In this document: positions 1-64,000 of the stretch, one piece after another
Position numbering within the stretch: the stretch's first letter is position 1
Layout of the letters: the number at the start of each line of letters is the position of its first letter
NCBI GenBank assembly: GCA_016125275.1
Contig: WGMB01000004.1
Span: forward strand, 310,001-374,000
Reading direction: 5' to 3'
DNA from: Acidobacteriota bacterium
GTDB lineage: Bacteria > Acidobacteriota > Terriglobia > Bryobacterales > UBA6623
DNA: 64,000 nucleotides
Made by a program: the position numbers and the translations under genes
The notes under the pieces: model-generated
Seen by the model: the letters and a program-made list of their open reading frames with translations, nothing else
Told to the model about the DNA's origin: nothing
Databases searched by the model: none

Positions 1-1044
1 GCCCACGATCGCCTTGGCGTCCGCGATCTCCTGTTCGGTCGCCGAGGCCACGACGCCCTGGCAGCTCTCGATTTCGAACTGCGCCTTGGGCCAAGAGACG
101 GGATCGCCGATGCGGATGGCGGTGGCCAGGGTCTCCGGTGAGCGCACGGGACGGAACGGCGCCTGAAAGCCGCGCTCGAAGTACTCGTGAAAAGGCGCAG
201 AGCCAGCGGCTTGCACCACGGCGATGCGCGGCAGCTTGGAGATTGCGCCGATCTGATAGAGCTCTCGTAGCCCTTTGCCCAGGGCGGAGACGTTGCCGAG
301 GTTGCCGCCGGGTAGGACGATCCAATCGGGCACGACCCAATTGCGCTGGTCGAGCATCTCGATGACGATCGACTTCTGACCTTCGATCCGAAACGGGTTG
401 ACCGAATTCAGCAGATAGATGCCGATTCTGGCGGCCAACTCCCGCACCAGGGCCAGGATCTGGTCGAAATTGGCTTCGACTTGGACCGTCAGCGCGCCGA
501 ACTCCAATGCCTGCGCCAACTTACCGTAGGCGATCTTGCCGTGGGGCAAAAAGATGACGGCTTGCATGCCGGCTGAGGCGGCATAGGCCGCCATGGACGC
601 CGAGGTGTTGCCGGTCGAGACGCAGGCGACGCGCTGCATACCAAGTCGTCGCGCCTGCGTGGCTCCGGCCGTCATGCCGTTGTCCTTGAAAGATCCGCTG
701 GGGTTGTATCCCTGGTGCTTGAGCTGGAGAGCGTCGACGCCGGCGTAGCTGGCGGCCGGCAGGGCGTCGAACAGCGGTGTGTTGCCTTCCCGAATCGTAA
801 CGACGTGGGCGGGGTCCTCGACGAAGGGCAGCATCTCGCGGAAGCGCCAGACGCCGGAGACGTCGAGGGGCTCGCGGCTGAGACGCCGTTCGTCCCAGGT
901 CCTCTTCCAGAGCGAGGCGTCGGCCTGATTGAAGTCATTGTCGACGGCGGTCAGACCGCCACAGGCAGGGCACTCGTAGAGAACCGCGTCGATGGGGAAC
1001 TGTCGGGCGCACGACGGATTGAAACAGACCAAGCGACTGGGCAT
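1..1044 (-). CDS. thrC: Threonine synthase, 3' part cut off by the window edge
   Basis: Pyridoxal-phosphate enzyme that converts O-phosphohomoserine to threonine, the last step of threonine synthesis in the cytoplasm. The 348 codons present read from ATG at 1044 to the window edge without a stop. The N-terminus has a small zinc-ribbon-like element (CFNPSC, then CPACGG about 20 residues later), typical of the longer threonine synthases. The PLP lysine lies in GSFKDNG (about 666-700), and the phosphate-loop motif LPGGNLGNVSALGKG is visible near 260-310. A GGAGGG ribosome site directly precedes ATG, and a TACGAT box sits just upstream of that. Cysteate synthase is a close homolog, but the zinc-ribbon N-terminus and motifs fit ThrC best. 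Confidence 0.93.
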   Translation of the reverse strand, partial: MPSRLVCFNPSCARQFPIDAVLYECPACGGLTAVDNDFNQADASLWKRTWDERRLSREPLDVSGVWRFREMLPFVEDPAHVVTIREGNTPLFDALPAASYAGVDALQLKHQGYNPSGSFKDNGMTAGATQARRLGMQRVACVSTGNTSASMAAYAASAGMQAVIFLPHGKIAYGKLAQALEFGALTVQVEANFDQILALVRELAARIGIYLLNSVNPFRIEGQKSIVIEMLDQRNWVVPDWIVLPGGNLGNVSALGKGLRELYQIGAISKLPRIAVVQAAGSAPFHEYFERGFQAPFRPVRSPETLATAIRIGDPVSWPKAQFEIESCQGVVASATEQEIADAKAIVG

Positions 1045-1054
1045 GCGTCCCTCC

Positions 1055-1060
1055 ATCGTA
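1055..1060 (-). promoter_or_regulatory. Candidate -10 box of thrC
   Basis: TACGAT on the minus strand ends 10 nt before the thrC ATG. Those 10 nt contain the Shine-Dalgarno GGAGGG, so a transcript starting about 7 nt downstream of the box would have almost no leader. No good -35 is visible. Confidence 0.4.
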
Positions 1061-1239
1061 TCTCGCCAGATCGGGATGAAGTCTGCAATGCGGACTGGGT
1101 GATCGCCACGGGGAGGGGCTGCGGGAGCGGCGGCGGGTGTCAGGAACCGGCGAGACTTGGCCGAAGTCAGCCTCTGGCTGCGAGGTTCTGGATGAGAGGA
1201 CCTGAGCCTTCCAGGCGTAGTGGGGCCAGGCGCATAGTG

Positions 1240-4200
1240 ATGAAACCCAAACCGCTTTCTCGAATCTGTTCGGTCGCAGTCCTCCTTCTTCTGACGACGC
1301 TTGGGCGGGGTACGCTGAGTGCGCAGTGTCCCGGCAACATCCAGTTTCGCGAGATTCAGGACCGTTGGGTGGAGATCGTCTTCCAAACCGACACGCCTGG
1401 GGCCAGCACGCGAACGCGGATTGCTTTTGGCGAAGACCCGCAGAATCTCGCGGCGGAGACTCCGACTCGGGTGCTTGGAAATTGGAGCGGGCAGCCGAAC
1501 GTCGCAACGATCACGAATCGCCAGCGAGCCATTACCGGGCTGGCGCCATCGACGAGCTACTACTTCGACATTCGTGTGAGCAACGCGGCAGGGTCGAGCT
1601 TCGGGAACTGGGACCAGTGTGAGACGCAGCACTGTCCTAGCGCCGGGGCGCAACCCGGGGGATATCAATGCGTGCAGGTTGGATCGCGCTTGCGGCCGCG
1701 GTTCACGACTTTGCCCGCCAACGGAACGCCTCCGACATCGCCCAACAGCCCCGTCAACCAACCGGTTCTGACAGACCTGCCTGTGGTGACGGGCAGCACC
1801 TTTTTGGTGAACCTGGATGAAGAGAAGCGATGTACGAATTTCCAGCAGATGCTCAATGCCGCCGCGGCGGCCGACCCGGGCTTGGTGCATCAGGTGGTGG
1901 TGCCGGCCGGCGGGGTATGCCGCCCGGAGTCCGAAGACCGGAGAGGGTACATCCTCGGAGAGAAGCGTGGCACGGGCACGGTGGTCGTACGCTGCGACGC
2001 CGATCCGAAGCTCTTGCCGCCCCCTGGAGTGCGCATCGACCCGGCCTGGCAGGCCGGAGGCATGTGCAACATCGAATGGAACCTGGGCGACAACTCGGCT
2101 GACAATACCGCCCTCATCGCGGTGAGCCCCGCCAACTGCGCCAGCCAACCCTGCACGGAGGGTTGGCGGTTCGTGGGGTTCCGGATCGGAGCGCCCGACT
2201 TCCGACTGGTGACGCGGAAGGTCTGGCCCGTCATAAGCTTTGATTCGAGCAACGGCAAGATCACGGTGCAGGGAGATATCCGGGAGAAGGAGGTCTTCGA
2301 CAACCTGCAGGTCAGCCTACCCGGCGTCGCGGAAGTCTACGCTCACCGCACCTGCAACGTCACCAGTAAGACTTACAACTCCTCGACCGATACCAGCGTC
2401 GTCACTCTCTGCGGCGGCGGCAACGCGGGCGGCAACTATCTGGGGGGCGGAACGTTGTCGGACCGCATCGCCACGCCGTTGGCAACCTGTGCGGCGGGCG
2501 TCGACCCGATCTGTGAGAGCGCCGAGCCGCACCTGCTGAGCAACTACTACGAGTTCCCGCTCCTGACGATCAGCGGGGATACGGCGACGGTGAACGGGTC
2601 GCACCAGATCGACAACTTCCATGGCGTCCGGATTCTCGGTTCCACCGGCGGCTGCGATGGCTTCTACACCGTCACGTCAGTCAACAAGGGAGCCGGCACC
2701 GCCCGACTCAGTCCCGCTCCCGCCTCACCCTGCACAGGCGGAGTAATGCAGGAGATGGGTGCGATCACAATCTTCGAGACGGCCGGACGAGGAGCCAGCG
2801 ACGCCAATCGCGTCCATCTGATGAACGTGATCGACGCCACTCACTTTCAGTTGCTCGGAAGCGTCCTGAGCGGGTCCACGATCGGCGGATGGTCCGCCAT
2901 TGATCCGCCGCTATTCGAGACCATGGTGACGTTGCGTTCGTGTCGGCGTTGCGTTTTCGATCGCGTTCTCCTCGACGGGGGCGGGCCTCCCATCAGGTCC
3001 CAAGGTGCGTTCAGTTGGACACAGAGCACGACTCCGCAAACCCGGTACGCCACGCAGGGCGCGGTCATCAACTCGTGGATTCAGGACTTTGAAGCCTGGT
3101 TCCCAACCCACCCGATCAGCGGAACGGCGCCGCGTACGACCGTTTACAGCGTGCTGTCCGCCACGCCGGTCATTCATGGAATTACCGCGACGTACGACTA
3201 CCAAGTGCTGAACGTGGGCCACTACGCGGTCCCAGGCATTTCTATGTTCGGGCAGAACGGGAACCAAGTGTGCGCCGAGGACATCTCGCTGGAGAGGGGG
3301 TTCTTCTACTACCCACGGAGCCGCGTGGCGGGCTTTCCGGAAGCACATGGGCTCTACTTTCCGAGCCGTCATTTCATCGAGTTCAAGTGCGTCCGGAGAT
3401 TGGGCGTTCGCGGCCTTGAACTTCGGCAGAATCCGGCCAACGGCCAGCCCTCGGGCGCCCCGATTCAGCTCAGCACCCAGAACGAGCGCAGCATCGAACT
3501 GCCGGGCGCGGCCGCTCAGGACGTCAACCTGGAGTTCAACCTGATTTGGGACAACGGCGGAGCTATCGACATGGTGGGTCCGGGCGACACCGTCTCCGCG
3601 TCCGAGTCGACCCGGCGCATTCGCATTGCCGACAATCTGGTTCGGACCAACCGGCCGGTCTGGAACACGATGCCCAGCAACCAGTTCGGCGAGATCAAGG
3701 AGCAGTGGGGCAATCTGCCCTTCTATGGCGAGTTCTTCCGGGATGTCACGGTATCCACGGATACGATCATCGAGCGCAACACGGTAGGCGAGCTCCTTGG
3801 AAGCAACGCGGCCTTCTATCAACTGGAGGGGCAGTTCGCCGGCACGTCGACGGTCCGCAAGAACATCTTCCCGTTCTCGAACGGTCAGTTCCGAGGGATC
3901 TACACAACGGACACAGGCTACCTCCCGTCCCCACTGGGCACCACAGGATACAAGGCCTGGATCAACCACTTTCGGCGCGGCGTGGGACCGGATCCTTTCT
4001 CGGTCTGGGACAACGTGGCGGTCCCGTGTCTGGACGATGCCAAGCTTCCCTTCGAGGCTGCATCGAAATCGACCAACAACGTCAACAACACGGCAAACTC
4101 CGATTTTTCTTGTTCCGGGGGGTGTCCATCCAACTTTTCCACCCAGATCGTGGGTGCGAACGGGCAGAACTGTAGGACTCGGCAGGCGTTGGTCTTCAAG

Positions 4201-4557
4201 GAGCGCATGGACTACGGCCGGCCGGCGAACCCCGCCTATCCGGGCTACGGCGTGGACGCGGACCAACTTTGGGACAAGATCGGGCTCGTGAGGGACCTGA
4301 AGGTTGAGCCGGGTCCGGTGGGAACCGCCACGTTTACCTATCGCGCACCGGATACGGCGGCCTGTTGGATCGACTACGGGCAGGACAAACTCTTCCCGAC
4401 GTCCAACTTTGGTCGGGTCAGCGACGGAGGCGGCCCGGTACAGCGTCAGGTGCTGTTGACCCAGCTCCTGGGGTCGACAACCTACCATTTCCGGCTGTTG
4501 TGTCCGGCGGACCAGCCGAGGGGATTCTTTGTGACGCTTCCGGGCGGTTCCACGTAG
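1240..4557 (+). CDS. Large secreted beta-helix-like protein with fibronectin-III-like ends
   Basis: Exported protein of 1105 residues, function unknown. The reading frame is open further upstream, but that part lies antisense to thrC; ATG 1240 begins a clean signal peptide (basic MKPKPLSR, hydrophobic core, cleavage near LSAQ). Residues about 30-115 look like a fibronectin-III domain (ending in the LAPSTSYYFDIRVSN-type pattern), and the last 90 residues look like another (STTYHFRLLC). Between them are many short beta-rich segments with N, D and G turns (for example a stretch around IERNTVGELLGSNA), suggesting a right-handed parallel beta-helix as in polysaccharide-acting or surface proteins. 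Many cysteines suggest disulfides. It stands alone, divergent from thrC. The fold is inferred from composition only. Confidence 0.72.
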   Translation: MKPKPLSRICSVAVLLLLTTLGRGTLSAQCPGNIQFREIQDRWVEIVFQTDTPGASTRTRIAFGEDPQNLAAETPTRVLGNWSGQPNVATITNRQRAITGLAPSTSYYFDIRVSNAAGSSFGNWDQCETQHCPSAGAQPGGYQCVQVGSRLRPRFTTLPANGTPPTSPNSPVNQPVLTDLPVVTGSTFLVNLDEEKRCTNFQQMLNAAAAADPGLVHQVVVPAGGVCRPESEDRRGYILGEKRGTGTVVVRCDADPKLLPPPGVRIDPAWQAGGMCNIEWNLGDNSADNTALIAVSPANCASQPCTEGWRFVGFRIGAPDFRLVTRKVWPVISFDSSNGKITVQGDIREKEVFDNLQVSLPGVAEVYAHRTCNVTSKTYNSSTDTSVVTLCGGGNAGGNYLGGGTLSDRIATPLATCAAGVDPICESAEPHLLSNYYEFPLLTISGDTATVNGSHQIDNFHGVRILGSTGGCDGFYTVTSVNKGAGTARLSPAPASPCTGGVMQEMGAITIFETAGRGASDANRVHLMNVIDATHFQLLGSVLSGSTIGGWSAIDPPLFETMVTLRSCRRCVFDRVLLDGGGPPIRSQGAFSWTQSTTPQTRYATQGAVINSWIQDFEAWFPTHPISGTAPRTTVYSVLSATPVIHGITATYDYQVLNVGHYAVPGISMFGQNGNQVCAEDISLERGFFYYPRSRVAGFPEAHGLYFPSRHFIEFKCVRRLGVRGLELRQNPANGQPSGAPIQLSTQNERSIELPGAAAQDVNLEFNLIWDNGGAIDMVGPGDTVSASESTRRIRIADNLVRTNRPVWNTMPSNQFGEIKEQWGNLPFYGEFFRDVTVSTDTIIERNTVGELLGSNAAFYQLEGQFAGTSTVRKNIFPFSNGQFRGIYTTDTGYLPSPLGTTGYKAWINHFRRGVGPDPFSVWDNVAVPCLDDAKLPFEAASKSTNNVNNTANSDFSCSGGCPSNFSTQIVGANGQNCRTRQALVFKERMDYGRPANPAYPGYGVDADQLWDKIGLVRDLKVEPGPVGTATFTYRAPDTAACWIDYGQDKLFPTSNFGRVSDGGGPVQRQVLLTQLLGSTTYHFRLLCPADQPRGFFVTLPGGST

Positions 4558-4578
4558 TCCTCTCTGTCAATCGTCCCC

Positions 4579-4587
4579 TGCTAAACT
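4579..4587 (+). promoter_or_regulatory. Extended -10 promoter element before the cyclophilin lipoprotein
   Basis: TGC followed by TAAACT, ending 8 nt before ATG 4596. An extended -10 does not need a -35 and none is obvious. The predicted start of transcription falls at or next to the start codon. Confidence 0.45.
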
Positions 4588-4595
4588 GGGGGCGA

Positions 4596-5363
4596 ATGAA
4601 CAAAGAGAATACGGCCCTCAGCCCTCGGCGGCTGATGTGGATCGCCCTGATGGCGATCGCTCTGATGATCGGGGGATGCGGTTCGACGCCTCCCCCCGAA
4701 GAACCGCCTGCCGAACCGCCGCCGGCCGCCAGCGAAGCCGCCCCTCCGCCGGAGGCGGCTCCAGCAGAGGTCGCTCCGGAGCCGGAGCCCGCGCCTCCGG
4801 CCGCCGCGCCGGAGGAGGCGCCGAAGAAGGCAGAGGCCAAGAAGCCGGCTCCGCCCCCTCCGCCCAAGGAGCCTCGCGTCGTCATCAAAACCACCAAGGG
4901 TTCGATGACCGTGGAACTCTACCCGGACGAGGCGCCGGAGACGGTCAAGAACTTCCTGCAGTACGTGGATGAGGGCTTCTACGACGGTACGGTGTTTCAC
5001 CGCGTCATCCCCGGCTTCATGATTCAGGGAGGCGGTCACGTCGCCGACCTATCCAAGAAGGACACCCACGATCCGATCCGCAACGAGGCGACCAACGGGC
5101 TCAAGAACACCCGCGGGACAATCTCGATGGCGCGGACGGCTAATCCTCATAGCGCCACCTCACAGTTCTTCATCAATCACGCCGACAATGCGATGTTGGA
5201 CAACTCGCCGCAGAACGGCTGGGGCTACTGCGTTTTCGGCAAAGTCATCGAAGGACTGGACGTTCTCGACGCAATCGCGTCGACGCCGACCGGCAACAAG
5301 GGCGGCATGCAGGATGTACCGCTGCAGACGGTGACGATCGAGTCGATTCGCCGAGCTTCCTGA
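4596..5363 (+). CDS. Cyclophilin-type peptidyl-prolyl isomerase, lipoprotein
   Basis: Catalyses cis-trans isomerisation of prolyl bonds during protein folding, here in the periplasm. The 255-residue product starts with a type II signal ending in a lipobox (MIGGC, Cys28), then a low-complexity Pro/Glu/Ala tether of about 60 residues, then the cyclophilin domain from about residue 88. Catalytic signatures are present: FHRVIPGFMIQGG (Arg and Phe of the active site) and SQFFIN. The start is ATG 4596, which follows an extended -10 element by 8 nt; the frame is open further upstream without a sensible N-terminus. It is followed after 12 bp by a second cyclophilin without a signal, probably co-transcribed. 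Confidence 0.92.
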   Translation: MNKENTALSPRRLMWIALMAIALMIGGCGSTPPPEEPPAEPPPAASEAAPPPEAAPAEVAPEPEPAPPAAAPEEAPKKAEAKKPAPPPPPKEPRVVIKTTKGSMTVELYPDEAPETVKNFLQYVDEGFYDGTVFHRVIPGFMIQGGGHVADLSKKDTHDPIRNEATNGLKNTRGTISMARTANPHSATSQFFINHADNAMLDNSPQNGWGYCVFGKVIEGLDVLDAIASTPTGNKGGMQDVPLQTVTIESIRRAS

Positions 5364-5375
5364 AGGAATTTTCCA

Positions 5376-5891
5376 ATGGCAGAAGAAACCAATCCCCGCG
5401 TCGTGATGGAAACATCGAAGGGCGCTATCACCCTCGAACTCGATCCGGCGAAGGCGCCCAAGACGGTCGCCAACTTTCTTTCCTATGTCGATGCTGAGCA
5501 CTACGATGGAACGATCTTCCATCGGGTGATCTCGAACTTCATGATTCAAGGCGGCGGCTTCGACGAGCGCATGATGGAGCGCGAGACCGGCGATCCCATC
5601 GAGAACGAGGCCGACAACGGGCTCAGCAACGAAAAGGGAACCATCGCGATGGCGCGGACTTCGGATCCGCACAGCGCTACGGCTCAGTTCTTCATCAACG
5701 CCACCGATACGAACGACTTCCTCGACCACACGAGCAAGACGCCCCGCGGCTGGGGCTATTGCGTGTTCGGGAAGGTCGTGGACGGGCTGGACGTGGTGGA
5801 CTCCATTCGCCAGGTCAAGACCGGCCGGCGTGGCATGCACGACGACGTGCCGAGCGAGCCGGTCGTGATCAAGACCGCCCGCCGCGCCTGA
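5376..5891 (+). CDS. Cyclophilin-type peptidyl-prolyl isomerase, cytoplasmic
   Basis: Prolyl isomerase of the PpiB/CypA family, 171 residues, a single domain with no signal peptide, so probably cytoplasmic. Active-site segments [14 protein letters not shown] and TAQFFINAT are intact, as is the closing [18 protein letters not shown] segment. A GAAGGAA ribosome site lies about 7 nt before ATG. It is about half identical by eye to the lipoprotein cyclophilin just upstream, suggesting a tandem duplication with divergent localisation. Confidence 0.93.
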
Positions 5892-5917
5892 TTTCACTTT
5901 CCGCACTGGCCGCGGCG

Positions 5918-5926
5918 TGCTAGAAC
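5918..5926 (+). promoter_or_regulatory. Extended -10 promoter element
   Basis: TGC followed by TAGAAC, ending 7 nt before ATG 5934. It suggests the small downstream gene has its own promoter and a nearly leaderless mRNA. Confidence 0.42.
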
Positions 5927-5933
5927 GAGGACC

Positions 5934-6284
5934 ATGAAGCGGTTCTCGTTTGGCGCGCCGGTCGGCCTGCTGGCCGCCTTCCTGCTGGGTGCGGCCTTCG
6001 CGCAACAGGCGCAGCAGCCCACGCAGGCTCCGGAGTTGACGGCGGAGGAGCGCTTGGCCCAATTGGAGGAACGCTGGGACGCCCTGGAGCGGAGCCTTTC
6101 CCGGCGGGTTCTCCAGGACAATCCGAGCGCTTCTCCAATCAGCCTCGAGACGCGTTTGTCGCAGCTCGAATCCCGCGTCAATCGGCTGGAGCAACAAGCG
6201 GTTAGCGGAATGGGCGGCGGCGACCGGTATCTGGAAAGCCGCGTTCGGGCGCTCGAGAGCGAAGTAGCTCGACTGCGGCGCTGA
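5934..6284 (+). CDS. Exported coiled-coil protein, unknown function
   Basis: Small protein of 116 residues. Residues 1-23 are a signal peptide (ending AAFAQQ); the remainder is Gln/Glu/Leu-rich with heptad spacing (LAQLEERWDALERSL; LSQLESRVNRLEQQ; ESRVRALESEVARLRR), predicting two or three coiled-coil segments. This resembles the N-terminal trimerisation region of CpoB/YbgF but lacks its TPR part, so I do not assign a name. It is expected in the periplasm or outer envelope. The gene ends 6 bp before the convergent ArsC/Spx-family gene. Confidence 0.75.
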   Translation: MKRFSFGAPVGLLAAFLLGAAFAQQAQQPTQAPELTAEERLAQLEERWDALERSLSRRVLQDNPSASPISLETRLSQLESRVNRLEQQAVSGMGGGDRYLESRVRALESEVARLRR

Positions 6285-6290
6285 GCGACC

Positions 6291-6635
6291 TTAGGTCGTC
6301 AAGGCCCCCAGCTTCTCCTCGTCGAATCCGAGGATGATCTCTTCGCCGGCCACGGTGAGGGGACGCTTGATCAGGTTGGGGTGTTCGGCCATCAAGGCGA
6401 CCGCTTCGTCGCGCGTCGGCGGGTGGAGCTTCATTTTGCGTTCCCGATACAGCGCGTTGCGGGTATTGAGGAACTTGCGATAGTCGCGTTCCCCGATCAA
6501 CGCCTCGATCTCGGCGGCGCCGAGGCGCTCCGCGTCCAGGTCCACCAATTCCAACTCCGCGCCGCGTTGCTCGAGGAACTTCTTGGCGTTGCGGCAGGTA
6601 GAACAGGTCTTCTTGTGGTAAAAGCGCAGTTTCAT
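6291..6635 (-). CDS. ArsC/Spx-family thioredoxin-fold protein
   Basis: Single-domain protein of 114 residues with the family signature: a redox or catalytic CSTC pair at residues 12-15 (KKTCSTCRNAKKFL), a central TRNALYRERK segment and the cis-proline segment NLIKRPL. Members are arsenate reductases, Spx-like RNA-polymerase regulators or uncharacterised YffB-like proteins; the sequence does not decide which. The CxxC form and absence of any ars neighbour argue against a dedicated arsenate reductase. It starts 9 nt after the stop of the rhodanese gene, so the two are probably co-transcribed redox/sulfur functions. Confidence 0.85.
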   Translation of the reverse strand: MKLRFYHKKTCSTCRNAKKFLEQRGAELELVDLDAERLGAAEIEALIGERDYRKFLNTRNALYRERKMKLHPPTRDEAVALMAEHPNLIKRPLTVAGEEIILGFDEEKLGALTT

Positions 6636-6644
6636 GATGCGAGA

Positions 6645-6971
6645 TCAGTAGCGGGGCAGGCTCGGATCGATGAGGAGGCTCCAGCCGTCAATGCCGCCGG
6701 CGAGGCTGCGGACGTTGTCCAGGCCCTGCTGCCGCAGCCAAGCGGCTACGTTTAGGCTCCGGACGCCGTGATGGCAATAGACCACGCAGAGACCCTCGCC
6801 CGAGCGATAGTCCCCGATCCTCTCTGGAGTTTCGTTCATCGGGATGAGCTCGGCGTCGGGTAGGCTGACGATCTCGTGTTCCCAAGGCTCTCGGCAGTCG
6901 ACGAGGCGAATCGTCTTGCCGGTCTGTAGAGCGGCGGAGAGATCCGCGCAACTGATTTCCAAATCTTCCAC
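6645..6971 (-). CDS. Rhodanese-domain protein
   Basis: Single rhodanese domain of 108 residues, expected to transfer sulfane sulfur or handle thiols. Motifs: IRLVDCREPWEHE (CH2A-like), then YCHHGVRS with the active-site Cys in a six-residue loop, and LAGGIDGWS at the C-terminus. I chose GTG 6971: it sits 14 nt after an extended -10 element (TGCTACACT) and gives the normal family length. A longer form from TTG 7064 would begin upstream of that promoter and adds a non-conserved Arg-rich stretch. It precedes the ArsC/Spx-family gene in a two-gene unit. Confidence 0.85.
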   Translation of the reverse strand: MEDLEISCADLSAALQTGKTIRLVDCREPWEHEIVSLPDAELIPMNETPERIGDYRSGEGLCVVYCHHGVRSLNVAAWLRQQGLDNVRSLAGGIDGWSLLIDPSLPRY

Positions 6972-6985
6972 GACCGATGACGGCC

Positions 6986-6994
6986 AGTGTAGCA
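6986..6994 (-). promoter_or_regulatory. Extended -10 promoter element before the rhodanese gene
   Basis: On the minus strand TGC followed by TACACT, ending 14 nt before GTG 6971. It helps decide the rhodanese start because the alternative TTG start lies upstream of it. Confidence 0.4.
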
Positions 6995-7114
6995 CCGGCG
7001 ACCGCCCGGCTCGTGACAGCAACCAAGCGCGCCGCGTGTCGAAAGATCCGCTCGCCTTCGGCAAGAATCCGGCCCACGCCCGGAGAAACTCCGGGCGTCT
7101 CGGCGCGTTACTGC

Positions 7115-7123
7115 TGCTAGGAT
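7115..7123 (+). promoter_or_regulatory. Extended -10 promoter element
   Basis: TGC followed by TAGGAT, ending 8 nt before ATG 7132. The 8 nt are CAAGGAGG, so a strong purine stretch touches the start codon, too close for standard Shine-Dalgarno spacing but compatible with a near-leaderless mRNA. Confidence 0.4.
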
Positions 7124-7131
7124 CAAGGAGG

Positions 7132-7647
7132 ATGCGCTTCCTGCAGGCAGGAGACCGGAGGCTGGTGGCCCTCGAGCCGGATCACGACGTGATCCGCAAT
7201 TTGGTGGACCAAGCCGGTTTCGAGTGCGAGATCGAAGAGTCGGACCGCCGGCTGGTCATTGAAGTGTGGCCTTCGGAAGAACAGCAGCTTCTGCTGTTCG
7301 ATGCCGCCGACCCGTCCAACTTGGGATGGTTCTCTCGCTGCCAGTTCTACGTGGACGGGCTGAGCGGCGTTGTGCTCCAGACGCCCTTGTCGGTCGCCAA
7401 CTGTTGGGATGGACGGCGTGTGCTCCCGGATCGCCTGCGGATCGCCCTGTCGACCGAGCTCCCCGCCGGCTTCCGCCTACCGGGTAAGCAGAACCTGAGC
7501 GAGCAGGTGGTCTATGCCTTGCTCTACAACTTGCTCAACGCGCTCGGGGAGACGGGCGTGGCGGTCTGCGGCAAGGGCAGCATCCAGCCTCTAGCAGGGG
7601 CTCCACGGCGCACCGTTGGGGCGACTCCTTCGCGCCGCAAGCCCTAA
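7132..7647 (+). CDS. Hypothetical protein
   Basis: Unrecognised protein of 171 residues without signal peptide or membrane segment, so probably cytoplasmic. It is rich in charged residues in its first half (IEESDRRLVIEVWPSE) and has a Leu-rich helix near residue 130 (VVYALLYNLLNALGE) followed by a basic tail. The start is ATG 7132; the frame is open upstream but that part overlaps the divergent rhodanese gene. No motif allows a functional guess. It is a single-gene unit divergent from the rhodanese pair and followed by the 296-bp palindrome region. Confidence 0.6.
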   Translation: MRFLQAGDRRLVALEPDHDVIRNLVDQAGFECEIEESDRRLVIEVWPSEEQQLLLFDAADPSNLGWFSRCQFYVDGLSGVVLQTPLSVANCWDGRRVLPDRLRIALSTELPAGFRLPGKQNLSEQVVYALLYNLLNALGETGVAVCGKGSIQPLAGAPRRTVGATPSRRKP

Positions 7648-7717
7648 AATCCGCTATATACCTCGGGTGGTACTACCCCGTTACGCTTCGGTCAACAGGA
7701 AAAGACTCAGTACGAAA

Positions 7718-7731
7718 AGTACTCGAGTACT
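7718..7731. repeat. Perfect 14-bp palindrome AGTACTCGAGTACT
   Basis: Perfect self-complementary sequence flanked by A-runs on the left and T-runs on the right (AAA...TTTT), with an extra AGTAC half-site at 7709. It could be a dimeric repressor operator or a short RNA hairpin with a U-rich tail. Confidence 0.6.
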
Positions 7732-7847
7732 GTTTTCATTTTGAACCCAAAGAGCCATTGAGCAAATGTCGTCTCCGGTGCGAAACTCTCGTTGTACCAG
7801 GGACGACTCGTCGGGCTCGCAGGGGGGACGGGGCTCGATAGAGTCGG

Positions 7848-7880
7848 AGGCCGGTTCTTAGGAGCCGGCCTTCTTTTTTT
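7848..7880 (+). terminator. Rho-independent terminator
   Basis: Stem AGGCCGG/CCGGCCT with an inner partly paired segment, followed directly by TTCTTTTTTT. It is the best-formed intrinsic terminator in the window. It lies 200 nt after the nearest upstream gene, so it may end a small RNA or a long 3' UTR. Confidence 0.85.
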
Positions 7881-7906
7881 GACTTCCTCCCCGATCCGAC
7901 ATCGTC

Positions 7907-7915
7907 TGCTAGAAT
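7907..7915 (+). promoter_or_regulatory. Extended -10 promoter element before the Tat-exported oxidoreductase
   Basis: TGC followed by TAGAAT, ending 28 nt before ATG 7944. This leader is longer than in neighbouring genes and includes AAGGAG about 16 nt before the start. Confidence 0.5.
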
Positions 7916-7943
7916 CGGCGCTCGAACAAGGAGCCGATCGCAG

Positions 7944-9272
7944 ATGACCCACCGCAGTTTCTGGAATCGCAGACAGTTTCTCGGAGCAGGGGGGATGGCA
8001 TTGGCCGCCTCGGCGTCGGCCGCGCCCCAGTCCAGCCGCGCCAACTCCAAAACGCAGGTCGGCATGATCGGCGTCGGAGGCCGGGGATCGAGCCTCATGC
8101 GGCTGGTCCTGGGCATGGAGGAGGGCGGCGCGGGAGTTCACGTGCAAGCCGTCTGCGATGTGTACGAGAAGCGCAAGCAGCTTGCCCAGGAGCGTTCCAA
8201 GGCCGAGTTCGCCACGCTGGACTACCGCGAGGTGCTGGGCCGCAAGGACGTCGACGCCGTGATCGTGGCTACGCCGGATCACTGGCACGCCACCATCGCC
8301 ATCGAGGCGATGCGGGCCGGCAAGGACGTTTACCTCGAAAAGCCCATGACGCACACCATCGAGGAGGCCAAGAAGGTCGTTCAGGTGGTCAAAGAAACCC
8401 GGCGCGTCCTGCAGGTAGGCTCGCAGACCACCTCGAAAGACCAGTGGTGGAAGGCGCGCAAGGCCATCCAGGACGGCATGATCGGCAAGCTGATCTCAAG
8501 CCAGGGCTCCTACCACCGCAACTCCATCGCCGGGGAGTGGAACTCCACGCCGGAGCGGGGCAATCGGAGTTGGCAGATCGAGGCGCAGGCCGGACCCAAC
8601 GCCAAGGGCGTCGACTACATCGACTGGGATATGTGGCTCGGGCCCGCCGAGAAGCGCGAATTCGACCCACAACGCTACTTCCGGTTTCGCAAGTTTTGGG
8701 ACTATTCCGGCGGCGTGGCGACGGACCTGTTCTATCACGTGGTTGCGCCCCTGCAGATCTGCTGGGGCGAGCCGCAGTTTCCGCACCGCGTGGTCTCGAG
8801 CGGCGGCATTTGGGCCTTCCCGGACCGCGAGGTGCCGGACACCTTCAACCTGCTGGCCGACTTTCCCAAGAAGCATTCGCTGGTGTTGAGCGCCTCGATG
8901 GCGAACTCCACGCATATCCCGGGCCTGATCCGCGGGCAGAAGGGGACCATCACGATGGTCGATCACGGCCAGTTCGAGGGCGCCACCGACCACATCACCG
9001 TGGCGGCCGAGCGGATCTACGAAGCCGAGTTCGAAGAGAAGTTCGGCGGCTACAAGGCCGTCGACATCCCGGTCGCGGAGACGCCGGAGGACGCCCACAT
9101 GGCGAACTTCCTCGAATGCGTCCGGACGCGCCAGAAGCCTCATCTCGACGCCGATACCGGCTACCACGCGCAGGTGATCATCACCATGGGAGTGCAGAGC
9201 TTCCGGGAGAGCAAGGTGCTGTTCTGGGACCCGAAGGCTGAAAAGGTGGTCTACGAGCCGCCCAGCGCCTAG
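7944..9272 (+). CDS. Gfo/Idh/MocA-family oxidoreductase with Tat signal
   Basis: NAD(P)-dependent sugar or inositol dehydrogenase-like protein, 442 residues. The N-terminus has a twin-arginine motif ([10 protein letters not shown]) and an Ala-rich hydrophobic stretch, so it is probably folded with cofactor and exported by Tat, as is common for this subfamily in Acidobacteriota and Planctomycetota. The Rossmann motif [10 protein letters not shown] starts near residue 39; the family lysine is in [19 protein letters not shown] precedes it. The C-terminal half has the usual alpha/beta substrate domain ([16 protein letters not shown]). Substrate cannot be read from the sequence. It is a single-gene unit, followed by a DinB-like gene after 81 bp. 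Confidence 0.92.
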
Positions 9273-9353
9273 GCGGGCGGAAGCCTTGCGTCGGGCAACG
9301 TCCAAGTTTTGCGCCACTCTCTACGATGAGAGCTCGCCGAGGAGGATTTTGCC

Positions 9354-9944
9354 ATGCCCGCCGCAGTCATGCCCGCCGAAATCGAGAATCCCGAGATCAC
9401 GCAGGACCTTGCTGAGCTCGACGCCGTCCTCACCGAATTCGACGAACTGGTCGCGGGCCTCGAAGACGAAGGTTTCTGCTGGCGACCGGAGCCGGGCCGC
9501 TGGTCGATCGGCGAGTGCATGGATCACCTCTCGGTGACCGCGGCGTTGTACGAGCCGGTCCTTGAGGAGTGCATGAGGGAAGGTCGCGCCGCAGGCCGAA
9601 CCGGTATCGGCAAGCCGCGCCGGGGCATCCTCAACCGATTGTTCCTGTGGCTGATGGCTCCGCCGGTTCGGGGCAAGGTGAAAGCGCCCGGCTCGTTTCT
9701 GCCGGCCGCGATTGCGTCCAAGCAGGAGGTCTGCTCGCGGTTCTCGGACCGGCACGGCCGCCTGCGGCGGTCCATGATCGAAGCCGACGGTTTGGACTTG
9801 TGGAGGAACCGTTTGGTCTCGCCGGCGTCCAACCTGATTCGGTTGAGCTTGGGCGAGGCTTTCGCGCTGCTGCTCACCCACATGCGCCGCCACCTGTGGC
9901 AGGCTCGGCAAGTGCGCCAAGCGCCGGGATTTCCCGCCTCGTAA
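9354..9944 (+). CDS. DinB-like protein
   Basis: Four-helix-bundle protein of the DinB/YfiT superfamily, 196 residues, without signal peptide. Metal-ligand-type histidines appear at conserved places: WSIGECMDHL near residue 58 and LLTHMRRHLWQ near 178. Members are thiol-dependent S-transferases or unknown; no substrate is indicated. GAGGAGG lies 9-10 nt before the ATG chosen; a second Met at residue 6 could also be the start. A TACGAT box is present at 9322-9327. Confidence 0.82.
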   Translation: MPAAVMPAEIENPEITQDLAELDAVLTEFDELVAGLEDEGFCWRPEPGRWSIGECMDHLSVTAALYEPVLEECMREGRAAGRTGIGKPRRGILNRLFLWLMAPPVRGKVKAPGSFLPAAIASKQEVCSRFSDRHGRLRRSMIEADGLDLWRNRLVSPASNLIRLSLGEAFALLLTHMRRHLWQARQVRQAPGFPAS

Positions 9945-10008
9945 CGAAGACGGGGACGGGCCGTTGGATCGACCTCGTCCCCGTTTGGCGACTCTCCGAC
10001 CGCGTCGG

Positions 10009-10437
10009 CTACTTGTGAGCGACGACGGTGATCTCGATACGCGCCGTGCCGACCAGGCTGGCTACGGCCACCGTGGTGCGCGTGGGGCGATCCTTCTTGA
10101 AGTACTGCGTGTACACGCCGTTCATCGCCTGGAAGTTCGCGATGTCGGTGAGATAAACCTTCACGTCGACGGCGTCGTCGAAATCCAGGCCGGCTTCCTT
10201 GAGGATCAGGCCGATGCGCTTGAAGGTCTGGTGCACCTCGTCTTCGAACTTCTCCGGGTACTTGCCGGTCTCGAGATCTCCGCCGGTTTGGCCCGCGCAG
10301 TAGAGCGTATCGCCCACGAGCACGCCGGGGCTGAACGGCATGTTTGCCCGGAACTCCTTGGGGTAGATGATGGTCTTGTCGGCGGCTGCGGCGGAGACGA
10401 CGAGCATCGCGCCGAGCAGCAGAATGTTTCTAAGCAT
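10009..10437 (-). CDS. RidA-family protein with signal peptide
   Basis: Member of the YjgF/RidA family (enamine/imine deaminases), 142 residues. Unusually for RidA, it starts with a clear signal peptide (MLRNILLLGAMLVVSAAAAD), so the domain is periplasmic. Conserved positions are present: the substrate Arg in RPTRTTVAVASL and the Glu in IEITVVA. ATG 10437 is chosen because GGAGGATT precedes it by 4 nt and the signal peptide begins there; an in-frame ATG at 10458 overlaps a TACAAT promoter box and adds only seven residues. It could act on extracytoplasmic reactive imines or have a different substrate. Confidence 0.88.
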   Translation of the reverse strand: MLRNILLLGAMLVVSAAAADKTIIYPKEFRANMPFSPGVLVGDTLYCAGQTGGDLETGKYPEKFEDEVHQTFKRIGLILKEAGLDFDDAVDVKVYLTDIANFQAMNGVYTQYFKKDRPTRTTVAVASLVGTARIEITVVAHK

Positions 10438-10456
10438 CGATAATCCTCCAGCAGCC

Positions 10457-10462
10457 ATTGTA
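10457..10462 (-). promoter_or_regulatory. Candidate -10 box of the exported RidA gene
   Basis: TACAAT on the minus strand, 19 nt before ATG 10437; the Shine-Dalgarno GGAGG lies between. The expected transcript leader would be about 12 nt. Confidence 0.45.
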
Positions 10463-10476
10463 CGAAGGCCGGAGCC

Positions 10477-11109
10477 TTAGCCGCCCAGCATCGCCCGCAC
10501 GATCGGCGTCAGCGCTTCGCCGAGGCGTACCTGATCCGACGCTTCCAGGTGTAGGCCGTCCGCTTCGCTGGCCCGCACCACCGAGCCGGCGTCAAAGAAG
10601 CGGCAACCCCGCGCTTCGGCATGCTCGCGGTAGTAGCGCGGCAGCCCGGTGCACTTCTCCGCGGCGCCCTCGAACATCTCCGCGAACGCGCTGAGCTTGG
10701 TAACCGGCGGCGGCGACGCCAGCAGCACTTGGGGCGCGCCCCCGTCCGGGCCCGTCTTGCTCTGGAGGATGATGTCGAGTAGCAACCCGACGCTCCGGCC
10801 GATGTCGAAGGCCGAGACGGAGAACCTTCGTTTGAGGTCGTTGGTCCCCAGCATCAGCACGACCACATCGAGGGGGTGGTGGCTGAGCAAGCAACCCGGC
10901 AGGTAGGCCTTCCCGCAGCGGTGCTCCTCGATGGGGTCCTCCCACACGGTGGTGCGGCCGTTGAGGCCTTCGGCGATTACCACGACGTCGGGGCCGAGAG
11001 CCGCGGCGAGCACGTTGGGCCAGCGGCTCTCCGGGGGATGCCGTGCGGTGGAGTGCGGGCTGCGGCCCCAGGTGTTGGAGTCTCCGAAGCAAAGGACGGT
11101 CTTCTGCAT
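10477..11109 (-). CDS. SGNH/GDSL hydrolase
   Basis: Serine esterase/lipase of the SGNH superfamily (arylesterase type), 210 residues, without signal peptide. Blocks: I FGDSNTWG with nucleophile Ser near residue 11, II the Gly of ALNGRTTVW-like EGLNGRTT, III MLGTNDLKRR with oxyanion Asn, and V ADGLHLE with the catalytic Asp-His pair. Substrate unknown. ATG 11109 follows a TACGAT box by 9 nt. It is read divergently from the DJ-1/PfpI-like gene, with 65 bp between the two starts. Confidence 0.9.
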   Translation of the reverse strand: MQKTVLCFGDSNTWGRSPHSTARHPPESRWPNVLAAALGPDVVVIAEGLNGRTTVWEDPIEEHRCGKAYLPGCLLSHHPLDVVVLMLGTNDLKRRFSVSAFDIGRSVGLLLDIILQSKTGPDGGAPQVLLASPPPVTKLSAFAEMFEGAAEKCTGLPRYYREHAEARGCRFFDAGSVVRASEADGLHLEASDQVRLGEALTPIVRAMLGG

Positions 11110-11118
11110 GAGCCCACC

Positions 11119-11124
11119 ATCGTA
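11119..11124 (-). promoter_or_regulatory. Candidate -10 box of the SGNH hydrolase gene
   Basis: TACGAT on the minus strand, ending 9 nt before ATG 11109, so the predicted mRNA has a leader of only a few nucleotides. Confidence 0.35.
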
Positions 11125-11174
11125 GCCGGACGCCGCGTTCGTGGCATGCTAAGGGGCCGATGGGAGGCAGCAGC

Positions 11175-11762
11175 ATGAGCGGAAGGATCGCGATCGTCAC
11201 CGGGGATGGCGGTGAGGGCTACGAAGCCCTCTACGCCTGGCACCGCTTTCTGGAGGAGGGGTGGCGCGCCGACGTCGTGGCCCCGAGCCGGCGGCGGCTG
11301 CACCTGGTGATGCACGATTTCGAGCCCGGCTGGGACACCTATGTCGAGCGCCCAGGCTACGGGTTGGAAGCGCAAGTGGGCTTGGACGAATTGTGCGCCG
11401 AGGACTACGATGCGCTGTTGCTGATTGGAGGGCGCGCGCCCGAGTACCTGCGTCACGATCGCCGGCTGCTCGAGGTCGTGCGGGAGATGCATCGCCAATG
11501 CAAACCGCTGTTTGCGATTTGCCACGGCATCCAGGTCCTTACAGCCGCGGGCGTCGTCGCGGGACGGCGGGTGACCTGCTATCTGCACGTACGCTCGGAA
11601 GCGGAGGCGGCCGAGGCGGAATTCATCGACGAACAAGCCGTTGCGGATGGGCATTTCGTAACCGCGCAAACGTGGGAATCGCACCCGCAATTCTATCGGG
11701 AAGTTTTTCGGCTCCTCCGCCTGCGCGCCGGCGAACGCGCTCGGGAAGCCGCCGCGGATTGA
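11175..11762 (+). CDS. DJ-1/PfpI-family protein
   Basis: Class I glutamine amidotransferase-like fold, 195 residues. The nucleophile elbow FAICHGIQ contains the family cysteine; the N-terminal strand IAIVTGDG and the loop LLLIGGRAPEYLR fit the family, whose members include deglycase-like, chaperone and protease-like proteins. ATG 11175 is preferred because GGGAGG lies 6-7 nt upstream; an in-frame ATG at 11160 would add five residues. Cytoplasmic; specific role not evident. Confidence 0.86.
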   Translation: MSGRIAIVTGDGGEGYEALYAWHRFLEEGWRADVVAPSRRRLHLVMHDFEPGWDTYVERPGYGLEAQVGLDELCAEDYDALLLIGGRAPEYLRHDRRLLEVVREMHRQCKPLFAICHGIQVLTAAGVVAGRRVTCYLHVRSEAEAAEAEFIDEQAVADGHFVTAQTWESHPQFYREVFRLLRLRAGERAREAAAD

Positions 11763-11803
11763 CGATATACTCGGGATTCGTCGACGCCTTCACGCTGTGA
11801 GAG

Positions 11804-13207
11804 ATGGCGCAATCGATCGCAATGCGGGAGCTGAAACGGAGCAAAGCGACGGTCGCATCGCCGCAGGCCTCGACGGCGCCTCCCTCTCCCCGCGCCATTC
11901 TGCTGGAAGCCGTCGTTCCTCCCCGACCCAAGCCGCAGGCGCCGCAGGCGTCGTACCGCAACGGCCCGCTCGGCTCACTGGTGGTCGCACTTTTCTTGCT
12001 TGGAGCGCTGTACGGAATGCAGGCGCTGGTGCGTCGGGCCGCAGGCGAGTGGTTGGCCGGGCAAGGCTCCTTGGACCGTTTGGAGCTGGCCACGCGCGTG
12101 ATCCCGGACAATCCCTTCGCTTGGACGAGTCTCGGGCTCGCTCAGGAAGACGGTCTGGACGCGCTACAGCGCGCGGCCGAGCTCCAACCGAATGACGGGG
12201 CGGCGTGGGTTCGCGTGTCGCTCGAGCTGGAAGAGCGCGGCGACGTCGCCGGGGCGGAGGCGGCGGCCCTTCGAGCGGTCGAAGTGGATCCCGGATTCGA
12301 TTCGCTCTGGACTCTGGCGAACTTCTGCTTGCGACAGGGCCGCGAGGAGGAGTTCTGGCGCTACACGCGGCAAGCGGTTCGCGCGCAGCCGGATCGTACG
12401 GCCGTGGCCGCCACGTTGTGGTGGCGGCTGCTCGACGATCCCGCGCGCATCATGGCTTTGGCGGCGCTGGAAGAGCCGGCCGTGCTGCGGCGCTACTTGG
12501 ACTACTTGATCCAGCAGCGAAAGATCGAGGCGTTGCCGGAGGCGTGGGAGAAGTTCGAGCCGGCCATTCGGAAGAATGACCTGCCGATGGCCGGCGAGCT
12601 ACTCGAAGTTCTGCTCGCGGGCGAGAAGGTGGACTTGGCGCTCGAAGTCTGGAACGCCTTGGCCCAGCGAGAGATCATCGACCTCGCGCCAATCTCCCTC
12701 GCCGACGACGGTCTGTTGACCGGCGGCGACTTCGCCCACCGCGTTTCCGGCGTTGGGTTCGATTGGCGCGTCGATCCCGCGCCGGGCGTCTACCGTCTCC
12801 AGAGGCGCCTGGACGCCTCCACCCACTCCTTCGAGATCCGCTTGAGCGGCGGGCAGGAGGAGTATTCACTGCTGCTGTCGCAGATCGTCCCCACGCCCCC
12901 CAGCCAGACCTACTTGTTCCACTTTGAGTACGCCACGGTGCAGTTGCCGTTTCTCACCGGACTTCGCTGGACCGTGCGGGACCATCGCAGCGGTCGCATC
13001 TTGGCCCAGTCGGGTCCCGTGGAAGCCGCTGAAGACTACTGGAATCGGCAGGAGTTCGAGTTCGAGACTCCGCCGGACACCCGCTTGGTCCGCATCGAGC
13101 TCTCCTATCAGCGCGAGCCGAACACCGAGCGGTATCGCGGCCGATTTGTGATTCGTTCGGCGGGACTGGTTCGCGTCAGCCCCGCGACAGGCGCCGGCAA
13201 GCCGTGA
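11804..13207 (+). CDS. Membrane-anchored TPR protein paired with an O-antigen ligase-like gene
   Basis: Protein of 467 residues: a Pro/Ala-rich cytoplasmic N-terminus of about 55 residues, one transmembrane helix near 57-76 (GSLVVALFLLGALYGMQALV), then TPR-like helices (LERATR-type ELATRVIPDNPFAWTSLGLA, ALRAVEVDPGFDSLWTLANF) to about 280, and a beta-rich C-terminal domain from about 320 to 460 (FDWRVDPAPGVYRLQRRLD). Topology suggests the TPR part faces the periplasm. It overlaps the following Wzy-like gene by 4 bp (GTGA), implying translational coupling and a shared function in polysaccharide polymerisation or ligation. The exact role is unknown. Confidence 0.75.
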   Translation: MAQSIAMRELKRSKATVASPQASTAPPSPRAILLEAVVPPRPKPQAPQASYRNGPLGSLVVALFLLGALYGMQALVRRAAGEWLAGQGSLDRLELATRVIPDNPFAWTSLGLAQEDGLDALQRAAELQPNDGAAWVRVSLELEERGDVAGAEAAALRAVEVDPGFDSLWTLANFCLRQGREEEFWRYTRQAVRAQPDRTAVAATLWWRLLDDPARIMALAALEEPAVLRRYLDYLIQQRKIEALPEAWEKFEPAIRKNDLPMAGELLEVLLAGEKVDLALEVWNALAQREIIDLAPISLADDGLLTGGDFAHRVSGVGFDWRVDPAPGVYRLQRRLDASTHSFEIRLSGGQEEYSLLLSQIVPTPPSQTYLFHFEYATVQLPFLTGLRWTVRDHRSGRILAQSGPVEAAEDYWNRQEFEFETPPDTRLVRIELSYQREPNTERYRGRFVIRSAGLVRVSPATGAGKP

Positions 13208-14523
13208 GAGCGACGGGATCCCAGTACGAGTTCCGGCGACGGACGGGAGCCGTCTTGTTGGCGCTGGTGGCTTGTGCGACGTTCGGTTTCGGTGCGGTCG
13301 ACTCGCTGGTCTGGACGGCCATCGCGCTGGCGATCTTCGCCATGCTGGCGGTTTGGGCCCTGCGGAAGCTGTGGCGGCCTTTCCCTTTGGTAACGACCGG
13401 CCTATACGCCGCGCCCTTGGCTCTGGCCCTTGCGGCGGCCGTGCAGTGTTTGTCCGGCGGCAGTGAGACGGCCTATTCGACATCCGGCGAATTGCTGCGG
13501 TGGATGGCGCACGCGGCCTTCTTTCTCGTGGCCGTGAACGCTCTAAGCGACCCTGCTGTCCGAGCTTTCTACCTGCGAGGCTTCGTCGTCATCGTGGGTT
13601 TGGCGGCGGCGGTTGGGATCTGTCAATGGCTGACCGTGCCGCACCTGGTCTATTGGTTTCGAGAGGCTCCGGGCGCTCAACCGTTCGGCCCGTTCGCGAA
13701 CCGCGACCATTTCGCCGTCTTGATCGAGTTGGCCTTCCCCATCGCGCTGACGTCGGCTTTTCGGCATCGAACCCACAAGCTCTACTATTTCGCTGTGGCG
13801 GCCCTGCTGGCGGCGGCGGTCGCGGGGACGCATTCGAAGGCGGCGTTTGCCATCGTGGCGATCCAAGCGGCGTTTCTCACGCTACTGTTTGGGAGCGCTT
13901 CGGCGAAGACTGCGCTACGCAGCCGCCGGCGCGGTCCGCGAGTCTTGCAGGAATTGGCCGGAGTCGGTCTCCTGGTGTGCCTATTGCTCGGCGTCGGCTG
14001 GTCGGTTGGTCTGCTGCGCATCAGCTCGCAGCAAGGCTCGACCGGGCTGTTGCCTGATGAGGCGCTGACCCGCGGGGAGGTTCGCCAGGGGGCCATTGCG
14101 CTGATCGCCGAAAAACCTTGGCTGGGCCATGGCTTCGGCGCGTTCCGGCAGGCGTTTCGACGCTTCGCGCCGCGGCAGGACGGCTTCGAGTGGCAGCACG
14201 CTCAGTCTGATCCGCTGGAGCTCGTCGTGGACGCCGGGTTGGCCGGGCTGCTGGCGCAGGTGATCGTCTTGGCGCTGGCGCTGTGGCGCGCACGGAACGC
14301 TTCGGCGTGGGGATTTGTGATTGCACCGCTGGCCGGAGCTTGGGCGCATAGTTGGACGACTTCGCCCTTGCATACGCCGGCCGTGGCGCTGGCCGGGCTG
14401 GCCCTGCTGGCTTGCCTTCCCGGGTTGACTGCTCGACGAGCTGTGAAGCACGCCCGTCAAGCCGCAACGACGCCGTTGTCGGCCGGCTCTTCCGGCGCTA
14501 TCGTTGCGAGCGCCTCGACTTGA
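13204..14523 (+). CDS. O-antigen ligase/polymerase-like membrane protein (Wzy_C family)
   Basis: Polytopic inner-membrane protein of 439 residues with about 10-12 hydrophobic segments. The large periplasmic loop carries the family pattern: FGPFANRDHFA near residue 160-170 and EKPWLGHGFGAFR near residue 305, followed by a His-containing QHAQSDPLELVVDAG segment. Such proteins either polymerise glycan repeat units or ligate them to lipid A core or protein. The start is GTG 13204, overlapping the stop of the TPR gene by 4 bp. No other assembly genes are adjacent, so the acceptor is unknown. Its 3' end contains the promoter of tRNA-Gln. Confidence 0.87.
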   Translation: MRATGSQYEFRRRTGAVLLALVACATFGFGAVDSLVWTAIALAIFAMLAVWALRKLWRPFPLVTTGLYAAPLALALAAAVQCLSGGSETAYSTSGELLRWMAHAAFFLVAVNALSDPAVRAFYLRGFVVIVGLAAAVGICQWLTVPHLVYWFREAPGAQPFGPFANRDHFAVLIELAFPIALTSAFRHRTHKLYYFAVAALLAAAVAGTHSKAAFAIVAIQAAFLTLLFGSASAKTALRSRRRGPRVLQELAGVGLLVCLLLGVGWSVGLLRISSQQGSTGLLPDEALTRGEVRQGAIALIAEKPWLGHGFGAFRQAFRRFAPRQDGFEWQHAQSDPLELVVDAGLAGLLAQVIVLALALWRARNASAWGFVIAPLAGAWAHSWTTSPLHTPAVALAGLALLACLPGLTARRAVKHARQAATTPLSAGSSGAIVASAST

Positions 14524-14532
14524 ACGTATACT
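14504..14532 (+). promoter_or_regulatory. Promoter of tRNA-Gln
   Basis: -35 TTGCGA (14504-14509) and -10 TATACT (14527-14532) with a 17-nt spacer, ending 17 nt before the mature tRNA. The -35 lies inside the end of the Wzy-like gene. Confidence 0.72.
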
Positions 14533-14549
14533 AAGAAGAGCTGCCTTGT

Positions 14550-14623
14550 TGGGAGGTGGTGTAATGGTAACACGCCAGACTCTGACTCTGGTTATCGGGG
14601 TTCGAGTCCCTGCCTCCCAGCCA
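14550..14623 (+). tRNA. tRNA-Gln (anticodon CTG)
   Basis: Cloverleaf drawn by hand: acceptor stem TGGGAGG/CCTCCCA, D-arm with GTGGTGTAATGGTAACAC, anticodon stem CCAGA/TCTGG with loop CTCTGAC (anticodon CTG at 14582-14584), T-arm with GGTTCGAGTCC, discriminator G14620 and an encoded CCA at 14621-14623. It reads codon CAG, the common Gln codon in a GC-rich genome. The weak U-A first acceptor pair is typical of glutamine tRNAs. Confidence 0.97.
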
Positions 14624-14655
14624 ATCCCCCGTTAGCTCCGTTTCGATCTCATCCT

Positions 14656-15210
14656 TCAGCGTAGGGCTGCGAGCTTTGCGACCATTTCAGCGGCGGCTGT
14701 CCGCCCGCCATGGGAATCGCTGATCTTGGCGAAGACGATCTTGCCGGCCTTGTCGAGCAGGAACGTGGCAGGATAAGCCGTCTCGCGCGGCGCGTCCCAG
14801 CGCAATCCGTACAAATTCGTGAACTCATAGCCGGGGTCGAGCAGGAAGTGAAAGCCCGTCGGCAGGGTCTTGTCAGCGGTGAACTCCTCGGCCCGCGCCT
14901 GGAGCTGTTCCGACGGGCCGGGGTAGACGAAGATCACCTGCGCGCCGGCCTTGTCAAATCCCACGGCGTTCTGAAGAAAATCGTTGACCTGCCGGTTACA
15001 CACCGGGCACTGATAGCCCGGGTAGCCCCGCAGCATCACAAGGGCGAGCGGCCCGGCGGCGTTGACGGTTGACAAGCTCACCTGGCGACCGTCGAGGGAA
15101 CGGAGGGTGAAGTCGGGCGCCTTGTCGCCGACGGCCGGGGTCTCGGCTGCAGCCGGCGACGCCCCGAGCAGGAGCGCGAAAAGGGACAGCAGAGCGATGA
15201 TCTTGCGCAT
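14656..15210 (-). CDS. Exported redoxin (AhpC/TSA, thioredoxin-fold)
   Basis: Protein of 184 residues with a signal peptide (residues 1-22, ending PAAAET) and an AhpC/TSA-Redoxin domain. The VGDKAPDFTLRSLDG segment is a family hallmark. The redox site is QCPVCNRQVNDF, a CxxC with the peroxidatic-type Cys preceded by RGYPGY, so it is nearer to thiol-disulfide/peroxiredoxin-Q-like proteins than to a 1-Cys enzyme. ATG 15210 begins the signal peptide; a longer frame from 15231 adds seven residues and is less likely. It is the last gene of a four-gene minus-strand run starting with the PQQ-type propeller. Confidence 0.88.
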   Translation of the reverse strand: MRKIIALLSLFALLLGASPAAAETPAVGDKAPDFTLRSLDGRQVSLSTVNAAGPLALVMLRGYPGYQCPVCNRQVNDFLQNAVGFDKAGAQVIFVYPGPSEQLQARAEEFTADKTLPTGFHFLLDPGYEFTNLYGLRWDAPRETAYPATFLLDKAGKIVFAKISDSHGGRTAAAEMVAKLAALR

Positions 15211-15294
15211 CTTCTCCGGATCGTCCCACACGACGCGCTCCGAGGAAGGCCGGCGCGCGCCTTCCCCGGAAGAATTGCCGGTTGTAAACCGGAG

Positions 15295-16038
15295 CTACCG
15301 TGGCGTGATCCGCACGTTGCGGAAGTGCGCCACCGTGGAGCCTTCGATCCACAAGGCGACCCGGCCCTTGCCCTCGGCGCCGGACTTGAGATCGTTGACC
15401 AGCAGCGTCGGCTGTGTCGCTCCGTTCACGAACAGGCGCGCCTTGGCCCCATCGATCTCGATCTTGACGGCGATCCATTCGGCGGGACTGATGTCCGCGT
15501 AGGCCTCGTACTTGCTGGGCGTCTCCTGGCGCAGCCGATACCAGGGATAGTCGGGGTGCGCGATGTACTGCACGGAATGGTTACGCCGCTCCTGGTCGTC
15601 GGCGCGGCCGTTGGTGGGCCGCAGGTAGAAGGCGTCGTAGACTCTGGGGTCTTGCTGAACGCGGAAGGCCAGCCCCGCGAAGCCTCGGGCGCCCCCTCCG
15701 GCGGCGTCCGAAGGCTGTCCGGCGAGCTCCAGCTCGATGGTTCCGCTCGAAAACTCCACGCCTTCGAGGAATGCGAGGACTTCCACGCGGTTGGCCTCTC
15801 CGGCCCCCGGACCTGCTTTCTTGGTCGCCCTCTTGGCTCCCGCACGGGTCCTCTCTAGCCGAGCGGCGACGGCTGGGTCGATCGTCATCTTCACGCCCTT
15901 TCGGCCTTCGAAGGTCACCGCCTCGAGCGAGGCGTTGAGAGCCTCCAACGAGTCCGTGGAGGCGAGCGGAAAACTCTGGGAGACGGCGGCGCCGGCGACC
16001 AGGGTCGTCAGCGCCGCCAAACGAAGCAAGGCCCGCAT
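15295..16038 (-). CDS. Exported DUF1080-like (concanavalin-type jelly-roll) protein
   Basis: Protein of 247 residues with a signal peptide (ending AAVSQS). The C-terminal 150 residues follow the pattern of 3-keto-disaccharide hydrolase/DUF1080 jelly-roll domains: a GFAGLAFRVQ strand, VYDAFYLRPTNGR, the PDYPWYRLRQE turn and ALWIEGSTVAHFRNVRI at the end. Such domains bind or cleave sugars; no catalytic residues can be assigned here. ATG 16038 is chosen because the signal peptide starts there and GAGGAG lies upstream. It is 20 bp from the DinB-like gene upstream, so co-transcription is likely. Confidence 0.8.
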   Translation of the reverse strand: MRALLRLAALTTLVAGAAVSQSFPLASTDSLEALNASLEAVTFEGRKGVKMTIDPAVAARLERTRAGAKRATKKAGPGAGEANRVEVLAFLEGVEFSSGTIELELAGQPSDAAGGGARGFAGLAFRVQQDPRVYDAFYLRPTNGRADDQERRNHSVQYIAHPDYPWYRLRQETPSKYEAYADISPAEWIAVKIEIDGAKARLFVNGATQPTLLVNDLKSGAEGKGRVALWIEGSTVAHFRNVRITPR

Positions 16039-16058
16039 GGGTGGACTCCTCGAGCCGG

Positions 16059-16583
16059 CTATTGGCGCGCCGCCGTCCACGGCGGAACGACCTTGTTGGA
16101 GCGCGCGTAGGCGATGGCTTGGCCCAGATGCTCGCTGGCGTGCTCGAGGAGCGTCCAGGTGGCGCCGCGGAGGGTCGTGTCCCGACCGAAGATCTTGGTC
16201 GCGTTCTCCTGCCCGCCGTCCGGCAGTGCGTTGATGGCCTTCTTCATGTGCGCAAAGCCCTTCTCGAGCTCGGCGACGATCTTGGCCTTGTCCGTCGTCG
16301 ACTGTTCGTAGCCCTTGCGGTCAAAGCCGGCGGGCGGCGGCGTTCCGATGGCCGCGGTCAGGCCCAGGTCGGCGCCCGCGATGTGCAGGTAGAGCTCGCT
16401 GACCGAGCGGACGCCTTCCATCGGGCGCCAAGTCATCGTGTCTTGGGGCATCGCCTTGGCGAGGCCGATGAACTTCTGTTCGAGCTGATTGACGCGGGCG
16501 AGGGCCTCGTCCTTGTAGGCGTCGGCGAAGGCCGAGCCGGTCAGGCCGAGGGAGAGCAGGGAAAGCAGCAAGAGGCGGTGCAT
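16059..16583 (-). CDS. Exported DinB-like protein
   Basis: Protein of 174 residues: signal peptide (MHRLLLLSLLSLGLTGSAFA) followed by a DinB-superfamily four-helix bundle. Metal-ligand-type His residues occur in SVSELYLHIAGADLG and LLEHASEHLGQAIAYARSN, the end pattern typical of DinB_2 proteins. Mature protein is periplasmic, common in Acidobacteriota. The frame extends far upstream but without a plausible start; ATG 16583 begins the signal sequence. It lies 38 bp after the PQQ-type propeller gene and 20 bp before the DUF1080-like gene. Confidence 0.85.
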   Translation of the reverse strand: MHRLLLLSLLSLGLTGSAFADAYKDEALARVNQLEQKFIGLAKAMPQDTMTWRPMEGVRSVSELYLHIAGADLGLTAAIGTPPPAGFDRKGYEQSTTDKAKIVAELEKGFAHMKKAINALPDGGQENATKIFGRDTTLRGATWTLLEHASEHLGQAIAYARSNKVVPPWTAARQ

Positions 16584-16621
16584 GTGGGCTGAGTACTCCT
16601 TGATGGTTCGAACGATTGGGT

Positions 16622-17848
16622 CTATTCGACGCTCCAGCGGGTGAGCGTGGTCGCGTCCTTGATGAGGATATACGGTCCGATGAGCGCGGGATGCGCCCAA
16701 ACATTGCTCGCGGCGACCTCGTAGGTCTGGATCACCGAGAGATCCGCACCGGAGGCCTTGGCGACGATGAGCTCGGCCTCGGTGGTCAGCGCCAGCAGCA
16801 GGTCGCCGCTGACGAGCAGCGAGGCGTTGTCGCCCTGCCGGGGCGAGCCCTTCCACAGGAGCTTGCCGGTCCGGGCGTCGGCGCAGAACAGGGCTCCCTT
16901 GTCATTCTGGGTCAGCCCGAACAGCAGATCGCCGTGCAGCGCCGGCGTGCTCATGTACATCGGGATCTCCGGGTTCGACCAGACTTTCTCGGTAGTCCAC
17001 TTGCCGCCCGAATGGCCGATTCGCACGGCCACGGTCGGCTGTCTGGTCCCGGAATAGATCAGCAAGTCGTCCAGCAGCACCGGCGTCAGCGAGTTCTGGT
17101 CATAGGCGGTGGAGAAGGGGATCTTCCACAGCGTGTGGCCGGTGGCGAAATCCACGCCGACCACGAACTTCTCCGTCTGCGTCAACACTTGCCGAGCGCC
17201 GTCGAGCGTCGCCACGATCGGCGAGGCGTAGCCCGGGCCGTCCTCCGTCCACTGCCAGATGGGCTCGCCCGAGTCGGCGTCCAGGGCCAGCAGAGCGCCG
17301 CTGCCCGGGCCGCCGATGTGAACCAGGACGCGCCCGTCGACTACGGCCGGCGACATGCCGGCGCCGTAGAGCGGGGATGTCGCCGAGAACTGTCCGGTGA
17401 AGTCCTTGCGCCAGACGAGCTTGCCGGAGGAGGCGTCAAAGCACGACAGGATGCCCGAGATCCCCAGCGTGTAGAGCTTGCCGGCGGCGTAGGCGGGCGT
17501 GGATTTGGGGCCCTTGCCGTGCCCGCGTGCGGCCGGGTTCATCGTATAGGGCGCCGGATACGCTACGCGCCAGAGGACGCGTCCGTCCGCGAGCGTTAGC
17601 GCCCGAATCACCTCCTCCTCACCCTGCCGGCTGAGCTGAAACACGGTGTCGCCGACCGCCAGGGGCGAGGAGTGGCCTTCGCCCACCTCGATGGACCAGC
17701 CCTTGCGGAGTTGGTCAGGCCAGTGGGCGGGCGCGTCGAAGCCCTCCACTCGGCCGTCCCGATGGGGGCCGCGCCACTGCGGCCAGTCGGCCGGCAGGGC
17801 GGCGACCAGGGCCAGTGCGAGGGAGACAGCGGCGATGGTATGACGCAT
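16622..17848 (-). CDS. Exported PQQ-binding-like beta-propeller protein
   Basis: Protein of 408 residues with a signal peptide and an outer WPQWRGP motif right after it, which is the usual first segment of this family. Blade-like repeats recur: DGRVLWRVAYP, SGKLVWRKDF, SGEPIWQW, TGHTLWKIPF and TGKLLWKG, all with the AxDxxTGxxxW pattern of quinoprotein propellers. The family often acts as a scaffold (BamB-like) or a quinoprotein dehydrogenase; no dehydrogenase metal site is obvious, so a binding or scaffold role is more likely. It is the first gene of the minus-strand run down to 14656. ATG 17848; a TACGAT box lies 17 nt upstream. Confidence 0.88.
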   Translation of the reverse strand: MRHTIAAVSLALALVAALPADWPQWRGPHRDGRVEGFDAPAHWPDQLRKGWSIEVGEGHSSPLAVGDTVFQLSRQGEEEVIRALTLADGRVLWRVAYPAPYTMNPAARGHGKGPKSTPAYAAGKLYTLGISGILSCFDASSGKLVWRKDFTGQFSATSPLYGAGMSPAVVDGRVLVHIGGPGSGALLALDADSGEPIWQWTEDGPGYASPIVATLDGARQVLTQTEKFVVGVDFATGHTLWKIPFSTAYDQNSLTPVLLDDLLIYSGTRQPTVAVRIGHSGGKWTTEKVWSNPEIPMYMSTPALHGDLLFGLTQNDKGALFCADARTGKLLWKGSPRQGDNASLLVSGDLLLALTTEAELIVAKASGADLSVIQTYEVAASNVWAHPALIGPYILIKDATTLTRWSVE

Positions 17849-17983
17849 GGGACGTTTCTCGCCCGATCGTAACGCGCATTCACCTTACCGCGACGCGTCC
17901 GGCTGCCGGTGTAAGTTGTGGCGAGATCCGCGCCCACTGTGGTCAACCGCTCCGGAGGCGTGGCGAGCCGCCCGCGCGCGGAG

Positions 17984-17989
17984 TAGGAT
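17984..17989 (+). promoter_or_regulatory. Candidate -10 box of the alpha/beta hydrolase gene
   Basis: TAGGAT ends 6 nt before GTG 17996, giving a predicted leaderless mRNA. No ribosome site is present. Confidence 0.35.
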
Positions 17990-17995
17990 GGGGGC

Positions 17996-19072
17996 GTGTT
18001 GAACCGAAGGCTCTTTCTGGCGTCGTTGGCGGCGCCGCTCGGCGCGCAGCAAGCGCCGACCGTGCACGAACGGATTCTTCAAGAGGCCGCCGACGCTCCC
18101 CTGTCGATGCGCTTCGAGGGGTCGACGCAGGCGCAGGCCGAGGCCTGGCAACACCGGTTTCGCGCTAAGCTGGCGGAGCTTTTGGGACCCTTTCAGCCGC
18201 CGGCCTTCTGGAAGAGCTCGCTGGTGGAGGCGGCGGACTTCGAGGATCACCGGCGCGAGCTGTTCGTGTTCGAGGCCGACGGCGCGCCCGCCCTGCCGAT
18301 TTGGATTCTCACGCCGAAGGGCTACACCGGTAAGCGGCCTGGCGTGGTCACGCTCCACGGCCACGGACCGTTCGGGCATGACGCCGTGGCGGGCGTGGAC
18401 ACGACCCCCGAGCGCAAGGCGGACATCGAGAAGTTCCACTACGACTATGGGCGAGAGCTGGCCCGACGGGGCTACCTGACGGCGGCGCCGTGCTTCACGC
18501 CGTTCGGCCGGCGGCTGGACGACAAGAAGCGCTACGGCGGCGACGACGCCTGCGCAGTGAGCTTCGTGCGGCTGCAACTGCTGGGCCGGAACTTGATGAC
18601 CGAGAATTTGCGTGACGCGCTGTGGGCCTTCGAAGCGCTGCGCCGGTACAAGAACGTCGACCCGGAGCGCATCGGCTGTGTCGGACTCTCCTACGGCGGC
18701 CGCATGACGATGCTGACCGCCGCAATGGAGCCCCGTATCCGCGTGGCCGTTCCGTCGGGCGCGCTCAATGTGATGCAGGAGCGCGTGCGGGCCCGCTATA
18801 GCTGCGGGGCGCAGGTGATTCCGGACTTGTTGCAGTACGGCGATGTACCGGAGATTGCAGGGCTGATCGCGCCGCGTCCGGCGGTTTGGGAAGTGGGGCA
18901 ACGGGACGGCTTGATGGTCCAAGAATGGACCGGACCCGCTTGGGCGCGGATCGAGAAGGTCTACGCCGCCATGGGTGCGGCTGCGGCGCTCGAACGCGAC
19001 GACTTCGACGGCGAGCACCGCTGGAGCGGCGTCAAGGCCTACCCGCTGCTCGAAAGAGTCCTGCGGCCATAG
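17996..19072 (+). CDS. Exported alpha/beta hydrolase (dienelactone hydrolase/acetyl-xylan esterase-like)
   Basis: Protein of 358 residues starting at GTG with an Arg-Arg signal (NRRLFLASLAAPLGAQ), likely Tat- or Sec-exported. The hydrolase core starts with ILTPKGYTGKRPGVVTLHGHG; nucleophile elbow GLSYGG (Ser near residue 225) and a late His in DFDGEHRWSG complete the triad, with an Asp probably in VGQRDGL. It resembles the large esterase family with N-terminal lid found near glycan-degradation genes; substrate is unknown. It converges with the LytTR response regulator gene, 16 bp between the stops. Confidence 0.85.
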   Translation: MLNRRLFLASLAAPLGAQQAPTVHERILQEAADAPLSMRFEGSTQAQAEAWQHRFRAKLAELLGPFQPPAFWKSSLVEAADFEDHRRELFVFEADGAPALPIWILTPKGYTGKRPGVVTLHGHGPFGHDAVAGVDTTPERKADIEKFHYDYGRELARRGYLTAAPCFTPFGRRLDDKKRYGGDDACAVSFVRLQLLGRNLMTENLRDALWAFEALRRYKNVDPERIGCVGLSYGGRMTMLTAAMEPRIRVAVPSGALNVMQERVRARYSCGAQVIPDLLQYGDVPEIAGLIAPRPAVWEVGQRDGLMVQEWTGPAWARIEKVYAAMGAAAALERDDFDGEHRWSGVKAYPLLERVLRP

Positions 19073-19088
19073 CGCGCTTCGGGCGGCG

Positions 19089-19880
19089 CTACAGCGGTTG
19101 CCGCAGCCACTCCTCCAGGGCCGGCCGGTAGGTGCGGCTGAGCCGTACGCGATCTCCGCTGGTCAATACGATCTCCAACTCGCCCTGACCGCGGCCGTCG
19201 ACCTCCCGGATGCGGCGCAGGTTGACGATCGCGGAGCGATGGACGCGGAGGAAGCGCCGCTTGTCGAGCTCCGCCTCCAGCCCGCTGATGGTGGCGCGGT
19301 GCAGGTGGGTCTTGCCGCCGGCATGGATCTCGACGTAGACCCCGGCCGCCTCGATCCAGTCGATCTCATTGACGTCCAGGAAGACGGCCCGGCCGGCGAG
19401 CTTTACGACGATTCTCTCCAGCGGGCCGGAGTCTCCCGCCGCTTGGGCTCGCTGGGGCGCGCGGTCCGCCAGCAGTGCCGAAAGCCGGGCGGTGAGGTCT
19501 CCTGCGCGCCGCGAGGCCACGAGCTGGCGAGCGCGGTCGAGCGTCCTCTCGAACCGCTCGTCGCTAAAAGGCTTGAGCAGGTAGTCGAGCGCGTTGGCCT
19601 CGAAGGCGCGAATCGCGTAGCGGTCGTAGGCGGTGACGAAAACCGTCGCCGGCATCTGCTCCGGGCCGATGGCGGCCAGCGCGTCGAAGCCGCTCCACTG
19701 CGGCATCTCGATGTCCAGGAACAGCAGGTCCGGATTCAGCTCGCGAACCAGAGCGACAGCCTCGAGGCCGTCGCGCGCCACGCCCACGACCGCCATGTCG
19801 CGAGCCTTTTGGAGCTGATCGACGAGGCGTTGCCGAGCGGGCTTCTCGTCGTCAGCGATGACCGTTCGTATGGGCGACAT
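19089..19880 (-). CDS. LytTR-type response regulator
   Basis: Transcription factor of 263 residues: receiver domain 1-120 (acidic VIADDEKPAR, phospho-Asp in LLFLDIEMPQWSG, Lys in YLLKPF) and a C-terminal LytTR DNA-binding domain from about 155 (EIDWIEAAGVYVEIHAG, FLRVHRSAIVNLRRI). It controls promoters that cannot be identified here. Its start lies inside the 3' end of the sensor kinase gene (29-nt overlap), which indicates one operon and tight stoichiometry. Confidence 0.93.
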   Translation of the reverse strand: MSPIRTVIADDEKPARQRLVDQLQKARDMAVVGVARDGLEAVALVRELNPDLLFLDIEMPQWSGFDALAAIGPEQMPATVFVTAYDRYAIRAFEANALDYLLKPFSDERFERTLDRARQLVASRRAGDLTARLSALLADRAPQRAQAAGDSGPLERIVVKLAGRAVFLDVNEIDWIEAAGVYVEIHAGGKTHLHRATISGLEAELDKRRFLRVHRSAIVNLRRIREVDGRGQGELEIVLTSGDRVRLSRTYRPALEEWLRQPL

Positions 19881-21000
19881 GGAGATTGGACAGGCCGTCA
19901 GCGCGGCGAAACGGGAGGGAGACCTCCACGCGAGCGCCGGCGCCGGGCGAGCCGACGATAGAGAAACGCTGGGCCTCAGGGCCGTAGAGCCGGCGCAGCC
20001 GTTCGCGAGTGTTCGCGAGGCCCACCCCTTGCCCGGTTTCGAGATCCCAACCCGCAGGCAGACCGGAGCCGTTGTCTTCGACGTTCAGACGCAAGGAGCC
20101 GTTCTCCCTCCAGGCGGAGACCTTGACCACCCCGAGCCGGCTCTGGGGCGCGATGCCGTGGCGGATGGCGTTCTCCACCAGCGGCTGCAGCACGAAGGTC
20201 GGCGCCAGGGCTTCGCGGGCTTCGGGCGAGACGTCCAGCCGCACGTCGAGGCGGTCCTCGAAGCGTTCCCGCTGGATGGCCAAATAGCGCTCCAGAAAGG
20301 CCAACTCGTCGTCGAGCGGAATCTCCTGGCGCTCGCTACGGTCCAGCGACATCCGCAGCAAATCGCCTAGCTGTTCGAGCATCCGGCGCGCCCGGCGGGG
20401 ATCGCTCTCCACGTGCGCGGAGACGGCGTTCAATGCGTTGAAAAGAAAGTGCGGGTGGAGCTGCGCCTGCAAATTGTGCAGTCTAGACTCGGTCAGCAGC
20501 CGCTCCAGCTCAGCGGCCCGCACCTGCCGCTCCTGGTAGCGGCGGGCGTAGTCGTAGGCGCTGGCCACGCCGAAGATCATCCAGTAGATCAGCAGATTCC
20601 AATGCAAGGAACCGGCGAGAGCGTTGTCCACGAACGCGGTCGGCGAAGGCGGCGCCCATTGCTCGGCGCGCAGGCCGGCCGAGAGCCAGAGCGACAGGTA
20701 GACGTAGATCAGCGTGAATCCGAAGCTCAGCGGAACATGAGCGAGCAGTCGGCCGACGATCCGCTCGCGCGCAATCGGCAGCCGCGCGTCAACCCACAGG
20801 ATCGGCGCCGACAGCAGGCCCCAGACGTACCAGCGCGCGAGCTCATGGTAGAAGCCGTCGAGCCACGCGACCGGCTCGCCTCTGATGGACGACTTGGAGG
20901 CGAACAGGGCGGCGATCAGCGTCCAGACCGCGACGGCGAGAGCCAGTCGCGTCCAGCGGTTCGTCGGCAGCGGTCCCGCGGACATGCTGCGGCTCATCAT
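19852..21000 (-). CDS. LytS-like sensor histidine kinase
   Basis: Membrane sensor kinase of 382 residues. Four to five hydrophobic helices lie in the first 170 residues with no large periplasmic loop. The His_kinase domain has the LytS/YehU hallmark LQAQLHPHFLFNALNAVSAHV, phospho-His in QLHPHF; the ATP domain has PLVENAIRHG (N box) and VEDNGSGLP (G1 box). Start: tandem ATGs at 21000 and 20997; upstream extension overlaps the divergent ThuA promoter. Translationally linked to the LytTR regulator that follows. Signal unknown. Confidence 0.92.
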   Translation of the reverse strand: MMSRSMSAGPLPTNRWTRLALAVAVWTLIAALFASKSSIRGEPVAWLDGFYHELARWYVWGLLSAPILWVDARLPIARERIVGRLLAHVPLSFGFTLIYVYLSLWLSAGLRAEQWAPPSPTAFVDNALAGSLHWNLLIYWMIFGVASAYDYARRYQERQVRAAELERLLTESRLHNLQAQLHPHFLFNALNAVSAHVESDPRRARRMLEQLGDLLRMSLDRSERQEIPLDDELAFLERYLAIQRERFEDRLDVRLDVSPEAREALAPTFVLQPLVENAIRHGIAPQSRLGVVKVSAWRENGSLRLNVEDNGSGLPAGWDLETGQGVGLANTRERLRRLYGPEAQRFSIVGSPGAGARVEVSLPFRRADGLSNLHVAHTNGHR

Positions 21001-21022
21001 AGCCTCAAAGCCGAACGACCAT

Positions 21023-21051
21023 TTGGGGTCTCGCGTAGCCGCCGTTACAAT
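21023..21051 (+). promoter_or_regulatory. Promoter of the ThuA-TIGR03437 gene
   Basis: -35-like TTGGGG (21023-21028), 17-nt spacer, -10 TACAAT (21046-21051). The -10 ends 7 nt before ATG 21059, so transcription probably starts at or next to that ATG. Confidence 0.5.
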
Positions 21052-21058
21052 GCGCCCC

Positions 21059-21076
21059 ATGAGACGCGCCGGATGA
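21059..21076 (+). other. Five-codon reading frame overlapping the start of the ThuA gene
   Basis: ATG at 21059, exactly 7 nt after the -10 box, reads Met-Arg-Arg-Ala-Gly and stops with TGA at 21074-21076, overlapping ATG 21073 of the ThuA gene as ATGA. On a near-leaderless mRNA it could load ribosomes and couple translation. It may equally be chance. Confidence 0.3.
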
Positions 21077-22407
21077 GACGGTTGCGCTTGGTCCTGCTAT
21101 TCCTGGCGCTCCTGCCTGCGGCGACGTCGGCAGCCGAGCCCCGGCGCGTGCTCTATTTGACCCACTCAGCCGGATACCGGCACGCCAGCATCAAGACGTC
21201 AGTCGCCACCATGCAGCAGCTTGCTGCGACGGACGGCGGCCTCGAGATTACCCCCACGGAAGACGTGGGCCTGCTCAACGCGGCCGACTTGGCTACCTAC
21301 GACGCCGTCTTCTTCTTTACCAGCGGCGAGTTGCCCGTCTCGGAGCGGCAGAAGCAGGACTTGCTGGACTTCGTCCGGGAGGGGAAGGGGTTCGGCGGCG
21401 TCCACAGCGCCACGGATACGTTCTACTCTTGGCCCGAGTACGGCGAGCTGATCGGCGCGCGGTTTCGCGGCCATCCGTGGGTGCAGGACGTCAACATCCA
21501 CGTCGAGGACGGTGAGCACGCCGCCGTGCGGGCCCTATTTCCGCAATTCCGCATCCGGGCGGAGACCTATCAGTTCCAAGGGTTCTCGCGGGAGCGGTCT
21601 CGCGTCCTGCTGACACTGGACGTTGAGAGCGTCGACTTGACCGCTCCGGACGTCAATGCCGGAACGCTCGACTTTCCTCTGGCCTGGGTCCATCCGTATG
21701 GGCAGGGCCGGGTCTTCTACACCGCGCTCGGGCATTTCGAGGAGACTTGGCGCGATAAGCCCTTCCAGGGGATGATCCTGAGGGCTTTGCTGTGGCTCAC
21801 CGGACAAGCAGAGGGCGACGCCGAGCCGCTGCCACTGGCCGAGCCATCGAGCTCGGCCGCCCAGATCGGCAACGCTGCCGATTTGACGCCGGCGGGAGTG
21901 GTTTCTCCCAACTCTTTCCTTTCGGTTTTCGGCGAAAACCTCACGCCGGGAGGCTCCGCCGCGGCCGGCCTGGCGTCGCCGGTTCGCAAGCTGGCCGGCG
22001 CCCGCGTCCTGCTCGACGGCGAGCCCCTCGATCTGATCTTCGCGTCGCCGGGGCAGATCAACGCCTATCTCAGCCCGGAGCGCGCCCCGGCAGGGCCTCG
22101 GGCCGCAGTGGAGATCCAGGTGGCGGACCGCTCGGTCTCATTCGATGCGATGCTGGCGGATCGGACCCCTGGCGTGTTCGTGACGACCGTCGAGCCGACG
22201 CACTTGATCGTGTGGGCGACCGGTTTGGGCCCGGTGGAGGAGCGCGACGGGCTGTTCTGGACCACCGTCGAGCCGCAAGTGCGGGTCAACGGGGAGCGCG
22301 CGAAGATTCTGTACTCCGGCTTGGCGCCCGGTTGGCCCGGGCTCTATCAGGTCAACGTGCTGCGGACCGCCGGGATGGCCGCGCCGTTCGAAGTCGAGTT
22401 GGAGTGA
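21073..22407 (+). CDS. ThuA-domain protein with C-terminal TIGR03437-type domain
   Basis: Exported protein of 444 residues. After a signal peptide (ending TSAAEP) comes a ThuA/glutamine-amidotransferase-like domain (about 25-245): HSAGYRH, VFFFTSGELPVS, GGVHSATDTF and PLAWVHPYGQGRVFYTALGH. The C-terminal 200 residues match the acidobacterial TIGR03437 pattern: NAADLTPAGVVSPNSFLSVF, FASPGQINAYL, ILYSGLAPGWPGLYQVNV. This terminal domain occurs on many surface proteins of Solibacter relatives. ThuA proteins are linked to disaccharide use. Start is ATG 21073; overlaps a five-codon frame. Divergent from the LytS kinase. Confidence 0.9.
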   Translation: MRRLRLVLLFLALLPAATSAAEPRRVLYLTHSAGYRHASIKTSVATMQQLAATDGGLEITPTEDVGLLNAADLATYDAVFFFTSGELPVSERQKQDLLDFVREGKGFGGVHSATDTFYSWPEYGELIGARFRGHPWVQDVNIHVEDGEHAAVRALFPQFRIRAETYQFQGFSRERSRVLLTLDVESVDLTAPDVNAGTLDFPLAWVHPYGQGRVFYTALGHFEETWRDKPFQGMILRALLWLTGQAEGDAEPLPLAEPSSSAAQIGNAADLTPAGVVSPNSFLSVFGENLTPGGSAAAGLASPVRKLAGARVLLDGEPLDLIFASPGQINAYLSPERAPAGPRAAVEIQVADRSVSFDAMLADRTPGVFVTTVEPTHLIVWATGLGPVEERDGLFWTTVEPQVRVNGERAKILYSGLAPGWPGLYQVNVLRTAGMAAPFEVELE

Positions 22408-22480
22408 GCGGAAGATTTCTCCTCGGTCGTGACAACTCCGCGCCAGGGATCTCGATAAAGGACGCAGGGACGCTCGTCAC

Positions 22481-24661
22481 ATGCAGATCAAGCCGCAAGC
22501 CGCCCAACCCTCCGCCGCGAAGCCCGCCAAGCTGCAAGGCCGCATCCTCAAGCAGGGAGAGTCGCCGCAGGATGTGGCCCGTCAAGCCGGCGTCTCGATG
22601 CAAGACCTGGCTGAGGCCAACCCGAGCCTCGACCTCGACAAGGCCGGCCCCGGCGTCGAGCTGCAGGTGCCGACGCCCAAGACGGGAGTTCCGCAACGGG
22701 TAATGACCTACGGAGGACCTCCCGGGGCCCCGCCCCCGGAGCCCTCCCCGGCCCCCGCCCACTTCGGCGCGCCGCCGCCTCCCGGCTCCGATCCGATCGC
22801 GGCGGCATTGGCGCGCAACCGGCTCAGCCAGACGACGGAGCAGACTTACGGAGCCTCCGGCCCGGACGCTGAGCAACAGACCCGCTACCGCAAGAACATC
22901 GACCGGATGGTGGACTTGGCGCAGGAAGGCCGCGAGCAAGTGAAACAGGAGCCGGGTTTTTGGGACAGCGATGCGACCCAGACGGCGGCTTGGCAGTCCG
23001 AGCGGGCGTTTCGAGAAGGGGAGCTGTTGCTGCGCCAAGCCAAGCAGAAGCTCGGGATGGGGGACTACGAAGGGTTCCGCGAGGACTATCAGAGCGGCTA
23101 TGACAAGCTGCAGATCGGCTTGCGCGCTCAGGGCAAGGTAGCTGAGAGCCAGTCGGGCACTGCCGAGAACCGGGCCAACTGGGCCCGCTTCGTCCGCGAC
23201 TCCGCCATCGAGACCGAGATCGCTCTGGCGACGGTGTACATGGGCGGCGTGGGCAGCATTGCCGGTCAGTCGACCGCGATGACCCAACTGGCCGCCAACG
23301 CGCCGAAGGTCTATCAATTTGTGGCGCCGCTGCTCGATAGCGTGATCGTCAGCGTGCCGCACCTGCTCAACAAGGCGCAGGATCTCTACCTCTCCGGCAC
23401 GCCGCTGCCGGAGGCGATTGGCCGCGCGTTCGCCGATGTGGGCCTCGAAGGCGTCCTGAACCGCGCGATTGAAGTGGGCGGCGGCAAGTTGCTGAAGGGC
23501 TTGGTTTCGGGCGGAAAGCTCGTCAAGGGCGCCGCCGACAAGCTGCTACAGAAGGCCCTGGCGCAGCCCGGCGTCGCCAAATTCATGCTGAAGCTCGAAG
23601 AGTCCATGCCCGCGCAGGCCTTCCAGAAGCTCAAGCAGGAGCTGACGACCAAGGCCGAGGCCTGGCTGAGCAAGAAGGCCTCCCAGGCGGCGGATCTCTA
23701 CGAGGCCGCTGACAACAAGCTGCAAGAGTTCCTGAGCCGGCGCGGGCTGAAGGTCGGCGGACAGACGCTGAAGTTCAAGAGCAAGGAGGAGTACGACTTC
23801 GTCGTCAACTCGCTCGAGCACAGTGACCGCATTCAGCGGCTCATCGGCAAGACGGCCAAAGGCCACGACCTGATCGGGCCCGACAGCAAGATCGTCAAGG
23901 AGATCTACGAGGGGCTCAGCAGCACGGCCAACATCGACGCGATGACTGACAAGCTGAAGCAAGCTGGAGCCAAGGAGCTCAAGGAGATCTTCGGGCCGAA
24001 GATCGGGGAGACGTTGTCGGAGAAGGGCATCAAGGCCGTCCCCCTCGAGGATCTACGAGACGTCCGCATCAAGCTGGCTGAAGCCATCCGTTCGGGTAAG
24101 CTCGGCAAGCTTGCCGAAGACCACGGCGGCCCGGAGGTCTTCGCGCAGGCCGCCGACGCGACGCTGTTCGCAGAAATCGCCCGCAAGCGCCACTCCGAGG
24201 GTAATCTGCACCACCAGATCTTCAAGGCCATGGACCGCGCTGACGGCGTGTCGCCGGGGGCCTTCCTGGAAAAGCTCGACAGCAGCAAGCTTCGGTTCGA
24301 GACCGGCAAGCCCGTCGCCATCACCGAGAAGCACCTCGAAGAGGCCTGCACCGACTTGGTCGACGCCTGGCGCGACGGCGGCCGCGGCTACAAGGCCGGC
24401 AAGACCTGGGGCGAGATCAAGATGGAGATCAACGGCAAGAAGATGGTCCCCAATCCCGACGTTCCGGGCGGCCAGATCGCGGTCCACAAGTTCAGTGATT
24501 TGCAGCGGAAGTACCTGAACGAGGCGGCTGAAAAGCTCTTCAACGCGGAGAAGGCCGGCGCGGTGCACTACACCGCCGAGCAGCGCATCGAGTCGCGGTT
24601 GCAGTCGCTGTGGGTCTACGCCAATCGAGCCTTCTGGGACGTGGGCGGGGCGCGCTACTGA
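22481..24661 (+). CDS. LysM-headed multidomain protein, unknown function
   Basis: Protein of 726 residues. It has no signal peptide: the first 17 residues are Gln/Pro/Ala/Lys-rich. Residues 18-64 match a LysM motif (KQGESPQDVARQAGVSMQDL, ending LQVP), followed by a Pro-rich linker to about 103. A charged helical region follows, then two hydrophobic stretches (about 245-262 and 278-296) and Gly/Lys-rich amphipathic segments (about 332-352). The remainder (about 360-726) is Lys/Glu/Leu-rich helix and an unrecognised C-terminal region of about 170 residues ending VYANRAFWDVGGARY. The layout of an N-terminal binding module, membrane-active middle and variable end recalls secreted effectors or toxins, but no toxin motif or immunity gene is identifiable. 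The start has only a weak ribosome site. Confidence 0.7.
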   Translation: MQIKPQAAQPSAAKPAKLQGRILKQGESPQDVARQAGVSMQDLAEANPSLDLDKAGPGVELQVPTPKTGVPQRVMTYGGPPGAPPPEPSPAPAHFGAPPPPGSDPIAAALARNRLSQTTEQTYGASGPDAEQQTRYRKNIDRMVDLAQEGREQVKQEPGFWDSDATQTAAWQSERAFREGELLLRQAKQKLGMGDYEGFREDYQSGYDKLQIGLRAQGKVAESQSGTAENRANWARFVRDSAIETEIALATVYMGGVGSIAGQSTAMTQLAANAPKVYQFVAPLLDSVIVSVPHLLNKAQDLYLSGTPLPEAIGRAFADVGLEGVLNRAIEVGGGKLLKGLVSGGKLVKGAADKLLQKALAQPGVAKFMLKLEESMPAQAFQKLKQELTTKAEAWLSKKASQAADLYEAADNKLQEFLSRRGLKVGGQTLKFKSKEEYDFVVNSLEHSDRIQRLIGKTAKGHDLIGPDSKIVKEIYEGLSSTANIDAMTDKLKQAGAKELKEIFGPKIGETLSEKGIKAVPLEDLRDVRIKLAEAIRSGKLGKLAEDHGGPEVFAQAADATLFAEIARKRHSEGNLHHQIFKAMDRADGVSPGAFLEKLDSSKLRFETGKPVAITEKHLEEACTDLVDAWRDGGRGYKAGKTWGEIKMEINGKKMVPNPDVPGGQIAVHKFSDLQRKYLNEAAEKLFNAEKAGAVHYTAEQRIESRLQSLWVYANRAFWDVGGARY

Positions 24662-24679
24662 AGCGGGGCGCGACAAGGA

Positions 24680-24685
24680 TACAAT
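24680..24685 (+). promoter_or_regulatory. Candidate -10 box before the Gfo/Idh-P1 peptidase pair
   Basis: TACAAT ends 7 nt before ATG 24693; the 7 nt (GTCGCCC) hold no ribosome site, suggesting a leaderless mRNA. Confidence 0.45.
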
Positions 24686-24692
24686 GTCGCCC

Positions 24693-25634
24693 ATGCGGCT
24701 ACGCTTCCTCGTCTCCCTCCTCTTGCTGAGCCTGCCGGCGGCGGCTCAGATCAAAGTCGGCCTAATTGGGCTCGACACCTCGCACGTGATTGCGTTCACG
24801 AAGATCCTCAACGATCCCAGCAACCCGAATCACGTGCCGGGCGCCAAGATCGTCGCCGCCTACAAGGGAGGCAGCCCGGACATCACCTCCAGCCGCGAGC
24901 GCGTGGACGGCTACACCAACCAGTTGCAGGAGGAGTTCGGCGTGGAGATCGTGGCCGACATCCCGACGCTGTGCAAGAAAGTCGACGCCATCCTGCTCGA
25001 GAGCGTGGACGGCCGCAAGCACCTGGAGCAGGTCAAGCCGGTATTCGAGGCCGGCAAGCGGGTGTTCATCGACAAGCCGCTGGCCGCTTCGCTCGCTGAC
25101 GTGATGGAGATCGCCCGCCTGGGCAAGAAGCACAATGTGCCGTGGTGGAGCTCCTCGAGCCTGCGCTATTCGCCGGCGGCCAAGGCCGCGGCGTCGACCG
25201 AAGGGCTGACCGGCGCCATCACGTGGGGCCCCGCGCCGCTCGAGCCGACCCACGAGCTGGACCTGTCCTGGTACGGCATCCACCCGGTGGAGCTGCTGTT
25301 TTCAGTGATGGGACCGGGCTGCAAACGCGTGACGCGGATCTATACCGAAGGCGCCGACGGCATCATTGGCGAGTGGAAGGACGGCCGGCTGGGCATGGTG
25401 CGCACCATCCGGGAGGGCAAGAGCTCCTATGGCGTCACCGCCTTCGGCTCCAAGGGCGTGATGACTTCGACCGATGCCGGCGCGCAGTACGCCGTGATGC
25501 TGGGCGACGTGGTCGAGTTCTTCAAGACGGGCAAGCCGCCGGTGGCGGAGTCCGAGACGATCGAGATCTTCAAGTTCATGGACGCTGCCCTGCGCAGCAA
25601 GAAGGCCGGCGGCAAGCCGGTGGATCTGGAGTAA
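24693..25634 (+). CDS. Exported Gfo/Idh/MocA-family oxidoreductase
   Basis: Protein of 313 residues with a Sec-type signal peptide (MRLRFLVSLLLLSLPAAAQ) directly followed by the Rossmann start IKVGLIGLDTSH. The catalytic-region lysine is in VFIDKPLAAS, the family equivalent of EKP. It is shorter than typical members and lacks the Tat motif seen in the gene at 7944. ATG 24693 is preferred over the in-frame ATG 24684, which lies inside the TACAAT promoter box. Its stop overlaps the start of the P1 peptidase gene (TAATG), so the two are coupled. Confidence 0.85.
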   Translation: MRLRFLVSLLLLSLPAAAQIKVGLIGLDTSHVIAFTKILNDPSNPNHVPGAKIVAAYKGGSPDITSSRERVDGYTNQLQEEFGVEIVADIPTLCKKVDAILLESVDGRKHLEQVKPVFEAGKRVFIDKPLAASLADVMEIARLGKKHNVPWWSSSSLRYSPAAKAAASTEGLTGAITWGPAPLEPTHELDLSWYGIHPVELLFSVMGPGCKRVTRIYTEGADGIIGEWKDGRLGMVRTIREGKSSYGVTAFGSKGVMTSTDAGAQYAVMLGDVVEFFKTGKPPVAESETIEIFKFMDAALRSKKAGGKPVDLE

Positions 25635-26683
25635 TGCGGCGGTTGTGGCTGGCGGCCTGCCTGCTGGGGAGCGTCTTGAGCGCACAGGACAAGCCGCGGG
25701 CGCGGGACCTTGGGATCGCCCCCGGAATCTATGAGACGGGGCCGCTCAACGCTATCACGGATGTGCCCGGCGTGCTCGTCGGCCACCGCACGCTCATCGA
25801 GGGCGACTCGATCCGCACCGGCGTGACGGCGATCCTGCCACATGGAGGCAACGTCTTCCAGCAGAAGGTTCCGGCGGCGGCTTTCGTCTTCAACGCGTTT
25901 GGCAAATCGGTGGGCTTGCCGCAGATCCAGGAGCTGGGCGAGCTCGAGACGCCGATCCTGCTCACGAACACGCTCGCCGTATGGCGGGCTGGCGACGCGC
26001 TGCGCCATTGGACACTCCGGCAGCCCGGCAACGAGCAGGTGCGCTCGGTGAACGTCGTCGTCGGCGAAACCAACGACGGGCGTTTGAACGACATTCGCGC
26101 CGAGCGGCCCGAGCGAGAGGACTTTCTGCAAGCTCTCGAAGCTGCGGTAAGCGGGCCCGTCGAGGAAGGCGCGGTGGGGGCCGGCACGGGCACGATCTGC
26201 TACGGCTGGAAGGGCGGTATCGGGACGAGCTCGCGACGCCTGCCGGACGGGAACGTCCTCGGAGTGCTTGTGCAGAGCAATTTCGGCGGCCAGTTGAGCG
26301 TTGACGGCATTCCCGTGTGGAAGGATCTGAAACCGCCGACGAGGGATTCCGGCGACGGCTCGATCATGATGATCGTGGCGACCAACGGCCCCGTCGACGC
26401 GCGGCAATTGCAGCGCGTGGCGCGGCGGGCCACCTTTGGGCTGGCGCGTACCGGCTCGTCGGGCTCCAACGGCTCCGGCGACTTCGTGATCGCTTTTGCC
26501 ACTACGCGCGAGGGGAGCATCGAGGACGGGGCCTTGAGCCCCTACTTTCAGGCGGCCATCGAAGCCACCGAAGAGGCGATCTACAACTCGCTGCTCCAGG
26601 CCCGCACGATCCGAGGAAAAGGCGGGGCGCAGGCCGACGAGCTGCCGATCGAGCGCCTCCGCGAGCTGGTCGCCCGGCGCTGA
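25634..26683 (+). CDS. P1-family (DmpA/BapA-type) aminopeptidase, exported
   Basis: Self-processing N-terminal-nucleophile peptidase of clan PE, 349 residues with a short signal peptide (ending LSAQDK). The family opening DLGIAPGIYETGPLNAITDVPGVLVGH is visible in parts, and the Gly-Ser autocleavage site is in SGDGSIMMIVATN, where the Ser becomes the nucleophile. Also typical are GGIGTSSR and the SGSNGSGDFVIAFAT segment. Family members cleave small or beta-amino-acid peptides and D-Ala amides. ATG 25634 overlaps the preceding stop by 1 nt, giving translational coupling to the Gfo/Idh gene. Confidence 0.92.
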   Translation: MRRLWLAACLLGSVLSAQDKPRARDLGIAPGIYETGPLNAITDVPGVLVGHRTLIEGDSIRTGVTAILPHGGNVFQQKVPAAAFVFNAFGKSVGLPQIQELGELETPILLTNTLAVWRAGDALRHWTLRQPGNEQVRSVNVVVGETNDGRLNDIRAERPEREDFLQALEAAVSGPVEEGAVGAGTGTICYGWKGGIGTSSRRLPDGNVLGVLVQSNFGGQLSVDGIPVWKDLKPPTRDSGDGSIMMIVATNGPVDARQLQRVARRATFGLARTGSSGSNGSGDFVIAFATTREGSIEDGALSPYFQAAIEATEEAIYNSLLQARTIRGKGGAQADELPIERLRELVARR

Positions 26684-26697
26684 GGGGCAGGGCCGCC

Positions 26698-27921
26698 CTA
26701 TTTGCCGATGACCAGTTGGCAGGGCTCGGCGAAGCCCCCCAGCGATCCCGGCGGGTCGGGCGCGTATTCGAGCAGGTTGCTGATGTGGCCGGCGGCGTCC
26801 GCCACGGAGATGCTCACGCTCAGGATCGTCCCGAGCTGCGTGCCGGCGCTCTTGAGCGCTGAGAACTGGGTGCGCCCGGAGGTCTGGCCCGTCTGCGGCC
26901 CTTCCGGCAATTGCAGGCCGGAGAGACAGTATCTGGTTTCGTCCTCCCAGAACCAGACCACCTCGAACGGGCCGAAGTCGCCGTCGGCGTCCGTGAAATC
27001 GAGCTCATAGACCATCCGAGGCGGCGATCCGCTGACGAGCTCGAACGTGGGATTGGAGATAGTCGGCGCATTCGGATTCGGGGCCACCTGAATCCAGGCC
27101 GCATTGGAGAGGTCGTCGTTCACGGCGACGGAAAAGGGCCGATCGCCGCCGCCGAAGTTTTCGAGGCGTCGGGGAATCGGGCCGGCGTTGGTCTGGTCCA
27201 GTCCGACGAAGCCGCCCTGGGCGCCGTTGAACAGCGTCGGGATCTCGTCGCCCTCGCTGACGTCGGGAGAAAGGCCGATGAACGAGCGAACGACGTCGCC
27301 CTCCGCGGCGGCCCGGTTGCCCGTGCCGTAGGCAATGACATAGAACTGCGCGCTTTCGTCGCCGTTGGGGCTCATCTCGAGCGGCACGGGTACGACTTGG
27401 TTGTTGGCGTCGAGCTCGACCGTGGGCAGGTAGGTCTGCGTGCCGTCGGCGTCCACACGCAGGATGAAACCGGCCATCCATTCTTGGTCGCTCACGGTGA
27501 ACAGGCCCGTGCTGTAGGGGGCCACCTCGAACTGGCCGGTCTGCAAGCTCTGCGCTGCGCCTTCGGCCGTCAGTGTGGAGGCGGCTGGACCCACCCGGAT
27601 GCTCGCGGTTCCAGTCGCGACGCCGTCCGGCACCAAGAAGTTGATCTGCCCGGGCGAGACAAAGAAGAGTGGGCAGGTATGGTTCTGGCCCGCGGAATCG
27701 ATGATGGTGACGCTGGCGCCCTGCAAGACCGTCGGGAGCGGCGTCATGGTGGCGGCTTCCGTGCCTGGCGCCAGGTTCACGCCGAAAGCGCTGGCGATGG
27801 AGTTCGGCGCCACTGGGTACCCTTGCGCGAAGCTTGCCGCCGAGACGACGGTCACATTCTGAGCCCGGACCAGGCTGAGCGGACAGAGAATGAAAAGGAC
27901 GAGAAGAGTTATTCGAAGCAT
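26698..27921 (-). CDS. Secreted protein with N-terminal TIGR03437-type domain
   Basis: Protein of 407 residues with a signal peptide (MLRITLLVLFILCPLSLVRA). Residues about 22-235 follow the Solibacter TIGR03437 pattern (VVSAASFAQGYPVAPNSIAS, LQGASVTIIDSAG, FFVSPGQINFLVPD, YSTGLFTVSD) but here at the N-terminal side rather than the C-terminal side. The rest is beta-rich and resembles Ig-like or cadherin-type modules (LDFTDADGDFGPFEVVWFWED) with few recognisable residues. ATG 27921 begins the signal peptide; the frame is open further upstream without a good start. Likely a surface or secreted adhesin-type protein; function unknown. Converges with the P1 peptidase gene. Confidence 0.78.
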   Translation of the reverse strand: MLRITLLVLFILCPLSLVRAQNVTVVSAASFAQGYPVAPNSIASAFGVNLAPGTEAATMTPLPTVLQGASVTIIDSAGQNHTCPLFFVSPGQINFLVPDGVATGTASIRVGPAASTLTAEGAAQSLQTGQFEVAPYSTGLFTVSDQEWMAGFILRVDADGTQTYLPTVELDANNQVVPVPLEMSPNGDESAQFYVIAYGTGNRAAAEGDVVRSFIGLSPDVSEGDEIPTLFNGAQGGFVGLDQTNAGPIPRRLENFGGGDRPFSVAVNDDLSNAAWIQVAPNPNAPTISNPTFELVSGSPPRMVYELDFTDADGDFGPFEVVWFWEDETRYCLSGLQLPEGPQTGQTSGRTQFSALKSAGTQLGTILSVSISVADAAGHISNLLEYAPDPPGSLGGFAEPCQLVIGK

Positions 27922-28042
27922 CAAAAGGGAACCTCTGTAAGGAAAAGCACTCGGGCGCGGAGCGTAGCCCCAAGTGTGCCGCGAGTTGCGCCTCCTGACA
28001 AGGCTCGACTTCGCGGCAGGGGTGGTGGCGGCCGGGCGGCGG

Positions 28043-28048
28043 TAGAAT
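28043..28048 (+). promoter_or_regulatory. Candidate -10 box upstream of tgt
   Basis: TAGAAT, 52 nt before the tgt ATG, in the 179-bp region shared with the divergent TIGR03437-type gene. No clear -35. Confidence 0.3.
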
Positions 28049-28100
28049 AGCGGGAACACTGCGGCGCGCGGGCCTCCCTTGCCGCCGTGCCCTCCCTCCC

Positions 28101-29246
28101 ATGGCTGTTCCTCGTTTTGAAGTGGTCGCGGAATGTCCGCACACCCGGGCCCGCGCTGGGATCTTGCACACGGCGCACGGGCCGATCGAGACGCCCGTGT
28201 TCATGCCGGTCGGCACCTATGGCTCGGTGAAGGCGTTGACGCCTCGGCAGATTGGCGAGGAGCTGGGCGCGCGGATCGTGCTGGCCAACACCTACCATCT
28301 CTACTTGCGCCCAGGGCATGAGCTGGTGCGGGGGTTGGGCGGCCTCCATGGCTTCATGCAGTGGGATCGCGCCGTGCTCACAGACTCCGGCGGCTTTCAG
28401 GTCTTCTCGTTGGCGCAGTTTCGAAAGATTCGTGAGGAGGGCGTGGAGTTCCAGTCGCACTTGGACGGCTCGAAGCACCTCTTTACGCCGGAATCGACCG
28501 TGGATGTGCAACGGGCGCTGGGCTCGGACGTGATGATGGTGCTCGACGAATGCCCGGAGTACGGCGTGGACGAGGCCTATGCGCGGGAGTCGATGGAACG
28601 CACGGTGCGTTGGGCCGAGCGGGCGTTCGCGCATTGGCGGGCGAACGGCGCGCGGGAAGGCGATCCCAACCCGGAGCAGGCGCTGTTTCCGATCGTGCAG
28701 GGGGGCATGTCGGCTTCGCTGCGGCGCGAATGCGCGCGCCGGTTGGGCGAGCTCGACGCGCCCGGCTACGCCGTCGGCGGTCTCTCAGTCGGCGAGCCGC
28801 GCCCGCTGAGCTACGAGATGGTGGAAGCGACCGAGGACGTACTGCCGCGCGACCGGCCACGCTACGTGATGGGCGTCGGGATGCTCGACGAGCTGATCGA
28901 GTACGTCGTCCGCGGCGTGGACATGATGGACTGCGTGTTGCCGACCCGCAACGCGCGCAACGGGTATTTTTTCATCCAGGACGGCGAGCCCATCCAGATC
29001 AAGAACGCCCGTTTCGCCGCCGACTCGCGGCCTATCGACGAGACTTGCGGCTGCTACTGCTGTAGGGGATTCTCACGAGCCTATCTGCGGCATTTGTTCT
29101 TGTCCAAGGAGATCCTTTTCAGCGTGCTGGCGACGATTCACAACGTCTGGGCCTACCTTGACACCATGCGGCGGATTCGGCACGCTATACTGGTTGGCGA
29201 CCTTCCTGGGCGAATCGACCGAAGTCGCACTACGGTAAAGCCTTAG
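28101..29246 (+). CDS. tgt: Queuine/preQ1 tRNA-ribosyltransferase
   Basis: Exchanges guanine 34 for 7-aminomethyl-7-deazaguanine in tRNAs with GUN anticodons. The 381-residue product has the full set of signatures: MPVGTYGSVKALTP, NTYHLYLRPG, TDSGGFQVFSL with the proton-acceptor Asp, LPTRNARNG with the nucleophile Asp in MMDCVLPTR, and the zinc site CGCYCC plus a downstream His (IHNVWAYLD). It heads the tgt-yajC-secD-secF cluster seen in many bacteria, although the 178-bp gap to yajC suggests a separate promoter for the latter. Confidence 0.97.
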   Translation: MAVPRFEVVAECPHTRARAGILHTAHGPIETPVFMPVGTYGSVKALTPRQIGEELGARIVLANTYHLYLRPGHELVRGLGGLHGFMQWDRAVLTDSGGFQVFSLAQFRKIREEGVEFQSHLDGSKHLFTPESTVDVQRALGSDVMMVLDECPEYGVDEAYARESMERTVRWAERAFAHWRANGAREGDPNPEQALFPIVQGGMSASLRRECARRLGELDAPGYAVGGLSVGEPRPLSYEMVEATEDVLPRDRPRYVMGVGMLDELIEYVVRGVDMMDCVLPTRNARNGYFFIQDGEPIQIKNARFAADSRPIDETCGCYCCRGFSRAYLRHLFLSKEILFSVLATIHNVWAYLDTMRRIRHAILVGDLPGRIDRSRTTVKP

Positions 29247-29424
29247 GGCAACGGGGGCGTTCTCGGCGGAGCCTCCGGCCGTAGGTGAAATCGGCGAGCG
29301 CTGCGACCAAGCTCAACCGTAAGACACGGGCGATGCGAGAGGACTCGCGTGCGCCGCGGATGCCGGAGCGCACGGGAAGCGACCCAAAGAAACGAGCACG
29401 CTGGAAGCGAGCGCACCGTATACG
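29247..29424. other. Intergenic region tgt-yajC with nested inverted repeats
   Basis: Contains a small hairpin near 29257-29280, a GCGAG-AGGA-CTCGC hairpin near 29336-29349 and a longer inverted repeat GTGCGC...GCGCAC immediately after it. No terminator with a T-run is visible. A TATA-rich spot (29418-29424) abuts the yajC ATG. The repeats could be leader RNA structure for yajC-secDF. Confidence 0.35.
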
Positions 29425-29754
29425 ATGAGCAGCCCTCTCGAGCCGACCCTAGGCCTGTTGCTGTTGCAAGCGGGCGGAATGACATCGAATCCTTTGATCC
29501 CCGTCATCTTGATGGTGGTCGTGTTCTATCTGGTGCTGTTCCTGCCCATGCGGAACCGCCAGCGCAAGCACGACGAGATGCTCAAGAATCTGAAGAGCGG
29601 CGACAAGGTCGTCACCAACGGGGGCTTGATCGGGGTCATCACGGGTTTGAGCGATAAGTCGGTCACGCTACGCGTGCGGCCCGACAACATCAAGCTCGAG
29701 TTTGCGCGCTCGTCAGTCAACGGCCTCGCCGAGCAGGAGGAGGCGAAGGACTAG
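29425..29754 (+). CDS. yajC: Preprotein translocase subunit YajC
   Basis: Small inner-membrane protein of 109 residues that associates with SecDF and stimulates protein export. It has one transmembrane helix near 24-42 (LIPVILMVVVFYLVLFLP), then the hallmark MRNRQRKHDEMLKNLKSGD and VVTNGGLIGVI. Start ATG 29425 is conventional but overlaps a TATACG promoter-like box; an internal ATG at 29479 would remove the short periplasmic N-terminus. The secD gene follows after 42 bp. Confidence 0.95.
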   Translation: MSSPLEPTLGLLLLQAGGMTSNPLIPVILMVVVFYLVLFLPMRNRQRKHDEMLKNLKSGDKVVTNGGLIGVITGLSDKSVTLRVRPDNIKLEFARSSVNGLAEQEEAKD

Positions 29755-29796
29755 AGGGTCCTCGCCGAGAGCGCCGCGCCTGGAGAACTTTCTCGT

Positions 29797-31425
29797 ATGA
29801 GCAGCACGGTTTGGAGAAATTTGATCATCACCCTGGCGGTGACGTTGATCTGCATCTACGGAGTGATCGGCGTGCCGACCTCCATGGAGGCGATCAAGCA
29901 ACACATGTCCGAGCGGATCAACCTCGGCCTCGACCTCAAGGGCGGCACGCACTTGGTCTTGCAGGTCCAGGTGCAGGACGCCATCCGCAGCGAGGCCGAC
30001 ACCGGCATCGCTCGGCTGCGGGAGGAGTTGCGAACCCAGAGCATCGCCTATTCCGGCATTTCGCGTAACGACCCGCAGACCATCGAAGAGGCTGATTCGA
30101 TTGCCATTACGGTGGAAGGTGTGCCGGCCGAGCGCCGCACAGACTTCCAGAACGCCGTCAAGGCGGCTCTGCCGGACTGGACGGTCGGCGAGCAGGGTTC
30201 GACGACTTACGTGTTGACGCTGTCGCCGTCGGTGCTCTCGCGCATCAAGTCCGACACGCTGACGCAGTCGATGGCGACCATCGAGAACCGCATCAACGGC
30301 CTGGGTTTGACGGAGCCGGTGATCCAGCAGCAAGGTCGGGCGGACTCGAGCCACGAGATCCTGGTGCAGTTGCCCGGCGTCAGCGATCCGGCGCGCGTGA
30401 TGGAGCTGCTGCAGATGTCTGCGCAGCTCGAGATCCAGGAAGTGCTCGACGGACCGCATCCGTCGCGGCAGGCCGCCATCGCGGCTCACAACGGCGTGCT
30501 GCCGCCCAATAGCGAAGTGGCGCCGTTCTCCGCGCGCGGCTTCGACGGCCAGCTCACCGAAGAGTGGTACATTCTCAACCGCACGCCGATCGTGTCGGGC
30601 CGCGACTTGCGCAACGCGCGAGCCAGCCGCGATACGCAGACGCAACAGTGGCAGACCGGATTCACGCTCTCTCGCGAAGCCGGCGCGCGCTTCGGGACCT
30701 TCACCGGCGCGAACGTGGGCAAGCCCTTGGCGGTGGTGCTCGACGGGCGCATCAAGAACGTGGCGACCATTCAGGGCCGCATCGAGGACGAAGGTGTGAT
30801 CAACGGGCTCAGCGGCGAGCAGGAGGCCAGCGACTTGGCTCTGGTGCTGCGCGCGGGCTCTCTGCCGGCGTCGGTGCAGTATCTGGAAGAGCGCACGGTC
30901 GGAGCGTCCCTGGGGCAGGATTCGATCGAACAGGGCATCCGCAGCGCACTGATCGGCTTGGCGCTGATCGTAGTCATCATGCTGGTCTACTACAAGGCCG
31001 CGGGCATCAACGCCAACGTGGCGCTGGTGTTGAACCTAATCATCCTGCTGGCCTGTTTGAGCTACTTCGGCTTCACGCTGACCCTGCCGGGCATCGCGGG
31101 CATCATCCTGACGATCGGCATGGCGGTGGACGCCAACGTGCTGATCTTCGAGCGCATTCGCGAGGAGTTAGCGGCGGGCAAGGGCGTCGTAGGCGCGCTG
31201 AACGCCGGCTTCGGCAAGGGTGTGTTGACGATCATCGACACCAACTTGACGACGATCATCGCGGCGGCTTTCCTCTTCCTCTTCGGCCGCGGTCCGGTGC
31301 GCGGCTTCGCGGTGACCCTGGCGATCGGCCTCATCGCGAACATGTTCACCTCGGTGTTCGTCTCGCGGCTGCTGTTCGATCTCGCCATCGGCGGGAAGAA
31401 GCAGGTCAAAGAGCTCAGCATCTGA
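29797..31425 (+). CDS. secD: Protein translocase subunit SecD
   Basis: Polytopic inner-membrane protein of 542 residues that uses the proton gradient to drive late steps of Sec export. Signatures: INLGLDLKGGTHLVLQV near residue 44, a large periplasmic P1 region to about 350, then the transmembrane core from about 380 with LPGIAGIILTIGMAVDANVL and FERIREELA (conserved Asp and Arg). Shorter than the E. coli protein (about 615) but within range. GGAGAA lies about 10 nt before ATG. Forms a complex with SecF encoded downstream. Confidence 0.97.
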   Translation: MSSTVWRNLIITLAVTLICIYGVIGVPTSMEAIKQHMSERINLGLDLKGGTHLVLQVQVQDAIRSEADTGIARLREELRTQSIAYSGISRNDPQTIEEADSIAITVEGVPAERRTDFQNAVKAALPDWTVGEQGSTTYVLTLSPSVLSRIKSDTLTQSMATIENRINGLGLTEPVIQQQGRADSSHEILVQLPGVSDPARVMELLQMSAQLEIQEVLDGPHPSRQAAIAAHNGVLPPNSEVAPFSARGFDGQLTEEWYILNRTPIVSGRDLRNARASRDTQTQQWQTGFTLSREAGARFGTFTGANVGKPLAVVLDGRIKNVATIQGRIEDEGVINGLSGEQEASDLALVLRAGSLPASVQYLEERTVGASLGQDSIEQGIRSALIGLALIVVIMLVYYKAAGINANVALVLNLIILLACLSYFGFTLTLPGIAGIILTIGMAVDANVLIFERIREELAAGKGVVGALNAGFGKGVLTIIDTNLTTIIAAAFLFLFGRGPVRGFAVTLAIGLIANMFTSVFVSRLLFDLAIGGKKQVKELSI

Positions 31426-31495
31426 TCGGCGGGTACGGGAACTTTTAATGACTTGCCGGTGTCTGTAGCAACGGAACCGGCGCAATGAGACCTCG

Positions 31496-32668
31496 ATGCA
31501 ACTGTTTGGCGAAACCAACATCGACTTTTTGGGCCGGCGCAAGATCTTCATCGGTCTGTCGGTCCTGCTGCTGGCGGCCGGCGCGATCAGCCTCGTCCTC
31601 AAGGGCGGGCTCAAGCTGGGGATCGACTTCAAGGGCGGCACGCTCGTGTACGTAAAGTTCGCAGATGAACCCGACGTCGAGAAGATTCGACAGGCCCTGA
31701 CGGGCCAGGGGCTCAACGTGGCCACGCTGCAGCCGTTCGAGGACGGCCCAGACAGCCATGAGCTCAAGATCGACCTCGACCTCGCGGGCGACATCGTGGA
31801 GACCTCGGGCAAGCAGCAGCTCATCGACACGCTGCGGGCCTTGTATCCGGCCGAAGGCGATCGTTTGGATCTGAACAACGCCGGCGAGGAGGCATTGGCT
31901 GAGCGGCTCCGTCGCAACGCCGGCCTATCGGCATCCGACCTCAGTTACGACGAAATCACGCAGGCCGCCAAGACGATTGTCGACTTCCGCGACAAGCCGC
32001 CGACGTCCGGTCTCGTTACCGACTACGCGAAATTGAACGGAGCGGGCGTGCCGCAACCCGTGCTGGACGCGCTTCCGGCTGAGACTTATTTGGGGAAATT
32101 CGCCATCCGCGGCATTGAAGTCGTCGGTCCGAAAGTCGGCGAGGACTTGCAATGGCAGGCCATCAAGGCTACCCTGGCGGCGCTGGGCGGAATGCTGGTC
32201 TACATCGCGTTCCGGTTCGAGTGGATCTACGGCGTGGCCGCCGTGATTGCGGTCTTTCATGACGTCCTGGTTACACTCGGATTTTTCTCGCTGTTCGACC
32301 GCGAAATCGAGTTGACAGTCGTCGCCGCTTTGTTAACACTAGTTGGCTACTCCATGAACGACACGATCGTGATCTTCGATCGCGTCCGTGAGAACAAGAA
32401 GCTGACCCGGCGTTTGGGACTGGAAGAGTTGCTCAACCGCAGCGTCAATCAGACCCTCGCGCGAACGGTCCTGACGTCCGGGTTGACGTTTGTGGCGGTG
32501 TTGTGTTTGTTTATCCTGGGCGGCGAGGTTCTGCGCGGCTTTTCGTTCGCACTCGTTGTCGGGGTGCTGGTCGGGACGTACTCGTCGATCTTTATCGCCA
32601 GCCCGATCCTTCTCTGGTGGCAGGAAGCGCGCGCAGCGCGCGCGACGGCCGGAGGCGGCAAGCGGTAG
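31496..32668 (+). CDS. secF: Protein translocase subunit SecF, with enlarged periplasmic domain
   Basis: Membrane partner of SecD, 390 residues. Hallmarks: NIDFLGRRKIFIGLSVLLLA (first helix), LKLGIDFKGGTLVYV, and the C-terminal core LTLVGYSMNDTIVIFDRVREN with the conserved Asp and Arg. Compared with typical SecF (about 310-325 residues), there is an extra stretch of roughly 80-90 residues between the first helix's FKGG segment and the second helix (about residues 95-215), including a helical LDLNNAGEEALAERLRRNAG segment. This places additional structure in the periplasm. No frame shift is evident. Confidence 0.95.
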   Translation: MQLFGETNIDFLGRRKIFIGLSVLLLAAGAISLVLKGGLKLGIDFKGGTLVYVKFADEPDVEKIRQALTGQGLNVATLQPFEDGPDSHELKIDLDLAGDIVETSGKQQLIDTLRALYPAEGDRLDLNNAGEEALAERLRRNAGLSASDLSYDEITQAAKTIVDFRDKPPTSGLVTDYAKLNGAGVPQPVLDALPAETYLGKFAIRGIEVVGPKVGEDLQWQAIKATLAALGGMLVYIAFRFEWIYGVAAVIAVFHDVLVTLGFFSLFDREIELTVVAALLTLVGYSMNDTIVIFDRVRENKKLTRRLGLEELLNRSVNQTLARTVLTSGLTFVAVLCLFILGGEVLRGFSFALVVGVLVGTYSSIFIASPILLWWQEARAARATAGGGKR

Positions 32669-32774
32669 GGTTCGTACGAGAGACGCCAAACTGCGGCGGC
32701 AGGCTGAAAACAGCCGCTCGCGATGAGAGGACAAAAAACCGGCGGAGCGACCGCTGGAAGGGGTGCAAAAAGCG

Positions 32775-33530
32775 ATGTTCGAGCAAAGTATGATGGAGCT
32801 GCACCGGGAGAAACGACCGTGGACCATGGCGATTTCGTTTGGTCTGCAGATCATGGCGATTCTGGTCGCCCTGGCGATCCCGCTGCTGAACTACTACGAC
32901 ATTCCGGTAACGCAGTTGTCGACGTTCTTGGTGGCGCCTCCGCCGCCTCCGCCGCCTCCGCCGCCTCCGCAGGCGGTCGTGAAGCCGAAGAAGGTGATTC
33001 CGCGGGAGTTTGACGCGGGTCAGCTGACGCAGCCGAAGAAGATTCCGGATAAGGTCGCCATCATCGAGGAAGAGGACCTCACTCCGGTGGCCGGCATCGC
33101 CGGCGTGGTTGGCGGCGTCCCCGGCGGTTCCGCCGGCGGCTCGCTGGGTGGAGTGCTGGGCGGCATTATCTCGAACACGCCCGCCGTTGCGCCCCCCCCG
33201 CCGCCGCCCCCGGTGAAGAAGGCTCCGCCGCCGCCCCCGGCGCGCATTCGGGTCGGCGGCGCGGTCCAGAAGGCCCGCCTGCTGCGCCAGGTGCAGCCGC
33301 AGTATCCGCCTTTGGCCCGCCAGGCCCGCATTCAGGGCACCGTGAAGTTAACGGCTGAGATCGCCAAGGACGGCTCGATCGAGAAGCTCGAAGTCATCAG
33401 CGGGCACCCGCTACTGATTCCGGCCGCGCTGCAGGCGGTCAAGCAGTGGCGGTACAAGCCGACGCTGCTCAACGGGCAGGCCGTCGAGGTCGTCACCCAA
33501 ATCGACGTGAACTTCACGCTCAGCGGGTAG
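32775..33530 (+). CDS. TonB-family energy-transducing protein
   Basis: Protein of 251 residues: one N-terminal transmembrane helix (MAISFGLQIMAILVALAIPLL), two poly-proline stretches (11 consecutive Pro near residue 55, and PPPPPPP further on) separated by a Gly-rich segment, and a C-terminal TonB domain of about 80 residues (QPQYPPLARQARIQGTVKLTA; WRYKPTLLNGQAV). The Pro-rich part spans the periplasm and the C-terminal domain should contact outer-membrane transporters. ATG 32775 is preferred; GTG 32763 in frame overlaps the purine-rich ribosome site. It precedes exbB-exbD-exbD and therefore completes a TonB system. Confidence 0.9.
   Translation: MFEQSMMELHREKRPWTMAISFGLQIMAILVALAIPLLNYYDIPVTQLSTFLVAPPPPPPPPPPPQAVVKPKKVIPREFDAGQLTQPKKIPDKVAIIEEEDLTPVAGIAGVVGGVPGGSAGGSLGGVLGGIISNTPAVAPPPPPPPVKKAPPPPPARIRVGGAVQKARLLRQVQPQYPPLARQARIQGTVKLTAEIAKDGSIEKLEVISGHPLLIPAALQAVKQWRYKPTLLNGQAVEVVTQIDVNFTLSG
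32937..32970 (+). repeat. 9-bp tandem repeat CCTCCGCCG
   Basis: About 3.8 copies of a 9-bp unit encoding consecutive prolines in the TonB-type protein. Such repeats can change copy number by slippage in steps of three residues without frame loss. Confidence 0.85.
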
Positions 33531-33571
33531 TCGCGACTGAGGGCGAAGAAGGTCTCAATTGCAACAGTTTT

Positions 33572-33627
33572 GCGGCGGGGACGGTCGGTCTCGGCGTCTG
33601 ACAGGCGAGTCTCGCCGTCCGCCCCGC
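33572..33627 (+). repeat. Long imperfect inverted repeat between tonB and exbB
   Basis: Arms at 33572-33584 and 33615-33627 pair in 11 of 13 positions, with a 30-nt loop that contains a further CGGCG...CGCCG pairing. It sits in the 154-bp gap before exbB. It could terminate or attenuate part of the tonB transcript or stabilise an RNA end. No T-run follows. Confidence 0.45.
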
Positions 33628-33684
33628 AGCACGAGAGTCGATCTGTGACTCAACAGTACGTCTGACTAGGAGGAAGAACACTCA

Positions 33685-34413
33685 ATGATCACTCAGTTTT
33701 CGATGTGGGGCTTCTTGCTGCTCCAGCAGGAAGTCGGCTTCGATATGGTTTCGATGTGGAACCAGATGGGCTTCGGCGCCCGCGCCGTCGTCATCATCAT
33801 GTTCCTGATGTCGGCTTGGTCGATCGGCGTGATGATCGACCGGTTCATCGCCTTCAGCGCCGCCAAGAAGCAGTCGCGGCAGTTCGCCCCGGCCGTGGCC
33901 GGCGCGTTGCGCGAAGGCAAGCTCGATGAGGCGATCAAGCTCGCCGAGCGTTACAAGAAGAGCCACTTGGCGAAGGTCGTCGTGGCTGGTTTGCAGGAGT
34001 TCCAGGCCCACCAGGGCGCGTCGGAGATCTCCGGTGAGACGATCGAGTCGTCGCAGCGGGCTCTCGAGCGGGCGCAGGCGATCACCCACGCCGAGCTCAA
34101 GCGCGGCCTGAGCGGCTTGGCCACCATCGGTTCCACGGCTCCGTTCGTCGGTCTGTTCGGCACCGTGGTCGGCATCATCAACGCCTTCCAGGGCATCTCG
34201 CAAGAGAAGTCGACCGGTCTGGGCGCTGTGGCCGGCGGTATTTCCGAGGCACTGGTGGCGACCGCCATCGGCCTGTTCGTGGCTCTGCCCGCGGTTTGGA
34301 TGTTCAACTTCTTCAACTCGCAGGTGGAGTCGTTCGACGTCGAGATGGACAACTCCAGCTCGGAGCTGATCGACTACTTCCTCAAGCGGTCGGGGCGCGC
34401 CGCGGCCAAGTAA
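33685..34413 (+). CDS. exbB: MotA/TolQ/ExbB-type proton channel
   Basis: Inner-membrane proton channel subunit, 242 residues with three transmembrane segments. The family core is GLSGLATIGSTAPFVGLFGT, followed by ISEALVATAIGLFVALPAVW, including the conserved Thr and Ala-rich helix. Works with ExbD dimers and TonB to convert the proton gradient into force at the outer membrane. Preceded by AGGAGGAAG 8-10 nt before ATG and followed by two exbD genes, in a TonB-ExbB-ExbD-ExbD order typical of Acidobacteriota and Myxococcota. Confidence 0.94.
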   Translation: MITQFSMWGFLLLQQEVGFDMVSMWNQMGFGARAVVIIMFLMSAWSIGVMIDRFIAFSAAKKQSRQFAPAVAGALREGKLDEAIKLAERYKKSHLAKVVVAGLQEFQAHQGASEISGETIESSQRALERAQAITHAELKRGLSGLATIGSTAPFVGLFGTVVGIINAFQGISQEKSTGLGAVAGGISEALVATAIGLFVALPAVWMFNFFNSQVESFDVEMDNSSSELIDYFLKRSGRAAAK

Positions 34414-34495
34414 GAGCGGACGAGACCAAGAAGCCACAGATCGGTGAGGCCGGCGGGCCCGAGAGCCCGTCGGCCGCCTCGAGGGAAGCAAAGAA

Positions 34496-34942
34496 ATGGC
34501 GAAAAAGAAAAAGGCTCCGGACGGCAGTATCAACGAGATCAACGTAACGCCCATGGTGGACGTGATGTTGGTGCTGCTCATCATCTTCATGGTGATCACG
34601 CCGATGCTTTCCAAGGGCGTCAGCGTGGACATGGTGCGCACTCGCAACCCGATCGCGATGGACGAGGCAGACAAGGAAGACTCTGTTCTGGTGGCGGTCA
34701 CCCGCGACGGACAGGCGTTCCTGGGGACCCGCAAGGTGTCCAACGAAGAGCTGCAGTCCCAGGTCAGCGATCAGGTGAGCAGCCGCATCGACAAGACGGT
34801 TTATCTGAAATGCGACGCCCGGTCCAAGTACGACCGCGTCGTGGAGGTCGTGAATCTGATCCGCGCTTCGGGCTGCGATCAACTCGGTCTCCTCACTGAG
34901 AAAGAAGATCCCAATTCCGCCGGCGTTCCGGTGATCAACTAG
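34496..34942 (+). CDS. exbD: ExbD/TolR-family protein 1
   Basis: Protein of 148 residues with a short basic cytoplasmic N-terminus (MAKKKKAPDG), one transmembrane helix containing the functional Asp in INVTPMVDVMLVLLIIFMV, and a periplasmic domain with VTRDGQAFLG. It should be a stator-type partner of the ExbB just upstream. The 82-bp gap to exbB contains no promoter that I recognise. Confidence 0.93.
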   Translation: MAKKKKAPDGSINEINVTPMVDVMLVLLIIFMVITPMLSKGVSVDMVRTRNPIAMDEADKEDSVLVAVTRDGQAFLGTRKVSNEELQSQVSDQVSSRIDKTVYLKCDARSKYDRVVEVVNLIRASGCDQLGLLTEKEDPNSAGVPVIN

Positions 34943-34973
34943 AAACCCAGCAGGCAGTCAGGAGGAAGAACCC

Positions 34974-35402
34974 ATGGGAATGAGTGCAGGAGGCGACAAG
35001 GGCGGTGCGGTCAGCACCATCAACATGACGCCGCTGATTGACGTGCTGCTGGTGCTGTTGATCATCTTCATGGTCATCACGCCGCTAACCCCGAAAGGGT
35101 TGGAAGCGCTGGTGCCGCAGCCGAATCCGAACGAGCAGCAGCAGGAGGAGCCAAACCTCCGCACCGTGGTCGTATCGGTCGCCGCGGACCGTAGTATCAT
35201 GATCAACCGTGATCCCTCGAATCTCGAGGTTCTGGAGGATCACTTGTCGGAAATCTTCAAGAGCCGCGCTGAGCGGGTCATGTTCGTCCGGGGCCATCCC
35301 TCTCTCGACTTCCGGGATGTCGCGGCGGTCATCGACATCGCCAAGGGCGCCGGAGTTGACAAGGTTGGTCTCATCACCGAGGAGCTCGACGCCGACTGGT
35401 AG
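34974..35402 (+). CDS. exbD: ExbD/TolR-family protein 2
   Basis: Second ExbD paralogue, 142 residues. The transmembrane Asp lies in INMTPLIDVLLVLLIIFMV; the periplasmic part (VVVSVAADRSIMIN, IDIAKGAGVDKVGLITEEL) is recognisable but diverged from the first copy. Two ExbD proteins with one ExbB suggest a heteromeric ExbD dimer. AGGAGGAAG precedes ATG by 7 nt, and the gap to the previous stop is 31 bp. Confidence 0.93.
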   Translation: MGMSAGGDKGGAVSTINMTPLIDVLLVLLIIFMVITPLTPKGLEALVPQPNPNEQQQEEPNLRTVVVSVAADRSIMINRDPSNLEVLEDHLSEIFKSRAERVMFVRGHPSLDFRDVAAVIDIAKGAGVDKVGLITEELDADW

Positions 35403-35455
35403 GCGGGCGGCGAGCCTCGGCATGGGCCGAGGCCGATTGCCAGGAGAGAAGGCAC

Positions 35456-36310
35456 ATGAAACGGATCCATCTATTTCCGGCGCTGGCGCTGAGCGCGGCG
35501 ATTTTGCTGGCGGCCGGCTGTGAAAAGCAGGTCAACTTCTTCAAGGCGCGCAGCGAGCTCAACAAGGGCGTGACTTCGTTTACGGCGGCGGACTACACCA
35601 CGGCCGCCCAGCGGTTTGAGACGGCTCTGGAACTGGACCCGAATCTCACCGACGCCCGCAACTATCGCGCCTACGCCTACATGATGCAGTTCATTCCTGG
35701 CGACGAATCGGCCGAGAACAAGAAGATGGCGGACGAAGCCATCAGCGGGTTCAAGGAAGTGCTCGATTCGAATCCGGACAACGAGCTGGCGGTCGGCGCA
35801 CTCGCTTCTCTGTACTTCAATATGAAGGACTTTAAGGAAGCCGAGAAGTGGCACCGGCGCCGCATCGAGATCCTGGAGGCCAAGGCGGCCAAGTCGCCCG
35901 ACGGCGTGGTCGATCCCCTGGCGGCCGAGTCCTACTACACCATCGGCGTGATCAAGTGGACGCAGGCCTACGAGCCTCGCCTCAAGGTGCGCGCAGACCT
36001 CGGGATGAAGCCGGAAGATCCGGGCCCGATCAAGGACGAAAAGGCTCGCAAGGAGCTGGCGGCGACCTCGATTCCGATCATCGACGACGGCATCCAGGCG
36101 CTGACCAACGCCCTCAAGGTGAACCCGGACTACGCCGACGCCATGGCTTACCTGAACTTGCTCAACCGCGAGCGGGCCGACCTGGCCGACTCGCCGGAAG
36201 AGTACGAGCAGTATCTGGCCAAGGCCGACGAGTGGGTGCAGAAGACGCTGGCCACCAAGAAGCGGCTGGCCGAAGAGAGTACCACGGACCAGTTCCACGC
36301 CGGTGAATAG
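35456..36310 (+). CDS. TPR-repeat lipoprotein co-transcribed with the Exb genes
   Basis: Lipoprotein of 284 residues: signal peptide with lipobox LLAAGC (Cys22) and several tetratricopeptide-like repeats (TTAAQRFETALELDPNLTDA, EAISGFKEVLDSNPDNELAV, IQALTNALKVNPDYADAMAYL). Last gene of the tonB-exbB-exbD-exbD cluster (53 bp after the second exbD). A scaffold role for the Exb complex or its outer-membrane target is inferred only from context. A GAGAAGG ribosome site lies near the ATG. A GC-rich hairpin terminator follows the gene. Confidence 0.85.
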   Translation: MKRIHLFPALALSAAILLAAGCEKQVNFFKARSELNKGVTSFTAADYTTAAQRFETALELDPNLTDARNYRAYAYMMQFIPGDESAENKKMADEAISGFKEVLDSNPDNELAVGALASLYFNMKDFKEAEKWHRRRIEILEAKAAKSPDGVVDPLAAESYYTIGVIKWTQAYEPRLKVRADLGMKPEDPGPIKDEKARKELAATSIPIIDDGIQALTNALKVNPDYADAMAYLNLLNRERADLADSPEEYEQYLAKADEWVQKTLATKKRLAEESTTDQFHAGE

Positions 36311-36339
36311 CGAGCGCATTTAGCGACACGTTCTACAAT

Positions 36340-36378
36340 GAGCCCTGAGGGCCTCCGGCCCTCGGGGCTCTGCATTTT
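36340..36378 (+). terminator. Intrinsic terminator after the Exb cluster
   Basis: Stem GAGCCCTGAGGGCC/GGCCCTCGGGGCTC (14 bp with one G-U wobble) and a TCC loop at 36340-36370, followed by TGCATTTT. A TACAAT box touches its left end, so it may also sit in the leader of rel. Confidence 0.75.
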
Positions 36379-36398
36379 CAAGGAACAGGACGAGCCCC

Positions 36399-38633
36399 TT
36401 GTCGGCGGAAACTAGCGGCCCCATGGCGACGCCGAACCCACTGCCCGGCCCCACGCCGGAGCTCGATGCGGCGCTCCTGAAGCGCTACGAAGAGCTCCAG
36501 GAGAAGTTGCGCGCCCGCCGTTCCACCGAACCCATCGCCGACGTCGACCGGGCCTTCTACTTCGCCGCAGACCGCCATTCCCACCAGCGCCGCAAGTCGG
36601 GCGAGCCTTACATGGCCCACCCGCTCGAGGTCGCCCACCTGCTGGCCGACATGCAGTTGGATTGGGTTTGCGTCGCGACCGGGCTCCTGCACGACACGGT
36701 CGAAGACACCTCCGCGACCGTCGAAGAGATCAAAGCGCTCTTTGGCCAGGAAGTCGCGCGCTGCGTTGACGGCGTGACAAAGCTCGGCCGAGTCGGCTAC
36801 CGCTCGAGCGAAGACCGCCAGGCCGAGAGCTTCCGCAAGCTGCTGCTGGCGATGACCCAGGACATCCGGGTCGTCCTCGTCAAACTCGCCGACCGGCTCC
36901 ACAACATGCGCACGCTCGAGCACCTCAAGCCCGAGCGGCAGCGGCACATCGCGCTCGAGACGCGAGAAATCTACGCCCCGATCGCTCTTCGGCTCGGCAT
37001 GGGCAAGATCCGCAGCGAGCTCGAGGACCTGGCCTTCTCCTACCTGGAGCCGGAGGCGTATCAAGAAGTCACTCGCTACCTCGAGTCCCGGCGGGAAGCC
37101 AACGAAGGCTTTCTCGAGGAGATCAGCGAGGCGCTGGAGAAGAAGATGCGCGAGAACGAGATTCCGGCGCGCATCCAGGGCCGCCTCAAGCGCCCCTATT
37201 CCGTGTATCGCAAGCTGCAGCGCCAGCGCATCGGGCTGGACGAGGTCTATGATCTCTTGGCGTTGCGTGTCATCACCGATTCCAAGAAGAATTGCTACGC
37301 GGCGCTGGGCGTGATCCACGACGAGTGGCGGCCCATTCCGGACCGCATCAAGGACTTCGTGGCGATGCCCCGCCCGAACCTCTACCAGTCGCTGCATACC
37401 TCCGTCATCACCGACCAGGGCCAGCGCTTCGAAGTGCAGATCCGCACCGAAGAGATGCACCAGATGGCCGAGGAAGGCATCTGCGCGCATTGGAAGTACA
37501 AGGAGCAGCGCACCGGACCGGACGCCGAGGACCGCCGCATTGCGTGGCTGCGGCAACTCGTCGAGTGGCAGCAGGACCTCAACGATTCAACGGACTTCCT
37601 CTCCTCGCTCAAGATCGATCTCTACCCGGAGGAGGTCTACGTCTTTACGCCCAAGGGCCGGCTGATCGTGCTGCCGCGCGGCTCCACCCCGATCGACTTC
37701 GCCTACGCGATCCACACTGAGGTCGGGGCAACTTGCGTCGGCGCCAAGGTGGACGGGCGCATCGTTCCGCTGCGCTACCAGCTCTCCAACGGCGAAATGC
37801 TGGAGATCATGACCCAGAAGGGCCGCGAGCCGAGCGCGGACTGGCTGGGCTTCGTCAAGAGCTCGCGCGCCCGCCACAAGATCAAGGCCTCGCTGAACGC
37901 CCGGCGCCGGGAGCGGGCCGAAGAGATCGGCCAGAAGATCCTGGAACGGGAGGCCCGGCGACACAAGACGTCTCTCGCCCGGCTCGACACGGAGGACCTG
38001 CTCGCGGCCGCCCACGACTACGGCTGCTCGCAGATGAGCGATCTGTACGCCGCGCTGGGGTACGGCCGCCTCACCCCGCGCCAAATCCTGAGCAAGATCG
38101 AGCGGCGCACGCACCCCGAGATCGAGGTCGAGCCGGAACCGACCGAGGAGACCCACGAGCCGAACCGCGCCGCGCCGCAGGCGCCGCTCATCGTGCGCGA
38201 CGTCGACGACGTCATTATCTATCGCGCGCGATGCTGCAATCCCATCAGCGGCGAGCCCATTGTGGGATACGTCACGCGGGGCAAGGGCGTCGCGGTTCAC
38301 TCCAAGCAGTGCCCAAACGTCCGCAACCTGATGTACGAGGCCGAGCGCCGCATCGAGGTCGAATGGGCGGCCATGGCAGACGCTCGATTCCAGACCCGCC
38401 TGTCAGTCTACGTGGACGATCGGCCCAATATCATCAACGAGCTCACCGGCATCCTCTCCAAGGAGAGCGTCAACATCGTCAAGATCGACTCCCGCGCCGC
38501 CGCCGCCCCGGACGGGCCGACAGTCATCAATCTGACCGTCGAGCTGACCGATGTTGCGCAACTCGACCGCATCACCCGGCGCATCAGCCAACTGCCATAC
38601 GTCCGAGAAGTCAGCCGCTCCGGGCGGATCTGA
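36399..38633 (+). CDS. rel: Bifunctional (p)ppGpp synthetase/hydrolase
   Basis: Stringent-response enzyme of 744 residues that makes and degrades (p)ppGpp. The hydrolase HD domain is intact (GEPYMAHPLEVAHLL, then LLHDTVEDT); the synthetase domain contains LIKRPYSVYRKL-like RLKRPYSVYRKLQ, DLLALRVI and RIKDFVAMPRPNLYQSLHT, where the RxKD form marks bifunctional enzymes. TGS domain near 400-465 (EVYVFTPKGRLIVLPRG) and a C-terminal ACT domain (about 665-740). TTG 36399 follows AGGA by 8 nt; ATG 36423 is an alternative start. Confidence 0.96.
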   Translation: MSAETSGPMATPNPLPGPTPELDAALLKRYEELQEKLRARRSTEPIADVDRAFYFAADRHSHQRRKSGEPYMAHPLEVAHLLADMQLDWVCVATGLLHDTVEDTSATVEEIKALFGQEVARCVDGVTKLGRVGYRSSEDRQAESFRKLLLAMTQDIRVVLVKLADRLHNMRTLEHLKPERQRHIALETREIYAPIALRLGMGKIRSELEDLAFSYLEPEAYQEVTRYLESRREANEGFLEEISEALEKKMRENEIPARIQGRLKRPYSVYRKLQRQRIGLDEVYDLLALRVITDSKKNCYAALGVIHDEWRPIPDRIKDFVAMPRPNLYQSLHTSVITDQGQRFEVQIRTEEMHQMAEEGICAHWKYKEQRTGPDAEDRRIAWLRQLVEWQQDLNDSTDFLSSLKIDLYPEEVYVFTPKGRLIVLPRGSTPIDFAYAIHTEVGATCVGAKVDGRIVPLRYQLSNGEMLEIMTQKGREPSADWLGFVKSSRARHKIKASLNARRRERAEEIGQKILEREARRHKTSLARLDTEDLLAAAHDYGCSQMSDLYAALGYGRLTPRQILSKIERRTHPEIEVEPEPTEETHEPNRAAPQAPLIVRDVDDVIIYRARCCNPISGEPIVGYVTRGKGVAVHSKQCPNVRNLMYEAERRIEVEWAAMADARFQTRLSVYVDDRPNIINELTGILSKESVNIVKIDSRAAAAPDGPTVINLTVELTDVAQLDRITRRISQLPYVREVSRSGRI

Positions 38634-38646
38634 GCGCGCGGGCGAG

Positions 38647-38655
38647 TGCTAAAAT
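38647..38655 (+). promoter_or_regulatory. Extended -10 element before the biotin carboxylase gene
   Basis: TGC followed by TAAAAT, ending 15 nt before GTG 38671. It gives a predicted leader of under 10 nt. Confidence 0.5.
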
Positions 38656-38670
38656 AGCGGGCCTTCGCCG

Positions 38671-40164
38671 GTGTTTCGCAAGATCCTTATCGCCAACCGC
38701 GGCGAAATCGCCGTCCGCGTCCTCCGCACCTGCCGCGCCCTGGAGATTCCCACGGTCGCGGTCTACTCCGACGCCGACCGTACGGCGCTCCACGTTCTGA
38801 TGGCGGACGAGGCCGTGCGCATCGGGCCGGCCCCGGCACAAGAGAGCTACCTGCGTATCGACGCGATCCTGGACGCGGCTCGGAAGACCGGCGCAGAAGC
38901 GATCCATCCGGGCTACGGTTTCCTCAGCGAAAACGCGGCATTTGCCCGCGCTTGCGCCGACGCCGGCGTGGTCTTCATCGGGCCACCGCCGGAAGCGATG
39001 GACGCCATGGGCTCCAAAACGGCCGCCCGCCGCCGTATGCAGGCCGCCGGCGTGCCCGTCGTTCCCGGCACGACCGAGCCCCTGCGGGACGCCGCTGAGG
39101 CCCTGCCGATCGCCGCAGCGATCGGCTACCCCGTCATGCTCAAGGCCGCCGCCGGCGGCGGAGGCAAGGGAATGCGCCTGGTTCACGACTCCGCCGAGCT
39201 GGCGCCGGCTCTGGAGCGAGCGGTCTCCGAAGCTGAGCGTGCTTTCGGCGACGGTTCGGTGTACCTGGAGAAGGCCATCGTCCAGCCCCGTCACGTGGAA
39301 GTCCAGATCCTGGCGGACCACCACGGCGCCTGCATCCACTTGGGCGAGCGCGAGTGCTCGCTGCAACGCCGCCACCAGAAGGTGATCGAGGAGACGCCCT
39401 CTCCCCTTGTGGGAACCCACCAAGATGTCCGCGACCGGCTCACGTCCGCTGCCATCGACGCCGCGCTGGCGGTGGGCTACTCCAACGCCGGCACGGTCGA
39501 GTTCTTGATGGACGGCGACCGCAACTTCTACTTCCTCGAGATGAACACCCGGCTGCAGGTCGAGCACCCGGTCACGGAGATGGTCAGCGGGGTGGACTTG
39601 GTCCGAGAGCAGATCCACGTGGCGGCGGGCCGCCCGCTGCGCTACACCCAGGACCAGGTTGCGCCCCGGGGTTGGGCGATGGAGTGCCGCATCTATGCCG
39701 AAGACCCGGACCAAGGCTTCATGCCTTCGCCCGGCCGGCTGGAGCGCTATCGCCTGGCCGAAGGGCCGAGCGTCCGGGCTGATTCGGGCGCCTACGAGGG
39801 TTGGGAGGTTCCCATGGAGTACGATCCGCTCCTGGCCAAGCTCTCCGCCTGGGGGCCGACCCGGGAGGAGGCGATCGACCGGCTACGGGCCGCCGTCGAC
39901 GAGTGCCGCATAGCCGGCGTTCGCACGCCCTTGGAGTTGTACCGGCGCATCCTCCGGGACGAGAGCTTCCGCCGTGGAGAGATCGACACAGGCTGGCTAG
40001 GCCGCTTTGCCTCGCCCGACGTACCAGCCGATACACAGGCCGATGCCGCCGCCCTGGCGGCGAGCGTGATCCACTCGCGGACTGAGTCCGCGGTGGCCGG
40101 GCAGCCCGTCTCCAACGGCTCCAACTGGAAGCGCAGGGCGCGCCAGGCCGGGGACCGCCGATGA
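38671..40164 (+). CDS. Biotin carboxylase subunit of an acyl-CoA carboxylase
   Basis: ATP-grasp enzyme that carboxylates biotin using bicarbonate. The 497-residue product has the hallmarks RKILIANRGEIAVRVLR, GYGFLSENAAFA, the glycine-rich loop KAAAGGGGKGMR, the CSLQRRHQKVIEE catalytic Glu/Arg segment and EMNTRLQVEHPVTE. Start is GTG 38671 after an extended -10 element. Its stop overlaps the start of the carrier gene by 4 bp, so it is produced with its own biotin carrier; the carboxyltransferase is not in the window. By name it is AccC-like, but pairing with a separate short BCCP is more typical of propionyl- or methylcrotonyl-type carboxylases. Confidence 0.94.
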   Translation: MFRKILIANRGEIAVRVLRTCRALEIPTVAVYSDADRTALHVLMADEAVRIGPAPAQESYLRIDAILDAARKTGAEAIHPGYGFLSENAAFARACADAGVVFIGPPPEAMDAMGSKTAARRRMQAAGVPVVPGTTEPLRDAAEALPIAAAIGYPVMLKAAAGGGGKGMRLVHDSAELAPALERAVSEAERAFGDGSVYLEKAIVQPRHVEVQILADHHGACIHLGERECSLQRRHQKVIEETPSPLVGTHQDVRDRLTSAAIDAALAVGYSNAGTVEFLMDGDRNFYFLEMNTRLQVEHPVTEMVSGVDLVREQIHVAAGRPLRYTQDQVAPRGWAMECRIYAEDPDQGFMPSPGRLERYRLAEGPSVRADSGAYEGWEVPMEYDPLLAKLSAWGPTREEAIDRLRAAVDECRIAGVRTPLELYRRILRDESFRRGEIDTGWLGRFASPDVPADTQADAAALAASVIHSRTESAVAGQPVSNGSNWKRRARQAGDRR

Positions 40165-40661
40165 GACTCGACGCGCTGCTCGACGGACAGGCGCGAAGTC
40201 TTCAGCTCGAGCTGAAGGATGGAACGATCGGTCGCCTCCTCGTCGACGGCGAACCCTATGAGGTCGACGCCCGCCCAATCGGCCCGTCCTCCTACTCTGT
40301 CCTGGTCGGACTTCGCAGCTTCGAAGTCCATGTGCGCCCGGAGCCTACAGGAGGGCTGAGCGCACTGGTCGACGGCGTTCGCTACGAAACCACGATCCAG
40401 GATCCTCGGAAGTACGGGGGCGCCGGAGCGCTCGCCGGGGCCCAAGGCCGGCAGGAGATGCGCGCGCCAATGCCGGGCAAAATCGTCCGAGTGCTCGTGG
40501 CGCCCGGCGACGCCGTCGAAGCCGGAGCGGGGGTGATCGTCGTCGAGGCGATGAAGATGCAAAATGAGATCAAGGCGGCCAGCGACGGCCGCGTTAGCGA
40601 GGTGCGCGTCCAGGCTGGAGACCCAGTCTCGGCTGGACAGATCCTCGCGGTTCTGGACTGA
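40161..40661 (+). CDS. Biotin carboxyl carrier protein, separate subunit
   Basis: Protein of 166 residues whose C-terminal 70 residues form a biotinyl domain with the attachment motif VVEAMKMQNEI (the Lys carries biotin) flanked by APMPGKIVRVLVAPGD. The N-terminal 90 residues (RSLQLELKDGTIGRLLVDGE) are a linker-like beta region often found fused to biotin carboxylase in alpha subunits. ATGA overlap with the upstream gene indicates coupled translation. Confidence 0.93.
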   Translation: MRLDALLDGQARSLQLELKDGTIGRLLVDGEPYEVDARPIGPSSYSVLVGLRSFEVHVRPEPTGGLSALVDGVRYETTIQDPRKYGGAGALAGAQGRQEMRAPMPGKIVRVLVAPGDAVEAGAGVIVVEAMKMQNEIKAASDGRVSEVRVQAGDPVSAGQILAVLD

Positions 40662-40675
40662 CTGGAAACTCCTGC

Positions 40676-41458
40676 ATGCCTGCGGATCCTAACTGCGTCC
40701 ACTGCGAGGGAACGGGCTGGAAGCACGTCCAGCGCGGCGAGCTCACGGCTGTTGAGCGTTGCAACTGCTTCACAGCGGCCCAACGCGCCAGCCAACAAGA
40801 CCCCGCCCTGGGCGTTCCCAAGCATTTTCGCGAGGCGAGCTTCGAGAACTTCAGTTGCCGCGTACCCGGCGACCCCAACGAGTACGACCGCCTTTCCGGC
40901 GCACTGATCGCAGCCAAGCGCTACGCCGAGGACTATCCCTTCGCCAAGCCCCGCGGCCTCTTCCTGCAGGGTCCCCCCGGCACGGGCAAGACCCACTTGG
41001 CCGTAGCGGCGATGCGCAAGCTCCAGGAGAAAGGCTTCGAGGTCGTCTTCTTCGACTACCAGACCCTGTTGCAGCGCATTCGAGACAGCTTCAATCCGGC
41101 CGCCGAGACCCGCGACAAGGACGTGCTGCGGCTCGCCAAGGAGTCTGAGGTGCTGGTGCTCGATGACCTCGGTGCGCACCGTGAGAGCGACTTCGTCTTC
41201 GACGCCGTCACCGGCATCATCACCCATCGCTACAACGAGGATTTGGCGCTGATCGCCACCACCAACCTGCCGATGGCGGAATTGGGCGACAAGCCGATTC
41301 TGCGTGATCCGGTCAGCGGCAAGCGGGACATCCGCGACACGCTCGCCGACCGCATCGGCGAGCGCGCCGTGTCGCGGATCTTCGAGATGTGCGTCCGCAT
41401 TCGCCTCGATGTGCGGGACTACCGCAAACGCCCGGAGACCGATCCCCGGCGGCGCTGA
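40676..41458 (+). CDS. DnaC/IstB-like AAA+ ATPase
   Basis: ATPase of 260 residues resembling replicative-helicase loaders. N-terminal zinc-finger-like Cys residues occur in NCVHCEGTGW and ERCNCF; the AAA+ core has Walker A GPPGTGKTHLA, Walker B VLVLDDLGAH and sensor I IATTNLP. Helicase loaders are typically single copy; whether this is the chromosomal DnaC-type protein or a general ATPase is not decided by sequence. It follows the biotin carrier gene by 14 bp and may be in its operon. Confidence 0.85.
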   Translation: MPADPNCVHCEGTGWKHVQRGELTAVERCNCFTAAQRASQQDPALGVPKHFREASFENFSCRVPGDPNEYDRLSGALIAAKRYAEDYPFAKPRGLFLQGPPGTGKTHLAVAAMRKLQEKGFEVVFFDYQTLLQRIRDSFNPAAETRDKDVLRLAKESEVLVLDDLGAHRESDFVFDAVTGIITHRYNEDLALIATTNLPMAELGDKPILRDPVSGKRDIRDTLADRIGERAVSRIFEMCVRIRLDVRDYRKRPETDPRRR

Positions 41459-41474
41459 GCCCGCCAAAGTGGGC

Positions 41475-43226
41475 TCAGAAGCGAGGCGAAGGATCACAGG
41501 CGGCGTCGTACAGCGCCTGGTATCCGGCGGCCGAGCGTTCGCCGGAGAAGGACGCGGCCTTGTCGAACAAATTCCCCAGCAACCGCGCATAAGCCCGGCG
41601 GTCGGCCCGCCACAGTCGAGCGGCCTCCTGCAGCCGATCGAACAGCGCCTCGGCGATCATCACGTAGAGCGGAATCCCTGTCCGATGCCCCGGCCCGCCG
41701 GCGTTGATGATACCCGGCCAGGAGGCCCCCAACGGCAGCTTCTCGCGAAGGAGGAAGCCGGTCGCGTCGGCCGGACCGGACGCAAAATCCGCCACCTGCC
41801 CCATCAATCCGCCCGTGGACCGAGCGACCACCGGCGTCCCCGCCAGATAGGCTTCCGTCGCGGCGCCGAACGGCTCATACAGCGAAGGCATCACGGCATA
41901 GGTAGCCCCCGCCATGGCCTCCAGATAGCCCCTCTCCATCCGGAACGGGAAGACGGCTACGTCGCCCTTGCGCTTCTCGGCCAGCAAACGCAAATCGTCC
42001 AAATAAGGCCCGCCGCCTCCGGCAATCGGCGTTAGGATGAACTTGGCTTCTCCCTGATCGAAGCCCTCGATCGCGCGCGCAAACACGTCGAAGCCCTTCT
42101 GCCCAGGGTCCAGGCGCCCGAACATCAGGAACACCGGGACCTCCTCCGGCAGCTCGGTCAGCGGAGCTCCGGCCCCAGCGTCCAGTCCGCCTAGGATGCG
42201 AGGGTCCTTGTACTCCGAGAGGATCTGAAGCAACTGCCGCCGCTTGGCCAGCTTCTCCTCCAGGATGACGTCCGTGGAGCCCACCCGGGCTGCGCGCACG
42301 CCGTCGGACGAGAACGGCGGCGTGGGTTCACCGAACAGCGGATTGTCGATCCCAACGACTTGGTGCGCCTTGTAGACGCCTTGCAGGTGCGCGGCGAAGT
42401 GGTTGGCCTGGAGAGGGTCGGTCGTGAGCTCGGCCGCGAATCCCGGACTCACCGTTGACAGAGGAGCATCCGTCACGGGGACCATCCGCTGATAGACGGT
42501 ATCGGAGCCGAAGGGCCAGCGCTCGGGACCGAGACGGTTAGTGATCCACGACAGATTCGGCGCGGGCAGCGGGTGATCGTAAGGGTTGTGCGAGGTGAGC
42601 ACGACCGCCGCTGAATCGAGATGCCCCCCGAGGGCTGCCTGCTTGACGGTCAGCGCCGTCGATGCCATCTGCCAATCCTGCGCGTGCACCACCAGATCGG
42701 ACCGCAGCCCCAGCCGCGCCAATACATACGGGACGGCCGCGCAGGCGAACAAGCTGTCGCGCAACAACTGCCAAGAGTGAACGTGCGCATACGGGTTGCT
42801 GCCGTCGGGGCCGCCATCGGCGTCGAAGAAGCCCCAAGCCTGCATGAGAACCCAGCGATTCTCGAAGCGATCGAAATGCTCGAACAGCTCGACCCGCACA
42901 TCGCGGCCACCGAACGGGACGTCGACCTCGCCCAGATAATGCAGCGAGTAGTAGGGCGGGGTGGTCGAAAGGTTCCGGTGAAACGGCGACAGCACTGTGA
43001 CAGATTCGCCGGCGGCCCGCAACGCTTTGGGTAGATGGGATGCGACCGCGAAGATGCCCCCTGCCCTCGCGAAAGGATTCTCGTAAACGCAGTAGGCGAT
43101 GTGGCGGCGATCGGCGCGGACGGACCGGCGGGCATCCTCCACAACGCTGAGCTCAGCGGGCGCAAACAGGGCGGTGAAAGCCTTCTGCTGGGGCTGCCAG
43201 GCTCCCAACTCGTTGAGTTCGATCAT
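41475..43226 (-). CDS. Glycogen/starch synthase-like glycosyltransferase (GT5-type)
   Basis: Two-domain glucosyltransferase of 583 residues. The N-terminal half contains VYENPFARAGGIFAVASHLP, equivalent to the KxGGL sugar-nucleotide motif, VVHAQDWQMA and VLTSHNPYDH; the C-terminal half has VFLMFGRLDPGQKGFDVFA and the hallmark MPSLYEPFGAATEAYLAGTPVVARS. It should extend an alpha-glucan from ADP- or UDP-glucose, though the N-terminus deviates from classic GlgA. A GGAGAC ribosome site and an extended -10 precede ATG. Divergent from the GGDEF gene. Confidence 0.85.
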   Translation of the reverse strand: MIELNELGAWQPQQKAFTALFAPAELSVVEDARRSVRADRRHIAYCVYENPFARAGGIFAVASHLPKALRAAGESVTVLSPFHRNLSTTPPYYSLHYLGEVDVPFGGRDVRVELFEHFDRFENRWVLMQAWGFFDADGGPDGSNPYAHVHSWQLLRDSLFACAAVPYVLARLGLRSDLVVHAQDWQMASTALTVKQAALGGHLDSAAVVLTSHNPYDHPLPAPNLSWITNRLGPERWPFGSDTVYQRMVPVTDAPLSTVSPGFAAELTTDPLQANHFAAHLQGVYKAHQVVGIDNPLFGEPTPPFSSDGVRAARVGSTDVILEEKLAKRRQLLQILSEYKDPRILGGLDAGAGAPLTELPEEVPVFLMFGRLDPGQKGFDVFARAIEGFDQGEAKFILTPIAGGGGPYLDDLRLLAEKRKGDVAVFPFRMERGYLEAMAGATYAVMPSLYEPFGAATEAYLAGTPVVARSTGGLMGQVADFASGPADATGFLLREKLPLGASWPGIINAGGPGHRTGIPLYVMIAEALFDRLQEAARLWRADRRAYARLLGNLFDKAASFSGERSAAGYQALYDAACDPSPRF

Positions 43227-43238
43227 GGTGGTGTCTCC

Positions 43239-43247
43239 ACACTAGCA
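43239..43247 (-). promoter_or_regulatory. Extended -10 element before the glucan synthase-like gene
   Basis: On the minus strand TGC followed by TAGTGT, ending 12 nt before ATG 43226; GGAGAC lies between, so a short leader includes the ribosome site. Confidence 0.38.
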
Positions 43248-43394
43248 ACCCTGTGGAAGATGGTGTGCCCATCGGGCCGAATGATCCGGTTGGAGCGGAC
43301 CTCTGCCCATCGAGGGGTACCGACGTCCCCTGAGCGCCTAGGTGCAAACCCGAATCGACCCGTCACGGGGCAAGTTGAAAAAATAACACCGAGG

Positions 43395-44825
43395 ATGACG
43401 CTCCAACCCACACTCCCCGCGCTGTTCGCAACCCGTGCGAGCTCGGCCAACCTGAGGCCGGTGGTCCGAGCGATGGCGGCCTGCGCGGTGATCGTGACGG
43501 TCGAGCCCCTGCTGCTGATGTTGCTGACCCGCTGCTTTCACCTGTCCTTGCTGCAGGAAGGGCTGGCGGACGGGTTGTTGCTGCTGCTGTTTCTGGTGCC
43601 GACGCTTTGTTTCGCTCTGATTCGACCCTTGGAGCAGCAAGTCGCCCGCGGTGAGGCCCTGGCGGCTGAACTGGCACAGTCGCGAGAGCGGCTGGAAGAC
43701 CGCGTCGCGGAGCGATCGGCGGAGCTGCATGCGGCCAACCAGCGCATTCAGCAATCGCTCGAAAAGCTGGAGCGGAGCCATCGGGACCTGGTGGTTCTCC
43801 GCGAAATGGGGGCGCTGCTGCAAGTTTGCCGCGACATGGCCGAAGCCGAGCCTTTGCTGCAAGGCTTTGTGCGCCGGCTGTTTCCCAACGAAAGCGGGGC
43901 TGTCTACCTTTTCCGCGCCTCTCGCAACGTACTGGAGCGGGCCGTGGAATGGGGCGACGCCCATGAGGCCGTGACGCTGGCGCCCGAAGACTGCTGGGCG
44001 CTGCGGTCCGGCCAGACCTACTCGGTGGCGGCGGGCGAGGCGAAGCCGCTGTGCGCTCACGTGCAAGAGAAGGGCCGGCCCACGACGTTGTGCATCCCGT
44101 TGGCCGCCCATGGCGAGCTTTCGGGCCTGTTGGTGCTCTCGAAGCTGGCTGCTCCCGGCCAGGAGGATGGCCGTCCGATGGAGGAGACGGTGACAAGCTT
44201 GGCGGCCGCGACGGGACAAAAGATCGCCTTGGCGTTGTCGAACTTGCGACTGCGGGAGAAGCTGCGGGACCAGGCGATTCGAGACCCCCTGACCCGCCTC
44301 TACAATCGGCGCTACTTCGAAGAGAGTTTCGAGAGGGAGCTGGCGCGCGCCGAGCGCCGCGGCGCCTGCGTCGGCCTTATCATCTTGGACGTCGACCACT
44401 TCAAGACCTTCAACGATACTTCGAGCCACCAGGGCGGAGATGTCGTACTCCAAAACGTGGGCCAGCTCATGATGCGGGCCGCTCGCAGCGAGGACATACC
44501 CTGCCGCTACGGTGGAGAAGAATTCGCACTGCTGCTCAGCGAAGCCCCCTTGGACGTGGTTCTGGCGCGAGCGGAACGACTGAGGAAGTCCGTGGAGTCG
44601 CTCCAGGCCACGCTGCGCGGGCAACTCCTCAGCAGGGTCACGATATCGGCCGGAGTCGCCGTCTATCCGCAGCACGGGACCACCCAGTCCGAGCTGATTC
44701 GGGCGGCGGACCGCGCGCTGTACGACGCCAAGGCCCAAGGGCGCAATCGAGTGGTGGTGGCGCAAACGCCGGGGGAGAACGAGCGGGAAGCGTCGCTCAT
44801 AGGGGCCGAAATCGAAGGTTCTTGA
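43395..44825 (+). CDS. Diguanylate cyclase with two membrane helices and a GAF domain
   Basis: Makes c-di-GMP from two GTP. The 476-residue protein has hydrophobic helices near 29-46 and 59-76, a coiled-coil linker (80-135), a GAF-like domain (about 137-285) and a GGDEF domain (295-455) with an active RYGGEEFALLL site. An RSED inhibitory site sits five residues before it, so product inhibition is expected. Start ATG 43395 (preceded by CCGAGG) is chosen because the upstream open frame is antisense to the divergent glucan synthase. Its 3' end overlaps the convergent GT4 gene by 29 bp. It may regulate the neighbouring glycan genes. Confidence 0.93.
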   Translation: MTLQPTLPALFATRASSANLRPVVRAMAACAVIVTVEPLLLMLLTRCFHLSLLQEGLADGLLLLLFLVPTLCFALIRPLEQQVARGEALAAELAQSRERLEDRVAERSAELHAANQRIQQSLEKLERSHRDLVVLREMGALLQVCRDMAEAEPLLQGFVRRLFPNESGAVYLFRASRNVLERAVEWGDAHEAVTLAPEDCWALRSGQTYSVAAGEAKPLCAHVQEKGRPTTLCIPLAAHGELSGLLVLSKLAAPGQEDGRPMEETVTSLAAATGQKIALALSNLRLREKLRDQAIRDPLTRLYNRRYFEESFERELARAERRGACVGLIILDVDHFKTFNDTSSHQGGDVVLQNVGQLMMRAARSEDIPCRYGGEEFALLLSEAPLDVVLARAERLRKSVESLQATLRGQLLSRVTISAGVAVYPQHGTTQSELIRAADRALYDAKAQGRNRVVVAQTPGENEREASLIGAEIEGS

Positions 44826-46371
44826 CGGCCACTGCGAGCTTTCGGGGATCGCCGTCGAACTGGACGGCGGGCTCGCGGCTGCGAATCTCCAGCCGGGATG
44901 CTCCTTGCCGGAGGTCGAGCACGACCGTCGCCAGTGGTCCGAAGCCATTCTGTGTCGACGGAATTTCCCAGCGGATCTGGGACCGCCCATCCAGCAGCAG
45001 GTCGATCGAGTTGGGCGCAGCGGCGGACAGCGCGTCCGCCTCGAGCGCCACGCGCCTGCACTCGTCGGAAGTGATCGTGATGCTGGCGGGACCCTTTGAC
45101 CAGCGCCACCAGTTCTCGGCGTCGCCTTCGAGCTGATGCCAGCCCCTATCGAAGCGAACCCGAATGCCGGACTCTACGCCGAGCCCTGCCGGCGGGCTGT
45201 CTAGGTGATCTCGAAAGCGACGGCGGACCCGCCGGGCGTGCAGCCTCTCCAGCGCCACACGGCGGACCCAATACCGGGTATGGCTATAGCGCCGACGGGC
45301 GATCTCGAAGGCCTGCAGGTGGGCCTCCGCCATCCGCTGCGGGTGGAACCCCTGCGCCCGCAATCGGCCTCCCGCAGCCATCCGCTCGCACAGCGCCGAG
45401 TCCGACCAGAGCCGTCGAATCGCCAGGGCGATCTCGTCCGGCGAATGAGGATCGAAGTACAACGCGTGCTCGCCGCCGATCTCCATTAGGCTCGGGATGC
45501 GAGACACCGCGGCCGGACAGCCGGCCGTCATGGCTTCGAGTAGCGGCAGGCCAAAGCCTTCGAACAACGACGGAAAGATGAGCCCGGCGGCTTGGCGGTA
45601 CAGGCTTACGATCTCCGTGGCGCTGACGTAGCCGACCGAGCGGACCTGATCCTGCAGCCCCATCTCCCGAATCAGTTCCTCCACGGGCGGGCCGCCGCCG
45701 ACGTCATGGCCGGTCAGCACGAGCCGAACTCGAAGGCCTTCGTCGTCGCGTAGCCGGCGGAGAGCCTCGAGCAGAGCCGCGTGGTTCTTGTGGCGCCAGC
45801 GATTGGCCGGGTAGAGCAGGAATCGCTCGAACGGGGCGTCGCCCGCCAGGGGAGCCGCCAGTGCCCGGAGGAAGGTCTCGCCCACACACAGCGGTGAGGA
45901 GACGATACGGCGTCCGCTGACGCCGTGGTGCTCCTCGACGGTCTGTTTGGTGAACTCCGAAACCGTCACGACGGCGTCGGCCGAACGCGTCGATCCGGGC
46001 AGGTGGAGAGCGCGGTTGAACAGATCCAGGGGCCGGAAAAAGTCCGGAAAGTACATCTCCTGCAGATCGTGGATCGTTACGACCGACGGCGCGCGTACCG
46101 GCCTCGGCCAAATGATGCTGAAAGGGCAGAAATAGAGGTCGAGGTTAGAGCGACCGACGTCGATATCTTCTTGCGTCTGGATCGGAACCCAATGCTCTCG
46201 CCAGCGGTCGCTCGCCAGGCGGTCCAACTCTTCCACGGCCTGCTCGCGGGCGAAGAAGACGTAGTCGTTGGACGAGTCGTGGACGAGGAGATGACCGAAA
46301 AGGCGGTGGAAATACTGACGCATTCCTCCCATGTGGCGGTTCAGTTCATAGCAGTTGACTCCGATCCGCAT
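44797..46371 (-). CDS. GT4-type glycosyltransferase with a beta-rich C-terminal extension
   Basis: Retaining glycosyltransferase of the GT-B fold, 524 residues. The core (1-380) shows GGMRQYFHRLFGHLL near the N-terminus, VTIHDLQEMYFPDFF, NRWRHKNHAALLEAL and the C-terminal donor site PSLFEGFGLPLLEAMTAGCP. From about 400 an additional domain of about 120 residues follows (WHQLEGDAENWWRWSKGPAS), rich in Trp and strands, resembling a carbohydrate-binding module. The sugar donor is unknown. The start is ATG 46371. Together with the following methyltransferase and GT2 genes it looks like a glycan assembly locus. Confidence 0.87.
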   Translation of the reverse strand: MRIGVNCYELNRHMGGMRQYFHRLFGHLLVHDSSNDYVFFAREQAVEELDRLASDRWREHWVPIQTQEDIDVGRSNLDLYFCPFSIIWPRPVRAPSVVTIHDLQEMYFPDFFRPLDLFNRALHLPGSTRSADAVVTVSEFTKQTVEEHHGVSGRRIVSSPLCVGETFLRALAAPLAGDAPFERFLLYPANRWRHKNHAALLEALRRLRDDEGLRVRLVLTGHDVGGGPPVEELIREMGLQDQVRSVGYVSATEIVSLYRQAAGLIFPSLFEGFGLPLLEAMTAGCPAAVSRIPSLMEIGGEHALYFDPHSPDEIALAIRRLWSDSALCERMAAGGRLRAQGFHPQRMAEAHLQAFEIARRRYSHTRYWVRRVALERLHARRVRRRFRDHLDSPPAGLGVESGIRVRFDRGWHQLEGDAENWWRWSKGPASITITSDECRRVALEADALSAAAPNSIDLLLDGRSQIRWEIPSTQNGFGPLATVVLDLRQGASRLEIRSREPAVQFDGDPRKLAVAVKNLRFRPL

Positions 46372-46468
46372 GGGGCCGACCTAACGCTATCATTACATAA
46401 GGTTCCCGTTGTTCAGTCCCTATTTCGCGCAGACAGACTTCGCGGGCATGTCCCCCGAATGCGTGTGA

Positions 46469-46474
46469 TATATT
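46469..46474 (+). promoter_or_regulatory. Candidate -10 box before the methyltransferase gene
   Basis: TATATT preceded by TGTGA, about 30 nt before ATG 46505. The 133-bp gap also serves the divergent GT4 gene. No -35 is convincing. Confidence 0.35.
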
Positions 46475-46504
46475 CGGAGCGAAAAGGCTGCGTCCAGCCC
46501 CCTG

Positions 46505-47686
46505 ATGTCGACTGTCTCGCTGAGCTCCACGCCTCTCTGCTGGTGCGGGTCCGCCTGTTCGAAGCCGTTTTCGGACGACTATCGCCAGTGCCTGGACTGC
46601 GGCAGCCTGTTCCTGGCCGCGCCGCACGCCGACGACTATTTTCGAGTCTCCAACGACGATACGGGCTTCTATAGCTCGGCCTATTGGCTCGACTATCTGC
46701 CGTCGGCCCATGGGCAGCCGGACGTCGTCGCCCGGGCCCGGGCGGACCTGCCCGAGCGCTGCCTGTACTGGCTATCGACGGTTCTGCGCTTCCGCCAACC
46801 TCCGGGCAAGATCCTCGAGCTCGGCTGCGGCCCGGCGGCGTTCACTGGCTTGCTGGCGGAAGCAGGATTCGAAGCGCAAGGGGTGGAGATGAGCCCGGCG
46901 ATCGTTGACTGGGCGCGCAAGACTTGGAACGTGGACGTCTTCCGCGGCCCCTTGGAGCAGCTGAGTCTGCCTCCGGGGAGCTACGCTGGGATCGCGGCGT
47001 TCGACGTGCTGGAGCACCTGCCGCGGCCACTGCAGACCCTGCGGTGTGTGGCGGATCTGCTGGAGCCGGGCGGCTGGGCACTGTTCCAGACGCCCTGCTT
47101 CCGTACGCCCGACCAAACGCACGAAGCCCTCGTCGAGCGCTCGGACCGCTTCTTGGAACAGATGAAGCCGGAGGAGCACGTCTACCTCTACACCGAGCAG
47201 GCGGTGGAGAGGCTGCTGGCCGAGGCCGGCCTGCCCTGGGTGCGGTTCTTGCCGGCGCTGTACGACTACGATATGTTCGTGATCGCTGCTAGGGAGCCAT
47301 TGACCGAGATCGACCGCGCCGAATCGAGAGCGGCGCTGCTCGGCTCCCGTTCGCAGCGAACGGCGCTTGCCTTGCTGGACCTGAACGACGCTAAGCAGGA
47401 CTCGGAGAGGTACTGGCGCCTGAAAGGCGAAGAACGAGCCCTCTCGCTCGAAAGGGAGCTGCGCGAGTATCGCTTCGGCATCCCGCGAACGTCCGAGAGC
47501 TTCGGCCGGGCTGAGGCCGAGATCCGGCGGCTAGAGTCCGAAAGGCGTCGCACCGCCGCGGAGTTGGTGCGGGCCATGGAGGACAACGAACGGCTCCAAC
47601 TCGAGCTCTGTCGGCTTCGCCTCGAGCAGATCGAGACCCAGGGCCGCCTTCCAAGCGAAACGGCGGCGCCGGCGGGGGGCTCCTGA
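46505..47686 (+). CDS. SAM-dependent methyltransferase with N-terminal zinc-type motif
   Basis: Protein of 393 residues. The N-terminus has a zinc-ribbon-like set of cysteines (CWCG, later QCLDCG), common in sugar C-methyltransferases. The Rossmann core has motif I KILELGCGPAAFTGLLAEAG, the acidic GVEMS strand end, and DVLEHLPRPLQTLRCVADLL. A C-terminal coiled-coil (about 310-385) is unusual. It overlaps the following GT2 gene by 1 nt (TGATG). A role in methylating a surface glycan is inferred from neighbours. Confidence 0.85.
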   Translation: MSTVSLSSTPLCWCGSACSKPFSDDYRQCLDCGSLFLAAPHADDYFRVSNDDTGFYSSAYWLDYLPSAHGQPDVVARARADLPERCLYWLSTVLRFRQPPGKILELGCGPAAFTGLLAEAGFEAQGVEMSPAIVDWARKTWNVDVFRGPLEQLSLPPGSYAGIAAFDVLEHLPRPLQTLRCVADLLEPGGWALFQTPCFRTPDQTHEALVERSDRFLEQMKPEEHVYLYTEQAVERLLAEAGLPWVRFLPALYDYDMFVIAAREPLTEIDRAESRAALLGSRSQRTALALLDLNDAKQDSERYWRLKGEERALSLERELREYRFGIPRTSESFGRAEAEIRRLESERRRTAAELVRAMEDNERLQLELCRLRLEQIETQGRLPSETAAPAGGS

Positions 47687-48840
47687 TGCGATTCAGCATC
47701 GTGACGCCTTCCCTCAACCAGGCGCAGTACCTTGGCCGAACGATCGAGAGCATTGTCGAGCAGGCCGGGGACTTCGAGGTTGAGCACATCGTCCGTGACG
47801 GAGGGTCCACGGATGGTTCGGTGGATGTTCTGCGCGAGTGGGAGCGACGGCTGGCCGAGCGGCCGCCCGCCGGCAACCGCGGCGTGCGGTTCTCCTGGCG
47901 TAGCGAGAAGGACGGCGGGCAGTCGGCCGCCATCAACGCCGGTCTGCGTTGCGTCTCCGGCGACGTCGTAGCCTACCTCAATTCCGACGACGTGTACTGT
48001 CCCGGAGCCTTCGCGGCCGTCGCAGCAGTCTTGCAGGAGAACCCCCAAGCGGACTTCGTCTATGGCGACGGGCGCGTGGTGGACGAGCGGGAGCAGCTGT
48101 TGTGGACTTGGTTGTCGCGGCCCTTCGACCTTGATATGCTCACGCGCCATCACACAGCTTGGAACGAGGCTTCGAACTATATCATGCAGCCGGCCACGTT
48201 CTGGCGTCGCCGAGTCATGGACCGCATCGGTCTGTTCGAGGAGTCCTTCCACTACTCGATGGATCTGGAGTATTGGGTACGCGCCGGCGCGAATGGTTTG
48301 CGGCTGGAGCACTTGCCCGTCGAGTTGGCGATGTTCCGAATGATCTCCGGAACGAAAACGACCTCGAGCCCGAACGCCTTCTGGCCGGACAACCTGGAGA
48401 TCTTTCGGCGCTACGGCAAGGCCGGCCGGCTGGCGCCGGCATGCGGCTATTATTTTTACAATCTGGCGCTGGAGCATCAGTGGAATCTGCACGTCGCCGC
48501 CGAGCGCTATCAAGGCGTCGCGGCGAAGTGGCGGACCTTGGCGGAGTCGGAACGGGCCACCGCGCTGGACAGCGCGGCCCTCGGCGAGGGACTCGGCCGG
48601 GTGATCTGCGCCATCGACGCCGTCCGCCGCAACGAGACCGGCCTTGCCCGGGAGCTGTTCGGGCAAGCACTGGAGAAGCACCCAGCAGTTCGCGGCCACG
48701 CCTTGGCTTGGAATTATCGCGCCCGGCGCGCCTTGGGCGACGGCGGTCGCCGCTTGGCTGAGGGATTTCTTGCTCGGGCGGTGGCTCGGTATCGGCGCCT
48801 GCGCATCGACTATCGTTACGCGCAGAGTGAGCCTCGATGA
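47686..48840 (+). CDS. GT2-type glycosyltransferase
   Basis: Inverting GT-A glycosyltransferase of 384 residues. Motifs: SIVTPSLNQAQYLGRTIESI, EHIVRDGGSTDGS, the metal-binding DXD-type YLNSDDVYCPGA and the later MDLEYWVRAG. The C-terminal third (about 250-384) is helical and Ala/Arg-rich. It overlaps both neighbours (1 nt with the methyltransferase, 4 nt with the next GT2), indicating one operon. Confidence 0.93.
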   Translation: MRFSIVTPSLNQAQYLGRTIESIVEQAGDFEVEHIVRDGGSTDGSVDVLREWERRLAERPPAGNRGVRFSWRSEKDGGQSAAINAGLRCVSGDVVAYLNSDDVYCPGAFAAVAAVLQENPQADFVYGDGRVVDEREQLLWTWLSRPFDLDMLTRHHTAWNEASNYIMQPATFWRRRVMDRIGLFEESFHYSMDLEYWVRAGANGLRLEHLPVELAMFRMISGTKTTSSPNAFWPDNLEIFRRYGKAGRLAPACGYYFYNLALEHQWNLHVAAERYQGVAAKWRTLAESERATALDSAALGEGLGRVICAIDAVRRNETGLARELFGQALEKHPAVRGHALAWNYRARRALGDGGRRLAEGFLARAVARYRRLRIDYRYAQSEPR

Positions 48841-49847
48841 GGTCCGGCGAAGCGACGCCGATCGTCTCGGTCGTCATCCCGACCCACCGCCGGGAGAAGC
48901 TGTTGCAGCGATCGCTGCGCAGCGTCTTGCAGCAAGACTACCCAGAGCTCGAGATTTGGGTCATCGACCAGGATCCCACGAAGCGCCTGATCCAATCATG
49001 CGCCGAGGAGCTGGCGGACGCGCGCGTACGGTACGTCAACCTGCCCAATGCAGGCACGAGCCGCGCGAAAAACTTCGGCATCGAGCGCGCCCAGGGCGAG
49101 TTTCTCCTATTTCTCGACGACGACGCCCATGCGCTGACCCCGTCTTGGGTTCGCTCCTATGTTCGGGTCTTTCAGCAGATCCCCGAGGCAGGCTTGGTGA
49201 CGGGCAAGATCTTGGGTGAGTGGCCGGGCGAGGTTCCGAGCTGGTTCCCTGGGGAGTACGGCTACCTGTTGGGGCAGTACGACCTAGGTGACGAAGACTG
49301 CCCAATGCCGGAGGGCCACTTGCCGCTCGGAGGCAACATGGGCGGGCGCACTGACCTTATTCGGGAGCTCGGTGGGTTCGACACGCGCTTTGGCTACAAC
49401 AACTTCAGCAAGCGATCCGTCGGCGGCGAAGACAGCTTGCTGGGCCAAGCCGCCTGCAAGGCCGGCTGGAGGATGTACTAATGCGCTGGAGCCGTGGCCG
49501 GCCATTTCGTGGCGGAGGGCCGCTTGAGCCGGCGGTTCTTCGTTCGCCGGAACTACCGAGAAGGCGTCTCGACCATCCAGCGGCTGGCTGCGCTCGACCA
49601 GCTTGGCGACCGCAAAGCCGTCGCCAAGTATCACCTGCGGGAACTGCTGATGGCCTTCGCGCGCTATCTGCTCCCGCACTACGCGCACATCTACGACCGT
49701 CCGACCGAGCAGATCCGAATGTTGGCGGCCCGCCGCATGGCCTACAGTGCCGGCATCCTGCGAGGACTCTGGGACGGCGAGCCGCTGGAAAAGCAAACGG
49801 CGGCGCCCGTGGCGCCGCCGTCTTCTCCGAGCGGTTCGTTTTCCTAG
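48837..49847 (+). pseudogene. GT2-type glycosyltransferase interrupted by an in-frame stop
   Basis: Residues 1-214 form a GT2 core (VVIPTHRREKLLQRSLRSVL, IDQDPT, FLLFLDDDAHAL) that stops with TAA at 49479-49481. The same frame remains open to 49847 and continues the family's C-terminal pattern (AVAGHFVAEGRLSRRFFVRR, then YREGVSTIQRLA). The ten codons around the stop read Y-stop-C-A-G-A-V-A-G-H; reading one base ahead after TAC TA gives Y-A-L-E, which matches the family motif better. So a nonsense mutation, or a pair of compensating indels or sequencing errors, is likely. A downstream restart (ATG in MAGHF is not strong) cannot be excluded. Intact product would be about 336 residues. Confidence 0.75.
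49797..49821. terminator. GC-rich hairpin between the GT2 pseudogene and the NHL gene
   Basis: Perfect 11-bp stem ACGGCGGCGCC/GGCGCCGCCGT with a CGT loop at the end of the GT2 frame, followed by CTTCTCC. It can serve as a bidirectional terminator for the two convergent genes; the T-run is weak. Confidence 0.6.
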
Positions 49848-49859
49848 CGGACCGCGTCC

Positions 49860-52800
49860 TTACCGAACCACGATCGTGACGGGCGGGCTGGTCAGTCCGG
49901 CCGTCCGCACTTGGATCGGCACCGAGTCGCCGGGCAGCACGCCTGGCGGAACGGTGAAGTTGATCTGGTACAGGCCGGCGAATCGCGGGGCTAGGCCGCT
50001 ATACAGCACCTGAGCTGCGATGCCGTCGACCGTCACCTCCACGGGGTTCACCGTCACGCTCAGCGGCGAGTCGGGCGCGACCTGACCTTCGGGGCTGGGC
50101 GGGTCGACCAGCCCAAGGCCCGTGCAGAAGGCCGTCAGCACGCTGCCCACCCGGGCCGGCGCGCCCGAGCTGTTGAGCTGGAAGGTGAGCCCATCGACGA
50201 TCGCTCCTTGCCCGTAGCCCTGCTGGTTGATGGTGAAGATGGCCGGCTGCGTCGGCGCGATGGTGAGTCGCTCCTCTACGGAAAGCGCATTGCCGCGCTT
50301 GACCAGCAACTGCACCTGACGGTTCAGCGGCAGGTTGAACGGGATTTGGGCGTTGATCTGACCGTTGTTGGCGAACAGCAACGGCGTCGCCACTCCGGCC
50401 ACATAGACCTCGGTGCCTTCGAGCAGCGTTGGGAGCGGCACGGTGTTGACCACGGACGTCGTGTCCGAGAGCTGGCTGCCGAAGATGGAGATCAGCGCGC
50501 CGGGAGAGACCCGGCTGGCGGATTCGAAGCTGGCGGCGTTCAACACAGCTCCTTCCTCGACGATCGGCAGTGGGCTGGCCTCGGTGATCTCGACGGCGAT
50601 GTCGCGTTGCCGGAAGCTCGAACCGAGCCGGCCGGTCAGCGTCACAGTGGTGTTCTGTGCGGAGTTGCCGCGAGGCTGCCAGTTCGAAGACCACAGGCCG
50701 GGGCTCTCATAGCGCAAGTCCACCTGGCTGTCGCCGTTGGTGAAGTTCGCAATGGCTTGCACGCTGGGAGTCTGCGTGGTCAGGGCCGTACCGCAGTTGT
50801 TGTACATCGTCACTGCCAAGCGGACCGGCTCGCCTAGGCGGGCCTGGATGCGGCCGCCCGAACTCTCGACCTCCATCTCCAAACTATTGCAGCCCGCCTG
50901 CTGGCTCAGCTCGTCTGTGAGTGCGGCCGAGCTCGGCGCGACGATGCCGATCACACGAACGTTCTGAATCGAGCCGTCCTCGAAGTAGAACGACAGCGAC
51001 CCGCGTTGGATGCCCGGGCTGAGGTCGTCGAGCTTGGGGTTGACGATGACTTTCTGCGGTGTGTTGGGCTGGATCACGGCGCCCTCGGGGCCGTGCACGA
51101 ACCATTCCACGCCTTCCTCCGTCAGCGCGCTGCGAGACGAAGAATAGGTCAGCGGCGTGCTGCCCCGGTTGCCGATGATGAGCTCCTTCGAGCCCGGCGG
51201 AACCCCGGGGGCGCCGACGAAGATCAGCGCGCTCTGGCTGATGCTCGGCGGCGGCGCTGCGCCGGCCGCCAAGACCCTGAGCAGCACCGAAATGGTCTCT
51301 GGCGGGTTGCCGGGAGCGTTCACGTCCACCCGGCCGAAGTAGTCGCCCTCGATCAGGCCTGTCGTGTCGGCCGAGATCTCGAGCACGGAGTAGTCCTGCA
51401 AGGGCTTCTCGACCACGCCCGCCGTGTCGCTGATCCGCAGCCAGCCGGTCCGGCCCGACAGCGTGGTGGCGGAGGCTGTCCAGCTCATCGAGCCCGAGCC
51501 GGCGTTGAAGATCGCGATCTTCTGCGGCAAGGGATCGCCGCCGTTGCGGCCCGAGCGGAAGCTGACGCCCGCTTGGCTCAAGGTCAGGATCGAGGACGGC
51601 GCGGAGATGGTCATGGTCACCGGCGTACCGACGGAGTTGCCTTGGTCGTCCATCACCCGGATCTCGCCTGCGTACGTTCCCACCGCCAACTGGCCTGGGT
51701 TCGCCGTCGCGAGGATCACCTGCGGATTGGCCGCGCTGGCTTGGCCTGACGACGTGTCGATCGTCAGCCAGCCTTGCTCCGAGGTTGCCGTGGCTGTGAA
51801 CGAGAGCCTGCCGGTGCCGGCGTTGCTGACGGTGAGCCGCTTGTTCCGCGACGCTCCGCCCTGAATCAATCCGAAGGTGAGGTTCCCCGGATCAGTCGCC
51901 ACCTTCGCCGGCTCGCCGGTTTCCACGATCAGCTTCACGTCGACGCCACGCTGCGGCTCATTCGCCTCGGGGACGTAGAGGTTCAGCCGCGCTGTGTACT
52001 CGCCTGGGCCCAGGTCCTCGGCATTGCCGCGGACGTTGAGGTCGACGGGCAAGCCGCCGTCGGTGGGGCTGACCTGCAGCCAGCTTGCCGAGGTCGAGGC
52101 CTGATAGCTGAGTCCCACTACGTCGCCGATGATCTCGACCTGCTTGGCCGGAGAAGCCTTTCCGGCGCGGGTGCGGAGCTCGATCGGCCCCGAGGTATCG
52201 AAAGACGTGGTGAATCCCGGAGGCGACGCCAGAATCGCACGCACGCGGTTGTTGAGCTGTTCGGCGACGAACAAGTTTCCGGCGGCGTCCAATGCCATAC
52301 CGGCAGGGTTTGTGAAAGAGGCGGCCAGCGCCGGACCGCCGTCGCCCGAGGCGCCACGCTCGCCCGAACCGGCTACGCGCGACATCACGCCCTGGGCGGA
52401 AAGCATCCGAATCACGTCCCCGTTGGATTCGGCGATGTAGATATTGTCCCGCGAGTCCACCGCAACTCCCCAGGGGGTCTTGAAGGAGGCTTGCGGACCA
52501 GGACCGCCGTCGCCGTCCGACCCGAACTGGCCGTTGCCTGCGATCGTCTCCAGACCGCCGCTCGGCGTCAGCCGACGCACTCTGCCGTTGAAGTCGTCCG
52601 CGAAGATCAGATTGCGTTTCGAGTCGAAGGCGATCTCGCGCGGAAAATTGAGTTGCGCACGCGTGGCCGGGCCGTCCCCGTTGTAGCCCGCCTGGCCGGT
52701 TCCGGCGACCCAAGTCAACGTGCCGCGGGAGTCGATCTTGACGATGATGTGGTTGGAGCTATCACTGACGTACACATCACCGTTGGTGTCGGCGGCGACG

Positions 52801-54299
52801 TCGGTGGGGAAGTTCAGGGGTGATTGCAGGGCAGGCGATCCGGACTGCGACAAGCCCAGCGAACCGTTGCCCGCGATGGTCGTGATAACCCCCTTTGGAT
52901 CGATCTTACGAATCCGGAAGTTCTCCTTATCCGCGATCAGGATGGAGTTGTCCGGCAGCACGTGCAGGCCGATCGGCTCATTGAGGGCGGCGCGAACGGC
53001 CGGGCCCCCGTCGCCTGAGAAGGTTTTCTCTCCGGTGCCCGCGATCCGCGTGATCTGGTAGCCGTTGGCCGGGTCCGCGCGCAGGACGACGTTGGCGCGG
53101 GAGTCGGCGATCAGGAGCCGATTCTGGTTGTCGACCGCGACAGAGAGCGGAAAGCGCAGATCGGCGGCGTAGCTAGGCACGCCGTCGGGCGGAATGACCG
53201 TGCCGCCGGTGCCTGCTACCGTCTGGATGCGGCCATCGGTGCGAATCGTGCGCACACGGCGTTCATCGGCGTAGACGATCTGACCGGAGGAGTTGACGGC
53301 GACCGCCTCGGGGTAGGGAACCCCCGTCTGCAGGGCGCTGCGCCCATCCGGGGTCTGCTCGGGCAAGCCCGTGCCGGCGATGGTCTTGATGCGTCCCAGT
53401 TGATCAATGGCGCGGATACGGTTGGTTTGGTTGTCGGCGAAGACCAGACCGCCCCGGGTGTCGTTGGCGATCTGCTGCGGCCAGTAGAGCAGCGCCTGGG
53501 AGGCCGGAACGTCGTCGATGAAACCGGGCTTGTCCGGCGAACCGGCAAACGTAGTGATGATGCCCTTGGTGTCGACCTTGCGGATGATGTTAAAGAACCG
53601 GTCGGAGATGTAGAGGTTGCCGGCGTTGTCGAACGCCACGCCCTCGGGCCAGCGCATCTGCGCGCGTGTGGCCGGCACGTTCTCTCCGGAGAACGGGTGA
53701 TCGCCTGGATTGGGCATGCCCGCGACGGTGGTGATGATGCCGTTGAGATCGATCTTGCGGACAATATTATTGGCGCTGTCCGCGAAAAAGACCTCGCCGA
53801 CGGCGTTGGTCGTGATGGCGGTCGGGCGCTCGATCAAGGCGTTGACGGCGCGTCCGCCGTCGCCGCTATATCCGCCCTGTCCGCGGCCTGCGATCGTGGT
53901 GATGACGCCCTGCGGATCGACCTTGCGGACGCGATGGGCGCCGTACTCGGTGATGTAAATGCTGCCGTCGGGTCCTTCGCACACACCCGACGGCGTGTTC
54001 ATGGAGGCGCGCGTGGCGAGGCCGCCATCACCGGAGAAGCCGGGGAAGCCGTTGCCCGCGATGACCTCGCTGCCACGGCCCAACGTAAAGCGATACACCA
54101 CATGCCCGTCGGAGTCGGGAACCAGCAGCCGGCCCTTGGAGTCGAAGGCGAGCTGCTTGGCGTCGAACGGCACCATCGTGGCGGGGGTTCCGTCGGCTGG
54201 CGGGACGGTGTTGCGGCCCGCGATTGTGACGACGACTTGCCCAAAGATCAGACAGGCGCTAAGAAGAACGAGACTCGCCAAACGGCTGAACAAAGGCAT
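49860..54299 (-). CDS. Giant exported NHL-propeller/BACON protein with a TIGR03437-type C-terminus
   Basis: Exported protein of 1479 residues with signal peptide (ending LIFGQV). Residues about 22-710 carry some 12 NHL-type repeats, each with a VITTIAG-like strand and a GYSGDGG loop (for example ITTIAGRGQGGYSGDGG), enough for two six-bladed propellers. Then come three BACON-like domains (SWLQVSPTDGG; GWLTIDTSSGQ; GWLRISDTAGV), a further beta module, and a C-terminal TIGR03437-type domain (about 1250-1479: VLNAASFESASRVSPGALIS; VLYSGLAPRFAGLYQINF). A cell-surface binding role is likely; the ligand is unknown. ATG 54299 begins the signal peptide. Confidence 0.92.
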   Translation of the reverse strand: MPLFSRLASLVLLSACLIFGQVVVTIAGRNTVPPADGTPATMVPFDAKQLAFDSKGRLLVPDSDGHVVYRFTLGRGSEVIAGNGFPGFSGDGGLATRASMNTPSGVCEGPDGSIYITEYGAHRVRKVDPQGVITTIAGRGQGGYSGDGGRAVNALIERPTAITTNAVGEVFFADSANNIVRKIDLNGIITTVAGMPNPGDHPFSGENVPATRAQMRWPEGVAFDNAGNLYISDRFFNIIRKVDTKGIITTFAGSPDKPGFIDDVPASQALLYWPQQIANDTRGGLVFADNQTNRIRAIDQLGRIKTIAGTGLPEQTPDGRSALQTGVPYPEAVAVNSSGQIVYADERRVRTIRTDGRIQTVAGTGGTVIPPDGVPSYAADLRFPLSVAVDNQNRLLIADSRANVVLRADPANGYQITRIAGTGEKTFSGDGGPAVRAALNEPIGLHVLPDNSILIADKENFRIRKIDPKGVITTIAGNGSLGLSQSGSPALQSPLNFPTDVAADTNGDVYVSDSSNHIIVKIDSRGTLTWVAGTGQAGYNGDGPATRAQLNFPREIAFDSKRNLIFADDFNGRVRRLTPSGGLETIAGNGQFGSDGDGGPGPQASFKTPWGVAVDSRDNIYIAESNGDVIRMLSAQGVMSRVAGSGERGASGDGGPALAASFTNPAGMALDAAGNLFVAEQLNNRVRAILASPPGFTTSFDTSGPIELRTRAGKASPAKQVEIIGDVVGLSYQASTSASWLQVSPTDGGLPVDLNVRGNAEDLGPGEYTARLNLYVPEANEPQRGVDVKLIVETGEPAKVATDPGNLTFGLIQGGASRNKRLTVSNAGTGRLSFTATATSEQGWLTIDTSSGQASAANPQVILATANPGQLAVGTYAGEIRVMDDQGNSVGTPVTMTISAPSSILTLSQAGVSFRSGRNGGDPLPQKIAIFNAGSGSMSWTASATTLSGRTGWLRISDTAGVVEKPLQDYSVLEISADTTGLIEGDYFGRVDVNAPGNPPETISVLLRVLAAGAAPPPSISQSALIFVGAPGVPPGSKELIIGNRGSTPLTYSSSRSALTEEGVEWFVHGPEGAVIQPNTPQKVIVNPKLDDLSPGIQRGSLSFYFEDGSIQNVRVIGIVAPSSAALTDELSQQAGCNSLEMEVESSGGRIQARLGEPVRLAVTMYNNCGTALTTQTPSVQAIANFTNGDSQVDLRYESPGLWSSNWQPRGNSAQNTTVTLTGRLGSSFRQRDIAVEITEASPLPIVEEGAVLNAASFESASRVSPGALISIFGSQLSDTTSVVNTVPLPTLLEGTEVYVAGVATPLLFANNGQINAQIPFNLPLNRQVQLLVKRGNALSVEERLTIAPTQPAIFTINQQGYGQGAIVDGLTFQLNSSGAPARVGSVLTAFCTGLGLVDPPSPEGQVAPDSPLSVTVNPVEVTVDGIAAQVLYSGLAPRFAGLYQINFTVPPGVLPGDSVPIQVRTAGLTSPPVTIVVR

Positions 54300-54353
54300 G
54301 GCGCAAGGGTATCCGGAATCAGGGGTTCAGTCAAAGAGAAACGTGGCACAAAG

Positions 54354-54377
54354 CGGCCCCGCCGGGATGCGGGGCCG
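54354..54377 (-). terminator. Hairpin terminator of the outer-membrane protein gene
   Basis: Stem CGGCCCCGC/GCGGGGCCG with a 6-nt loop, followed on the minus strand by CTTTGTG. It lies 27 nt after the stop of the beta-barrel gene and before the NHL gene's start. Confidence 0.55.
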
Positions 54378-54403
54378 AACCTGTGATTATCGGTGCAAAT
54401 CCG

Positions 54404-55072
54404 TTAGCGCAACTGGATGAAAATGCCGCCGACGAACTTGCTGAAGACCTTCGTCTGCGGCGTGCCGATCTCGGTGCCGGCGAAGTCTTGCAGCGGCGTG
54501 TAGGCCTTGGCCTCCACGCGGAATCCGAACCTCTGGTTGACGTAGTAGCGCAGACCGCCGCCGAAGTTGGCGGCCAGCGAGGTGTCCGCAGGCGCCTTGT
54601 CGGTGAAGGTGCCCGTGCCGCCGGCCGTACCGACGTTGATCTGCACGTCGCGCGCGGGGGACCGGATCACGCCGACGCCGGCCACCAAGTAGGGCACGAA
54701 CTTCGATTCGGCCACGGGAATGCGGATGTGCACGCCGCCGTGGACATCCGTCAGCGGCACTTCATAGATGCTCGAGCCGGAACGGCCGGTGTCCTGAATC
54801 GTGAAGTCGAACTGACGGCTCAGGCCGGGAAAGTAGGTGTACTCGAAGTACGGCAGGATCACCCGGGTGGCCGCGAACGTGACGTTGGCGCCGCCCATCA
54901 CGCGGAACTTGTCGATGCCGTAGCTGGCGCCGACCATTCCGCCGATCTCGTAGCTGCCCTGACGGACGACGGCGGCGCTTTGGGCCGAGGCCCCAACCGC
55001 GAACAAAGCGGTCAGCAGCGCCAACTTGGCGACGCCGCTGCGGCGGAAGGAGGAGACGAGGGTAGAACGCAT
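54404..55072 (-). CDS. Outer-membrane beta-barrel-like protein
   Basis: Protein of 222 residues with an N-terminal signal sequence ending GASAQS. The mature part alternates hydrophobic and polar residues in strands with aromatic girdles (ANVTFAATRVILPYFEYTYF, GGGLRYYVNQRFGFRVEAKAY) and ends with IFIQLR, the final-strand pattern recognised by the BAM complex. It fits an 8-stranded OmpA/OmpX-type barrel. ATG 55072 is chosen: an A-rich but Shine-Dalgarno-poor leader precedes it, and the frame extends upstream without a signal peptide. It lies 78 bp from the caspase-repeat gene upstream, which may be in the same transcript. Confidence 0.82.
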   Translation of the reverse strand: MRSTLVSSFRRSGVAKLALLTALFAVGASAQSAAVVRQGSYEIGGMVGASYGIDKFRVMGGANVTFAATRVILPYFEYTYFPGLSRQFDFTIQDTGRSGSSIYEVPLTDVHGGVHIRIPVAESKFVPYLVAGVGVIRSPARDVQINVGTAGGTGTFTDKAPADTSLAANFGGGLRYYVNQRFGFRVEAKAYTPLQDFAGTEIGTPQTKVFSKFVGGIFIQLR

Positions 55073-55150
55073 GGATGCTTTTTTTACCTTGTTTTGAAGT
55101 GAACCTAGGGTACTGCGACCACAATGCCCGGTCAACGATCTCCGGGCCTT

Positions 55151-58100
55151 CTAGCGAATGCCCGGGCCGACCAGCAGCTCTTTGGCCGCCGGAGTATCTT
55201 CTATGACACAGCGGAAACCGACCAGGTTGCCGCCCTTGGGAAAAGACGTGCGGAACGAGATCCGCAGGTGCTCGTTGGGGTCGCTGTACCAGGACCCGCC
55301 GCGAACCACATGCTCCTGCCCGCTCTGTGGTCCCTTCGGGTCGGCTGTGGGGGAACGGGAGAAGTATGTCGGGTCGAAGAAATCGCCCGTCCACTCCCAT
55401 ACGTTGCCGGCCATGTCGAACAGGCCGAAGCCGTTGGGATCGTAGCTCTTCACCGGCGCCGTGTAGCGAGCGCGGTCATTGCCCTCTTCGCCCTGGAAGT
55501 TGGCCTTGTCGCGGCTGTTCTCATCGTTCAGCGGATAGATCGCGTCCTCTTGGCCGCCTCGGGCCGCGTATTCCCACTCCGCTTCGGTCGGCAGTCGGCC
55601 GCCGGCCCATTGGCAGTAGGCCTGTGCTTCTTCCGCCGAAGGTCCGGTGATCGGGTGGTTGGTCACGCGCCGTTTCTTGTCCCACAGCGGGGCCGAGGGC
55701 ATCTGCAAGCGCCCGCCGGACGCGTCCACGAAGCGTTGGTAGGCGGCGATGTCCACCTCGGTGGCCCCGAGCCAAAAGCCCTTGGAGATCGTCACGCGAT
55801 GTTGCGGCTTTTCCTCGTCCTTACAGCGCGTGTCGCCCGGGGCGCAGCCCATGTTGAACTGGCCCGCGGGGATCCAGACGTACTCCTGCCGATCGCGGCG
55901 GCTCGAGTGCGGAATGCCCACGATGGAGGCGGCGTCGGAAGGAGGCCGCAACTCGTCGAGCTTCCGGCGGGCTTCGCCATTGAACAGGCCCGAGGAGTGC
56001 TTGGCGAGGTAGCCGTCGAAAGCTGCCTCGTTGCCGCCCGACAGGGCGGCCTGCCACGCCTCGATATCGGCCACGCGCTCACGGGCGACGGAGGCGTACA
56101 AGCCCTCGGGAAAGTCGGCCAAGTACTTCTCGTAAGCCGAACGGTCCCGGCTGGCGCCCAGGGCGTCCCAGGCGCCACGGTCGAGATCGCTGAGCATGCG
56201 TTGGGCTTCGCCGGAAGGACGGCTGCCCGGAAAGCGCGTCAGAAAGTCCCGAAACGCTTGCGGGTCGGCTCCGCCTCGAATTCCTTCGAACGCCCGTTGC
56301 GCCAGCCCGTCGCGAGCCAACTCCACGAAGGCGCCGCCGGGGAAATCGCCCAGGTACTTCTCGAAGCTGTACTCGTTGCCGAGCTCGCCCGTCGCTTGCT
56401 GGCTGGCCCGGAAGAACGCCTCGTCGGCGTGCGGCCCGCCCGGAAAGGCTTTGTGATGTTCGGCATAGCAGCGAGCTTCGCCGCAGGAGACGGCCTGCCC
56501 CCAGGCCTCCATCTCGCGAACGGCCGGAGAGTCGCCGCGGTCGCCGATGCGGCCGTAGGCTTCGTTGATGAACAGCCCATTGGGATGGCCGGCGATGTAG
56601 CCCTGCACGGCGGCCTTGTCGCCTTGGGAGGCCTTGGCCCAGGCGGAGATGTCTTCGATGCGGCGCTGGGCGTCGGCGGCGAAGTCGCCGTCCGGGAAGA
56701 CGCTCAGGTAGGTCTGATAGTCGGCCGCGCTGCGGCTGTCCCGCGCGGCCGACCAAGCCTGCCGGTCCAGATCGCTGAGCATTCGCTGGGCGTCGCCGGC
56801 CAGTCTCGTGTTCGGGAACCGCGCCAGAAAGTCCTTGTAGGCCTTGGGATCGCTACCGCCGGCAATGAGCTCGTACGCTTTGCGCGCGATGCCTTCGCGG
56901 GCGAGCTCGATGAAGCTGCCGTTGGGGAAGCGCCGGAGGTATTCGTCGAAGTTGTAGCTCTTCGATTCGGCCGCCGAAGCCTTCTCCGTCGCCCGGAAGA
57001 ACGCCTCGTCCGCATGCGCGCCGCCCGGAAACTTCTCGAAGTGGCTCACATAGCAGCGCGCCTCCCCGCAGGTGACGGCTTGCGACCAGGCTTCGAACTC
57101 GACTTCGGCGGCGGACCGCTCGGTCGGCTGGGCCCCCTTCAGGCGGTAGGCGTCATTGATGAACAGTCCGTTGGGGTGGCCGGCGATGTAGCCTTCGAGC
57201 GCAGGACCGTTGCCCCCGGCGGAGGCTTTCTCCCAGGCGGAGATGTCTTCGAGCCGGCTCTGGGCGTCCGAGGCGAAGTCTCCCTCGGGAAACTCGGCCC
57301 GGTACTTCTCGTAGTCGGCGGCGTTGCGGCTGTCGCGAACCCTCGACCAAGCCTGGCGGTCCAGATCGCTGAGCGCGCGCTGCGCCTCGCCGGAGAACCG
57401 GCTGTTGGCGAAGCGGCCCAAAAAGTCTCTGTACGAGGCGGCCGTGTTGGCCTTCTGCGCTTCGCTCCAGGCTTCCAGGTCCATCAGGCTCTGCCATTTC
57501 AGCCGAGCCAGCTCGGCGTTGCGGCTGTTGGGGTAGCGTTGGATGTGGTTTGCGAAGTCGATGGCCCGGTTGGAGTTCTCGATCATCGCCCAATGGGCCT
57601 CGGCGGCGTTGGAGCCGTTGGGGAACTTCTCCAGGTAGACTTCCGGCGAGAACTCCGCCTTGAGGGCTGAGACGTTCAGAGCCGTCACCGGCTCTGAGCC
57701 GAACTTGACGTCGACCACGGAAGCCTGGGGCATGTCTCGGACCAGCTCGCTCACCAAGTAGAACGCTTCGTCCTGATGCGGGCAGCCGGGGAAGCTGCGG
57801 AAGTGCCCGATGAGCTTGGCGACGTCCTTGCTGCTGTTGGCGAGGGCCCAATCGGCGTCGTCGCCCAGGGTGGGCTCGGCTACTCGAGAGAGAATCAGCT
57901 CTTCGGCGCGGTAGCCGCCGATCTGGACGAACGGCCGCTGCTCACGATCGTCGCCATACTCGCTCTTGACCAAGGCGGGCACCGCTTCCTGTACGTAGCG
58001 CACCAAGCTTTGCAGCGTGACTTCGCCGCGTTCGTTGCGAGCCTTGCCGGCTAGGCCGTCCACCAAAGCGGTGGAGAAGCTGCCGCGGGCCTTGCCGGTG

Positions 58101-58858
58101 GCGCGGTCCATGACTTCCCAGGCCCGGTAGCCGACGGCGGTGGCGTAGAGGGTGACGAAGGCTTCGACTCCCTCGTTGGCCTTGGCGAACGAGAAGCCCG
58201 TTTGGGCGGCGGTCATCTGATTGCCGTCGATCCCGTCCACCGAACGGCCGGCGCGCGGGTCGTTGCGGCAAGCGTCGAGCAGCAGCACGACTTGCTTGGC
58301 GTTCATGCCCCGGATCAGGCCCTTGAGGCTGTCGAGGCTGACGGCCGTCTCCTCCAGAAAGTCGACGTCGTCGATGATCGAGGCGTCGCCGGGAATCAGG
58401 AAAGCGCGCCCTTCGCGCTCGATGCCGTGGCCCGCGAAGGCGAACAACAGCAAGCCGTCGGCCGGAATCTCGGCTTTGATCCGGCGCAGATCACGCAGAA
58501 TGTTGGTGCGGCCGGGCTGCATGAACGACTCCTGCCCGGAGGTCAGCATCAGTACGTGGTCGCTAGGGAAGCCGGCGTACTCGACGAGCGCGTCGCGCAG
58601 CGCGAAAGCGTCATTCTCGGCGCCGGGAACGGGCGAGATCTGCGGATTCTCGTAGCTCGATACACCTACGATCAGCGCCCACCGCTTGGAGGCGTCCGGC
58701 CAGGCGTTCACGTTCGAGTCGAACACCACCTGGATGTCGCGTGCCGTCTGCGCCCCGCCGACAGCCGCGCCAACCCCCAGCGCCAATACGGCCACGGCGC
58801 ACCGGACGAAAACGGACAGGCGGCGGCGGGCGGCAAGGGTGAGCATGGGTTGACTCAT
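55151..58858 (-). CDS. Exported caspase-like protease with tandem helical repeats and a C-terminal FGE-like domain
   Basis: Protein of 1235 residues, numbering from ATG 58858 (an ATG at 58846 is possible). A signal peptide (ending VGGAQT, about 37) is followed by a peptidase C14 (metacaspase-like) domain at about 55-330: SKRWALIVGVSSYENP, catalytic His144 in FAFAGHG and Cys197 in VLLLDACRND. A repeat region (about 370-970) contains two almost complete copies of a 195-198-residue unit and a partial third, each with SDLDRQAWS, DISAWxKAS and CGEARC segments, likely TPR/Sel1-like helices. Residues about 990-1225 form an FGE-sulfatase/SUMF1-type domain (EYVWIPAGQFNMGC; GGRLPTEAEWEYAARGG; FDMAGNVWEWTGDF; VVRGGSW) but the catalytic Cys pair of true FGE enzymes is absent. 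Expected in the periplasm or on the surface; may activate a downstream response by proteolysis. Whether it self-processes is unknown. Confidence 0.9.
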   Translation of the reverse strand: MSQPMLTLAARRRLSVFVRCAVAVLALGVGAAVGGAQTARDIQVVFDSNVNAWPDASKRWALIVGVSSYENPQISPVPGAENDAFALRDALVEYAGFPSDHVLMLTSGQESFMQPGRTNILRDLRRIKAEIPADGLLLFAFAGHGIEREGRAFLIPGDASIIDDVDFLEETAVSLDSLKGLIRGMNAKQVVLLLDACRNDPRAGRSVDGIDGNQMTAAQTGFSFAKANEGVEAFVTLYATAVGYRAWEVMDRATGKARGSFSTALVDGLAGKARNERGEVTLQSLVRYVQEAVPALVKSEYGDDREQRPFVQIGGYRAEELILSRVAEPTLGDDADWALANSSKDVAKLIGHFRSFPGCPHQDEAFYLVSELVRDMPQASVVDVKFGSEPVTALNVSALKAEFSPEVYLEKFPNGSNAAEAHWAMIENSNRAIDFANHIQRYPNSRNAELARLKWQSLMDLEAWSEAQKANTAASYRDFLGRFANSRFSGEAQRALSDLDRQAWSRVRDSRNAADYEKYRAEFPEGDFASDAQSRLEDISAWEKASAGGNGPALEGYIAGHPNGLFINDAYRLKGAQPTERSAAEVEFEAWSQAVTCGEARCYVSHFEKFPGGAHADEAFFRATEKASAAESKSYNFDEYLRRFPNGSFIELAREGIARKAYELIAGGSDPKAYKDFLARFPNTRLAGDAQRMLSDLDRQAWSAARDSRSAADYQTYLSVFPDGDFAADAQRRIEDISAWAKASQGDKAAVQGYIAGHPNGLFINEAYGRIGDRGDSPAVREMEAWGQAVSCGEARCYAEHHKAFPGGPHADEAFFRASQQATGELGNEYSFEKYLGDFPGGAFVELARDGLAQRAFEGIRGGADPQAFRDFLTRFPGSRPSGEAQRMLSDLDRGAWDALGASRDRSAYEKYLADFPEGLYASVARERVADIEAWQAALSGGNEAAFDGYLAKHSSGLFNGEARRKLDELRPPSDAASIVGIPHSSRRDRQEYVWIPAGQFNMGCAPGDTRCKDEEKPQHRVTISKGFWLGATEVDIAAYQRFVDASGGRLQMPSAPLWDKKRRVTNHPITGPSAEEAQAYCQWAGGRLPTEAEWEYAARGGQEDAIYPLNDENSRDKANFQGEEGNDRARYTAPVKSYDPNGFGLFDMAGNVWEWTGDFFDPTYFSRSPTADPKGPQSGQEHVVRGGSWYSDPNEHLRISFRTSFPKGGNLVGFRCVIEDTPAAKELLVGPGIR
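55955..56191 (-). repeat. Partial third copy of the internal repeat
   Basis: Residues about 890-968 of the caspase-type protein (from SDLDRGAWDAL to NGEARRKL) match the first 79 residues of the unit, more diverged than the other copies. Confidence 0.75.
56192..56776 (-). repeat. Second copy of the ~195-residue internal repeat
   Basis: Codons 695-889 of the caspase-type protein. It parallels the first copy along its length, including SDLDRQAWS at the start, DISAWAKASQ, VSCGEARCY and FPGGPHADEAFFRA. The length difference of three codons to the first copy lies in the middle. Confidence 0.88.
56777..57370 (-). repeat. First copy of the ~198-residue internal repeat
   Basis: Codons 497-694 of the caspase-type protein, with SDLDRQAWSRV, DISAWEKASAG, VTCGEARCY and FPGGAHADEAFFRAT in the same order as copy 2. 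A shorter related stretch (AASYRDFLGRF...) precedes it, so the duplication may be older and larger. Confidence 0.88.
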
Positions 58859-59173
58859 TGGGCGACTACTGGCGCTACAACGACGCGTGGGCACGGGCGA
58901 GGTCCCGGGACCGATCCGCTCGAGAGGGCCGCGGGGCGGCCTGCGTCGCGGAACAGCCAATTCCTAGGAACTCGACCTTCCACTTACAGAAGCGACGTTG
59001 CAGCCGCATTTTATCTCACCGCAGGCGAATCGACAGGATTCCGTCGAAACCAAAGGAGTCCATGGGGCGTCTAAGCACGGATTCTGCACGGCCCGATAAC
59101 GATTCTGCATTGCACCGCGTTTCCCGAGGCAGTAAGCTGATGGCACTGCCGCTTCCGCCGCAGTCGGAGACCC
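58859..59173. other. Divergent intergenic region with a 21-bp-spaced direct repeat
   Basis: Gap of 315 bp between the caspase-type gene (minus) and the PSD1 gene (plus). It contains a 9-bp direct repeat GATTCTGCA at 59080-59088 and 59101-59109, 21 bp apart (two helical turns), and a 10-bp palindrome TTCCTAGGAA at 58961-58970. No gene is supported; short open frames here have no ribosome site or recognisable product. Confidence 0.5.
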
Positions 59174-61900
59174 GTGCATCTGCGCCTACCTACAGTCGTC
59201 GTGATTTGCGCCCTGTCCCTGACGCCGAGCGTCGCCGTCCGGGCGGCCGGGCCGGGGGACGCTGAGTTTTTCGAGACGCGTATTCGGCCGGTGCTGGCAG
59301 ATAACTGCTACGCCTGCCATACGACCTCGAAGATGGGCGGTCTACAGTTGACGTCCAAGGAAAGGGCCGTCCGTGGAGGCGCCTCGGGGCCGGCGATCCG
59401 GCCCGGCAACTCCAAGGGCAGCCTGCTGATCCAGGTTGTCGCGCAGACGCACGATCGCTTGAAGATGCCTCCGTCGGGCAAGCTCAGCGACCAGCAGATT
59501 CAGGACCTGCGGGCATGGGTGGACGCCGGCGCCGTCTGGCCCGAGACCGACGACGAGGCGCTGCTGGCGCCCGACGTCAAGGCGACCGAATACGTCATCT
59601 CTCCGCAACAGCGCGGCTTCTGGTCCTATCAGCCCGTGGACCGGCCGGCGCCGCCCGCCGTACGCAACGCCGCCTGGGCGCGAACGGGAGTGGACCGCTT
59701 CGTGCTGGCGCGCTTGGAAGAAGCCGGCGTGGAGCCCAACGAACGCGCCGGCAAGCGCGAGCTCATCCGCCGCGCCACCCTGGATTTGGTCGGTCTGCCG
59801 CCGACGCCGCAAGAGGTAGCCGACTTTCTCGCCGACGACTCGCCGGAAGCCTTCGCCCGCGTGGTGGACCGCTTGCTGGCCTCGCCGCACTACGGCGAGC
59901 GCTGGGGACGCTACTGGCTCGACCTGGCCCGCTACGCCGACGGCAAGCTGGGCACGGCGGTCGACGACCCATACGCGAACGCGTTCCGCTACCGCGACTG
60001 GGTGATCGAAGCGCTCAACGACGATCTGCCATACGACCAGTTCGTGCGGGCGCAGCTCGCCGCCGACCTGCTGCCCGAGCCGGATCGCTCCAAGCACTTG
60101 GCTGCGCTGGGCTTCTTGGCGCTGTACCCGGGAGGGGACGATCGGGTGGACGTCACTACCAAGACGTTCCTCGGCCTCACGGTCGGCTGTGCACAGTGTC
60201 ACAACCACAAGTACGATCCCATCCCGACCAAGGACTTTTATTCGCTACAGGGCATCTTCAGCAGCAGCGAGGTCCACGAGTATCCTCTGGCGCCAGAGGA
60301 AGAGGTGCAGGCCTGGAAGGACGCCAAGGCGGCCGTGGATCACCAGAAGGCTGCGATCAACAAGTTCATCGAGGACCAGAGCGCGTCGCTGCGCAAGATC
60401 TTGTTCACTCAGACCGCCGAGTACATGATGGCGACGCGGTCGGTGATCCAAGGCAAGGCCGAGCCGGCGCAGGCCGCCCAGGCGGCCGGTCTCGACGAAG
60501 AGATCCTCGGTCGCTGGGTCCGCTATCTGCGGGACACTCAGATCGAGCATCCCTTCCTGGCCGACTGGTTCGCCGTCAACGAACGCGGCGGTTCGGAGGA
60601 GGCAGTTCTAGCCGCCGCCGAGGCCTTCGAGCGGACCGTCCTGGCCGTGGACAAGGAAAAGGAAGAGATCGAGGACATCAACTACGTGCGGCTGGGCGGC
60701 GCCAAGGGTGTGGCGGATGAGAAGACCAGGCAGTACACGAACCTCGAGTTCTTGGACTTGAAGAAGTGGTACTTGTGGCGGGACTTGGCCTTCAACCCGT
60801 ATTCGCCCGAAGGCTTCAAGTTCGACGGCGGCGTGTTCTACTTCGGGACCAAGAAGGGCTTCGAGGTAGACCGTTTCCTCAGCGGGCCTTGGATGGCTCA
60901 CCTGGAGCGGATGCGCGCCGAGCTCAAGGACCTCGAAGACGCCCTGCCTCCGCAGTATCCCTTCATCCACGGGATGCGCGACAAAGACAAGCCCGAGGAC
61001 CTGCGCGTCGCCATTCGCGGCGACAAGGAGAATCTGGGCGAGGTCGCTCCGCGCGCCTTCCTGCATATCCTCTGCGACAGCCAGCCGGAGCCCTACAAGC
61101 AGGGCAGCGGCCGTCTCGAGTTGGCCAATTCCATCGTCAGCCCTAGCAATCCGCTGACGGCGCGGGTGATGGTCAACCGCCTGTGGATGGGGCATTTCGG
61201 CGTGGGGCTGGTGGAGACCCCCAGCAACTACGGCCAGATGGGCGAGCGGCCCACGCATCCCGCGCTGCTGGACTATCTGGCCGGACGATTCGTTGACAGC
61301 GGCTGGTCGATGAAGGCGCTGCACCGCGAGATCATGCTCTCGTCGACCTACCAGTCCTCGATCGAGCACAACGAAAAGAGCGCGGCGGTGGACCCGGAGA
61401 ACAAGCTCTACTGGCGCGCCAACTTGGTGGAGCGTCTCGACGCCGAGGCGCTGCGGGACTCGATGCTGGCCGTTGCGGGGACGCTCGATCCCGCCGTCGG
61501 AGGACCGGCGCAGGACTTCGGCGAAGAGCTGCACCGGCGGGCCGTCTATGGGAACGTGAGCCGGACCCAGCCGGACCGTTCGATGGCCCTGTTGGACTTT
61601 CCGGACCCGAACGCCACCAGTGAGAAGCGGGCTCGCACCCAGGGGCCGATGTTGCGGCTGTTCTTCATGAACAACGAGTTCGTGATCGAGCAGGCGCAGG
61701 CTTTGGCCGAGCGCGTCCGGCAGGAAGCTCCGGACGGCGAGACCGACCGGATTCGGCGGGCCTATGAGCTGCTGTACGCTCGTCCGCCGAGCGAAGCCGA
61801 GATCAAGCTGGGGCTCGAATACCTGGCCGCCGACGAGAGCGCCTGGCCGCGCTACGCTCAGGCGCTGCTGGCTTCGAGCGAGTTCCGGTCCGTGCGGTAG
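59174..61900 (+). CDS. PSD1 (DUF1549/DUF1553) c-type cytochrome-like protein
   Basis: Exported protein of 908 residues typical of Planctomycetota and Acidobacteriota. After a signal peptide, a PSCyt1-type domain carries one haem-binding CYACH site (residues about 45-49) and the KMPPSGKLSDQQIQDLRAW sequence. The DUF1549 block (ANPNERAGKRELIRRATLDL-like NERAGKRELIRRATLDLVGL; HYGERWGRYWLDLARYAD) is followed by a second Cys pair in GCAQCHNHKYDPIPT and the DUF1553 block (NPLTARVMVNRLWMGHFG, LFFMNNEFV). The function is not biochemically proven; the family pairs with DUF1501 proteins and is expected to work in the periplasm. GTG 59174 is chosen, although the ribosome site is weak. DUF1501 follows after 23 bp. 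Confidence 0.9.
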   Translation: MHLRLPTVVVICALSLTPSVAVRAAGPGDAEFFETRIRPVLADNCYACHTTSKMGGLQLTSKERAVRGGASGPAIRPGNSKGSLLIQVVAQTHDRLKMPPSGKLSDQQIQDLRAWVDAGAVWPETDDEALLAPDVKATEYVISPQQRGFWSYQPVDRPAPPAVRNAAWARTGVDRFVLARLEEAGVEPNERAGKRELIRRATLDLVGLPPTPQEVADFLADDSPEAFARVVDRLLASPHYGERWGRYWLDLARYADGKLGTAVDDPYANAFRYRDWVIEALNDDLPYDQFVRAQLAADLLPEPDRSKHLAALGFLALYPGGDDRVDVTTKTFLGLTVGCAQCHNHKYDPIPTKDFYSLQGIFSSSEVHEYPLAPEEEVQAWKDAKAAVDHQKAAINKFIEDQSASLRKILFTQTAEYMMATRSVIQGKAEPAQAAQAAGLDEEILGRWVRYLRDTQIEHPFLADWFAVNERGGSEEAVLAAAEAFERTVLAVDKEKEEIEDINYVRLGGAKGVADEKTRQYTNLEFLDLKKWYLWRDLAFNPYSPEGFKFDGGVFYFGTKKGFEVDRFLSGPWMAHLERMRAELKDLEDALPPQYPFIHGMRDKDKPEDLRVAIRGDKENLGEVAPRAFLHILCDSQPEPYKQGSGRLELANSIVSPSNPLTARVMVNRLWMGHFGVGLVETPSNYGQMGERPTHPALLDYLAGRFVDSGWSMKALHREIMLSSTYQSSIEHNEKSAAVDPENKLYWRANLVERLDAEALRDSMLAVAGTLDPAVGGPAQDFGEELHRRAVYGNVSRTQPDRSMALLDFPDPNATSEKRARTQGPMLRLFFMNNEFVIEQAQALAERVRQEAPDGETDRIRRAYELLYARPPSEAEIKLGLEYLAADESAWPRYAQALLASSEFRSVR

Positions 61901-61923
61901 AGGAAGAACGAGGAGACAACGCG

Positions 61924-63282
61924 ATGACGAGACGCGATGCACTCAAGGTCATGGGAGCCGGCTTCGGCTCCGTCGGTTTGGCGCGGACGCTGGCAGCGAA
62001 CCCGATGACGCAGGCGCCCCACTTCGCGCCGCGCGCCAAGAACGTGATCTTCCTGTTCCTCAACGGAGGCTTGTCGCAGGTTGACACCTTCGACCCTAAG
62101 CCGGAGCTGCAGAAGCGTGACGGCGAGCCGATGCCGGGTCCGAAGATCAAGACGGATCGCGCCGCGGGCAGCCTGATGAAGTCGCCGTTCGCCTTCCGCA
62201 AGCGCGGACAAAGCGGCATCGAGGTTGCTGAGATCTTCGACAAGCTGGGCGACGCGATCGACGACTTCTGCGTGATTCGCTCCTGCTACTCCGACAACGG
62301 CAATCACGGCCCCTCGCTGATGCTGATGAACTGCGGCCATCAGTTGCCGGGCCGGCCGTCGCTGGGCTCTTGGGTGACCTACGGCCTGGGCACGGAGAAC
62401 CAGAACCTGCCCGGCTTCGTGGTGTTGTGTCCGGGCTACCCGGTCATGGGCCCCGTGCTGTGGTCGTCGGCGTTCCTGCCGAACTCCTACCAGGGCGCCT
62501 ACATCCCCAATGGCGAGAGCGATCCGGAGAAACTGCTGCAGAACATCCGCAACCACGCGATGACGGCGGATCAGCAGCAGCGGCAGCTCGAGCTGCTCGA
62601 CAAGCTCGACAGCCACTACCTCGACCGCCTGGGTTATCAGCCGCAGCTCGAAGCCAGCATCCAGTCGATGGAAGTCGCCTACCGGATGCAGACCGAGGCG
62701 CCCGAGGTGTTCGACATTGCCAAGGAGTCGGCGGCGACGCGCGAACGCTACGGCGATACTGATTTCGGCCGAGGCTGCCTGATGTCGCTGCGCCTGGTGG
62801 AGCACGGCGTCCGCATGGTGCAGGTGTACTACGGCAACTTCCAGCCGTGGGACAGCCACGACGACATCCTGGTGCACGGCAAGCTGGCGCGGCAGGTGGA
62901 CGGCCCGATCGCGGCTCTCGTGGCCGACCTCAAGGAGCGCGGCTTGTTCGACGAGACGTTGCTGGTGATCGGCAGCGAGTTCGGACGGACGCCGATGATT
63001 CAGAACAGCGGTCTCGAGAAGATCGGTAAGGGCCGCGACCACAACGTGCCCGGCTACACGACGCTCATGGCCGGCGGCGGAATCAAAGGCGGCATCACCT
63101 ATGGCGCCACCGACGATTTCGGGTTCAAGGCGGTCGAGAACCCCGTCCACCCGCACGACATGCACGCGACCATGCTGCATCTGCTGGGCCTGGATCATAC
63201 CAAGCTGACCTATCGCTATAGCGGACGCGACTTCCGCCTCACCGACGTGGCCGGCAACGTCATCCACGACATCCTGGCCTAA
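61924..63282 (+). CDS. DUF1501 family protein, Tat-exported
   Basis: Alkaline-phosphatase-superfamily-like (sulfatase-fold) protein of 452 residues with a twin-arginine N-terminus (MTRRDALKVMGAGFGSVG). Hallmarks: KNVIFLFLNGGLSQVDTFDPKP, VIGSEFGRTPMIQNS and RDHNVPGYTTLMAGGGIKGG. Partner of the upstream PSD1 protein in most genomes that have them; the pair is thought to process sulfated or otherwise modified glycans, but this is not established. A GAGGAGACAACGCG leader gives a ribosome site. Confidence 0.93.
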   Translation: MTRRDALKVMGAGFGSVGLARTLAANPMTQAPHFAPRAKNVIFLFLNGGLSQVDTFDPKPELQKRDGEPMPGPKIKTDRAAGSLMKSPFAFRKRGQSGIEVAEIFDKLGDAIDDFCVIRSCYSDNGNHGPSLMLMNCGHQLPGRPSLGSWVTYGLGTENQNLPGFVVLCPGYPVMGPVLWSSAFLPNSYQGAYIPNGESDPEKLLQNIRNHAMTADQQQRQLELLDKLDSHYLDRLGYQPQLEASIQSMEVAYRMQTEAPEVFDIAKESAATRERYGDTDFGRGCLMSLRLVEHGVRMVQVYYGNFQPWDSHDDILVHGKLARQVDGPIAALVADLKERGLFDETLLVIGSEFGRTPMIQNSGLEKIGKGRDHNVPGYTTLMAGGGIKGGITYGATDDFGFKAVENPVHPHDMHATMLHLLGLDHTKLTYRYSGRDFRLTDVAGNVIHDILA

Positions 63283-63295
63283 CGTACAGAGTCGG

Positions 63296-63324
63296 TTGGC
63301 CGTTGCGACGGCGGCAGGTATAGA
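63296..63324 (+). promoter_or_regulatory. Promoter of the VWFA-related gene
   Basis: -35 TTGGCC (63296-63301), 17-nt spacer, -10 TATAGA (63319-63324), 13 nt before ATG 63338. The spacing is ideal. Confidence 0.6.
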
Positions 63325-63337
63325 CTGCCAGTCAGCC

Positions 63338-64000
63338 ATGAGGAAGTTGATCGTCGCGGCGCTGGGCGGGTTGCTGGCGACCGCCGGGGCGGTTCCACTC
63401 GCAGCGCAGGAGCCCGCCCCTGCGCCGGCCAACTATCAGATCGACGCCGGGCTCCTGGAGCTCGAAGTTCGAGTAACGGACAAGAAGGGCCGTCCGGTCG
63501 ACTCCCTTGAGATCGAAGATTTTGCGGCGCTGGAGGACGGCGCCGCTCGGCGCATCCTCTCGCTCGAGTACGTTCCGGCGACCCGAGGCGCGCAGGCGGA
63601 CCCCACGGCGGTCGAGCCGAATCGCGTCAGTCGTGTGCTGATCCTGCTCGACGCTCCTCCGACCGACACGGTCCGGGTCGTCCCGGCTGTGCGGCGCTTC
63701 ATCCGCGACAGGCTGCCGCCCGGCTTACTGGTTTCGCTGCAAGGGCTGGCATTCACCGACGACAAAGAGGAGTTGCTGGACCAGCTCGAGCGGCGCGCCT
63801 GGACGCGGGACGCTCTGACGCAATCCGATTCGCGGCTGCTCGACGCCAGCGTACAGTTCATCGGTCAAGTGCAGGACTATGCGGCCAATGTGGTGGAGGA
63901 CCAATACGGGCGCTCGAAGCTGTTTCGGTATCTGAGCCTGATGGAAGGCTTGGCGGAGTATCCCGGCCGCAAGAGTGTGGCGTTGTTTTCGCAGGGCTTC
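63338..64000 (+). CDS. VWFA-related acidobacterial domain protein, 3' end cut off by the window
   Basis: First 221 codons of a secreted protein (signal peptide ending PLAAQEP). It matches the acidobacterial VWFA-related family (TIGR03436 type): an N-terminal LEVRVTDKKGRPVDSLEIED beta module with FAALEDGAARRIL, then the start of a von Willebrand A domain (SRVLILLDAPPTD and, near the edge, GRKSVALFSQGF). The metal-ion-dependent site DxSxS is replaced by LLDAPPT, so metal binding may be weakened. It has its own promoter after DUF1501. The rest lies beyond the window. Confidence 0.9.
   Translation, partial: MRKLIVAALGGLLATAGAVPLAAQEPAPAPANYQIDAGLLELEVRVTDKKGRPVDSLEIEDFAALEDGAARRILSLEYVPATRGAQADPTAVEPNRVSRVLILLDAPPTDTVRVVPAVRRFIRDRLPPGLLVSLQGLAFTDDKEELLDQLERRAWTRDALTQSDSRLLDASVQFIGQVQDYAANVVEDQYGRSKLFRYLSLMEGLAEYPGRKSVALFSQGF

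Follow-up and report, generated by a model that had tools for sequence, protein, structure and literature searches.

The caspase-repeat-FGE protein encoded in the window (the whole 64,000-nucleotide stretch of Acidobacteriota DNA analyzed here) is shown by separate trees of its domains to be a chimera at the sequence level, with an FGE tail from a module that recurs in its order and a head from another caspase lineage. In the caspase tree, the window head grouped with intact caspases of other lineages (SH-aLRT 100), and a single clade uniting it with 14 module heads was rejected (p-AU 1.26e-48). In the FGE tree, the window tail grouped with those of the 14 module proteins and of three kinase fusions at an SH-aLRT of 91, which is not above 95, and an AU test against grouping it with the FGEs of three order relatives that carry such heads gave only p 0.048. 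Five of 19 dead-caspase FGE proteins (G149, G170, G229, G029, and G136) lay outside the window's FGE clade, although G170 and G229 nonetheless carry the barrel of the module. The caspase of C10, a paralog in the same genome, belongs to another lineage than the window caspase. Judged from these comparisons, what is new is the genomic context, namely the FGE tail and barrel of a recurrent order module. Since G+C content was near equal in the head (0.665), repeats (0.669), and FGE domain (0.655), composition gives no trace of recent transfer. A viral-contig scan found nothing, and plasmid tblastn returned weak caspase matches in 23 records, every one below 60% identity.

Architecture of the caspase-repeat-FGE protein

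The open reading frame (55151-58858, minus strand; 1235 aa) runs from an ATG at 58858 to a stop at 55151. Its first 36 residues (58751..58858) resemble a signal peptide by hydropathy, with a cut after GGA inferred by eye, and residues 16-34 are the sole stretch above the hydropathy threshold (KD 2.18). This single N-terminal hydrophobic segment is in line with the sequence-only reading of an exported protein, and we likewise predict export from its signal-like start. Domain calls on 10 window proteins were made by a Pfam profile scan. As whole-protein queries were swamped by FGE matches, segments of the window protein were searched separately.

Residues 58-310 (57929..58687, minus strand) match Peptidase_C14, the orthocaspase p20 domain (Pfam, 2.2e-19), and the caspase-segment profile retrieved metacaspase and MALT1 structures. 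The dyad alignment placed the catalytic residues at His144 (codon 58427-58429) and Cys197 (codon 58268-58270), both invariant across 10 chosen relatives, with the His motif aligned to the GHG of solved metacaspases. This agrees with the metacaspase-type domain with intact His and Cys described earlier. By p20 profile and His-Cys dyad, the protein classes as an orthocaspase (clan CD, C14) that is apparently catalytically competent; with its dyad intact, it is not a pseudo-orthocaspase. Matches to the head at E<=1e-10 occurred in 51 of 257 genomes of the order, its own included, with close matches (44-47%) in three other genomes among the 257. The closer relatives of the head keep both dyad residues (eight aligned, the others judged by eye), with the exception, also by eye, of one tandem copy in G452 (L280).

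The repeat scaffold of about 600 residues noted from the sequence was borne out. Alpha-helical hairpin repeats in units of ~37-40 aa span residues ~400-975 (55934..57661, minus strand), as indicated by periodicity and by helices in an AF2 model, and the top self-alignment score (0.615 at lag 195) far exceeded the maximum over 500 shuffles (-0.376). Within them lie two blocks in tandem (198 aa, residues 503-700, and 195 aa, residues 701-895; 56174..57352), each of about five hairpins, with 120 identical positions between them; a weak Pfam YfiO match also falls inside the repeats. The AF2 model (mean pLDDT 68.1, pTM 0.41) was usable solely for the repeats and FGE domain, its caspase part being of low confidence.

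The C-terminal FGE/SUMF1-type domain was also recovered, at residues 991-1218 (55205..55888, minus strand), by the Pfam FGE-sulfatase profile (5.5e-58) and FGE structures in the PDB; it matches the FGE of G131 at 63%. Opposite the two Cys of Streptomyces coelicolor FGE that we take to be catalytic, the window protein has a Ser and a gap, and the Cys pair is missing from it and 32 other aligned family rows, as well as from the FGE of C10. Because both catalytic Cys are lacking, the domain is probably a binding module, which argues against reading the "FGE-sulfatase" label in such fusions as an enzyme. Its best NCBIfam match was GldK (127.9 bits against a cut-off of 350), and PorK structures were among its fold matches. 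We also considered the domain as a target protein of a diversity-generating retroelement (DGR) and rejected this, as its variable 3' region has no template-like copy in the genome assembly: a search with the 3' end gave 40 matches, none near-identical except the query, and the best were conserved-motif stretches of paralogs.

The three-part layout, proposed earlier as defining, is shared. C10 (L145:7666-9405; 579 aa) has a signal-like start, a caspase, one repeat, and an FGE domain, as do proteins of G074 and G075 (repeat and signal judged by eye in all three), and caspase-FGE proteins also occur in G239, G600, G319, and G307.

Neighboring genes and the recurrent module

As the sequence-only reading had it, the gene adjoins those for a beta-barrel and a large NHL protein. 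The barrel-like outer-membrane protein (222 aa; 54404..55072, minus strand), a module partner by its homologs' neighborhoods, starts with an ATG at 55072, 78 bp past the caspase stop. Its Pfam OMP_b-brl score (23.3) is under the curated cut-off of 28.7, while the G131 homolog scored above it (34.0) and the G106 homolog gave no match. It matched its 12 nearest homologs at 43-59% and is the sole barrel homolog in its genome; none was found in 17 other genomes of its family. A perfect 8-bp G+C hairpin (54354..54377, minus strand), read from the sequence, separates the barrel and NHL genes and is possibly a transcription break; a terminator scan, whose T-run rule the hairpin does not satisfy, did not call it. 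The next gene (49860..54299, minus strand) encodes a 1479-aa protein, predicted to be exported, with NHL-propeller and BACON domains by Pfam and a C-terminal end matching TIGR03437 (Soli_cterm). As NHL/Soli_cterm-type proteins are numerous in the same genome (46 matches), with matches to the Soli_cterm end mostly elsewhere in it, this neighbor is the weaker, less certain module partner.

To gauge linkage, we inspected fetched stretches around 19 other barrel homologs of the order (E<=1e-20). All except one (18/19) share a stretch with an FGE protein, a Ser/Thr kinase, or an NHL/BACON/Soli_cterm gene, so that conserved neighbors do exist among homologs; in G029 the barrel stands alone. An FGE protein was present in 12 of the 19 stretches (p 9e-12 to 3e-8 under an assumed, unmeasured chance rate of 5-10%), and gene order is conserved in G041 and G106.

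Module-type caspase-FGE proteins, 19 in as many order genomes, have all lost the catalytic Cys, and the His is kept in two; Tyr and Ser, Thr, Pro, or Asn stand in place of the lost residues. These proteins came from searches with the barrel and FGE domain of the window and are not an unbiased survey. Left out of the 19 were the proteins with intact caspases (the window protein, C10, and those of G074, G075, and G239), along with a signal-less G148 protein (L238) whose dyad looks intact by eye, a cut G105 fragment (L230), and a weak, long-branched G247 protein (L211). Because intact caspase-FGE proteins exist outside the 19, dead caspases are the rule in module-type loci, not order-wide. The earlier expectation that homologs keep the dyad thus held for the closer relatives of the head and failed for the 19 module-type proteins.

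In 16 of the 19 caspase-FGE loci, a kinase gene lies directly upstream on the same strand (gap of -19 to 41 bp); for two of these kinases a contig end leaves only the tail visible, and one of the two is a weak match (G170, 3e-5). Three kinase-repeat-FGE fusions (G041, G106, and G107) accompany a barrel; each has one transmembrane segment between kinase and FGE, which places the FGE outside. On this gene arrangement, the usual catalytic partner of the module is a kinase, and the dead caspases show that it can do without proteolysis. The window has an FGE of the module clade and a barrel homolog and in this sense belongs to the order-specific module, but no module kinase was matched among its open reading frames; in the same genome, none of 15 kinase-domain matches covered the module kinase from end to end. 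The "surface-sensing protease system" proposed earlier may therefore describe the window protein at most; with the catalytic Cys lost in 19/19 module-type relatives, it does not apply to the module.

Proposed role and alternative explanations

We give an even chance to the reading of the module as an envelope sensor whose heads can be exchanged and which, in the window, is fitted with an apparently active protease. Outside the inner membrane, the FGE-fold domain would bind a ligand or partner (the barrel itself, the NHL/BACON protein, or a glycan or peptide exposed by them), and the repeat arm would set its spacing or gather it into clusters. For most relatives, the expected receiver of the signal is a one-transmembrane Ser/Thr kinase, and the dead caspase would serve for docking or as a decoy. 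In the window, the head would have been replaced, so that binding might bring an active protease into place or set it free to cut a protein of the envelope, the probable sites lying after Arg or Lys, as with orthocaspases. A broader, rather doubtful version is that the same extracytoplasmic tail and fixed outer-membrane partners serve interchangeable outputs (an in-chain kinase, a dead caspase beside a membrane kinase, or the live caspase of the window), proteolysis in the envelope having replaced phosphorylation inside the cell.

That the window encodes an ordinary exported caspase-FGE protein with accidental neighbors is unlikely. Such fusions are common (33 of 671 sequences in PMC3501461) and the barrel is patchy, missing from the 17 other family genomes, but 12 of 19 shared stretches against an assumed 5-10%, and the gene order kept in G041 and G106, speak for linkage. 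A counter-invader system, in which the FGE fold recognizes phage or competitor molecules and a caspase or kinase head responds, seems quite improbable. In the order, FGE domains do occur with kinase heads and, as judged by eye, with a TIR-like one, and FGS-centered systems, as described in portions of PMC8195603 and PMC7159879, join an FGE-fold domain to exchangeable caspase, kinase, trypsin, or TIR heads, inactive enzymes included. Those systems, however, are described as intracellular and as linked to STAND NTPases, EADs, or DGRs, whereas the window protein is exported by hydropathy. The scan of 10 window proteins showed no STAND, EAD, or DGR component, and the genome assembly contains no further template-like copy of the FGE 3' end. 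With PADLOC, the matches to caspase and kinase domains were generic, and the NHL protein drew a single weak match, to PD-T4-6.

Still less probable is an outer-membrane secretion or assembly station, with the FGE as ring or scaffold (as in GldK/PorK), the barrel as membrane part, Soli_cterm as cargo, and the caspase as processing protease. PorU is a clan CD sortase, which fits such a station, as do the GldK and PorK matches and the cargo-like TIGR03437 domain; however, the GldK score is far below its cut-off, the protease is dead in all 19 module-type relatives, and Soli_cterm-end matches lie mostly elsewhere in the genome. An active formylglycine-generating enzyme maturing exported sulfatases, with the caspase as processing protease, is suggested by the Pfam family name and by speculation in PMC3501461, as far as that text was covered. 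We rejected this activity and regard it as barely credible: the fold is present, but the loss of both catalytic positions already contradicts it.

If the broader version with interchangeable outputs is right, evolution would have swapped intracellular phosphorylation for envelope proteolysis behind one sensor. To our knowledge, the functions of extracytoplasmic bacterial caspases and pseudo-orthocaspases are largely open, and a conserved neighborhood in which both are linked with a membrane kinase and a barrel of the outer membrane offers a concrete list of candidate partners. Closely related tails that carry either a live or a dead head also provide a natural experiment on the purpose of the catalytic dyad.

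Comparison with known systems

C10 and the window protein have in common a signal-like start, an intact caspase, and an FGE without the Cys pair, but C10 has one repeat and no barrel. GldK and PorK, of the type IX secretion system ring, are envelope proteins with an FGE fold. The fold is common to them and the window protein, which scored under the curated GldK cut-off; we know of no caspase or repeats in GldK/PorK.

Like the FGS/lectin-fold conflict systems in the sections of PMC8195603 and PMC7159879 considered, the order combines an FGE fold with exchangeable caspase, kinase, and TIR partners. Unlike those intracellular, NTPase- or DGR-linked systems, the window protein is extracytoplasmic by hydropathy, with a barrel and without a template-like copy. 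Pseudo-orthocaspases are described, in the passages of PMC6426788 used here, mainly from Alphaproteobacteria and Cyanobacteria (90%); "Acidobacteri" is absent from its main text, and these passages contain no pseudo-orthocaspase with an FGE tail behind a kinase gene. The module relatives resemble pseudo-orthocaspases in losing the Cys and mostly the His, from which the window protein differs by its intact dyad. As the sequence-only reading noted, such fusions are known: metacaspase/orthocaspase-FGE-sulfatase proteins are already in print and were interpreted as a link between proteolysis and the formation of formylglycine (PMC3501461, in part). The window protein shares with them a caspase p20 N-terminal to an FGE domain, and the N-terminal helix, maybe a signal peptide, of some metacaspases in the same text is comparable to its signal-like start. 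Unlike them, it lacks the FGE Cys pair, carries a long arm of repeats, and has a barrel as its conserved partner.

Architecture of the window protein and its neighbours

The caspase-repeat-FGE protein of 1235 aa is encoded by a single ORF on the minus strand (window 55151-58858). Pfam assigned residues 58-310 to Peptidase_C14 and residues 991-1218 to FGE-sulfatase, with a weak YfiO match alone between them, and the caspase positions are occupied by His144 and Cys197. Since residues 16-34 form the sole hydrophobic segment over the hydropathy threshold, the protein is likely exported via a signal peptide. Its middle consists of helical hairpins of ~37-40 aa each, with a self-similarity far exceeding that of 500 shuffles, and the array has been enlarged by block duplication (198 and 195 aa, 120 positions identical). 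The predicted model gave paired helices across the repeats, with pLDDT mostly 70-93 and dips to 45, while the top PDB matches of the model were FGE structures.

The next gene on the minus strand, beginning 78 bp downstream, encodes a barrel-like protein of 222 aa. 3' of the barrel gene, past a G+C hairpin, lies a gene for a 1479-aa NHL/BACON protein with a C-terminal TIGR03437 Soli_cterm domain. This type of domain, located at window 49863-50546, is possibly a sorting signal; many of the 46 own-genome matches to the NHL protein are confined to the Soli_cterm end. By Pfam, a methyltransferase gene and two family 2 glycosyltransferase genes adjoin the module on the plus strand (window 46505-49481), and on the other side of the caspase-FGE gene, divergent from it, lie genes for a PSCyt1/PSCyt2/PSD1 protein and then a DUF1501 protein, familiar as a pair in planctomycetes (window 59174-63282).

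Barrel linkage and FGE heads across the order

Barrel homologs were detected at E<=1e-5 in 29 of 257 order genomes, own included, and at E<=1e-20 in 19 besides our own. Of these 19 strong homologs, 18 share their stretch with at least one of an FGE protein, a Ser/Thr kinase and an NHL/BACON/Soli_cterm gene; the FGE protein is present in 12. A kinase is present in three loci whose stretches run up to, or nearly to, a contig edge (G139, G141, G113), and three have an NHL, BACON or Soli_cterm part alone (G169, G136 and G191, the last a 92-aa fragment); none of these partners was found in the G029 stretch. Among the nine weaker genomes, neighbours were searched in five, with a possible partner in G247 only; G039 was covered as ORFs only, and G078, G219 and G221 lay outside the search. 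With seven candidates scored per genome, the barrel profile found no other genome at E<=1e-10 among 396 from the phylum, at least two of them order members besides our own.

Proteins of ~500-550 aa with a caspase-like domain N-terminal to FGE occur in 19 order genomes. At 16 of the 19 loci the gene is preceded by a co-directional kinase gene, with a gap of -19 to 41 bp, counting two tails at contig ends (G141 and G170, the latter a weak match); the gap is 1310 bp in G201, and no upstream kinase gene was found in G167 or G229. The catalytic Cys is kept in none of the 19 and the His in two. Fourteen fall in the FGE clade of the window protein; the linkage and chimera tests are independent of the five outside it (G149, G170, G229, G029, G136). 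The order also has intact caspase-FGE proteins (C10 of our own genome, G074, G075, G239 and, by eye, G148), for which no module-type locus was seen. The C10 paralog (L145:7666-9405), the second such intact protein of our own genome, has a signal-like start and one repeat unit and does not lie in a module locus.

In G041, G106 and G107, kinase and FGE tail are joined in one chain by a ~1,200-residue repeat-bearing linker with one TM, and G041 and G106 have the complete gene order kinase-repeat-FGE, barrel, NHL. Five of six separate module kinases tested have one TM and then a tail; the sixth is truncated at a contig end. In the module kinase L185:9534-14150 and its relatives, a TPR-rich part is followed by one TM, after which come BACON-like repeats and a conserved tail also present in other module kinases. 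Further FGE heads, recognized by eye, are TIR-like (L256:8341-9810, G158) and trypsin-like (L239:1498-3009, G255).

Lineages of the caspase head and FGE tail

Head and tail of the window protein come from different lineages, which makes it a chimera. The FGE domain shares 63% identity with its G131 counterpart, and its tree joins it to the 14 module tails and the three kinase-fused ones (SH-aLRT 91). The caspase reaches at best ~24-26% identity with module heads and the C10 paralog. Matches to the caspase at E<=1e-12 occur in 12 of 396 phylum genomes, own included; among other classes of the phylum, identity is 50-53% in seven genomes and 45-46% in two. Within the order, three genomes have caspases with 44-47% identity. 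The caspase tree places the window caspase with these relatives (support 100). Both trees come from quick searches over 30 chosen rows. Constraining the window caspase to module heads cost 130 log units (p-AU 1.26e-48), while constraining the window FGE to the FGE domains of the three order genomes that carry related caspases cost 14 units, a weak result (p-AU 0.048). Base composition is uniform along the gene, so the joining was not recent. We infer that a new head was placed onto an old tail, because barrel and NHL stay with the tail. In G452, of another class, caspase genes adjoin (L280:1477-3408 and L269), one frame apparently encoding a pair of caspase-like domains of which the second, judged by eye, lacks the dyad.

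Possible function and relation to known systems

In an alignment to S. coelicolor FGE, the window domain has Ser in place of the first catalytic Cys and a gap at the second, and Cys was found at neither position in any of 33 family rows, window included. No second near-identical copy of its 3' region was found in the 7.55-Mb own-genome assembly, where the best matches were a conserved GLFDMAGNVWEW stretch in paralogs. Because the Cys pair is absent, the domain probably does not generate formylglycine, and the lack of a second 3' copy in this assembly speaks against a DGR target. By analogy with C-type-lectin-fold domains, we infer a binding role instead.

In the likeliest scheme, the FGE part would bind an envelope ligand or partner, the repeats would act as spacer or clustering arm, and the head would supply the output. 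The usual catalytic member of the module is the kinase, with the dead caspase of module relatives probably a docking part. No kinase was found in the window locus, and there the output would come from the live caspase.

The sequence-only reading had suggested that the three-part layout may define a surface-sensing protease system. That layout is ordinary, since caspase-FGE fusions (33 of 671 sequences; PMC3501461), pseudo-orthocaspases (PMC6426788) and, in intracellular conflict systems, FGE-fold domains with exchangeable effector partners (PMC8195603, PMC7159879) are already in print. The titles and abstract openings searched, which took in few subscription journals, held no description of a barrel-linked extracytoplasmic module. 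Set beside these published systems, it is the module and its exchange of heads that deserve a second look.
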